Shown: positions 1 through 34,349 of the stretch, piece after piece
Layout of the letters: each line of letters begins with the position of its first letter
How positions within the stretch are numbered: position 1 is the stretch's first letter
Assembly (NCBI GenBank): GCA_015152455.1
Contig: SUTY01000010.1
Coordinates: 1 to 34,349 of the forward strand
Origin: Cyanobacteria bacterium SIG32
GTDB lineage: Bacteria; Cyanobacteriota; Vampirovibrionia; Gastranaerophilales; Gastranaerophilaceae
DNA length: 34,349 bases
Direction: 5' to 3'
Notes under the pieces: model-generated
What the model was told of the DNA's origin: nothing
What the model saw: the letters and a program-made list of their open reading frames with translations, nothing else
The model's database searches: none
Program-made: the position numbers and the translations under genes

Positions 1-296
1 CTTGAGTATTCATAACTTTTAAGGCTTCTGTTAGTTTTCTATCGAATACAGTTGCAGAAGTATTCCAAGCTCTTGTTTGATAATTTGCAACAAGAGTCGG
101 AATAGTCATTGCTGCAACAACGCCAATAATTGCCAAGGTGATTAGGACTTCAGCTAAAGTAAATGCTGCCCCCTCACCCTTACCCTCTCCCGTAGGGCGA
201 GGGAATAATCCCAAAACGTCCGAAAGCCTTGCTAGGAGAGCGTTTCTACCCCCCCCCCAAGGTCTTAAAGCTAGTCATAGCTTCATTTTTTGTCAT
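1..296 (-). CDS. Type IV pilin-like prepilin, 5' part, frameshifted at a G10 tract
   Basis: The reverse strand encodes a classic prepilin N-terminus: a leader, then AAFTLAEVLITLAIIGVV, then a pilin-type helix ending at the window edge (VANYQTRAWNTSATVFDRKL and on). Prepilins are cleaved before the Phe, methylated, and assembled into type IV pili or pseudopili in the inner membrane. The ATG at 296 has a good Shine-Dalgarno (AGGAGAACGCATT) but runs through a run of ten G (249-258 on the plus strand) into TAG at 246-248. Removing one G, or adding two, joins it without any stop to the pilin frame. The leader would then be unusually long, about 44 residues before the Phe, and would end in GEGKGEGAA. 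The state seen here is therefore OFF, or the homopolymer length is a sequencing error. The 3' end lies outside the window. The pilin-like identity is well supported; the exact pilus or secretion role is unknown. Confidence 0.75.
171..203. repeat. GC-rich REP-like imperfect palindrome inside the pilin leader
   Basis: This short stretch, CCCTCACCC followed by CCCTCTCCC-GTA-GGGCGAGGG, is far more GC-rich than its surroundings. It can fold as a 9-bp stem with one mismatch (183-203). It resembles the dispersed GGGAGAGGG-type palindromic repeats found in many bacterial genomes. On the minus strand it is read as part of the prepilin leader (GEGKGEG). That it is a mobile or dispersed repeat is inferred from composition; only one copy is present here. 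Confidence 0.5.
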
Positions 297-343
297 AATG
301 CGTTCTCCTATTCTGTTGGATCTTCCAACCTTAAAATATACTA

Positions 344-377
344 CTTGATCACTTGGTCACTAAAACCTTGATCACTT
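344..377. promoter_or_regulatory. Repeated CTTGATCACTT sites upstream of the pilin gene
   Basis: CTTGATCACTT occurs at 344-354 and again at 367-377, with a related TTGGTCACT at 354-362 between them. The spacing is 23 bp, about two helical turns. On the minus strand they lie just upstream of a -10-like TATATT (334-339) serving the pilin gene. They look like tandem operator sites. The binding protein is unknown. Confidence 0.35.
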
Positions 378-437
378 CTTATCCTACTACTTTTTCCAAT
401 TCTTGGCAATAATCTAAACAAATGACATTAAGCTATT

Positions 438-507
438 TGTTAACTTTTGTAACAAACCTGAAAGCATGTGAAATTGGGCATTTTGGCATGTTTTTATATA
501 TGTAAGA
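438..507 (+). promoter_or_regulatory. Shared-architecture promoter of the 564-aa gene (copy A)
   Basis: Half-sites TGTTAAC (438) and TGTAAC (448) lie 10 bp apart and start 49 and 39 bp upstream of the core CATGTTTTTATATATGTAAG (487-506). The word GAAATTGG sits 17 bp upstream of the core. The same elements with identical spacing precede the 130-aa gene at 10242. The half-sites look like a two-subunit activator site and the core contains an AT-rich -10-like TATATAT. The start codon is 43 bp downstream of the core's first base. Confidence 0.65.
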
Positions 508-529
508 AGTAAAAGAAGAGAGCAGAGTA

Positions 530-2224
530 ATGTCACCAGAAATCGGACCAAACTCACAATTTAATAAAATAAATGCGCGGCCAAATCCGTTTTCTAAAGG
601 TACGCAAAAAACTCAAACCTACACGAGGGCATTGGGTTCGACAAGTATTTTTGCTGCAGGTCCAGGTGGTTGGAGAGGTGCGGCAAGAAACCTTAATCCT
701 TATGATACCCAATCAATGAATGTAGCAAGATTTGCGAACATGCGAGCTTCTGCTAATGTTTATGCTGGTAGAAATATCGGTAGTTTTGGCGCACTAGCGC
801 AACAATCTGCAGGTGGAATGAATGGCATGGAAAAAGCCATGCTTTATACACAATTGTTTGCTATGGGTGCTGAAGCAGTAAAAGGTCTTGCAGATGCTTT
901 TGGCGGAATTAAAACCGATAAATCAGACAAAACAGATAAAAAGGGTAATGTAGAAAATCCAAATGGCGACAATCCAGGAAGTGGCAAAATTGGCAAAGGC
1001 GGAGAAACTTCTCAGACTATTGCAGGTAAAATAGAAACTTCAAAAGATACGATTAAAGCTAATGTAAGTGATTTAGAGGCAATTAATTTAGCAGATATTG
1101 CAAGTTCATCTACTGTAGCATTAAGCACCGTAAAAGAAAAATATAATATTGATGTAAAAGTTGATGTTTCTAATATTGCAACAATTAATATTGCAGGTGA
1201 AATTCCAACATCAGACGAAGTAAATGCAGTAAAACAACAAGCAGAATTGGTTAAAACAAATTTATCTTCTGCAAATAGTGGTGTTCAAACTATTGAGGTC
1301 GCAGGACAAAGATGTGCAAGTAAATTAGCTGCGGCTGAAGCTGAATTAGCTGGAATGCAATTGGATGATCCGAATTATTCAACTAAGCAACAAGAAGTTC
1401 AACAATTAAAACAACAACAACAAGATTTGGCAGATGCATTAAGTGAATTAAAAACAATTCAAGGTCAATTGAAAGAGGCTAATGGTAAGTTAGCTGGTTT
1501 AGCTGAAAAATTACCTGATTTGGTTGAACAACACGAAAAATTAGTTGCTGATCAAAAAGAAAAAGAAGCTGATGAAAAGAAAGATTTAAAAGAACTTGCA
1601 GGAGATGTTAAAGATTTAATCGGAGATATTACATCAGCAAAATCTGACGGTAAAGTTAACAGAAAAGCTGAAAAGTTGAAAACTATGTCAACACAGATTT
1701 CCGCTTTGAAATCTCTTGTAGCAGAACATGTTAATACAGAAGGTCAGGCAGATGCTATTGCTGCGGCAGATCATGCTTTGGCTCAAATTAACAGTATATC
1801 AAATTGGTCTAAAGCACCAGAAGGTGCAGAGGCAGAAGCTGATTCAACAGGTGTATCGGCTGACCAATTAGCTAAAATGAATAAAGAATATGGTACTAAT
1901 TTTGAAATAGACAAAGAAACAACTATTGCAGGTAAAAAATTCCAAATATCTTCGGATGGTAAATTCAAAGTTGATGGCGCAGAAGTTAAAAATACTGATT
2001 TCTTTGCAGCATTGGATTCAGCAAAATCGGCAGAAGCTGCTATAAATATTACCAGAGCTGCCAATGGAGAAAATGGAACAACTGTAGTTGATGCAAATGG
2101 TCAATCTCATAGTGTTAAAATCGAAAATGGTAACACAAACAATGCTACTTGGTTAGTTGATGGACAACCAAAATCAATGGAAGAATTTATGGCGTTTATA
2201 GCTGATAAAAAACTTCCGTCATAA
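530..2224 (+). CDS. 564-aa coiled-coil protein of unknown function
   Basis: I do not recognise a family. Residues 1-125 are Gly/Ala/Asn-rich and helical, without a signal peptide. Residues 126-165 form a Lys/Asp/Gly-rich linker. About 165-425 are heptad-like helix rich in Lys, Glu, Gln and Ala, including a Gln run near 290-298, and fit a long coiled coil. Residues 445-564 look like a small mixed or beta domain with repeated DGK/DGQ turns (ISSDGKFKVDGAEV, WLVDGQPKSMEEF). There is one Cys. It is preceded by the shared promoter and a purine-rich ribosome site (AGAGAGCAGAGTA). The absence of a signal peptide, the coiled coil and the shared promoter suggest a structural or secreted component of an undescribed system; that is inference. 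Confidence 0.8.
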   Translation: MSPEIGPNSQFNKINARPNPFSKGTQKTQTYTRALGSTSIFAAGPGGWRGAARNLNPYDTQSMNVARFANMRASANVYAGRNIGSFGALAQQSAGGMNGMEKAMLYTQLFAMGAEAVKGLADAFGGIKTDKSDKTDKKGNVENPNGDNPGSGKIGKGGETSQTIAGKIETSKDTIKANVSDLEAINLADIASSSTVALSTVKEKYNIDVKVDVSNIATINIAGEIPTSDEVNAVKQQAELVKTNLSSANSGVQTIEVAGQRCASKLAAAEAELAGMQLDDPNYSTKQQEVQQLKQQQQDLADALSELKTIQGQLKEANGKLAGLAEKLPDLVEQHEKLVADQKEKEADEKKDLKELAGDVKDLIGDITSAKSDGKVNRKAEKLKTMSTQISALKSLVAEHVNTEGQADAIAAADHALAQINSISNWSKAPEGAEAEADSTGVSADQLAKMNKEYGTNFEIDKETTIAGKKFQISSDGKFKVDGAEVKNTDFFAALDSAKSAEAAINITRAANGENGTTVVDANGQSHSVKIENGNTNNATWLVDGQPKSMEEFMAFIADKKLPS

Positions 2225-2253
2225 AGTTATATTAAAATAAAGTTAATTATCAC

Positions 2254-2282
2254 TTTACAAAAGTAGCTTATTGTATTATAAT
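2254..2282 (+). promoter_or_regulatory. rimP-nusA operon promoter
   Basis: TTTACA (2254-2259), a 17-bp spacer and a perfect TATAAT (2277-2282) form a good vegetative promoter. Transcription would start near 2289, about 18 nt before the terminator-like hairpin at 2307. Confidence 0.6.
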
Positions 2283-2306
2283 GATTTCATAGCAGTATTG
2301 CACACA

Positions 2307-2340
2307 AAAGAGAACGGTTACCCCGTTCTCTTTTATTTAA
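2307..2340 (+). terminator. Terminator hairpin in the rimP leader (possible attenuator)
   Basis: AAAAGAGAACGG pairs perfectly with CCGTTCTCTTTT around a five-base loop, followed by an ATTT tail. It lies 82 nt after the 564-aa gene, so it can end that transcript. It also sits downstream of the predicted rimP promoter, so rimP-nusA transcripts must read through it. It could therefore act as an attenuator. Confidence 0.7.
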
Positions 2341-2355
2341 GAAAGGTAGTGTATT

Positions 2356-2841
2356 ATGGCAAAGATGGATATTAACAGGCATGAAATCTTAGAAAAAATT
2401 ACTCCGTTAATTGAAAATACCGCTATGCGTTTTAATACAATTCCTATCGAAATTGATTTTTCTAAGGAAAATCACAGATGGTTTTTGAGAATATTTTTGT
2501 ATTCAAAAGAGCATGACATTACGCTTGATGATTGTGAAAATGTTACAAGAAGTTTGAGTGATTTTTTAGATGAATTAATCCCAGTGAAATACTACTTAGA
2601 AGTTTCTTCTCCAGGCTTGGAAAGAAAATTCAAGTCAGAAAAAGAGTTCATTATTTTTAAAGGTCGTCGTATAAGTGTAAAACTTAAAAATCCATTAGAC
2701 GGTGAAACAGAAAAAATATTTAAAGGTGAAATTCTTGATTATGACACAAATTCAGGATTAAGATTCTTCCGCTTTGATGACGGTGAAGAACTTTTAATTC
2801 CGAAAGAAAATATTCAATCAGCAAAATTGTATATTGATTAA
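2356..2841 (+). CDS. rimP: Ribosome maturation factor RimP
   Basis: RimP binds the 30S subunit and assists late 16S rRNA and S12 assembly in the cytoplasm. The diagnostic motif is LEVSSPGLER at residues 81-90, followed by a C-terminal SH3-like barrel (FKGRRISVKL, then FDDGEELLIPKENI). At 161 aa it is of normal length. The ATG follows GAAAGGTAG. It is the first gene of the conserved rimP-nusA pair, but here a foreign-looking four-helix-bundle gene has been inserted between the two. Confidence 0.95.
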   Translation: MAKMDINRHEILEKITPLIENTAMRFNTIPIEIDFSKENHRWFLRIFLYSKEHDITLDDCENVTRSLSDFLDELIPVKYYLEVSSPGLERKFKSEKEFIIFKGRRISVKLKNPLDGETEKIFKGEILDYDTNSGLRFFRFDDGEELLIPKENIQSAKLYID

Positions 2842-2854
2842 AAGTTGCTAGGAC

Positions 2855-3310
2855 GATAAGACGTTAAGACGTTAAGTTCGAAAATGTATTAATATTTTAA
2901 TAGAAGGATGTGAAATGCATTACAAAGAGTTAGAAGTTTGGAAAGAGGCAAGGAAGCTTGTAGCTGAGGTGTACAAGTTAACTTTGGAGTTCCCAAAAGA
3001 AGAACTTTATGGTTTAACTTCTCAAATTAAGCGTTCTGTTATCTCTATCCCTTCAAATATAGCAGAAGGTTGCAGTCGTTATTCGGATAAAGATACGTCT
3101 AAATTTATAGATATTGCGCAAGGTTCTTTAGCAGAACTGGATACTCAATTTATTTTAGCTGAAGATTTGGGTTTTGTTGTTTCTGGAAATGAATTGCAAA
3201 GTCGAATTGCGAAAGTAAGTGCTTTGTTGCAAGGATTGAAAAAATATGTTGATACAAATAAATGATAAGAACTTATAGTCTTAACGTCTTATAGTCTTAA
3301 CGACTTAAAT
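2855..3310. mobile_element. S23/IVP gene cassette bounded by inverted 8-bp repeat arrays
   Basis: On the left, GATAAGAC-GTTAAGAC-GTTAAGTT (2855-2878) forms three near-identical 8-bp units. On the right, GTCTTAAC-GTCTTATA-GTCTTAAC-GACTTAAA (3278-3309) holds the reverse complements of the same unit. The two arrays enclose exactly one gene, the four-helix-bundle ORF, and interrupt the usual rimP-nusA neighbourhood. The structure resembles an intervening-sequence-like insert. No transposase is present, so mobility is inferred. Confidence 0.55.
2915..3265 (+). CDS. Four-helix-bundle protein (S23/IVP family)
   Basis: This 116-aa protein matches the S23 ribosomal/intervening-sequence protein family. 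It has LEVWKEARKL at residues 6-15, SIPSNIAEGCSR at 44-55, and GSLAELDTQFILAEDLG at 70-86. Family members are best known from ORFs inside 23S rRNA intervening sequences, and the fold is also used by the Avd accessory protein of diversity-generating retroelements. Neither an rRNA nor a reverse transcriptase is present here. It lies between rimP and nusA, flanked by inverted repeat arrays, with a plausible ribosome site (AGAAGGATGTGAA) before ATG. The cellular role is unknown; family assignment is firm. Confidence 0.9.
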   Translation: MHYKELEVWKEARKLVAEVYKLTLEFPKEELYGLTSQIKRSVISIPSNIAEGCSRYSDKDTSKFIDIAQGSLAELDTQFILAEDLGFVVSGNELQSRIAKVSALLQGLKKYVDTNK

Positions 3311-3348
3311 AGATAAACAATCGCCATTGGCAGAAAGGTATAAAGAAA

Positions 3349-4584
3349 ATGATTAAAATTGGAACAGCATTATTTGAAGCCTGTGAACAATTAGAAAGAG
3401 AAAGAGGAATTTCTAAAGAAGTTCTTATCGCATCTCTTTGTGATGCTATGGTCGCAGCTTACAAAAAACACATGCACACTAAAGAAGCTGCTAATATTGA
3501 AGCTATCTTGGATGAACAATCTGGTGAAATAGGTGTGTTTAGTACAAAACTTGTTGTACAAGAAGTTGAAGATGATGAAATTCAAATTTCATTGGCAGAA
3601 GCAAAAGATATCGACGAAGATGTTGAAGAAGGTGACGAAGTTAAAATTGAAGTTACCCCGGAACAATTTGGTCGTATCGCTGCTCAATCAGCTAAACAAG
3701 TTATTACTCAAAGAATTAGAGAAGCTGAAAGAAATCTTGTTCTTCAAGAATTTATGGATAAAAAAGGTACGTTGACAACAGGTATTATTCAACGTGTTGA
3801 AAATCGTAACGTTATTGTTAATATTGGGAAAACAGATGCAATCATGCCTCAAAAAGAACAAATTCCTGGTGAATATTACAAATCAGGTAACAGAATTAGA
3901 GTATTCGTTCTTAACGTAAAAGAAACTACAAGACTCCCTCAAGTTATTGTTTCTCATGCTCATGCCGAAATTGTTAGAGAATTGTTTGAACTTGAAGTTC
4001 CTGAAATCGAAGACGGTATCGTTGAAATTAAATCAATTTCTCGTGAAGCTGGTTACAGAACAAAAATTGCTGTTTGGTCTAATGATCCAGAAGTTGATAG
4101 CGTTGGTGCTTGTATTGGACCTCGTGGTAACCGTATTCAAACTATCGTTGGCGAACTTAAAAATGAAAAAATTGATATCGTAAGATATTCAGAAGATCCT
4201 GTTGAATATATTGTCAACGCATTATCTCCAGCAAGAGTCGTGTCTGTTGATATTTTGGCAGATGATGAATATTCTCATGAAGCAATGGTTGTTGTTCCTG
4301 ATGATCAACTTTCATTGGCTATCGGTCGTGAAGGTCAAAACGTAAGATTGGCTCATAAATTAACAGGTTGGAAAATTGATATTAAGAGTGTTTCACAAAT
4401 GGAAAAAGCTGAAGCTCAAAATTTCCAAGCTAATTATGTTGAAGATGAAGTTGAAGAAGTCGAAGTTAATTATGACGAAGAAGAACTTCAACAAGAAATT
4501 GAAGAAGAAATGAACCAACAGGCTTATGACGAAGAAGATATTCCTCAAGAAGAAGTTGAAGAAGAAACTTCCGAAGAAGAATAG
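3349..4584 (+). CDS. nusA: Transcription termination/antitermination protein NusA
   Basis: NusA binds RNA polymerase and the nascent RNA and modulates pausing, intrinsic termination and antitermination. The N-terminal polymerase-binding domain spans about 1-130. An S1 domain follows at about 138-195. Two KH domains carry GPRGNRI (257-263) and IGREGQNVRLA (325-335). From about 363 onward the protein is an extremely acidic tail (Glu/Asp-rich) in place of the AR repeats of enterobacterial NusA; at 411 aa this is the short form. ATG follows CAGAAAGG. It is probably transcribed with rimP. The usual downstream ylxR/infB genes are absent; the operon ends at a strong terminator. Confidence 0.96.
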   Translation: MIKIGTALFEACEQLERERGISKEVLIASLCDAMVAAYKKHMHTKEAANIEAILDEQSGEIGVFSTKLVVQEVEDDEIQISLAEAKDIDEDVEEGDEVKIEVTPEQFGRIAAQSAKQVITQRIREAERNLVLQEFMDKKGTLTTGIIQRVENRNVIVNIGKTDAIMPQKEQIPGEYYKSGNRIRVFVLNVKETTRLPQVIVSHAHAEIVRELFELEVPEIEDGIVEIKSISREAGYRTKIAVWSNDPEVDSVGACIGPRGNRIQTIVGELKNEKIDIVRYSEDPVEYIVNALSPARVVSVDILADDEYSHEAMVVVPDDQLSLAIGREGQNVRLAHKLTGWKIDIKSVSQMEKAEAQNFQANYVEDEVEEVEVNYDEEELQQEIEEEMNQQAYDEEDIPQEEVEEETSEEE

Positions 4585-4600
4585 TAATAAGTAACTCTCC

Positions 4601-4644
4601 GCCCGAAAGGGCACTAAAGAGGCTCGCCCCCCGAGCCTCTTTTT
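4601..4644 (+). terminator. Tandem hairpins and terminator after nusA
   Basis: A small GCCC-GAAA-GGGC hairpin (4601-4612) is followed by an 11-bp GC-rich stem AAAGAGGCTCG/CGAGCCTCTTT (4616-4642) and a T tract. This is a strong intrinsic terminator separating nusA from tuf. Confidence 0.85.
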
Positions 4645-4663
4645 CTTTAATTTAATATAATTG

Positions 4664-4691
4664 TTGACAAAAAAAATTGAGCAAATATTAT
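4664..4691 (+). promoter_or_regulatory. tuf promoter
   Basis: Consensus TTGACA (4664-4669) is followed after 16 bp by TATTAT (4686-4691). This is the strongest -35 box I can see in the window, which fits a highly expressed gene. A 12-bp perfect palindrome, GAGATTAATCTC (4742-4753), overlaps the Shine-Dalgarno just before the start codon. Confidence 0.7.
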
Positions 4692-4753
4692 TATATATGT
4701 GGAATAAAACCCAAAAATAGTAGTATATAGTAGAAAAAAAGGAGATTAATCTC

Positions 4754-5962
4754 ATGGCTCGTGAAAAGTTTGAAAGAACCAAACCGCACGTTAACATTGG
4801 TACAGTAGGCCACGTTGACCACGGTAAAACAACATTGACAGCAGCTATTACAGGTGTTATGGCTGCAGCAGGTAAAGCTCAAGCAAGAAAATTTGATGAA
4901 ATTGACGCTGCTCCTGAAGAAAAAGCAAGAGGTATAACCATCTCTACAGCTCACGTAGAATACGAAACAGACGCAAGACACTATGCTCACGTTGACTGCC
5001 CAGGTCACGCTGACTATGTTAAAAACATGATCACTGGTGCTGCTCAAATGGACGGTGCTATTCTTGTAGTTGCTGCAACTGATGGTGCAATGCCTCAAAC
5101 TCGTGAACACATCTTGCTTGCAAGACAGGTTGGTGTTCCTAACTTGGTAGTATTCTTGAACAAATGTGATATGGTTGACGACGATGAATTGTTAGAATTA
5201 GTTGAAATGGAAGTTAGAGAACTTCTTTCATCTTACGAATTTGACGGCGACAACATTCCATTCGTTCACGGTGCAGCTTTGAAAGCTCTTGAAGCTGTTC
5301 AAGCTAATCCAAATGTACAACGTGGCGAAGATAAATGGGTTGACAAAATTTGGGAATTGATGGATGCAGTAGATTCTTACTTCCCAACTCCAGAACGTGA
5401 TTTGGACAAACCATTCTTGATGCCAGTTGAAGACGTATTCTCTATCACAGGTCGTGGTACAGTTGCTACAGGCCGTGTAGAACGTGGTATCGTTAAAGTT
5501 GGTGACGAAGTTGAATTAGTTGGTCTTGGCGAAACTAAGAAAACAACTGTTACAGGTGTTGAAATGTTCAGAAAACAACTTGATCAAGGTCAAGCTGGTG
5601 ACAACGTAGGTGCTCTATTAAGAGGTGTTGATAAAACTGAAATCCAACGTGGTCAAGTACTTTGCAAACCTGGTTCAATTAAACCACACACTAAATTTAC
5701 AGCTAACGTTTACGTTTTGACAAAAGAAGAAGGCGGACGTCACACTCCATTCTTCCCTGGTTACAGACCACAATTCTACATCAGAACAACTGACGTTACT
5801 GGTTCTATCCAATTCGAAGGTCAAATGGTAATGCCTGGTGATAACGTAGTTATGACAGTTGAACTTATCAACCCAGTAGCTATCGAAGAAGGTATGAGAT
5901 TTGCTATCCGTGAAGGTGGTAGAACAGTTGGTGCTGGTGTTGTTGACAAAATTATTGAATAG
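4754..5962 (+). CDS. tuf: Elongation factor Tu
   Basis: EF-Tu is the GTPase that delivers aminoacyl-tRNA to the ribosomal A site. The G motifs are GHVDHGKT (19-26), RGITI of switch I (59-63), DCPGH (81-85) and NKCD (136-139). Domain 2 ([17 protein letters not shown]) and domain 3 (the VMPGDNV region) are complete, and 402 aa is close to the normal length. It is alone, with its own promoter and terminator, and not beside fusA/rpsG as in the common str operon. Codon choice appears more selective than in neighbours, as expected for an abundant protein. Confidence 0.98.
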
Positions 5963-5983
5963 TTAACACACTATACAACAATT

Positions 5984-6017
5984 AAAAAAGACCTGAATGT
6001 AAATTCAGGTCTTTTTT
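5984..6017 (+). terminator. tuf terminator
   Basis: AAAAAAGACCTGAA and TTCAGGTCTTTTTT form a perfect 14-bp inverted repeat around a six-base loop, with a T tail. The A tract on the other side lets it also serve the minus-strand RHH genes ending at 6040. Confidence 0.9.
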
Positions 6018-6039
6018 CTTTCTACTAACCGTTAACCAT

Positions 6040-6261
6040 TTATGCGAGGAGTGACTCAACAATTTTAGCATTTGTTTGAGCTTGTCGCGCATTGATTAAG
6101 TATTTTTTCAATGTTCTGTTAACAAGTTCAGAACGATTTTTAGAATATTTAGCTGCTTCGATTTCACTTAATGCTTTTGCTGGAATTGCAAGTACTGCGT
6201 TAGTGTTGTTTTGTGGTAATGATAAATATTCTTCTAAAGTTGTTGTAGTATAATCTTTCAT
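6040..6261 (-). CDS. Ribbon-helix-helix-like small protein, second of a tandem pair
   Basis: The chosen start gives 73 aa, because ATG at 6261 is preceded by AGGGGAAAA; a longer reading would need a TTG at 6312 without a ribosome site. The sequence VLAIPAKALSEIEAAKYSKNRSELVNRTLKKYL has the strand-helix-helix pattern of RHH/CopG DNA-binding proteins. Its end, AQTNAKIVESLLA, closely resembles that of the upstream neighbour (AATNAELLEALLS), so the two are diverged duplicates. RHH proteins of this type often serve as antitoxins or autorepressors. No toxin gene is adjacent. Confidence 0.7.
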   Translation of the reverse strand: MKDYTTTTLEEYLSLPQNNTNAVLAIPAKALSEIEAAKYSKNRSELVNRTLKKYLINARQAQTNAKIVESLLA

Positions 6262-6320
6262 TTTTCCCCTAGCCTTTTCTTTTTTCCTTTTTCCCCAGAT
6301 TTGTTCGACCAATTATTTTT

Positions 6321-6509
6321 TTAGCTTAACAGTGCTTCGAGAAGTTCTGCGTTTGTTGCTGCTTTAGCACTATTTCTGATTTGTGACTTGTACATATATG
6401 TTCTCAATGCTTCTCTGATTAATTCTGAACGTGTACGATTTTCATTTGTTGCTACTGAATCTATTTCGTTTAGAAAATTTTCAGGCATTGATATAAGAAC
6501 TCTTGCCAT
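6321..6509 (-). CDS. Ribbon-helix-helix (CopG/EndoAI-like) transcriptional regulator
   Basis: The 62-aa protein starts at an ATG with AAGGAG at proper spacing. MARVLISMPENFLNEIDSVA, then NRTRSELIREALRTYM, is a textbook RHH fold: a beta strand that reads DNA, then two helices. Similar proteins act as MazE/EndoAI-type antitoxins or plasmid-style repressors. It lies 59 bp upstream of its paralogue and probably shares its transcript. No MazF, RelE or HicA-like toxin is found on either side, so a role as a solitary regulator is equally possible. Confidence 0.8.
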   Translation of the reverse strand: MARVLISMPENFLNEIDSVATNENRTRSELIREALRTYMYKSQIRNSAKAATNAELLEALLS

Positions 6510-6645
6510 TGTTAACTCCTTTGTTTCCCGTTTGTGATCCCCTTGTATCTTTATAAACAAAAATTGTTTTAAAAAATTGCCTAAAACGAGAAAATAATAT
6601 AAAATACGCTTAACATTTCTTTATATATGCGGTATATAAAAAGTA

Positions 6646-7377
6646 TTAAAACCTGCGCACATAGTAGTTTTTATCGTTTTTTAAAATGTTACGAATTTCA
6701 GTTAAGATAGGGTCAGAAAAATTTTTTGAAAGTATTTTTGCGGTTTTTTCTCTTATTGTATATTCATCAATTTTGCATGTTTGAATTAGTATAGTTTTGA
6801 TTATGTTAATGTCAAAATGATCAATTAATACATATATTGTTTCTAAGCACCAATAAAGTTTAAAGACTTCTTTGTTAACTTTATATTTACCGTCTTGAAA
6901 ATCGAATTGCTTAACTTTTTCTATCAAATTTTTGGTTAGAATAATTAATTCAGGACAAAAATATTGTGTGAAATGTGAATTACTTTGTAATATAGAGATT
7001 GCGGAAATAATATTTCTACAAACGTTAGAATTTACGTCTATAATGGCATTCAAAAGAATATTATAGATATTATTGTCGTAGAAATAGTTGATATATTGAT
7101 TATTTTCGACAAATTCAAGAAGTTTTAAAGATGTAGCTTCACGTATTTTACCGTCATGACCGACAAGATTTTTGGCAAGAATAATTGCTTCGTCTGTAGA
7201 ATTAAGGTGTTCAATTTTTAGGGCGGCTATTTGTTTTTGAGCAATATTGCCAGATTGAAGCAAGTTTATAATTTCACTATGAGGTAAATCATTTTCAAAA
7301 AGGCTTAATGCCTGATTGAAATTTTCATCAAGAGTTTCATAGTAAGTATTATTCTGATTTTGCAAGTTATTTGTCAT
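6646..7377 (-). CDS. HEAT/ARM-like helical repeat protein
   Basis: The 243-aa protein consists of repeated amphipathic helix pairs: LLQSGNIAQKQIAALKIEHL, DGKIREATSLKLLEFV, SNVCRNIISAISIL, YTIREKTAKILSKNF, NYYVRRF. This spacing fits HEAT or armadillo-type repeats, a protein-interaction scaffold. No enzyme motif or signal peptide is visible. The start has no Shine-Dalgarno; a TATATT box ends 8 nt upstream of ATG, suggesting a leaderless transcript. It is divergent from the small gene at 7464. Partner unknown. A second, more typical HEAT protein is at 28556. Confidence 0.7.
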   Translation of the reverse strand: MTNNLQNQNNTYYETLDENFNQALSLFENDLPHSEIINLLQSGNIAQKQIAALKIEHLNSTDEAIILAKNLVGHDGKIREATSLKLLEFVENNQYINYFYDNNIYNILLNAIIDVNSNVCRNIISAISILQSNSHFTQYFCPELIILTKNLIEKVKQFDFQDGKYKVNKEVFKLYWCLETIYVLIDHFDINIIKTILIQTCKIDEYTIREKTAKILSKNFSDPILTEIRNILKNDKNYYVRRF

Positions 7378-7410
7378 ATATTAATAATATAACATAAAGT
7401 TCAATGAAAT

Positions 7411-7439
7411 TTGCACAAATAACTGTTTTAATGTATTAT
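7411..7439 (+). promoter_or_regulatory. Promoter of the 58-aa gene
   Basis: TTGCAC (7411-7416), 17 bp, then TATTAT (7434-7439). It lies between divergent genes, with AGGAG and ATG 12-25 bp downstream. Confidence 0.55.
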
Positions 7440-7463
7440 ATTAGTTATGTAGGAGATTTACCC

Positions 7464-7640
7464 ATGCGCGAAATAGTAGCATTTTTTAAGAAAATATTTT
7501 TTATGAACAATAATAACGAAGCAAAAGTTGGCCTAAGCCAGTTTAAATCTGAACAAGAAATGCCGATTGAAAAGAAAAAACTAGAACTTAAATCATCAAA
7601 AGATATAAAAATATCAGATCTAATGCGCAGAAGTGCGTAA
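7464..7640 (+). CDS. Small basic protein, 58 aa, unknown function
   Basis: ATG at 7464 follows TAGGAGATTTACCC, a good ribosome site placed just after a predicted promoter; the longer frame opening at 7404 overlaps that promoter and is rejected. The protein begins with a short amphipathic basic helix (MREIVAFFKKIFFM) and continues with a Lys/Glu-rich segment ending SDLMRRSA. It may be membrane-peripheral. I recognise no family. It converges with cobO, and the two stop codons are adjacent. Confidence 0.5.
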   Translation: MREIVAFFKKIFFMNNNNEAKVGLSQFKSEQEMPIEKKKLELKSSKDIKISDLMRRSA

Positions 7641-8219
7641 TTAATACTCAATACCTTTTCTTGCAACAATTCCGGTATCCCAGTAGTGTTTTATCGGTTC
7701 AATTTTGGATACGAGATGTGCAACCTCGATAACTTTTTCGTGTGCATTTCTGCCAGTTAAGACGATTTCCATTTCTTCTGGTTTGTTTTTTAAAACGTCA
7801 ACTACTTCGTCAACATCAAGAATGCCTAAATCAATGGCAATATTCGCTTCATCTAAAATTATAAGTTGGTATTCGTCGTTTTGTATAGCTTTTTTAGCTA
7901 ATTCCCAGCCCTCTTTGATTGCTTTTTCATCAAGAGCATTTTGATTTTCTTTATATATTACTCTATCCAACCCTGCTTGCACAATTTTAAGGTTATCTTT
8001 GATTGTAGGTGATAAATTCATAAACGAATTTAGTTCGCCATAATCATTTCCACCTTTTGTGAACATAACAATAAGAACTTTCCAACATCTGCCCAAAGCT
8101 CTCATTGCAAGTCCCAAGGATGCAGTAGTTTTTCCTTTGCCATTTCCGGTATAAACTTGAATGTAACCGTGTTGTGCCCAATTAGGGTTTATTAAATTAT
8201 TTTCGCATTTGTTATTCAT
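7641..8219 (-). CDS. cobO: Corrinoid (cob(I)alamin) adenosyltransferase, CobO/BtuR type
   Basis: The enzyme transfers the adenosyl group of ATP to cob(I)alamin or cob(I)yrinate diamide, making coenzyme B12. Motifs are the P-loop VYTGNGKGKTTASLG near the N-terminus, then MFTKGG, and LIILDEANIAIDLG, typical of the CobA/CobO/BtuR family. The length is about 192 aa. Two ATGs are possible (8225 and 8219). TATAAT ends only two bases before the first, so the second would sit at the transcription start and a leaderless message is likely. No other cobalamin genes are nearby, so it probably adenosylates salvaged corrinoids. Confidence 0.92.
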   Translation of the reverse strand: MNNKCENNLINPNWAQHGYIQVYTGNGKGKTTASLGLAMRALGRCWKVLIVMFTKGGNDYGELNSFMNLSPTIKDNLKIVQAGLDRVIYKENQNALDEKAIKEGWELAKKAIQNDEYQLIILDEANIAIDLGILDVDEVVDVLKNKPEEMEIVLTGRNAHEKVIEVAHLVSKIEPIKHYWDTGIVARKGIEY

Positions 8220-8227
8220 GTGCATTT

Positions 8228-8237
8228 ATTATATATT
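8228..8237. promoter_or_regulatory. Overlapping divergent -10 boxes of cobO and the formyl-THF cyclo-ligase
   Basis: TATAAT on the minus strand (8233-8228) overlaps TATATT on the plus strand (8232-8237). Each box ends a few bases before a start codon (8219 minus, 8244 plus). RNA polymerase cannot occupy both at once, so the two genes probably compete. Confidence 0.5.
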
Positions 8238-8243
8238 AAAAAA

Positions 8244-8747
8244 ATGAAGAGTAAAACTGATTTAAGATTATATGCAAAAGAATTGAGAAAATCTCTCGAT
8301 ATTCAATTATTGAGTGAAAATTTTGTTGATCATATTAGACAGTTGGATATTTATATATCTGCAAAAAATGTAATGCTTTTTTATCCCACAAAGTATGAAA
8401 TTGATCTTAGAGCTTTGTTAAATGATGATAAAAATTTCTTCTTGCCAAAGGTAAATGGTCAAAATCTTTTGGTCTGCCCAGTCACAGAAAATATGGAAAA
8501 ATCTATATATAATATAATGGAACCTTGTTCAGAACCTGTTGATTGTAAAATTTTGGATCTAGTAATTGTCCCAGCTTTGATGGCTGATAAACAGGGGTTT
8601 CGGCTAGGATATGGCGGTGGTTTCTACGATCGTTTTTTGAAAAAATGTGACGCCAAGACCATTTCACTTGTGGCTAAACAATTATATATAGATAAATTAC
8701 CTATAGATGAATTTGATGTCAAAATTGATAAAATTATTGTAAAATGA
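8244..8747 (+). CDS. 5-formyltetrahydrofolate cyclo-ligase
   Basis: This enzyme converts 5-formyl-THF plus ATP to 5,10-methenyl-THF, returning a folate storage form to one-carbon metabolism. The signature is QGFRLGYGGGFYDRFLKK near the C-terminus; the N-terminal LRLYAKELRKSL is also typical of the family. At 167 aa it is slightly short, as in many small-genome members. The start at 8244 is chosen because TATATT ends exactly 6 nt upstream and there is no Shine-Dalgarno; an in-frame ATG at 8220 lies before the promoter. Confidence 0.92.
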   Translation: MKSKTDLRLYAKELRKSLDIQLLSENFVDHIRQLDIYISAKNVMLFYPTKYEIDLRALLNDDKNFFLPKVNGQNLLVCPVTENMEKSIYNIMEPCSEPVDCKILDLVIVPALMADKQGFRLGYGGGFYDRFLKKCDAKTISLVAKQLYIDKLPIDEFDVKIDKIIVK

Positions 8748-8749
8748 AA

Positions 8750-8776
8750 AAGGACTCACATCTTAAGTGAGTCCTT
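8750..8776 (-). terminator. Terminator of the 172-aa gene
   Basis: AAGGACTCAC and GTGAGTCCTT form a 10-bp stem around seven bases. The T run follows on the minus strand (CCTTTTTCATTTT), so it mainly serves the minus-strand gene ending at 8826. It begins just after the cyclo-ligase stop. Confidence 0.75.
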
Positions 8777-8825
8777 AAAATTGGTTAGTTAAGGATAGGA
8801 TAAAAAAATTGTTTTGTCTAAATTA

Positions 8826-9344
8826 TTAGCCTACATAATTTGGCTTAAACATTTCTACACCTTTCTTTTCAGCTTCTTTAGTGCTTTCAAGTTCGGTTTC
8901 TGCCATTTTTAAAGCAGTTTCAATTTTTTGTTTTTCTTGAACAAGTTCTTTTTCTTGTTGATTTAATAATTTAGCTTCTTGTTTAGCAAATCTTTCAAGC
9001 TCTTGTTTGTACAAGTTTTGTTGAATCCATTGTTGATACATCATTTGTGAATTTGGATCCATTTGAGCCATTTGTTGTGCTAACATTGGTTGCATACCAG
9101 TAAAATTCATTTGTGCATTTTGAATTGCCATGTTATGAGAATACTGCATGTACATCATTGATCTACCAAACATAGAACAAGGCGTATTCATCATATCATA
9201 GATGGAAACATTGCCGTCAGCGATATTAGCTGCATATTGTTGCAAATCGCTAATCTTTCTTGTGATTTCTTGTAACCTAGCCTGATAATTGAATATGCGG
9301 CTGGTTAAATCATGCTTCCGAGCGGTGAACATTAAAATAGCCAT
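8826..9344 (-). CDS. 172-aa helical, Met/Gln-rich protein of unknown function
   Basis: I do not recognise a family. Residues 1-40 form a helix (MAILMFTARKHDLTSRIFNY, then QARLQEITRKISDLQQYAANIADG). The middle (50-105) is unusually rich in Met, Gln, Asn and Tyr (SMMYMQYSHNMAIQNAQMNF, QMMYQQWIQQN). Residues 110-160 are a Lys/Glu/Gln coiled coil. There is no signal peptide or membrane span. ATG follows GGTAGGAG. The helix-MQ-coil organisation recalls small needle or translocon accessory proteins, but that is impression only. It carries a one-base-shifted version of the shared promoter seen at 530, 10242 and 32615. Confidence 0.75.
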   Translation of the reverse strand: MAILMFTARKHDLTSRIFNYQARLQEITRKISDLQQYAANIADGNVSIYDMMNTPCSMFGRSMMYMQYSHNMAIQNAQMNFTGMQPMLAQQMAQMDPNSQMMYQQWIQQNLYKQELERFAKQEAKLLNQQEKELVQEKQKIETALKMAETELESTKEAEKKGVEMFKPNYVG

Positions 9345-9383
9345 CGTCGTAACTCCTACCTTTAAATAACTAACCTTTTTTAA

Positions 9384-9456
9384 CCTTACATCTTAATAAA
9401 AACATGCAACTCTCAAGAATTGCATGTTTTTCCAGGTTTTGTTAAGTTTTGTTACA
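9384..9456 (-). promoter_or_regulatory. Shared-architecture promoter of the 172-aa gene (copy C)
   Basis: On the minus strand, TGTAAC (start 9456) and CTTAAC (9446) lie 10 bp apart, 50 and 40 bp upstream of CATGTTTTTATTAAGATGTAAG (start 9406). This is the copy A/B/D pattern shifted by one base, with two extra bases in the core. It overlaps the clpP terminator, so its independent status is less certain than for the other copies. Confidence 0.5.
9398..9431 (-). terminator. clpP terminator overlapping the copy C promoter core
   Basis: AAAAACATGCAA and TTGCATGTTTTT are a perfect 12-bp inverted repeat around 10 bases. On the minus strand it lies 29 bp after the clpP stop and ends in TTTTTATT. The downstream arm is the CATGTTTTT of the promoter core for the next gene. 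Confidence 0.75.
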
Positions 9457-9459
9457 AAC

Positions 9460-10074
9460 TTATTTATTTTCTCTTGTTACAACTTTGTCTATAAGTCCAT
9501 ATTCAAGCGCTTGTTGGGCTGTTAAGAAGTGATCACGTTCACAATCTTCTTTTACCTTTTCATATGGTTGTCCAGAGTTTTCTGCCATAATAGAAATTAA
9601 CATTTCTTTCATACGCATAATTTCTTTAGCTTCAATTTCAATATCTGTAGCTTGACCTTTTGCGCCACCTAAAGGTTGGTGAATCATAACTCTTGCATTT
9701 GGTAATGCCATTCTTTTACCTTTTGCACCTGAGCATAACAAGAAAGCGCCCATTGATGCCGCATCACCTAAGCAGATTGTAGAAACATCAGATTTTATTA
9801 ACTGCATAGTATCATATATTGCCATACCTGCAGTAATAACACCACCAGGACTGTTAATATATAACATAATATCTTTTTCACTATTTTCGCTATCTAATAA
9901 TAATAGTTGTGCAACAACGGAATTTGCAACTTCATCATCTATTTCAGTGCCCAAAAAGATAATTCTTTCTCTTAAAAGTCTTGAAAAAATATCAAAAGAA
10001 CGTTCGCCTCTAGATGACGCTTCAATAACAGTTGGGACATAGCCCATAATTTTCATATAAGTTTGTTGATCCAT
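9460..10074 (-). CDS. clpP: ATP-dependent Clp protease proteolytic subunit
   Basis: ClpP forms the 14-mer serine-protease chamber fed by ClpX/ClpA/ClpC. The catalytic triad is visible: Ser107 in [11 protein letters not shown], His132 in [10 protein letters not shown], and Asp181 in [29 protein letters not shown] and EYGLIDKV are family hallmarks. The length of 204 aa is normal, with AGGAGAG before ATG. clpX and tig are not adjacent. Note that the neighbouring genes on both sides carry the shared promoter, but clpP itself does not. Confidence 0.97.
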
Positions 10075-10147
10075 AATTCACTCTCCTAATAAATTTATTA
10101 TATCACAAACCTTTAAAAATCATCATTCACAAAGTGTATTATAACAA

Positions 10148-10216
10148 TGTTAACAAATGTAACGAAATAAATCATTGCTGAAATTGGTTAATTTTACATG
10201 TTTTTATATATGTAAG
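10148..10216 (+). promoter_or_regulatory. Shared-architecture promoter of the 130-aa gene (copy B)
   Basis: TGTTAAC (10148) and TGTAAC (10158) start 49 and 39 bp upstream of CATGTTTTTATATATGTAAG (10197-10216). GAAATTGG is 17 bp upstream of the core. Every distance equals that in front of the 564-aa gene, and the leaders after the core are also similar (both end in CAGAG-N-AATG). Here the core is itself flanked by TTACAT/ATGTAA. Confidence 0.65.
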
Positions 10217-10241
10217 AGAGATAAAACAAGAGGACAGAGCA

Positions 10242-10634
10242 ATGGCTATTTCAAACATTCACGAAACTTTATTAATGTACACAAAGCAAAAATCTGTAAT
10301 TAATGAACAGTTATCAGAAGTAATGTTCGATATGATGTCAGCATCAAGACAGACTGCCGAAAAGCAACAACAGTATAATCAAAAGTGCCAAGATGCTTAT
10401 TATGATCCTGAGTATGGTTATGGTACAGATGAATATATGGTGATTGTAGAAGGCTATGAGAATGATCATTTGTTCGACTTAGCAGTTCTTGAATCTTGGG
10501 AGTCTGAATTAGAAATGAAGAAAAATAATTTAGAAACAAGATTGAATGAAATTTCAGCTTTTGAAAGTAGTTGGACTAAATTATTACAAAACAATATCAA
10601 AAAAGATTTCTCATACGGTTCAGCTGGACAGTAA
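10242..10634 (+). CDS. 130-aa coiled-coil protein of unknown function
   Basis: No family recognised. The N-terminal helix (MAISNIHETLLMYTKQKSVI and on to about 45) is followed by a Tyr/Asp/Gly-rich turn (YYDPEYGYGTDEYM, about 52-65). A second long helix then runs from about 70 to 120 (LESWESELEMKKNNLETRLN). A helical hairpin of this size without a signal peptide resembles export-apparatus stalk or needle-type proteins, but similarity is only architectural. Its promoter is nearly identical to that of the 564-aa gene. A strong terminator follows, so it is monocistronic. Confidence 0.75.
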   Translation: MAISNIHETLLMYTKQKSVINEQLSEVMFDMMSASRQTAEKQQQYNQKCQDAYYDPEYGYGTDEYMVIVEGYENDHLFDLAVLESWESELEMKKNNLETRLNEISAFESSWTKLLQNNIKKDFSYGSAGQ

Positions 10635-10641
10635 AAAGTTT

Positions 10642-10671
10642 AAAAAAGCGAGCTTCAAAGCTCGCTTTTTT
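10642..10671 (+). terminator. Terminator after the 130-aa gene
   Basis: AAAAAAGCGAGCT/AGCTCGCTTTTTT forms a 13-bp stem with a TCAA loop and T tail. The -10 box of the next gene (TATTAT, 10676-10681) begins right after it. Confidence 0.9.
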
Positions 10672-10675
10672 ATTG

Positions 10676-10681
10676 TATTAT
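10676..10681 (+). promoter_or_regulatory. -10 box of the DUF3326 gene
   Basis: TATTAT ends 6 nt before the ATG at 10688, so transcription would begin at or within one base of the start codon. There is no Shine-Dalgarno. Confidence 0.45.
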
Positions 10682-10687
10682 ATATTT

Positions 10688-11662
10688 ATGTTAGAAAATG
10701 GTGAAAAATTAGGTGCTTTTATTGTTCCAACAGGCATAGGTGCTTCTATTGGTGGTTATGCTGGAGATGCAAGTGTTTGGGCAAGAAAGTTTGCAAAAGT
10801 TTCTAAATTAATAGTAAATCCGAACGTTGTTAATGCGGGAGGGTTTTCTGGTATAACAGAAAATATGTTATATGTTGAAGGTTACACGTTAGATAGCTTT
10901 TTTAAAGGGCAGGTTACTCTTAAAGCGTCAAAAGAAAATAAAATCGGTATTGTTTTCGATAAAAGTATCCCATTAGATGTTTTGAATGTCCATATAAATA
11001 CTATGAATGCGGTTAGAATGGTTTATGGTGTCAATATTATTGGTTATGAAATTACTGAAAACGAAGTTGGTGTAGAATTTTTTATGACGGAAGTTGGAAC
11101 TTCTGTTGGTAAGGTTAAAAATATTAAAACCCTAAAAACTGCATCTGAAAAACTTCTAGATAAGGGTGCAAATGCTATTGCAATTGTTTGTATGTTTGAT
11201 GATCCGGAAAATGAAAATACGGATTATGCAAAGGGGCTTGGTGCAGATCCTGTTGGTGGAGTTGAAGCAATATTATCACATTACATATCTAAAGAATTAA
11301 AAGTTCCTTGCGCGCATTCTCCTGCGTTTGATGACTATTCAATTTCGTCAGATATTGTTAATCCAAAGTCTGCATCTGAATATATTACACCAACATTTTT
11401 ACCTTGTATTTTGTTAGGATTATCTGATGCTCCTTTAATTGGGGGTGAAATTGATATTTCACAAGTGGATTATCTTGTAATGCCTTATAATGCTTTGGGT
11501 TCAACACCTGTGTTTGAAGCCTTAAAACGAAACATTCCTGTTTATGCGATAAAAGAAAATTCAACAGAATTAAATATTACAAATGAAATTTTGCATAAAA
11601 ATAACAAAATAATTCTTGTTGATACATATCAGCAATGTTTGGAATTAATCACAAAGAGCTAA
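10688..11662 (+). CDS. DUF3326 family protein
   Basis: The sequence opens LGAFIVPTGIGASIGGYAGDASVWARKF and includes GLGADPVGGVEAILSHYISK, VPCAHSPAFDD and ISQVDYLVMPYNALGSTPVFEALKRNIPVYAI. This conserved Gly/Asp-rich pattern is that of DUF3326, a cytoplasmic family frequent in cyanobacteria, with no established function known to me. It is full length at 324 aa. ATG at 10688 is preferred to an upstream in-frame ATG because the latter overlaps the promoter and terminator. Its 3' end overlaps convergent murI by 18 bp. Confidence 0.85.
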   Translation: MLENGEKLGAFIVPTGIGASIGGYAGDASVWARKFAKVSKLIVNPNVVNAGGFSGITENMLYVEGYTLDSFFKGQVTLKASKENKIGIVFDKSIPLDVLNVHINTMNAVRMVYGVNIIGYEITENEVGVEFFMTEVGTSVGKVKNIKTLKTASEKLLDKGANAIAIVCMFDDPENENTDYAKGLGADPVGGVEAILSHYISKELKVPCAHSPAFDDYSISSDIVNPKSASEYITPTFLPCILLGLSDAPLIGGEIDISQVDYLVMPYNALGSTPVFEALKRNIPVYAIKENSTELNITNEILHKNNKIILVDTYQQCLELITKS

Positions 11663-12463
11663 AGTCGGAATAGTCTTAATATCATAGAACATTTTTGCAG
11701 ATTCTTTGAAGTTTTCTGGAGATGCGCTAACATATATTTCTTCAATACTTTGTGAGTTCTCAGCTAAATTGTTTTTAATTAAATCGTTTTTAATAAATTC
11801 AGCAAAGTATTCACTTGGGTCTATAAATAAATCATTTTGTTGTGCAAATTTATTTAAAACTTTGCTTAAATAAGGATAGTGTGTGCAACCAAGAATAATT
11901 TTTTCTGGTTTATATTCAAGCATCTCGTTTAATTTTTCTTGGATTTGTAAGATACTTTGAGGTTGGTTTATTCTGTGTTCTTCTACAATTCTAACCCATT
12001 CTGGACAAGCTATTTGTATAACTTCCATATCAGGATTGTGTTTTTGAATTTCTTGTTTATAAACGTTAGATTTTATAGTTGCAGGAGTTGCAAATACCCC
12101 AATTTTTTTTACAGGAAGTTGTGCAAAAATATTGGCAGCAGACTGTATAATAGGATATATTTTAACGTTGTATTTGTCTTTGATTTTGTCATAAATAACA
12201 GATGAAGTTGTGTTGCAAGCCATTACAACTGCTTTTACATTTTTAGATAAAAAGAAATTGAAAATGTTATCAGCGTATTCAAGAAGTTCAGCTTCTGTTT
12301 TTTCGCCATAAGGCATATGTTTAGTATCGCCAAAATAGATATAGTTTTCCTCTGGCAGTAGTGATTTTAGTTTGGTATAAACAGTTAATCCTCCGACTCC
12401 CGAGTCAAAAAAAGCTATTGGTCTATTTGTTGTCTTTAAAGTAATTTTGGACTCCTTCAGCAA
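11645..12463 (-). CDS. murI: Glutamate racemase
   Basis: MurI makes D-glutamate for peptidoglycan. The two catalytic cysteines are in VVMACNTTS (Cys83 from the upstream-most start) and ILGCTHYPY. PIAFFDSGVGGLTVY is the N-terminal signature and GDTKHMPYG the substrate loop. The gene overlaps the end of the cell-wall amidase gene by 41 bp, indicating coupled translation. No ATG lies near the expected start. Candidates are TTG at 12463, or an ATT at 12445 that sits 6 nt after the only Shine-Dalgarno (AAGGAG). The product would be 266-272 aa. Confidence 0.93.
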   Translation of the reverse strand: MLKESKITLKTTNRPIAFFDSGVGGLTVYTKLKSLLPEENYIYFGDTKHMPYGEKTEAELLEYADNIFNFFLSKNVKAVVMACNTTSSVIYDKIKDKYNVKIYPIIQSAANIFAQLPVKKIGVFATPATIKSNVYKQEIQKHNPDMEVIQIACPEWVRIVEEHRINQPQSILQIQEKLNEMLEYKPEKIILGCTHYPYLSKVLNKFAQQNDLFIDPSEYFAEFIKNDLIKNNLAENSQSIEEIYVSASPENFKESAKMFYDIKTIPTLALCD

Positions 12464-14246
12464 TTGCTTTTGCTGTTGCTTGTTTGCGTTTTTCGCTTAC
12501 AAGTTCTGCTCTTTCTTCTGCGTTTGACAAAAATCCGATTTCGACTAATATCGCAGGTGATGTTGTATGATTTATAACATAAAATTTAGATTTAAACAAG
12601 CCACGATTATTTGCTTTTACGTTGCTTGCCATAGATGCGTGTACGGTTTGCGCAAGAGAAAGACTTTCCTGGCGATAGTAATGGGTTTCAACCCCAGTTA
12701 TTGCAGGTTTTTCACTGGAATTTACGTGGATACTTACAAAAATATCAGGTTGAATATCTTCGCTAAATTCGACACGTTCTTGAAGTGAAACGGTTGCATC
12801 ATCTTCTCTTGTCATATGAACAATATATCCTTGTTTTGTAAGGATTTCTTGAACTCGTTTTGAAACGTCTAAGGTTATATCTTTTTCTGTAATTTCGCCT
12901 CTTATAGCACCACAATCATTACCACCGTGTCCTGGGTCTAAAACTATTGTTCTAGTACCATTTTTGAATACAGGTTTTGTGCGTTTTGGTTCTGTTATTT
13001 GGACTTTAAGGGTTTTTCCGTCGGCTCCGATATAGGTATTTACAAAGGTATCTGGTTCTGTAGGAATGGAATATTTTAGTCCTATATTAGGTAACAATTC
13101 AAATGTTCCTTTGGAAAAATATGTATTTTTATATGTTTGAAGATAGGTTTCTTCGTTATATCTTGCAACGTTGTAGAGATAGATCGTTAAATTAGTTTCA
13201 GTTCGTTCTACGCTTTTTACTATTGGATGATTGAATGATAGTATCATAGAACTTGTTTGATTGCTCGTTTTTTCTTTGTTGTATGCGATTACGTCACTTG
13301 AATTTGTAAATAAAGTAGAAGGAACTATTTTGTCTTTATGAGCAATTAATATAGATTGATTGTCTGTAGAATAAATTGGAAGATATTTCCAAACATCAGG
13401 TGTAGTTATAACAATACGTGCTTTATTAACTTCAAATTGACCAATTTTTACAGTATCAGTTTCGTTAAGTTTGTGTTCGGAGTTTCTTATTTCACGATTA
13501 ACTACAGTATTAGGGATATCATAAACGATTCTGTTAGGGTTACTTAGTATGAGAGGTTTTTCAATTGTAACTGAACCGAATCCGCTTAATAAAATTCCAT
13601 TTTCTCTTGGTGTAATGCTGTTAATATAATACTTTGTATTTAATTTCAAATCTTTTTTTACTAACGTTGGTTCGTCCATCTTTTGATCAGATGTCGTATT
13701 AAAGGCTTGTTGAATTTGGTCAACCATAGTTTCTTGAGGAGTATTATCTGGGACTTCAACAGTTAAATATTCATAAAAATCGCTTGCAGAGGAGTGTTCA
13801 TCTCTGTATGTTTTATGAAAATATTGATCATCAAGTTTTGTGTCATTTATTTTAATAAATAGGTTGTTTTTAAGTCTAAGGAATTTTATATTTGAAGGAT
13901 TGAAGTCTTCTTCATAATACATTACAACTCGGACTACGTTGGGATCTGTTGAGAATTGATTAATTTTAATTTCCTTAATGCCTTTGGTGTTAAAATTCCA
14001 ATCTTGTTTAGGAATTGTTAGTATAGAGGAAGGAATGTCAAAATAAGCACGTCTTGGATTGTCTAATTCAATTAGTTTGATTGTATTTAAAACAGGTTGA
14101 GTTGATTCATCTTGTATGTTTAAGACAATTAACGAATTTGAAGTGTCGAAATTTGCTGCCGTTATTTTGAAAAGGTCTTCGGCTTTAGCAAATTGGGTGA
14201 ATATCGAAATAAAAAGTATAATAAAGATTAGAAATAATTTTTTCAT
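12423..14246 (-). CDS. N-acetylmuramoyl-L-alanine amidase with AMIN domains
   Basis: This exported peptidoglycan hydrolase cuts the lactyl-amide bond between N-acetylmuramic acid and the stem peptide, as in daughter-cell separation. Residues 1-22 are a signal peptide (MKKLFLIFIILFISIF, cleavage after FAKA). AMIN-like beta domains follow at about 28-140 and 205-300. The C-terminal Amidase_3 domain from about 430 carries the zinc ligands in VLDPGHGGND, a Glu in the following helix (EKDITLD), IFVSIHVNS, and the catalytic Glu in ILVEIGFLSN. The length of 607 aa resembles cyanobacterial AmiC-type proteins. TATAAT ends 8 nt before ATG, so the transcript is probably leaderless. It is translationally coupled to murI. 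Confidence 0.93.
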   Translation of the reverse strand: MKKLFLIFIILFISIFTQFAKAEDLFKITAANFDTSNSLIVLNIQDESTQPVLNTIKLIELDNPRRAYFDIPSSILTIPKQDWNFNTKGIKEIKINQFSTDPNVVRVVMYYEEDFNPSNIKFLRLKNNLFIKINDTKLDDQYFHKTYRDEHSSASDFYEYLTVEVPDNTPQETMVDQIQQAFNTTSDQKMDEPTLVKKDLKLNTKYYINSITPRENGILLSGFGSVTIEKPLILSNPNRIVYDIPNTVVNREIRNSEHKLNETDTVKIGQFEVNKARIVITTPDVWKYLPIYSTDNQSILIAHKDKIVPSTLFTNSSDVIAYNKEKTSNQTSSMILSFNHPIVKSVERTETNLTIYLYNVARYNEETYLQTYKNTYFSKGTFELLPNIGLKYSIPTEPDTFVNTYIGADGKTLKVQITEPKRTKPVFKNGTRTIVLDPGHGGNDCGAIRGEITEKDITLDVSKRVQEILTKQGYIVHMTREDDATVSLQERVEFSEDIQPDIFVSIHVNSSEKPAITGVETHYYRQESLSLAQTVHASMASNVKANNRGLFKSKFYVINHTTSPAILVEIGFLSNAEERAELVSEKRKQATAKAIAEGVQNYFKDNK

Positions 14247-14288
14247 ATTCTTTTATTATATATTCAATATTAAATTCAATCAAATTGT

Positions 14289-14483
14289 TTAAATAATGTT
14301 ATATTTGCCAGCTAAGTATGCAACTTCAGTTCGATCACTACATTCAAAACGTCTAATAAGTGCGCTGACGTGTGCTTTTACTGTATGATGACTAATTGAT
14401 AACACTTTCCCAATTTGCTTGTTGTTGTATCCTTTGACTAAATAAAAAAGTACATCTTTTTCTCTATCAGATAATTTGTCCAT
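14289..14483 (-). CDS. Stand-alone LuxR/GerE-type HTH protein, 64 aa
   Basis: The whole protein is one LuxR-type DNA-binding domain: LSDREKDVLFYLVKGYNNKQ, then IGKVLSISHHTVKAHVSALI, then DRTEVAYL. There is no receiver or ligand-binding domain. GerE-like single-domain regulators exist in other phyla. It resembles the output domain of the response regulator at 23141 (shared HT-KAHV and DRT positions). ATG follows AAAGGAAT. It is downstream of and opposite to the tRNA gene, and 42 bp upstream of the amidase gene. Target genes are unknown. Confidence 0.88.
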   Translation of the reverse strand: MDKLSDREKDVLFYLVKGYNNKQIGKVLSISHHTVKAHVSALIRRFECSDRTEVAYLAGKYNII

Positions 14484-14571
14484 AATTATTCCTTTCTATG
14501 AAATGAGAATAACATAAATAAAAATAAAAACATTAATGATAATTCCTGTTTTTTATTTTTAAGAATTTTGC

Positions 14572-14600
14572 TTGAAAAAAAAGTTTTTTTTGTATATGAT
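14572..14600 (+). promoter_or_regulatory. tRNA-Arg promoter
   Basis: TTGAAA (14572-14577), 17 bp including an A/T run, then TATGAT (14595-14600). The mature tRNA begins 35 bp after the -10 box. Confidence 0.55.
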
Positions 14601-14634
14601 TGAACTTGTGAGTGAAAGCTCCAAAACGACGTAA

Positions 14635-14708
<74 letters not shown>

Positions 14709-14711
14709 AAT

Positions 14712-14742
14712 AAAAAAGACACCTCCAACAGGTGTCTTTTTT
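14712..14742 (+). terminator. tRNA-Arg terminator
   Basis: AAAAAAGACACCT and AGGTGTCTTTTTT form a 13-bp stem with a five-base loop and a T tract, four bases after the tRNA. Confidence 0.9.
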
Positions 14743-14849
14743 ATTTGTAAATTTTTGTTAAGGAGTGCCAAAAAATATGTTTATGAAAGAAAATTAAGAG
14801 CTTAAGAACACAAAAAAAAATATTTATAACTTAATTGTAAATTAGATAA

Positions 14850-14879
14850 TTGCATTTTATAGTTTAAATAGTGTATAAT
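14850..14879 (+). promoter_or_regulatory. Promoter of the DUF488 operon
   Basis: TTGCAT (14850-14855), 18 bp, then perfect TATAAT (14874-14879). The box ends 6 nt before ATG, indicating a leaderless first gene. Confidence 0.6.
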
Positions 14880-14885
14880 AAGAAT

Positions 14886-15497
14886 ATGAGTAATTATGTG
14901 TATACAATTGGATATGCTGCATTTGAAATTGACGAGTTTATTAATAAACTTAAAGAGTTTAAAATAAATTGTCTTATTGATGTTCGATCAAATCCTGTGG
15001 CTTCAGAATATTATGAAAAATATTCGAGAAGTTACTTAGAGCCATTGTTGAAATCTCATAACATATATTATAGAAATTATTCTGTTGAATTTGGAGCAAG
15101 GCAAGAAAACTATCTTTTTTATCAAAAATATGGATATTTGGATTTCGAATTGTTTAGAACAACAGAAGAATTTAATTCTGGGATTGAAAAAATTAGAAAA
15201 GGTATGCAATTAGGTTACAATTTAGTCTTGATGTGTGCAGAAAAAGATCCCTGTTCTTGTCATAGGTCAATATTAGTAGCAAAGGGATTAAAAGATGCGG
15301 ATATCGCTGTAAGACACATAACTGCAAATGGTAAGCTCTTAACACAAGAAGATATAGAAAATCAATTATTAGATATGTATTTTCCAAATAGAGATCAATT
15401 AGGATTATTTAATACAAAAACTGACGAGGAATATTTAAAAGAAGCATATCAACTTCAAAATTCAAAGATTGGATACATAAAAAATAGGGTTGCATAA
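14886..15497 (+). CDS. DUF488 family protein (first copy)
   Basis: The 203-aa protein has the DUF488 landmarks. YTIGYAAFEIDEFINKL opens it and LIDVRSNPVASEYYEKYSRS follows. The conserved cysteine cluster is LMCAEKDPCSCHRSILVAKGL, in two stretches around CAEKDPCSCHR. Near the C-terminus it has QLGLFNTKTDEEYLKEAY. DUF488 proteins are cytoplasmic and of uncertain biochemical function; the invariant Cys/Glu/His/Arg suggest an enzymatic or metal-binding site. It is the first gene of a tight three-gene operon, overlapping the next by one base (TAATG). The start at 14886 is fixed by the -10 box. Confidence 0.9.
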   Translation: MSNYVYTIGYAAFEIDEFINKLKEFKINCLIDVRSNPVASEYYEKYSRSYLEPLLKSHNIYYRNYSVEFGARQENYLFYQKYGYLDFELFRTTEEFNSGIEKIRKGMQLGYNLVLMCAEKDPCSCHRSILVAKGLKDADIAVRHITANGKLLTQEDIENQLLDMYFPNRDQLGLFNTKTDEEYLKEAYQLQNSKIGYIKNRVA

Positions 15498-15940
15498 TGA
15501 ATATTTATACAATTGGTTTTGCTCAAAAAAGTGCTAAAGAATTTTTTGAGTTATTAGAAAAAAATAGTATAGATTGTTTAATCGACATTAGGTTGAATAA
15601 TATTTCTCAGTTAGCCGGCTTTACAAAAGGGAAGGATTTAGAATATTTTTTAAATAAAATTTTGGCAATAAAATATATACATGATATCAATTACGCACCA
15701 ACAAAAGAAATATTAGATGCTTACAAGAAAAAAACTATTAGTTGGATTGAGTATGAAAAACAATATATGCAGCTTATTGAAAAAAGAAATGTTGAAGTAT
15801 TATTTAAAAAAACAATTAATAATAATTTCAATAATATTTGTTTATTATGCAGTGAACCAGAGGCACGATATTGTCATAGAAGATTGTTGGGTGATTATTT
15901 AAAACATCATGTGGCAAATATTCGGATTAAACATATATAA
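15497..15940 (+). CDS. DUF488 family protein (second, shorter copy)
   Basis: MNIYTIGFAQKSAKEFFELL and CLIDIRLNNISQLAGFTKGK align with the N-terminus of the first copy. The conserved C-terminal motif is present as LLCSEPEARYCHRRLLGDYL. It is 147 aa, the short DUF488 form, and lacks the extension of its neighbour. Translation is coupled to the first copy by a TAATG overlap. Two divergent DUF488 paralogues with one downstream partner suggest a hetero-oligomeric complex (inference). Confidence 0.9.
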   Translation: MNIYTIGFAQKSAKEFFELLEKNSIDCLIDIRLNNISQLAGFTKGKDLEYFLNKILAIKYIHDINYAPTKEILDAYKKKTISWIEYEKQYMQLIEKRNVEVLFKKTINNNFNNICLLCSEPEARYCHRRLLGDYLKHHVANIRIKHI

Positions 15941-15951
15941 AAAGGATGTAA

Positions 15952-16578
15952 ATGAAAAGAAAAATTGCAATATTAACTAAATCCTCCCGCCATGGGCAAT
16001 ATTGTGTTGTTGGCTATGATATTGACAGTTGTGAATTGATACGATTAGTATCTAATGATGTAGAATCACAAGGCTCTATTACTCAAGATCAGTTGAAGTA
16101 TTTTAATGGAGAAACTGCTTCTATTCTAGATGTTGTAGAGGTGAAATTTAAAGCTAACATCGTATCAGATACGCATCCTGAAGATATATTAATTGACGAG
16201 AATGTCAAATGGAAGTATCTAGAAAAGTTCAATTTTAAAAATCTTCCGAAATCATTATATTGTACAGATGAATTTATTTATGCAGATACTAATCCTGAAA
16301 TTAGTCTTAGCATTGCAAAACAAATTGGGAAATCGATACTTATTGTTAGTGTAGAAAATTTGTGTGTTTATCAAAATGAATATGGTAAGACAAAAGCTGA
16401 TTTTGTATTTAATAATAATAAATATATTCAATTTTCGGTGACTGATCCAGACTATTATGGTATAGGTGTTCAAAAATATAAAACAGCAATTCTGATAATT
16501 TCTTTACCTGATGATGAATGGTCTTATAAAAATGATAGATTTTTTAAGTTTGTAGCAAAAATCTATCCAAGTGTTTAA
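15952..16578 (+). CDS. DUF488-linked protein, possibly dual OB-fold type
   Basis: The 208-aa protein begins KRKIAILTKSSRHGQYCVVGYD, continues CELIRLVSNDVESQGSI, and later has GETASILDVVEVKFKANI. It ends with KYIQFSVTDPDYYGIG and AILIISLPDDEWSYKNDRFFKFVAKIY. The beta-rich pattern and the position directly after DUF488 genes recall the small dual-OB domain proteins found with DUF488 in other genomes; this comparison is from memory and unverified. It starts 11 bp after the second DUF488 stop, with AAAGGATGTAA as ribosome site. No catalytic residues are obvious. An OB-type protein would suggest nucleic-acid binding. Confidence 0.65.
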   Translation: MKRKIAILTKSSRHGQYCVVGYDIDSCELIRLVSNDVESQGSITQDQLKYFNGETASILDVVEVKFKANIVSDTHPEDILIDENVKWKYLEKFNFKNLPKSLYCTDEFIYADTNPEISLSIAKQIGKSILIVSVENLCVYQNEYGKTKADFVFNNNKYIQFSVTDPDYYGIGVQKYKTAILIISLPDDEWSYKNDRFFKFVAKIYPSV

Positions 16579-16667
16579 CATAAATTTTGCTAGTTAATTA
16601 TCAACTTGTAAAAAAATATTAAATATCAATTTTAATTGTATATCTCTTTGTATATAATAATTTTATA

Positions 16668-18302
16668 ATGCCGATTACTACTACAAATGATTTGTTTAAA
16701 ACTTATAGAACGGAATACACGGCCTGGAATGAACATAAAAAAATTCAAGATGCCAAGCGTCAGGAATATTTACGTAAAAATCCTGATGCAATAAAAGATT
16801 ATGATGTTCAAAGAGCCAAAAATTTGTTGAATGCTGTTGATATGATGGACAAAGCTGTTTCTATAAACTCTGATCATTCTAATACTGTTGTTGAATCTGT
16901 TACAAGTATGGGGCTTGGTTATGCTGCAGTTGGTGGTGCGGCGCTTGGTCTGATTTTTCAAAAATTAGGTTTTGTTCAAAATGTTATTAACAAAACTGTT
17001 GGCAAATATCCTAAATCTAAAAATATTATATCTACTGGAATTACAATGGCAAGTGGAATTTTAGGAGTTATTGCTGCATATCCTGTGTATGCTTTTTTCT
17101 CAAATATTGATTCTAAAATCGATAGAAAAAAAAGATTTGATACTATGGAAAAAGAATTGCAAGATCCAAAATTGTTTGCGGTTCTAGATTATGATCAAAA
17201 AAAAGAATACGAAAAAAATATTGTGCAATTGCAAAAAACTCCAAAAGCCATAACTCCGCAAGTTGTTATTGAAAATAAGTGGAGAAATTTGAAAAAAATA
17301 ACAAAAGAAGTGCTTTATTATGATAAAGAGCAAACTGAATTCCAAAAAAAATACGAAGAAGACAAATCTTTGTATGAATTAAATTTGACAGAAAAAGAAA
17401 TTAAAGATGCCAAAAAAGACAAAGTGCTTCTTTGTGTGATGCTAAAAGAAATGAATACAAATGCACAAAGTTACGAAGAAAAAATGCAAAAAATTACCGA
17501 TAATTTGACAACTTTGTCGTTTGCTTGTGGTGGTATTCTTACTTTGGGTTATGAAAGAATAGCAAAGGCGCTAAAATTCAAGAGTTCTTCTCTCCCTGCA
17601 GGTATGGGTATGTTATTAATGTTAGGTTCAACCTTTTTTGCGACCTGGGCACAAAAAAGAGCATCACATGTTGGTAGGTTTAAAGCTAAACAACAATTAA
17701 TGGAAACCCCTGAGAGTCTTGTTTATATAAGTCAAAAAAGAACAGATACTATTGAAGATGATAAAATTTCAGTAGAACACCGTAAAAAAAGCAGTATTTT
17801 TAAGTTTATGAAAGACTTTTTTAAACATAACAAAGAATATGAAAATTGGAAAAAAACTCCAAGTCTAACAGGTGAAGATATTTCCAAGGCTTTATCTAAT
17901 ATTGAGTTGTCCCAGGAGCAACTTGAAGACGGTAAACGTTTAAAAACAAATATGTTTAAAACTTTCTATAAAGTAGATACTAATACACAAAACTATTCGT
18001 CCAAAATTGATATAGTCAGAGAATCTGTAAAATATCCACTTACGCTTGTTTTGGGTTCTATGGGTGCATTACTGGGTATGAAACATTTGGTAGCTTTGCG
18101 TAATGCAGTTTTGCCGAAAGAAATATTTAAGGCTTCAGCCAAATATTTGGGTACGATTTCATTATTTACGCTTCCGACGTTACTTGTGAATTCATATTTT
18201 GCCAATATGAAAAAAATGGGAGCTAGAGTTTCAGATATGGCAACAATGAAAGATTTGGAAGATTATAGATTTTTCGCTGATTATTCAAAGTATAAAAAAT
18301 AG
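16668..18302 (+). CDS. 544-aa multi-pass membrane protein of unknown function
   Basis: There is no signal peptide, and the family is not recognised. Hydrophobic segments lie at about 80-100 (MGLGYAAVGGAALGLIF), 122-146, 285-300, 318-338, 455-472 and 492-512. Between them are long charged helices (150-280 and 340-440). The layout of paired hydrophobic hairpins separated by coiled regions is shared with the 26626 and 27423 proteins. -10 TATAAT ends 9 nt before ATG and there is no Shine-Dalgarno. It converges with the GNAT gene, 9 bp between stops. Confidence 0.75.
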   Translation: MPITTTNDLFKTYRTEYTAWNEHKKIQDAKRQEYLRKNPDAIKDYDVQRAKNLLNAVDMMDKAVSINSDHSNTVVESVTSMGLGYAAVGGAALGLIFQKLGFVQNVINKTVGKYPKSKNIISTGITMASGILGVIAAYPVYAFFSNIDSKIDRKKRFDTMEKELQDPKLFAVLDYDQKKEYEKNIVQLQKTPKAITPQVVIENKWRNLKKITKEVLYYDKEQTEFQKKYEEDKSLYELNLTEKEIKDAKKDKVLLCVMLKEMNTNAQSYEEKMQKITDNLTTLSFACGGILTLGYERIAKALKFKSSSLPAGMGMLLMLGSTFFATWAQKRASHVGRFKAKQQLMETPESLVYISQKRTDTIEDDKISVEHRKKSSIFKFMKDFFKHNKEYENWKKTPSLTGEDISKALSNIELSQEQLEDGKRLKTNMFKTFYKVDTNTQNYSSKIDIVRESVKYPLTLVLGSMGALLGMKHLVALRNAVLPKEIFKASAKYLGTISLFTLPTLLVNSYFANMKKMGARVSDMATMKDLEDYRFFADYSKYKK

Positions 18303-18311
18303 TTATACAAT

Positions 18312-18905
18312 TTATTTGTGATTTTCTTTGATTATGCTAAATCCTAAAGTGTAAGGGTCATATTTTAGACCATATTTGTCGTAAAAATCATAAGATTCTA
18401 TGGTAGAGATAACTCTAAATTCTCTAAAAGGCAATGTTTCTAATATGCTATCCAAAATACCATGTCCAATCTTTTTATATTTTGAATTTTCAATAAAGGC
18501 TGTATATTGAGGTCTTGCTTGCAGATGTTCCAATTCATACACACCAAATTCTGAATTTGAAATTCTTGCTAATCCTAAAATCTCATCAGGGTTTAGTTTT
18601 TCAAAAGAATCTGCCTGAGTAGTTATAGCGTAATAATTCATACAGTCAGAAGTTTTGCGAGAAGTTTTGTAGTAATCATAAATAGTTTTGGCAAAGCAAG
18701 TCCCTCCACTCATTTCGTTACCTTGTTTTTCAAGCCTATCAAACTCTTTTGTCCAAGATTTACTTATTTTTTTGAGTGCTATTTTGTCAGAACGAGATGA
18801 CAAATCAAGTTTAACTAATGAAGTATCCATATTTTGATACTCATTATTAGAAGTTTTGCATTTTATTGTCGCAGGTGCTATGTATTTAGCTTGAAAACTA
18901 ATCAT
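18312..18905 (-). CDS. GNAT-like N-acetyltransferase domain protein with SFQAK N-terminus
   Basis: Residues 110-190 fit the GNAT acetyl-CoA fold: EILGLARIS (strand 4), the acceptor strand ending in LEHLQARPQYTAFI, the pyrophosphate-loop-like YKKIGHGILDSIL, and FYDKYGLKYDPYTLGFSI. The N-terminal 60 residues (MISFQAKYIAPATIKCK) are not part of GNAT. They begin with the short SF-x-A/G motif seen near the N-termini of other lineage-specific proteins in the window. ATG is preceded by GAGG. The acceptor substrate is unknown. The 197-aa length is in the normal range for a GNAT with an extension. Confidence 0.75.
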   Translation of the reverse strand: MISFQAKYIAPATIKCKTSNNEYQNMDTSLVKLDLSSRSDKIALKKISKSWTKEFDRLEKQGNEMSGGTCFAKTIYDYYKTSRKTSDCMNYYAITTQADSFEKLNPDEILGLARISNSEFGVYELEHLQARPQYTAFIENSKYKKIGHGILDSILETLPFREFRVISTIESYDFYDKYGLKYDPYTLGFSIIKENHK

Positions 18906-18963
18906 GTATTCTACCTCGTTAATAAGATAAAACCCATAATAAAAATTTTTGCTAATAATTTAA

Positions 18964-19836
18964 TTATTTTACAAGAGCTTTTACATATTTGTAATATTCA
19001 TTGTTTTTAAATTGATTTGCTCTTGCAAGGAGTTGTTCTTTTGTGATAAATCCCATTTGATAAGCAACTTCTTCAAGACAAGCAATTTTAATGCCTTGGT
19101 TTTCTTCAATTGTTTGAACATATTGAGCCGCTCTTAAAAGAGATGCGTGAGTTCCTGTGTCTAGCCAAGCAAAACCACGACCTAAAAGTTTTACGTTTAA
19201 ATTTCCTTCGTTTAAATAAATTCTGTTTAAATCTGTTATTTCGAGTTCGCCACGAGCAGAAGGTTTTAAATTTTTTGCTCGTTCTATAACTGAATTGTCA
19301 TAAAAATATAAACCAGTAACAGCATAATTTGATTTAGGCTCTTTAGGTTTTTCTTCAATAGATATTGCTTTTTTGTTTTCGTCAAATTCAACAACCCCAA
19401 ATCTTTGAGGATCTTTTACCTGATAACCAAAAACAGTCGCACCGCCATTGGATTCAGTATCTCGTACAGTTTGTTTTAGTGTTGTAGAAAATCCTGAACC
19501 ATAAAATATGTTGTCGCCTAGAATTAAAGCGGCGCAGTCATCACCGATAAATTCTTCGCCTAAAATGAATGCTTGGGCTAATCCGTCAGGGCTTGGTTGT
19601 TCTTTGTAAGAGAATTTTACTCCAAATTGAGAACCGTCACCCAAAAGTTTTTCAAAATTAGGTAAGTCGTGAGGAGTTGAAATAATCAAAATATCTTTTA
19701 TTCCTGCTAGCATAAGAACAGAAATAGGATGATATACCATTGGTTTGTCATATACAGGTAACAATTGTTTAGACACCGCAACTGTGTTTGGGTGTAATCT
19801 TGTTCCGCTTCCGCCTGCTAAAACTATTCCTTTCAT
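18964..19836 (-). CDS. rfbA: Glucose-1-phosphate thymidylyltransferase
   Basis: RfbA (RmlA) makes dTDP-glucose from glucose-1-phosphate and dTTP, the first step of dTDP-L-rhamnose synthesis. Motifs are the nucleotide loop [14 protein letters not shown] (3-16), [22 protein letters not shown], and the metal-binding Asp108 in [10 protein letters not shown]. From the ATG at 19836 it is 290 aa, the family norm. That ATG overlaps the rfbD stop (TAATG), so translation is coupled. An upstream in-frame opening at 19899 lies inside rfbD and is rejected. Last gene of the GT-rfbC-B-D-A operon. Confidence 0.97.
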
Positions 19837-20663
19837 TATATATTCTCCTCTATTCTTAGTTGTAAGTAATCGTGCAAAGCAGCTTCCCATTTCCTGCAAA
19901 GTCCGTCATTATCCATAACACTATATTTAGGACGTTTGGCAGGACGTGGAAATTCTTCTGTTTTGCAAGGTTTTAAATTAACGTTCAAATTGCATTGAGT
20001 AAAAATTTCCTTTGCAAAACCGTACCAAGAAGTTTGTCCTGAACCACATACGTGGTAAGTTCCATAAGGTTTTTGCAAAAGTTTTAGAATGCCATTTGCA
20101 AGTTCAACAGTCCAAGTTGGGCAACCAATTTGATCATCAACAACGTTTAATTCTTCTTTATCTTTTAACGAAATCATTGTTTCAACAAAGTTTTTGCCGT
20201 GAATTCCGTACAACCAACTTGTTCTTGCAATGTAGTATTTTTGACAATATTTTCTAACGGCTTCTTCGCCTCTTAATTTAGTTAATCCGTAGTTGTTTAT
20301 AGGATTTGTTGGCGCATCAGATTTAAGAGGTGTAGAACCTGTTCCGTCAAAAACATAATCAGTTGAGATATAAACAAGTGGGATATCTAGTTTGCCACAA
20401 GTTTTAGCAAGATTTTCAGTTCCTGTAACATTTATTTTAGTTGCAGTTTCAAGATCTTCTTCAGCTTTGTCAACATTTGTGTATGCAGCACAGTGAATCA
20501 CTAAATCTGGTCTAATATCAGACAAGACTTGTTGAACCATTTCGCTATTTGTAATATCTAAAGTATCCACATCAGTTTCAATTACAAAAGCTCCGACGTC
20601 TTCTAATATAGGGCATAAGTCCTGCCCAAGCATTCCGTTAGCACCTGTTACGAGAATTTTCAT
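19836..20663 (-). CDS. rfbD: dTDP-4-dehydrorhamnose reductase
   Basis: RfbD (RmlD) catalyses the last, NAD(P)H-dependent step yielding dTDP-L-rhamnose. It is an SDR-type Rossmann protein: [10 protein letters not shown] (7-16), Ser100-Thr101 and TDYVFDG, and the catalytic Tyr125-Lys129 pair in [11 protein letters not shown]. At 275 aa it is slightly short of the usual length but complete. It abuts rfbB with no gap and overlaps rfbA by one base. Confidence 0.96.
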
Positions 20664-21644
20664 CTATACCAAGCTCGCTTTCTTTTCTTCAATGCTTTTC
20701 ATCCATTCTTGATTGTTTAGATACCAATCAATAGTTAATTTGATACCTTCTTCAAATGTTAATGATGGTTTCCAACCTAATTCTGATTGAATTTTGTCGT
20801 TGCAGATTGCGTATCGTCTGTCGTGACCTAGTCTATCTTCAACATATTTGATTGAGCTTTCATCTTTGCCCATTGCATCAAGAATTAATCTTGTAATTTC
20901 CATATTTGTTTTTTCATTGTGTCCGCCAATGTTATAAACTTCGCCAACTCTGCCTTTGTGTAATACTACATCAATAGCTTCGCAGTGATCATATACGTAT
21001 AACCAGTCACGAACATTTAAACCATCACCATATACAGGAACTTTTTCACCTTTTAAGAGTTGTGAGATGAAGAACGGAATAAGTTTTTCTGGATATTGGT
21101 AAGGTCCGTAATTATTAGAACAACGTGTATTTAGAACAGGCATTCCGTAGGTTTCGTGATATGCTCTAACAAGCATATCAGCACTTGCTTTAGATGCAGA
21201 ATATGGACTGTTTGGAGCAAGTGGAGTTGTTTCCATAAAATAACCTGTTTTGCCTAAAGAACCATATACTTCATCAGTTGAAACTTGTAAAAATCTTTCA
21301 ACACCGATTTCTTTTGACGCTTGAAGTAGGTTCAATGTACCTTGAACGTTTGTTTCTATGAAAATTTCAGGGCCAGTAATTGAACGATCTACGTGAGATT
21401 CTGCTGCAAAGTTTACAACGCAATCTGATTCAGCGATTAGTTCTCTAACTAGCATTTTGTCGCAAATGTTACCGTGTACAAATTTGTAGTTAGGATTGTT
21501 TTTTACATCATCAAGATTTTCAATATTTCCTGCATAAGTTAGTGCATCTAAGTTTATGATTTTATAATCAGGATGTTTTTTTAAGATGTGTCTTACAAAA
21601 CAACTTCCAATAAATCCAGCACCGCCTGTTACTAAAATTCTCAT
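20664..21644 (-). CDS. rfbB: dTDP-glucose 4,6-dehydratase
   Basis: RfbB (RmlB) converts dTDP-glucose to dTDP-4-keto-6-deoxyglucose using bound NAD. Features are VTGGAGFIGS (5-14), the catalytic Thr123-Asp124-Glu125 in QVSTDEVYGSL, Tyr148-x3-Lys152 in YSASKASAD, NNYGPYQYPEKLIP, and the substrate site GLNVRDWLYVYDHC. At 326 aa it is normal. It is one base overlapped with rfbC upstream. Confidence 0.97.
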   Translation of the reverse strand: MRILVTGGAGFIGSCFVRHILKKHPDYKIINLDALTYAGNIENLDDVKNNPNYKFVHGNICDKMLVRELIAESDCVVNFAAESHVDRSITGPEIFIETNVQGTLNLLQASKEIGVERFLQVSTDEVYGSLGKTGYFMETTPLAPNSPYSASKASADMLVRAYHETYGMPVLNTRCSNNYGPYQYPEKLIPFFISQLLKGEKVPVYGDGLNVRDWLYVYDHCEAIDVVLHKGRVGEVYNIGGHNEKTNMEITRLILDAMGKDESSIKYVEDRLGHDRRYAICNDKIQSELGWKPSLTFEEGIKLTIDWYLNNQEWMKSIEEKKASLV

Positions 21645-22201
21645 TATATTAACTCCTCTTTTTTAATTTCACTCAATTTAGGTTGTATTTTATCTTTTTC
21701 GCTAAGTATTGGTTCAAAATCAATTTCCCAATCGATATTGATATCTTTATCGTTCCATAGTACGCCTCTGTCAGCTTGTTGGTTGTATTCACCACTTGCT
21801 TTGTAAAGAAGTTCAGCCTCGTCGGAAAGAACAACAAATCCGTGTGCAAACCCTTCAGGTATAAACAACATTTGTTTGTTGTCTTCAGATAATTCAACTT
21901 TGACATATTTACCAAAGGTTTTGGAATTTGGTCTAATATCAACGGCAACGTCATAAATTCTACCTCTAGAGCAACGTACAAGTTTGGCTTGTCCATAAGG
22001 CGTTGCTTGGTAGTGAAGTCCTCTTAATACGTGTGCAGTTGATTTTGAATGATTGTCTTGATTAAACTCAACATCAATTCCGTTAGCAAAAAAATCTGAT
22101 TTTTTATAGCTTTCTAAAAAGAAACCTCTATTATCTCCAAAAACTTTTGGTTTTACTAAAATAACGTCTTTAATTTCTTGTGGTACAAATTCAAATGGCA
22201 T
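21644..22201 (-). CDS. rfbC: dTDP-4-dehydrorhamnose 3,5-epimerase
   Basis: RfbC (RmlC) is the cupin epimerase acting between RfbB and RfbD. Motifs are GDNRGFFLESY, catalytic His63 in VLRGLHYQ, VAVDIR, IPEGFAHGFVVLSDEAELLY, and GVLWNDKDINIDW. Length 185 aa. Its ATG overlaps the last 11 bp of the glycosyltransferase gene. With rfbA, B and D the complete dTDP-L-rhamnose pathway is present, in the order C-B-D-A. Confidence 0.97.
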   Translation of the reverse strand: MPFEFVPQEIKDVILVKPKVFGDNRGFFLESYKKSDFFANGIDVEFNQDNHSKSTAHVLRGLHYQATPYGQAKLVRCSRGRIYDVAVDIRPNSKTFGKYVKVELSEDNKQMLFIPEGFAHGFVVLSDEAELLYKASGEYNQQADRGVLWNDKDINIDWEIDFEPILSEKDKIQPKLSEIKKEELI

Positions 22202-23033
22202 GATTCCCTCTATTCTTTTTTAATGTAATAGTAAAGCCTAAAATATTAATACATTTGTATTTTTGTTCACCTTCATAAACATTATACATTTGAAATAATT
22301 TTCTAATAAATTTTGTATGATTAGGAAGATAAGGTTTTGGTATTTTATATTTCTTGTTTATTTTCTTATAGTTAAAGCAATCTTGTTGTTTAATTTTGAA
22401 AAATTCAGGTTTGTTACTTGATAATTGATGACAATGTTTGATAGGACACCCTGAAATTTTATAATTAGTTTTGCCATTTTTTTCATTCATGAAAAATAAA
22501 TAATCATCTCCGCAGAATATTTTTAAATTGTCAGGAATCGGTGTGTAATTTTCTCTGTGTCCCATCATAATAATACCGTATCCTAATCTTCTGCGGTCAG
22601 CAGGTTCAATATAAAGCTCAAAAGTTTCATTATATGGTTCTGGATGATCAATTTCCTGGACAAATTCTTTATTAAATCCATACAAACCGTTATCTTTAGA
22701 GAGTAACGGCAATATTTTGCTACAAAAATTCTCAGGAAGTATTAAATCATCATTAAAAAGTGCATAAAACTCTGCTCGACTTTCTTCAACTCCTATATTC
22801 CAACTTTTATTGACGTATAAATTTTCTCCAAAATCGAGGATTTTTATTTTGGAGCTATGTATTTCAGGCAAAGGTTCGGTGCTATTATTGATGACTATAA
22901 TTTCAAATACGCAGGAGTCTTTGTCTAAAGATAAAATAAGATTAGTTAATAAATCCGTGTTTGCCTGTATTGTTGGAATGATCGCAGAGATTTTATTTTT
23001 AATAATATCTTTTTCATCTTTAGTATAATGCAC
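22191..23033 (-). CDS. Family 2-like glycosyltransferase
   Basis: The GT-A fold start is SAIIPTIQANTDLLTNLILS, followed by FEIIVINNSTEPLP, NLYVNKSWNIGVEESRAEFY and the DxD-like metal site FNDDLILP. It is cytoplasmic and likely membrane-peripheral. The C-terminus ends with a short strand-like tail (KCINILGFTITLKKN), a type of tail seen on many surface-polysaccharide transferases. The start is GTG at 23033 with AGGAGAG. As first gene of the rhamnose operon, a role in adding sugar, perhaps rhamnose, to a surface glycan is likely but not proven. Confidence 0.85.
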   Translation of the reverse strand: MHYTKDEKDIIKNKISAIIPTIQANTDLLTNLILSLDKDSCVFEIIVINNSTEPLPEIHSSKIKILDFGENLYVNKSWNIGVEESRAEFYALFNDDLILPENFCSKILPLLSKDNGLYGFNKEFVQEIDHPEPYNETFELYIEPADRRRLGYGIIMMGHRENYTPIPDNLKIFCGDDYLFFMNEKNGKTNYKISGCPIKHCHQLSSNKPEFFKIKQQDCFNYKKINKKYKIPKPYLPNHTKFIRKLFQMYNVYEGEQKYKCINILGFTITLKKNRGNHAI

Positions 23034-23140
23034 AGGTTCTCTCCTATACGTTATACTTTACAATAAATAAATATTATTTACAAGTGAAAATCAATGTTGT
23101 TATTGAAGATTAGCCATTTGTCTAATTTCCAAAATTATAT

Positions 23141-23797
23141 TCACACCAGACCCTCTTTTAACGCCTTAACTGCAGCTTGAGTTCTGTCATCAACTACAAG
23201 TTTTTGGATAATATTACAAACGTGTGCTTTTGCGGTATGTTCAGAAATTGTAAGTTCTTGTGCTATTTCATTATTTGATTTCCCATCAACAACGAGTTTT
23301 AAAACCTCATATTCTCGTTGGGTTAAATTCGCATGTTGTTCTTTGAACATTGCTCTAGACATTTGACGAGGTGGTATTACTCCGCAATTTTTTTCTCTTA
23401 AAATAGGTACAACTTGTGGGTCAAGCCACATTGCGCCGTCTTTGATTGTTTTAATAATCATTTTCAAAATCTCGATATTTATATCCTTCATAACATATGC
23501 GCAAGCGCCGGCATGTAATGAATCCAGGACGTCTTGTTCGCTGATATGTGATGTTAGCATTATTATTTTTGCAAGATTATTTGTTTCAAGTATTTTTTTA
23601 GTTGCTTCTATTCCTGAAAAGTCAGGTAGTCCAATGTCCATCAAAATTATATCTGGATGAGTTATTTTATATTTTTCGATTGCTTCTTTTGCAGTTTGGG
23701 CTTCTGAAACAACTTCGATTTCTCCGATTTCATCAAATAATGATTTTAGTCCAACTCTCATAAGTTTATGATCTTCAACAAGTAATATTTTTATCAT
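23141..23797 (-). CDS. NarL/FixJ-type response regulator (orphan)
   Basis: Receiver domain 1-120: acidic pair Glu8/Asp9, phosphorylated Asp54 in ILMDIGLPDFSG, Thr82 in MLTSH and Lys104 in YVMKD. After a linker of about 35 residues comes a LuxR-type HTH (LTQREYEVLKLVVDGKSNNE and on to DRTQAAV). At 218 aa it is full length. ATG is preceded by TTTTGGAGATACT. No histidine kinase is encoded within the window. The gene lies upstream of the rhamnose operon on the same strand, 107 bp away, so it may control it. Confidence 0.94.
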   Translation of the reverse strand: MIKILLVEDHKLMRVGLKSLFDEIGEIEVVSEAQTAKEAIEKYKITHPDIILMDIGLPDFSGIEATKKILETNNLAKIIMLTSHISEQDVLDSLHAGACAYVMKDINIEILKMIIKTIKDGAMWLDPQVVPILREKNCGVIPPRQMSRAMFKEQHANLTQREYEVLKLVVDGKSNNEIAQELTISEHTAKAHVCNIIQKLVVDDRTQAAVKALKEGLV

Positions 23798-24013
23798 AGT
23801 ATCTCCAAAATTTTTCTGACTAATTAAGTTATAATTTTATTTATGTTAGATTTAAACCTAGAATTTAAAAGAGTAATTGGATAATATTTTATTTTTATTA
23901 GTTTTAATTTTGATTTAATTTTTAATTAAAAAAAAATATAAAAATTATCTAAAGAGGGTAGAAATTTAAAATGGTTTGTTTTAAAATATTGTAGATGAAA
24001 TAAGGGATGAGAA

Positions 24014-25633
24014 ATGAAATACTCCAAATATTCAGTCGTAATAATAGGTAGCGGAATTGCAGGTTTGTATGCAGCTTTAAAAATTGAGCAGCAATCATCT
24101 AACTTGCAAGATGGAATTCTATTGATTACAAAAGCAAAATTGGGAGAAAGTAATTCTCGTTATGCTCAAGGTGGTATGGTTGCAGTTATGAAAGATAACA
24201 AGGCTGATTCCACAGAATCTCATATTTCAGATACTATTAAAGCCGGTGCAGGTCTGAGTGAATTTAATACGGTTAAATTTATTTCTGAACAGTCTGATTC
24301 TGTTGTAAAGGATTTATTAGAATTTGGTGTTGAATTTGACAGAGATGAAAATAATGAATTGTGCTTTACTAGAGAAGCTGCACATAGTGTAAGACGTATT
24401 TTGCACGCTGGTGGTGATGCTACTGGCAAAATGATAGAAAAAGCCTTGACTAAAGATGTTTCTGAAAACGAAAACATAGAAGTTTACGAACAGACTGCTG
24501 CAGTTGAATTGTTGGTTAATGCTGACAAGGAATGCAAAGGTGTCGTTGTATTTAATGATTTAACTAAAGAATATGAAACAATATATTCATCTGCTGTTAT
24601 TCTTGCAACAGGTGGTTTAGGTCAATTATATAAATACACAACTAATCCAGCTGTTGCAACAGGCGACGGTGTAGCTTTAGCGTATAATGCAGGAGCAATA
24701 ATGCAGGATTTGGAATTTGTTCAATTCCATCCGACTGCATTAGCAATTGATGGTGGCGAAAATAGGTTTTTAATTTCTGAAGCAGTTCGAGGAGAAGGTG
24801 CAAAGCTCGTAGATGCTGATGGTATTGAGTTTATGCACAAATATCATGAAAACAAAGAATTAGCTCCAAGAGATGTTGTAACTCGTTCAAATTATAATGA
24901 AATGAAAGAGAATAATGCAGATTTTGTGTATTTGAACGCAACTTGTATAGGAAAAGAAAAACTTGCAGAAAGATTTCCAAATATTTCAAGAATTTGTTTA
25001 GAAAATAATATTGATATTTCAAAAGATTTTATTCCTGTTGCTCCTGCAGCACATTACTCTATGGGTGGTGTAAAAACTAATGTGGAAGGTCAAACTTCAA
25101 TCAATGGACTTTATGCAATTGGTGAAGTGGCTTCTACTGGTTTGCATGGCGGAAACAGATTGGCAAGTAATTCGCTTTTGGAATGTGTAGTTTGTGCATA
25201 TGAAGTTGCCAATTTCTTAAAAAATAAGGAACTAAAAACACCAAAACAAATTGATGAAGATTTAAAGGCGATTGTTGACAAGTATTCAAAAGAATTATTA
25301 ATGGAAGAACTGGATATTGAATCTTTGAAAAAAGAATTACAGGAAATTATGTGGAAAGGTGCAGGAATTCTTAGAGATGAAAAAAGTTTAATGACTGCTC
25401 TTGAAGAAATTCAACAGTTATCCAAAAAATTCCCAAGAAGTGTAAAATGTTTGAACAAAGAAGAATATGAATTTAAAAATATGCTTACTGTTTCAAAATT
25501 AATTATTCAATCAGCACTTCAAAGAAAAGAATCTAGAGGAGCGCATTACAGACTAGATTATTTGAATACAAATGAAGAAAGCAAACATAGCTTGCTAACG
25601 AAAGAAGAAGGAGAATTGAGCTTTGTTAAGTAG
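24014..25633 (+). CDS. nadB: L-aspartate oxidase
   Basis: NadB oxidises L-aspartate to iminoaspartate with FAD, the first step of de novo NAD synthesis. The FAD-binding site is VVIIGSGIAGLYAAL near the N-terminus. SRYAQGGMVAV and EFVQFHPTAL line the active site, along with the EAVRGEGAKLVD and HYSMGGVKTN regions, and GLHGGNRLASNSLLE contacts FAD. At 539 aa it is normal. It overlaps nadC by 11 bp; quinolinate synthase nadA is not in the window. Confidence 0.96.
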   Translation: MKYSKYSVVIIGSGIAGLYAALKIEQQSSNLQDGILLITKAKLGESNSRYAQGGMVAVMKDNKADSTESHISDTIKAGAGLSEFNTVKFISEQSDSVVKDLLEFGVEFDRDENNELCFTREAAHSVRRILHAGGDATGKMIEKALTKDVSENENIEVYEQTAAVELLVNADKECKGVVVFNDLTKEYETIYSSAVILATGGLGQLYKYTTNPAVATGDGVALAYNAGAIMQDLEFVQFHPTALAIDGGENRFLISEAVRGEGAKLVDADGIEFMHKYHENKELAPRDVVTRSNYNEMKENNADFVYLNATCIGKEKLAERFPNISRICLENNIDISKDFIPVAPAAHYSMGGVKTNVEGQTSINGLYAIGEVASTGLHGGNRLASNSLLECVVCAYEVANFLKNKELKTPKQIDEDLKAIVDKYSKELLMEELDIESLKKELQEIMWKGAGILRDEKSLMTALEEIQQLSKKFPRSVKCLNKEEYEFKNMLTVSKLIIQSALQRKESRGAHYRLDYLNTNEESKHSLLTKEEGELSFVK

Positions 25634-26453
25634 TTTTTATGTAAAAGACCATGTAAAATCAGCATTACAAGAAGATATAGGATTTGGCGACATTACAACT
25701 GAGAATTTGGCTACTGAAAAAGATTATCTTAAAGGTGAATTAAATACCAGAAGCGAGGGTATTCTTTGTGGTTGTGATGTTTTCAAAATTGTGTATGAAA
25801 CTTTGTCTTCTGATATAAAAATAACTTTCCATTTTAAAGATGGTGATAAAATTAAAAAAGGTGATAAAATTGCTGATATTGAAGGCCCTGCTAAATATTT
25901 ATTAATGGGAGAAAGGGTTGCGTTAAACTATATTCAAAGAATGTCAGGTATCGCAACAGAAACAGGAAAATATCAAGATGCAATTGGTTCTTATCCTGCT
26001 AAGATTGTTGACACAAGAAAAACAACACCAAACTTCAGAGCGTTTGAAAAATATTCTGTAAAAGTCGGTGGAGGTGCATTACACAGATTTAATCTGTCAG
26101 ACTGCGCAATGATTAAAGATAATCACATTCGACTTGCAGGTTCAATTACGGCTGCTGTTACAAAATTAAGAGAACAAATTTCTCATGCTCATAAAATAGA
26201 AGTAGAATGTGATACTTTAGAACAGGTAAAAGAAGCAGTAACAACGGGTGCAGACATAATCATGCTTGATAATATGGATATAGAAACAATGAAAAAAGCA
26301 TGCCAAATTATTGGTCGTAAAGCTATTGTTGAAGCTAGTGGTAATGTAAACCTTAACACTGTTGGAGAGATTGCTTCTACAGGTGTTGATATAATATCTT
26401 CCAGCGCTATTGTTGCAAAAGCGCCGACTTTAGATATTGCATTAGATATATAA
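25623..26453 (+). CDS. nadC: Nicotinate-nucleotide pyrophosphorylase (carboxylating)
   Basis: NadC converts quinolinate and PRPP to nicotinate mononucleotide. Motifs are QEDIGFGDITTENL, ERVALNYIQRMSGIAT, VDTRKTTPNFRAFEKYSVKV, GGGALHRFNLSD, and MIKDNHI. At 276 aa it is complete. The start is TTG at 25623, overlapping the end of nadB, with AAGGAG 9 nt upstream; no ATG or GTG gives a complete N-terminus. It forms a coupled operon with nadB. Confidence 0.95.
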   Translation: MLSSFYVKDHVKSALQEDIGFGDITTENLATEKDYLKGELNTRSEGILCGCDVFKIVYETLSSDIKITFHFKDGDKIKKGDKIADIEGPAKYLLMGERVALNYIQRMSGIATETGKYQDAIGSYPAKIVDTRKTTPNFRAFEKYSVKVGGGALHRFNLSDCAMIKDNHIRLAGSITAAVTKLREQISHAHKIEVECDTLEQVKEAVTTGADIIMLDNMDIETMKKACQIIGRKAIVEASGNVNLNTVGEIASTGVDIISSSAIVAKAPTLDIALDI

Positions 26454-26511
26454 AACTTAACAAATTAGTGTTTAATTTACACCAATTGTAAAGATGAGTT
26501 TTTCATACAGG

Positions 26512-26543
26512 AATTGCATTTCAAACGGAAAGCAATTTTTTTT
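26512..26543 (+). terminator. Terminator after nadC
   Basis: AATTGC/GCAATT closes a stem extended by TTTC/GGAA, followed by eight T. It lies 59 bp after the nadC stop. Confidence 0.65.
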
Positions 26544-26565
26544 GTAAACTTTTTTTACATACCTA

Positions 26566-26605
26566 GCAAAATTAATTTTGCTTTGATTTAAAATAATTGT
26601 ATAGA
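26566..26605 (+). promoter_or_regulatory. 16-bp palindrome overlapping the -35 of the 26626 gene
   Basis: GCAAAATTAATTTTGC (26566-26581) is a perfect palindrome. TTTGCT (26577-26582), 17 bp and TATAGA (26600-26605) form the probable promoter, so the palindrome overlaps the -35 box like a repressor operator. Confidence 0.4.
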
Positions 26606-26625
26606 CGAAACTTGATTGGTGGTAT

Positions 26626-27423
26626 ATGAAAATTCATTCTATAAATTATGATAACTCACTGAAACAGAAGCACCGTACGGAGAATATGAATCCGGCGATT
26701 ATGAGCAAGGAGTATGGTGCGGGATTGTGTGAAGAAAATAATAGAGGATATAGTGTAGCATTTAGCGGCAGCGGAGCGAGTAAAAAAACGAGCAAGGCTG
26801 CCGCTAAAGTTTTTAATGACTTAGGTCAAACTGCAACGGATAAATTGTTCAGAAATGAAAAATTTAGAAAACTGGTTGAAATTTTTGAAGAAAAAACAGT
26901 AGTTGCTCAATCTTTAGTTGCTTTAGGTGTTGCAGGGGTTTTAAGACCAGCTACTAATATGGCAATGTCAACAAAAGAAGATAGAGAAGACGCAATGTAT
27001 GCGGCATCTCACGCAATTGCATCAGCAGTTATCGGTTTTGTAGTTTCATCAATCGTTATGGCACCGTTTGATAAAGCATTCAAAAAAGTTAAAAATAATC
27101 CTAAAAAATATTTGAATGGTTTGGCGGATACATTAGGTGTTAAAGAAATTGGTAAACGTAAACTTGAAAAATCTAGTGCTTATAAAAATATAAGTAAAGT
27201 AATTCAAATGGTACCTGATACAATTGTAATGGGTATTCCAAAAGCTATGATGACAATTGCTTTAATTCCACCGATTTTGAAATATGTATTCGGTATGGAG
27301 AAAAAAGCTAAACAACCAAATAAAGAACAAGGACCTATTAAAAACTTAATGAGTTTACATCATAATTTGGTAATGAACAATATTATGACGGTAGATGCCT
27401 TCTTGAAAGGAGGTAACAAATAA
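26626..27423 (+). CDS. 265-aa membrane-associated protein of unknown function, AFSG motif
   Basis: No family recognised. The first 50 residues are polar, then YSVAFSGSGASKKTS (about 42-56) contains the AFSG motif. Hydrophobic helices follow at about 92-112 (VAQSLVALGVAGVLRPA), 127-148 (ASHAIASAVIGFVVSSIVM) and 200-225 (VMGIPKAMMTIALIPPIL). Charged segments lie between (KAFKKVKNNPKKYL). It shares a 1-bp stop/start overlap with the 342-aa gene downstream, so they are co-translated and probably work together. An RHH- or LacI-like operator palindrome precedes it. Related in layout to the 16668 protein. Confidence 0.75.
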   Translation: MKIHSINYDNSLKQKHRTENMNPAIMSKEYGAGLCEENNRGYSVAFSGSGASKKTSKAAAKVFNDLGQTATDKLFRNEKFRKLVEIFEEKTVVAQSLVALGVAGVLRPATNMAMSTKEDREDAMYAASHAIASAVIGFVVSSIVMAPFDKAFKKVKNNPKKYLNGLADTLGVKEIGKRKLEKSSAYKNISKVIQMVPDTIVMGIPKAMMTIALIPPILKYVFGMEKKAKQPNKEQGPIKNLMSLHHNLVMNNIMTVDAFLKGGNK

Positions 27424-28451
27424 TGCAAGTTTCAATGAATACATTTAATGTTAATAACAGATACAACAATAATTTAAAATCAAATCACCAACAATCCTTT
27501 ACAGGAATTGCAAGATTAGCTCAAGAAGCTGGTGAACAAACTGTAAAATCAAAATTGTTTAATCCGATAGCAAAACGCTATGATAAGATGACTGATTGGA
27601 TTGCTGACAATTACTATGGAAGATTTTATCAAAGTAACTTTGCTAAAAAGTTTATTGAAAAGACTTCAAATGTTAAAAATATGACAACTCACATGTCAGC
27701 ATTGGGTGCAACCTTAATTTCTGGTATGTACACAGTAAGAACATTACAAAATGATAAGTTAGATTCTGAAAAACGTAAAACATTGGCAATTAATGACGTT
27801 TTAACTTGGGGCTTGTCAACTGCAGGTTCTTACCTAATTGATGCTAAGTTAGCAAATTGGTGGGAAGGTGTAACAACAAGATTTGTAGCGAATTATGTTG
27901 ACTCAAAACCTGAAGCTAAAAATATTGAGTTGTTAGGTGATTGGGATCCTAAAAATATTTATAAAATGATGGATGAAGCACCAAAAATTGCAAATGACAA
28001 AATTAATGAAATGAAAGCTAAATTATCTCCAGAACAATTTGAAGACTGGTTGATTAATAAAGCTAGAATGACAAAAGATGATTTGGTGGATATTCCTGAA
28101 CAATTAACAGCAAAAGCATACATGGCTGCTAAGAAAACTTTCAAAGACGCTCCTGAAAAACTTAATGAATGGATTGCAAATTCAGGACATACTAAAGAAG
28201 GTTTAGAAAAAATAACAAAAACCGTAACCAAAGGTGTAAGGGATTTGAACTTAGATTTCTTACGTGATAGAAGACTTACAACGTTAATTGACGGTATGGG
28301 TGTTCTTAAATCATTATTCGTATTTGGTATGGTTTACAGATATCTGGTTCCTGTTCTGGTTATGAAACCTGCAAACAAAATCGGAGCTTATATGCACAAG
28401 AAAAATGCAGAAAAAGCCGCAGAACAAAACCAAGATACGAAAAAATCTTAA
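27423..28451 (+). CDS. 342-aa helical membrane-associated protein, SFTG motif
   Basis: No family recognised. The N-terminus is Asn/Gln-rich and carries QQSFTGIARL at about 23-32, the same kind of motif as AFSG in the upstream protein. Weakly hydrophobic helices lie at about 92-108 (MSALGATLISGMYTV), 123-140, and 290-315 (GVLKSLFVFGMVYRYLVPVL). In between is a long charged helical region (190-280), with repeated ALS/KLSPEQFEDWL-like helices. The C-terminus is Lys/Gln-rich. The ribosome site GGAGG lies inside the end of the upstream gene. A terminator follows, closing a two-gene operon. Confidence 0.75.
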   Translation: MQVSMNTFNVNNRYNNNLKSNHQQSFTGIARLAQEAGEQTVKSKLFNPIAKRYDKMTDWIADNYYGRFYQSNFAKKFIEKTSNVKNMTTHMSALGATLISGMYTVRTLQNDKLDSEKRKTLAINDVLTWGLSTAGSYLIDAKLANWWEGVTTRFVANYVDSKPEAKNIELLGDWDPKNIYKMMDEAPKIANDKINEMKAKLSPEQFEDWLINKARMTKDDLVDIPEQLTAKAYMAAKKTFKDAPEKLNEWIANSGHTKEGLEKITKTVTKGVRDLNLDFLRDRRLTTLIDGMGVLKSLFVFGMVYRYLVPVLVMKPANKIGAYMHKKNAEKAAEQNQDTKKS

Positions 28452-28468
28452 TTGCGTCATATGTTAAC

Positions 28469-28500
28469 AAGAACCTCGAAAAATCGAGGTTCTTTTTTTT
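28469..28500 (+). terminator. Terminator after the 27423 gene
   Basis: AAGAACCTCGA/TCGAGGTTCTT forms an 11-bp stem with an AAAA loop, followed by T8. Confidence 0.9.
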
Positions 28501-28555
28501 GTTAAAAATTGCTAGAAAATAGTTTTTATAGTATATTAAGGACAGGAGAAGAGCG

Positions 28556-29482
28556 TTGGATTTCGACATAATTGCAAAAAAATGTAATTTGTTTGATGGA
28601 ACTGACACAGAAAAAGTCATCAGTAATATTTGTGCTCTTGATAATGAATATTCTAAAGAGGAATTGATTGAAATTTATAATTATATTTTGACTTATTCTA
28701 ACAATCCTGATGTGTTGATGAATGTTATTCGTCAGGCTGACAGATTCAGAGAAAAATCTACTCTTAGTGTTTTGTTGGATTTACTATTGATGAAAAATGA
28801 CGGAGTTGATGTTTCTCAAAAAGAAAAATTTGTCAGTGTTCGTGCTATGTGTGCAAAAGCAATTGCGAATTACAAAGATACAAATGCCGTTACACCATTG
28901 TTGTATTGCTTAAATAACAAAGATGAGCATTATAAAGTCAGATTGTCTTGTGCTGATGCATTGGGTAAAATTGGTGATAAATACGCAGTAGCACCGTTGA
29001 TTGAGGTTATGAAAGACGAAGATGAAAAATCTGTTTACCTTAGAGAATCAGCAGCATCTGCACTAGGTTTAATCGGTGATATGAGAGCGTTAGATCCGCT
29101 TGTAAGTATTTTGGAAACAAAACAAGGTTTAATGAATAAATTTACATTTTTGAAAGAACGAGTAATTGAAGCTCTTACAAAATTAAGATTAGATGATAAC
29201 GATCGGGTTTTTAGAGCCTTGAAAGGTTCTTTGTCTGATGAATCTACTCAAGTTCGTATAAATGCAATAGAGGCTTTAATGGAAAGCAATCACCCAGAGG
29301 CTATTGAAACGATAAAAACCTGTCTTGCTGATAGTGATGAAGAAGTTAGGAAAAACGCCTTGATAGCTTTATACAATATGGAAGGCAGAGATATTTTAGA
29401 CGAGGTTATAAGTTTGCCAGTTTATCATCAGAGTTTAAAAGAAGAAGCTCAATATATGATTGAGGAATATGAAGATGACTAA
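28556..29482 (+). CDS. HEAT-repeat protein
   Basis: The 308-aa protein has regular PBS-lyase-type HEAT repeats. KFVSVRAMCAKAIANYKDTN, YKVRLSCADALGKIGDKYAV, YLRESAASALGLIGDMRALD, TQVRINAIEALMESNHPEAI and EEVRKNALIALYNMEGRD each span about 30 residues. Such repeats form a superhelical protein-binding surface; in cyanobacteria relatives act as phycobilin lyases, but here the repeat is probably a scaffold. The start is TTG at 28556 after ACAGGAGA. It overlaps queC by 8 bp and heads a four-gene operon. Confidence 0.88.
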   Translation: MDFDIIAKKCNLFDGTDTEKVISNICALDNEYSKEELIEIYNYILTYSNNPDVLMNVIRQADRFREKSTLSVLLDLLLMKNDGVDVSQKEKFVSVRAMCAKAIANYKDTNAVTPLLYCLNNKDEHYKVRLSCADALGKIGDKYAVAPLIEVMKDEDEKSVYLRESAASALGLIGDMRALDPLVSILETKQGLMNKFTFLKERVIEALTKLRLDDNDRVFRALKGSLSDESTQVRINAIEALMESNHPEAIETIKTCLADSDEEVRKNALIALYNMEGRDILDEVISLPVYHQSLKEEAQYMIEEYEDD

Positions 29483-30125
29483 ATCAATTATTCTTTTGTC
29501 AGGAGGGTTGGATTCTCTTGTTAGCTTAGGATTAAGCAAAGAAAAGTACAATGTAACTTTAGCGTTAACTTTTGATTATGGACAAAAGTCTGTTGTTCAA
29601 GAAATTCAGGCTTCAAAAAAAATATGTGAATATTATGGAATTGAGCACAAAGTTATTAGACTCGATTGGTTAAAGGATATTACCCATACTGCATTGGTTT
29701 CAGAAAAAGAGTTACCACAAGGAATTCAAGATACTTCTAAATCCGTTTGGGTTCCAAATCGTAATGGTTTATTTTTGAATATTGCAGCAAGTTTTGCTGA
29801 TGGCGAAGACTTTGATTATATCTTAATCGGTGCTAATAAAGAAGAAGCTGAAACTTTTTCAGATAATACAAAAGAATTTATAGCAAGAATAAACGCAGAA
29901 TTTGAATATTCTACAACTAAACAACCAAAAGTAGTAGCACCCTTGATTAATTATAATAAGAATGATATAGTAAGACAGGCACTTGATAATGATTTACCTC
30001 TTGAATTAGCATACAGTTGTTATCAAGGTTCTGCCAAAAATTGCGGAATATGCGAATCTTGTACAAGGTTAAAAAATGCATTGTTGGCAAATTCAGATGA
30101 AAAATACATAGGAATATTATTTTAA
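29475..30125 (+). CDS. queC: 7-cyano-7-deazaguanine synthase
   Basis: QueC turns 7-carboxy-7-deazaguanine into preQ0 using ATP and ammonia, for queuosine tRNA modification. The PP-loop is SGGLDS at residues 9-14 and the family motif VPNRNGLFLNIAASFA follows. Four zinc-binding cysteines are Cys182, 190, 193 and 196 in CYQGSAKNCGICESC. The start at 29475 gives MTKSIILLSGG, the usual N-terminus, with GAGG upstream. No other preQ genes (queD, queE, queF) are in the window. Stop and next start overlap (TAATG). Confidence 0.96.
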   Translation: MTKSIILLSGGLDSLVSLGLSKEKYNVTLALTFDYGQKSVVQEIQASKKICEYYGIEHKVIRLDWLKDITHTALVSEKELPQGIQDTSKSVWVPNRNGLFLNIAASFADGEDFDYILIGANKEEAETFSDNTKEFIARINAEFEYSTTKQPKVVAPLINYNKNDIVRQALDNDLPLELAYSCYQGSAKNCGICESCTRLKNALLANSDEKYIGILF

Positions 30126-30679
30126 TGAAAACATTTTTGATTAGTGAAAATATAAAATATGAAGGTTGGCAGCTTGCCCCTCATTGGATTTATAAGAATT
30201 TCAAGATAATGGGTGATGCAATTGTTGCATTCAAAGGCGAATGTGAAGTTAAATTGACCGAAATGGTCGATATTGAAGATGTTGTTAATAATGAACCTAT
30301 ATACAGTAAAAATATGCTTAGCTTTATAACAGAGCAGTTTAATGTTGATTTGGTGGAAGGTGTTTTTAGACAACGATTACTTATTTGTATAATTAAGGAA
30401 GCTCTGGAAAAAAGAGGTTTTATTGTTTCCAGAAACGGTGATGATTTATTTGTTTGTGGTAAAAAACTAACAGTTTCTATCGCTACAAAATCATTGACAT
30501 CAATATTGATACACACAGGTGTAAATATTGATTCCGAAGGTGCTCCAATTGCAGCCTGCGGATTGACCAATGATTTGGGTATAACAGATATTGATGAATT
30601 TGCTAATGAAATTATGCAGAAATACTCAGAAGAAATTGATGATATAATATTAGCATCAACAAAGGTTAGAGGAGTGTAA
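30125..30679 (+). CDS. DUF366 family protein
   Basis: FLISENIKYEGWQLAPHWIY, GDAIVAFKGECEVKLTEMVD and MLSFITEQFNVDLVEGVFRQ match the DUF366 pattern. SIATKSLTSILIHTGVNIDS completes the conserved block. The family is cytoplasmic, of unknown biochemical function, and known to me mainly as a small conserved protein; it is translationally coupled to queC here. The coupling suggests a role near preQ0 or purine-analogue handling, which is inference. 184 aa, complete. Confidence 0.85.
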   Translation: MKTFLISENIKYEGWQLAPHWIYKNFKIMGDAIVAFKGECEVKLTEMVDIEDVVNNEPIYSKNMLSFITEQFNVDLVEGVFRQRLLICIIKEALEKRGFIVSRNGDDLFVCGKKLTVSIATKSLTSILIHTGVNIDSEGAPIAACGLTNDLGITDIDEFANEIMQKYSEEIDDIILASTKVRGV

Positions 30680-30683
30680 ATTT

Positions 30684-31367
30684 ATGGCGTATAAAAACGG
30701 AGAAAAATTAGAAAAACTTTCTCATATAAGTTATAAAGAATATAAACAAAAGTTGAACAATAAGCCGAATGAAGGTCTTATTCTCTTTGTATCGGCATTT
30801 TTTGTTATGTTAATTTTGTTTTTGGGTGTTGTAAAACAATTGTCGCCAGATGTTGATGTTGCAATTGAAGATAATTCCGAGGTGGCAGTTGAAGAAGTTG
30901 AACGTGGTAATGTTGATGAACGTTTGAAAATGATTCAGATGGAAGATAATTCGTATGCTCAAGGAGATGAAACTTTTTCACCTGAATTGGATGAAAAAGT
31001 TAATTTACCAAAACAAAAACGCAGAGTTATTGGGGCTTCAGAAGAGGAAGAAGTTATAACATTAGAAACAAAAACAACAAAACCTCAACAACTTTTGGGG
31101 AGTGAAGCTAATGCGCCAGTCCCATCTTCTGCACCTACTACATTGACTAATGCGAAAGTTATTGTGGGATATTATACATCTTCAGAACAAGCTGAAGTTG
31201 CAAAAAGTATAATTATGGATGCAGGTTTGAATGTCGAGCCGTTTATAAAAAATATTGGTGGTGCGTTTACATTACAAGTAGGCTCTTTCTCATCAAGAGA
31301 AAAAGCCCAAAGTGTTGCAAATGAACTATTAAGAAACAGTTTTCCAGCAAGAGTTATTGTTGAATAG
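30684..31367 (+). CDS. SPOR-domain membrane protein
   Basis: There is a short cytoplasmic N-terminus, one membrane span at about 31-50 (GLILFVSAFFVMLILFLGVV), then a disordered acidic/Thr-Pro-rich linker (55-150). A C-terminal SPOR domain spans 155-227: KVIVGYYTSSEQAEVAKSII and GGAFTLQVGSFSSREKAQSV. SPOR domains bind denuded peptidoglycan glycans at the septum; this protein probably acts in division or envelope remodelling, like FtsN/DedD. It starts 4 bp after the DUF366 stop with AGAGGAGTG. Substrate contact is inferred from the fold. Confidence 0.88.
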   Translation: MAYKNGEKLEKLSHISYKEYKQKLNNKPNEGLILFVSAFFVMLILFLGVVKQLSPDVDVAIEDNSEVAVEEVERGNVDERLKMIQMEDNSYAQGDETFSPELDEKVNLPKQKRRVIGASEEEEVITLETKTTKPQQLLGSEANAPVPSSAPTTLTNAKVIVGYYTSSEQAEVAKSIIMDAGLNVEPFIKNIGGAFTLQVGSFSSREKAQSVANELLRNSFPARVIVE

Positions 31368-31369
31368 GT

Positions 31370-32164
31370 TTAGAACCAATTGCAAGAATCACCTTTGCAA
31401 AGAATACCGTCTAAATCTGTCATAGTTTCTTTTCTTGTCATTTCATAAGTGACAGGTGTGATCGAAATTTTATTATTTCTAACTGCTGCAATATCAGTAT
31501 TTGCAGTAGAAGGTTCACTAATTAATTCACCAGCCATCCAGTAGTAAATTTTGCCTCGAGGGTCAACGCGTTTTTCGTAATTGTCTGTAAACATTTTGCG
31601 CCCAAGTTCTGTGATCGCAACGCCCAAAATATCATCATCATCAAGTGCTGGAACGTTAACGTTTAAAAGCATTTTAGGTGGAAATTTATAGCCTTTTAAT
31701 TTTTCTAATAATGCTGCAATAAATCTTGCAGTATATTTAAAATCTTCGTATTCACAGTGCATACTTGCAAGTGAAACGGCAATACTAGGAACGCCGAGCA
31801 TTGCGCCTTCCATAGCACAACTTACAGTTCCTGAATAAAGGATATCTGATCCAAGGTTTGGACCATGGTTTATGCCTGAGATTACGAAATCAGGTTGTTC
31901 TTCAGGTGCAAGAATTGCGTTAATACCTAGTTTTACACAGTCCCCAGGTGTTCCGTTTGTAACCCAGGTACGTTTTGCACCTGATTTTGATTCTTCAAGT
32001 TCTTCAACTCTTAAAGGTGTGTGTAGAGTTAAAGAGTGTCCTGCGGCACTTCTTTCTCTATCTGGTGCAACAACATATACATTGTGAGTTTTAGAAAGTT
32101 CTTCTGTTAAAGCTCTAATACCATTAGCTGCGATTCCGTCATCATTTGCGATTAAAATATTCAT
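31370..32164 (-). CDS. surE: 5'/3'-nucleotidase SurE
   Basis: SurE is a metal-dependent phosphatase of nucleoside 5'- and 3'-monophosphates. Metal ligands are Asp8-Asp9 in LIANDDGI, Ser39 in VAPDRERSAAGHS, and the Asn of ISGINHGPNLG. YSGTVSCAMEGAMLG and TPGDCVKLGI are further conserved blocks. The length of 264 aa is normal. ATG follows AAGGAGATATTAT and a TATTAT -10 box about 30 bp upstream. It converges with the SPOR gene, two bases between stops. Confidence 0.96.
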   Translation of the reverse strand: MNILIANDDGIAANGIRALTEELSKTHNVYVVAPDRERSAAGHSLTLHTPLRVEELEESKSGAKRTWVTNGTPGDCVKLGINAILAPEEQPDFVISGINHGPNLGSDILYSGTVSCAMEGAMLGVPSIAVSLASMHCEYEDFKYTARFIAALLEKLKGYKFPPKMLLNVNVPALDDDDILGVAITELGRKMFTDNYEKRVDPRGKIYYWMAGELISEPSTANTDIAAVRNNKISITPVTYEMTRKETMTDLDGILCKGDSCNWF

Positions 32165-32319
32165 ATAATATCTCCTTAATATCTATTTATATAATACCCA
32201 TTTTTTCAATAAATACCAACTGCTTCATGTAACTTTATTAAGTTTTGTAAAGAAAACATTTTTTATGTAAAAGATATAGCAATTATATATACTGAAAATT
32301 TTTTATATATATGTAAACA

Positions 32320-32445
32320 CGAGGTACGCTTAAAATTGAGGAATCAGAAGAAATTTTAAGCACACACACTACACTTCACACTATTTACGAGGAATTGACG
32401 AAAGTTTATTCCAAAGGGTCTTAATTATAAGACTCTTTTTTTTAT
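32320..32445 (+). ncRNA. Candidate structured small RNA
   Basis: There is no ORF, but three hairpins lie in a row. P1 pairs GCTTAAAATT (32328-32337) with AATTTTAAGC (32352-32361), 10 perfect base pairs. P2 spans 32391-32412, GGAATTGAC-GAAA-GTTTATTCC, nine positions with one mismatch and a GNRA tetraloop. P3 is a terminator stem (32414-32437) with T8. Between P1 and P2, 32361-32388 is G-free and CA-rich, a likely unpaired segment. An AT-rich promoter-like TTTTTTATATATATGTAA precedes it (32299-32316). No known RNA family is recognised. Strand and boundaries follow from the terminator. Lies between surE (divergent) and a 48-aa gene (convergent). Confidence 0.5.
32414..32443 (+). terminator. Terminator of the candidate sRNA
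   Basis: AAGGGTCTTA/TAAGACTCTT (10 bp, one G-T) with an ATTA loop and T8. No protein gene on the plus strand precedes it within the window's nearest 1 kb, which implies a non-coding transcript. Confidence 0.8.
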
Positions 32446-32468
32446 TCTTTTGTTGTGGCACGTATTTG

Positions 32469-32615
32469 TTATTTTTTAACAGTTAAAACTATTTCAGCTA
32501 AACGGCCACTTTTAGTTGATTTGAAGTGAATTTCTTTTCGGTCAACAGTTTTTTTAGGGGTTAATTCTTCTTTTTCATAGTTCATTAAATACTTCATGAA
32601 TTCAGGGCTAAACAT
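32469..32615 (-). CDS. Small basic protein, 48 aa, unknown function
   Basis: ATG at 32615 follows AAAAGGAGTATT, a perfect ribosome site; an earlier in-frame start is upstream of the predicted promoter end and is rejected. The sequence MFSPEFMKYLMNYEKEELTP is followed by Lys/Thr-rich residues and a beta-like end (GRLAEIVLTVKK). No family recognised, and no signal peptide. Its importance lies in its promoter, which has exactly the same half-site-to-core spacing as the 564-aa and 130-aa genes. Confidence 0.6.
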   Translation of the reverse strand: MFSPEFMKYLMNYEKEELTPKKTVDRKEIHFKSTKSGRLAEIVLTVKK

Positions 32616-32644
32616 AATACTCCTTTTACACCAAAATTTGGATC

Positions 32645-32715
32645 TACACATATATATAAAAACATCAATCGAAGTTTTTTTGCCTTTTATTAAGGATATT
32701 TTACAAAATAATACA
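32645..32715 (-). promoter_or_regulatory. Shared-architecture promoter of the 48-aa gene (copy D)
   Basis: On the minus strand, TGTATT (start 32715) and TGTAAA (32705) lie 10 bp apart, 49 and 39 bp upstream of GATGTTTTTATATATATGTG (32666-32647). The geometry is identical to copies A and B; the core differs at C-to-G and one extra AT. The two half-sites also fall in the promoter of divergent sdaAB. Confidence 0.55.
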
Positions 32716-32725
32716 TATTTTGATG

Positions 32726-32731
32726 TATAAT
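32726..32731 (+). promoter_or_regulatory. -10 box of the sdaAB-sdaAA operon
   Basis: TATAAT, followed by AGGAGTG and ATG. The -35 region falls on TTTACA (32700-32705), which is also the minus-strand half-site TGTAAA of copy D; spacing to the -10 box is a long 20 bp. Confidence 0.5.
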
Positions 32732-32753
32732 AACATTATTAGGAGTGAATTTA

Positions 32754-33425
32754 ATGAAACAGACATCTATTTTCGATATTATTTCACCTGTAATGATAGG
32801 GCCATCAAGCTCTCATACTGCTGGGGCTGTCAGATTAGGTTTATTGGCAAAAAATGTATTCAATGAAAGCCCAGAGAAAGTTGTCTTTAAATTGTACAAT
32901 TCTTATGCGCAGACAGGAAAAGGTCACGGGACTGAAAAAGGTTTGTTGGCTGGAGTTTTGGGTCTGTCTGTAGATGATAGAAGAATAAAAGATATTTTTG
33001 AAGATAATATTGCAAAACAAGTTGATTACTCCTTTGAATATTATGAAGATTTCAAAAAACATCCAAACGCAGTTGATTTTATTTTTGAAAAAGCCTCTCG
33101 AAAAATGGAAATTTATGGAGAATCTGTTGGCGCAGGCGAAGTCGCAGTTAGAAAGATAGATGATTTTACTGTGAAATTGACAGGTAAGTATAATACTTTA
33201 ATGCTTGTATATGAAGATGTTCCAGGCATGATTTCAAAAGTTACCGCATTGATTCAGGAAAAAAATATCAATATTGCATCATTGCACTGCGACAGATATG
33301 CGAAAGGCGAAGAAGCATCCATGTGTATTTGTATAGATGGTGATATTGACGCTGATATTATTGACACTGTGAAAAAAATAGAAAAAGTTTATTTTGTTAG
33401 TTATATAAAGAAATTGGATGATTAG
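32754..33425 (+). CDS. sdaAB: L-serine ammonia-lyase, iron-sulfur-dependent, beta subunit
   Basis: This is the regulatory/structural half of a two-subunit L-serine dehydratase, which deaminates serine to pyruvate and ammonia. The signature is ISPVMIGPSSSHTAGAVRLG (10-29), then YNSYAQTGKGHGTEKGLLAG. A C-terminal ACT domain spans about 148-223: LMLVYEDVPGMISKVTALIQ and INIASLHCDRY. Such ACT domains usually bind an amino acid (serine) for control. Start at 32754 is chosen over GTG 32745, which lies in the ribosome site. Stop and next ATG are adjacent. Confidence 0.95.
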   Translation: MKQTSIFDIISPVMIGPSSSHTAGAVRLGLLAKNVFNESPEKVVFKLYNSYAQTGKGHGTEKGLLAGVLGLSVDDRRIKDIFEDNIAKQVDYSFEYYEDFKKHPNAVDFIFEKASRKMEIYGESVGAGEVAVRKIDDFTVKLTGKYNTLMLVYEDVPGMISKVTALIQEKNINIASLHCDRYAKGEEASMCICIDGDIDADIIDTVKKIEKVYFVSYIKKLDD

Positions 33426-34301
33426 ATGGCAATAAATACTTTTGAACAATTGTTAAATGAATGTACAAGACGAGGAAAACGCATATGGCAAATTGCACAA
33501 GCGTATGAATCGGAGTGGTGTGAAGTTCCTGTGAATTTGGTTAGACAGTGTGCTACAAACAGTTTGCAAGCAATGAAAGAAGCTATTAGAACAGGACTAA
33601 AATCAACAGAAATGTCTATGAGTGGTATGTGTGGTAATGATTGTGATAAGCTACAAAAACGTTTTGCCATTCGTCCTGCAATTTTTGGGAAAACATTTGA
33701 AAAAATTATGACATATGCGCTTGCAACAAGTGAAGAAAATATCAGAATGGGTAAGATTGTAGCTTGTCCTACGGCTGGATCTTGTGGAATTGTACCATCA
33801 GTTATAATTTCAGTAGCTGAGGATTTCGATATCTCAGAAGAAAGACAAGTTAACGCATTGATTACGGCAGGTGAAATTGGCAGAATTATCTCTGCAAAAG
33901 TTGCATTAGCAGGTGCAGTTGCTGGTTGTCAGGCTGAATGTGGAGCGGCAGCAGCTATGGCGGCTGGTGCAGTTACTCAATTGTTAGGAGGGACTCCTAA
34001 ACAAGTCTTAAATGCAGTTGGTTTAGCTTTAAAAAATATTTTGGGCTTAACTTGCGATCCTGTTTGTGGTTTGGTTGAAGTCCCTTGCGTAAAACGTAAT
34101 CCGTTTATGGCAATTATTGCAATGACAGCTTGTGAGATGGCGCTTTCTGATATAGAAACAAAAATCCCTGTTGATGAAGTTGTTGATGCTATGGATCAAA
34201 CTGGTCAGTTGATGTCCCCAACTTTGAAAGAAAGCTCTTTAGGCGGGCTTGCACGAACTAAGACGGCTCTTGAGCTTCAAGCAAAAATCTTTGGGAAATA
34301 G
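33426..34301 (+). CDS. sdaAA: L-serine ammonia-lyase, iron-sulfur-dependent, alpha subunit
   Basis: This is the catalytic half carrying an oxygen-sensitive [4Fe-4S] cluster. Cysteines are Cys114 and 120 (ACPTAGSCGI), Cys168 and 172 (GCQAECGAA), and Cys210, 214 and 221 (TCDPVCGLVEVPC), among which the cluster ligands are found. The N-terminal half (MSGMCGNDCDK and on) precedes the AGSCG substrate loop. The length of 291 aa is normal. It begins directly after sdaAB. This enzyme suggests anaerobic life on amino acids. Confidence 0.96.
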   Translation: MAINTFEQLLNECTRRGKRIWQIAQAYESEWCEVPVNLVRQCATNSLQAMKEAIRTGLKSTEMSMSGMCGNDCDKLQKRFAIRPAIFGKTFEKIMTYALATSEENIRMGKIVACPTAGSCGIVPSVIISVAEDFDISEERQVNALITAGEIGRIISAKVALAGAVAGCQAECGAAAAMAAGAVTQLLGGTPKQVLNAVGLALKNILGLTCDPVCGLVEVPCVKRNPFMAIIAMTACEMALSDIETKIPVDEVVDAMDQTGQLMSPTLKESSLGGLARTKTALELQAKIFGK

Positions 34302-34306
34302 AATTT

Positions 34307-34322
34307 TGTAAATAAATGTAAC
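34307..34322 (+). promoter_or_regulatory. Tandem half-sites at the window edge (predicted copy E)
   Basis: TGTAAA (34307) and TGTAAC (34317) lie 10 bp apart on the plus strand. If they belong to the shared promoter, its core should begin at about 34356, seven bases beyond the window, with a gene starting near 34400. Confidence 0.35.
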
Positions 34323-34349
34323 AAATTTCTACGTTTTTGTTAATTTTCC

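Follow-up and report, generated by a model that had tools for sequence, protein, structure and literature searches.

A new small RNA family encoded beside surE in the Gastranaerophilaceae

The gap beside surE in Cyanobacteria bacterium SIG32 (Gastranaerophilales; Gastranaerophilaceae) holds a real small RNA gene that was previously uncatalogued. Its shape and a single-stranded word of 19 letters have been maintained in more than 100 species of a non-photosynthetic, gut-dwelling cyanobacterial relative. This RNA, here called sRNA A, represents a new family whose general kind is already known. Like Yfr1/Yfr10, LhrC or FopS, it most likely acts in trans, and we assign a probability of about two in three to its being a stand-alone regulatory RNA that would base-pair with mRNAs via a G-free single strand. 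The DNA analysed, referred to as the window, is a stretch of 34,349 nucleotides (contig SUTY01000010.1 of assembly GCA_015152455.1). The source genome is a 1.7-Mb, 90% complete assembly, and several congeners are 97-99% complete.

Location and fold of the RNA gene

The intergenic gap comprises 304 bp and is bordered by the start codon of surE (32164, minus strand) and by the stop codon of a small ORF (32469, minus strand). It harbours a compact RNA gene of ~127 nt on the plus strand (32317..32443), which is delineated by covariance-model matches and compensated pairs; its transcription and exact start are predicted from the position of the -10 element and from the conserved ACACGAGG. This unpaired 5' end (32317..32324) is invariant in a 22-sequence alignment and is followed by hairpin 1 (32328..32361), which has a perfect 10-bp stem (GCTTAAAATT/AATTTTAAGC, 32328-32337 paired with 32352-32361) and carries GAGGAAUCA in its loop. 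The adjoining G-free single strand (32361..32388) contains the conserved word CACACUACACUUCACACUA, a putative seed that is near-invariant in 79 aligned sequences in which the stems vary. Hairpin 2 (32391..32412) is formed by the arms GGAAT/ATTCC (32391-32395 with 32408-32412; GGAAU...AUUCC in the RNA), which are also found in the sister RNAs described below, and the gene ends with an intrinsic terminator (32413..32443) consisting of a stem (32413-32438) and a T run up to 32443. All these elements lie on the plus strand. GAGG is present in three copies, with GAGG(A) motifs at the 5' end, in loop 1 and in hairpin 2. The fold of 32318-32443 reaches -28 kcal/mol (z = -5.3), a value that none of 200 shuffles equals.

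A sequence-only reading of the gap had described an AT core, a 10-bp stem, a G-free strand, a second hairpin and a terminator, and all of them were found where it had placed them. The GAAA tetraloop that it proposed does close hairpin 2 in the source genome, but it is a local feature that is not conserved. Likewise, the G-free strand of ~28 nt is present, but its length is ordinary (174 of 2000 shuffles reach a 28-nt run); the exceptional trait of this strand is the conservation of its sequence and not its length by itself.

Compensatory changes and conservation

In a model-based alignment of 79 sequences, which leans towards the structure it was fitted to, 95.5% of the cells are paired and both sides have changed at least once in 20 of the 28 pairs. 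Double-change cells number 355, as opposed to 105 in shuffles, and none of 500 shuffles reaches this number; when the partner is displaced by one to three columns, pairing falls to 39-57%. All three hairpins contribute: double changes are seen in 5 of 10 pairs of hairpin 1 (97.8% of cells paired), in 4 of 6 pairs of hairpin 2 (99.8%) and in 10 of 11 pairs of the terminator. Compensation is also visible by eye, with a U-A to A-U exchange in stem 1 and an entirely rewritten terminator, and two distant orthologues adopt the identical three hairpins when folded independently. A first RNAalifold run on a 22-sequence MAFFT alignment gave a poor result owing to misalignment of hairpins that differ in length; the model-based alignment resolved this.

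The near-fixed parts of the RNA are the unpaired CACACUACACUUCACACUA, ACACGAGG and the GGAAU of hairpin 2. The conserved single-stranded word comprises 19 letters, and its fixity is partly by construction in those loci that were fetched using its core, CACTACACTTCACACTNTT. In a model search independent of the word, it is altered in one orthologue (L021) and otherwise unchanged, and the first DNA search likewise required no exact word.

That DNA search covered 59 genomes and revealed sRNA A in all 15 congeners, one copy being interrupted by a contig end, as well as in numerous further genera of the family. The covariance model across relatives, which the sequence-only reading had suggested as a check, was built from 13 congeneric sequences and run against 241 genomes of the order; 109 genomes from 14 genera match with E <= 2.3e-6 (E-values from a shortened calibration), and all of them belong to the family of the window. 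The proposal of a three-hairpin, regulatory-type RNA of about 125 nt is thus backed both by compensatory change and by conservation. Outside the family, nothing convincing was found among 194 genomes drawn from the phylum (best E 0.013), and no viral or phage copies were found. A scan of genome contigs with CACTACACTTCACACTNTT yielded 89 loci. Most of them carry the name Candidatus Gastranaerophilales or Melainabacteria, and some come from MAGs that bear unspecific or seemingly wrong names. Rfam 15 gave no family above the gathering cut-off over sRNA A in the window or at related loci, a tRNA being the sole match in the scan of the window; relaxed thresholds returned nothing over sRNA A either.

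The locus is syntenic. The divergent surE (31370..32164, minus strand) adjoins sRNA A in 86 of 90 loci; three of the exceptions have too little flanking DNA, and one (L108) is apparently a real relocation. The downstream gene varies between genomes, the commonest being the serine dehydratase pair sdaAB/sdaAA, and in the window sdaAB follows on the same strand from 32745.

Sister RNAs

Many of the weaker model matches correspond to another type of sRNA, which shares the TATAGCAAT promoter and has an ACACGAG motif. In these RNAs the G-free strand (ACACUACCUACUACACACUAACCUUCUACAC) is longer, and the ACGAGGAAUU...AAUUCC hairpin and the terminator are the same; some copies lie in tandem. By using a second covariance model, three sisters were located in the source genome: sister B (contig C95, 8794-8908; 2295-2409 in locus L064), whose conserved part also opens with ACACGAG, sister C (contig C55, 3756-3862; L063) and the weakly matching sister D (contig C87, 4433-4527; L221; E 0.09), which is found again in the genus, its UUUUCUCCUACACACUAACCUUUUACC strand being conserved. 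The second model also finds sRNA A, and the two models, R1 and R2, detect each other's members; congeners have similar sets, with about four siblings per genus genome. The word CUAACCUUYUAC is common to B, C and D, and A carries its own. Judged by their sequences, these are homologous putative sRNA genes that share a module and, in two of them, a promoter element. The sRNA family probably extends into other families of the order.

Two further observations concern the wider set of loci. Tandem copies of type B, each with its own promoter and terminator, are present at L065, L066 and L075. More distant loci that resemble sRNA genes, L026 (G051:C101), L230/L231 (G039), L232 (G026), L233 (G030) and L236 (G020), combine AATATAGCAATTT-type promoters with purine-rich leaders (GAGA/GAGGA) and long CU/CA strands devoid of G.

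The promoter and its relatives

A scan with the sigma-70 consensus found no promoter at sRNA A, and its promoter was recognised through conservation. Three elements on the plus strand are conserved in 83 loci: TTAAGTTTTGTAA (32238..32250), ~80 bp before the RNA start, with the footprint TaT.AA.tttTGTAAcAAa; TATAGCAATTATATATA (32275..32291; about -42 to -26), a promoter or activator element; and the -10-like core TTTTTTATATATATG (32299..32313), which lies in a promoter-like stretch at 32299-32316. Expressed as an upstream footprint, these loci show a TTAA-like N4 TGTAACAAA at about -80, TATAGCAATNNTATATA at about -42 to -26 and TTTTTTATATATATG. The -10-like core has seven matches in the window compared with 0.57 expected. 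Elements similar to TTAAGTTTTGTAA precede the sisters B, C and D, and this element is probably an activator site common to the sister sRNAs.

The sequence-only reading had also suggested a shared promoter and a regulon, which is borne out by two related promoters in the window and by TATAGCAAT being nearly exclusive to sRNA A and a sister. The 1.7-Mb genome contains exactly two copies of TATAGCAATWNTATA, before sRNA A and before sister B (C95), and in 16 genus genomes most matches to this element are the A and B loci, while reversed-pattern controls are near zero. Thus, TATAGCAATWNTATA is nearly confined to these loci, and the two sister RNAs have a near-private promoter element in common. The two related promoters in the window (440-505 and 10150-10215) lack TATAGCAAT and precede protein genes, the ORFs at 530 and 10242. 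They consist of TTAAN4TGTAAC and then GTTTTTATATATGTAAG, the distance from TTAAN4TGTAAC to ATGTTTTTATATATGTAAG being ~48 bp; they probably form one class with the core of the sRNA promoter and provide the basis for the idea of a regulon. In other genomes of the order, similar TATAGCAAT promoters stand before protein genes, whose products look EF-hand-like and CopG-like by eye, and before another candidate sRNA. A further TTTTGTAAATAAATGTAACAAA element follows sdaAA where the window ends (34304-34325).

Comparison with known small RNAs

Yfr1 is 54-69 nt long and has two stem-loops, and its unpaired strand of 16-20 nt between the 5' hairpin and the terminator hairpin contains a perfectly conserved ACUCCUCACAC (PMC2190773, PMC6778093). 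sRNA A resembles Yfr1/Yfr10, which belong to the same GTDB phylum, in having a 5' hairpin, an unpaired C/A/U-rich strand with an ultraconserved word, a 3' terminator hairpin and a sister RNA. By eye and without gaps, ACUCCUCACAC and ACACUUCACAC of sRNA A agree in 9 of 11 letters. However, the invariant ACUCCUCACAC is missing from the window RNA and from the alignment, and sRNA A is ~127 nt long with three hairpins. Its unpaired strand is of a similar kind but longer, the additional hairpin 2 lies between this strand and the terminator, and sRNA A has GAGGA motifs and no Rfam match. Membership in the Yfr1 family was rejected, because both defining features, word and size, differ, and homology is not claimed.

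FopS/GibS of Bacteroides is a multi-member paralogous sRNA family with a shared unpaired seed region and a terminator, and FopS associates with the RRM protein RbpB (PMC11697453). The likeness lies in a paralogous set of sRNAs in gut bacteria. In contrast to sRNA A, FopS has a single-stranded 5' stretch and a terminator without hairpins 1 and 2, sRNA A has no match to the Rfam families, and an RRM protein was undetected in the genus of the window. LhrC1-5 of Listeria are siblings that measure 111-114 nt, have promoters under common regulation and pair at CU-rich sites; Hfq is not needed for their action on lapB (PMC4132741). They are sibling sRNAs of a similar type with shared promoter control, but the LhrC copies are nearly identical and under LisRK, whereas the siblings of sRNA A differ in their words.

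Proposed mechanism and alternative explanations

In the mechanism that we favour, transcription would start near 32317 and stop at 32443, driven by a promoter that appears to require a dedicated activator or sigma factor. Hairpins 1 and 2 and the terminator would keep the G-free strand (32361-32388) open and shield the ends, and the strand would form short duplexes with several mRNAs, most likely close to the mRNA starts, altering their translation or decay. The sisters, with a common 3' module, a partly common promoter and different G-free words, would have their own or partly overlapping targets. We infer the pairing, the targets and the activator. The G-free word is fixed though unpaired, as expected of a seed. 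A point against pairing is that a 19-nt word conserved throughout the family is longer than most seeds, and protein binding would also fit.

The sequence-only reading suggested that the CA-rich segment could pair with ribosome sites. This is possible, but neither a long complementary site in the genus nor an outstanding start region in the window was found. A search of 16 genus genomes for complementary targets of 15 nt with at most one mismatch returned none except the gene itself and one match in a single genome; any pairing would therefore use short seeds. None of the start regions in the window pairs convincingly above shuffled strands (best z -2.3 of 36, mean above zero). For the word shared by B-D, target counts with two mismatches allowed equal those of the reversed-pattern control. 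In several congeners, matches to this word recur where two mRNAs are presumed to begin, one without a recognised product and one sodium:alanine symporter-like by eye, but because the total count equals the control they are rated only as a lead. At L301-L305 and L308-L309, a AAAAGGTTAGTG-type sequence complementary to the B-D word directly follows a -10 box at these presumed 5' ends.

Among the alternatives, the RNA could sequester a protein, with the GAGG(A) motifs or the G-free word titrating an RNA-binding protein in the way that CsrB/RsmZ titrate CsrA. This is in line with the three GAGG copies, with more of them in relatives from other genera (e.g. G026), with the sibling copies and with the fixed unpaired word, which would also suit a protein site. 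We nevertheless consider it unlikely, although a protein other than CsrA could be the partner. CsrA was undetected in all 16 genus genomes, with positive controls, and nearly all of these carry sRNA A; it was found in G020 and G023, two members of the family of the window that lack a strong sRNA A match, and in most sampled genomes belonging to the order's other families. CsrA appears to be lost where sRNA A is well conserved (genus g1), and the GGA of loop 1 is lost in one clade (GAGAAAUCA). Other helpers gave a similar picture: Hfq was absent from the hits in 40 genomes (controls positive) and RRM_1 from those in 16 genus genomes (Synechococcus and Bacteroides controls positive), and the KhpA/B-type domain (PF13083) gave only sub-cut-off matches in reading frames of ~510 and ~245 aa, which by size look like the KH domains of RNase Y and ribosomal S3. 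Hence, help from Hfq is not expected, and the usual sponge and helper explanations built on these proteins are unavailable. Cross-talk, in which sRNA A would mainly pair with or buffer its siblings like Yfr2 with Yfr1, is less probable still. The siblings do share the promoter or the 3' module, and the identical GGAAU/AUUCC arms of A and B could swap between molecules, but such swapping is possible with any shared hairpins and requires no special selection, and by inspection the G-free words of A and B lack mutual complementarity.

That the RNA is a leader, a 3'-UTR piece or an attenuator of a neighbouring gene is very improbable, even though sdaAB lies downstream on the same strand in many loci. 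The strong terminator (32413-32443) has a compensated stem and a U-tract, sRNA A has its own conserved promoter and persists when the downstream gene changes, and surE, being divergent, cannot have it as a leader. The variable downstream gene and the own terminator point to an independent gene. A small-protein gene, for which two TTG codons and possible ribosome-binding GAGG sequences might speak, has next to no probability. The sequence-only reading had noted no plausible gene in the gap. The window RNA has neither ATG nor GTG, 40 of 79 orthologues lack a closed ORF, and the spacing between conserved blocks varies across all three frames. A small ORF was rejected on these grounds, barring non-standard starts. 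A trans-acting, base-pairing sRNA remains our preferred reading.

Conclusions and perspectives

In a literature search limited to open-licence papers, no regulatory RNA from Gastranaerophilales came up. sRNA A is without an Rfam family; a covariance model is now ready for it, and the near-private promoter motif could serve to trap its regulator. More tentatively, and less likely than not in our view, the sister sRNAs might form an order-wide co-regulated network under a promoter class of its own, which would also serve some protein genes. No helper of the Hfq, CsrA, RRM or KhpA type was detected for it; it would either be chaperone-free or rely on a new RNA-binding protein, yet to be discovered, with the ACACGAGG / GGAAU...AUUCC module as its recognition site. 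The siblings keep a common 3' module but change their G-free words, which suggests that they diverge in target choice on one platform for expression and stability. With sRNA A, control by sRNAs can be put to the test in cyanobacterial relatives that are Hfq-free.
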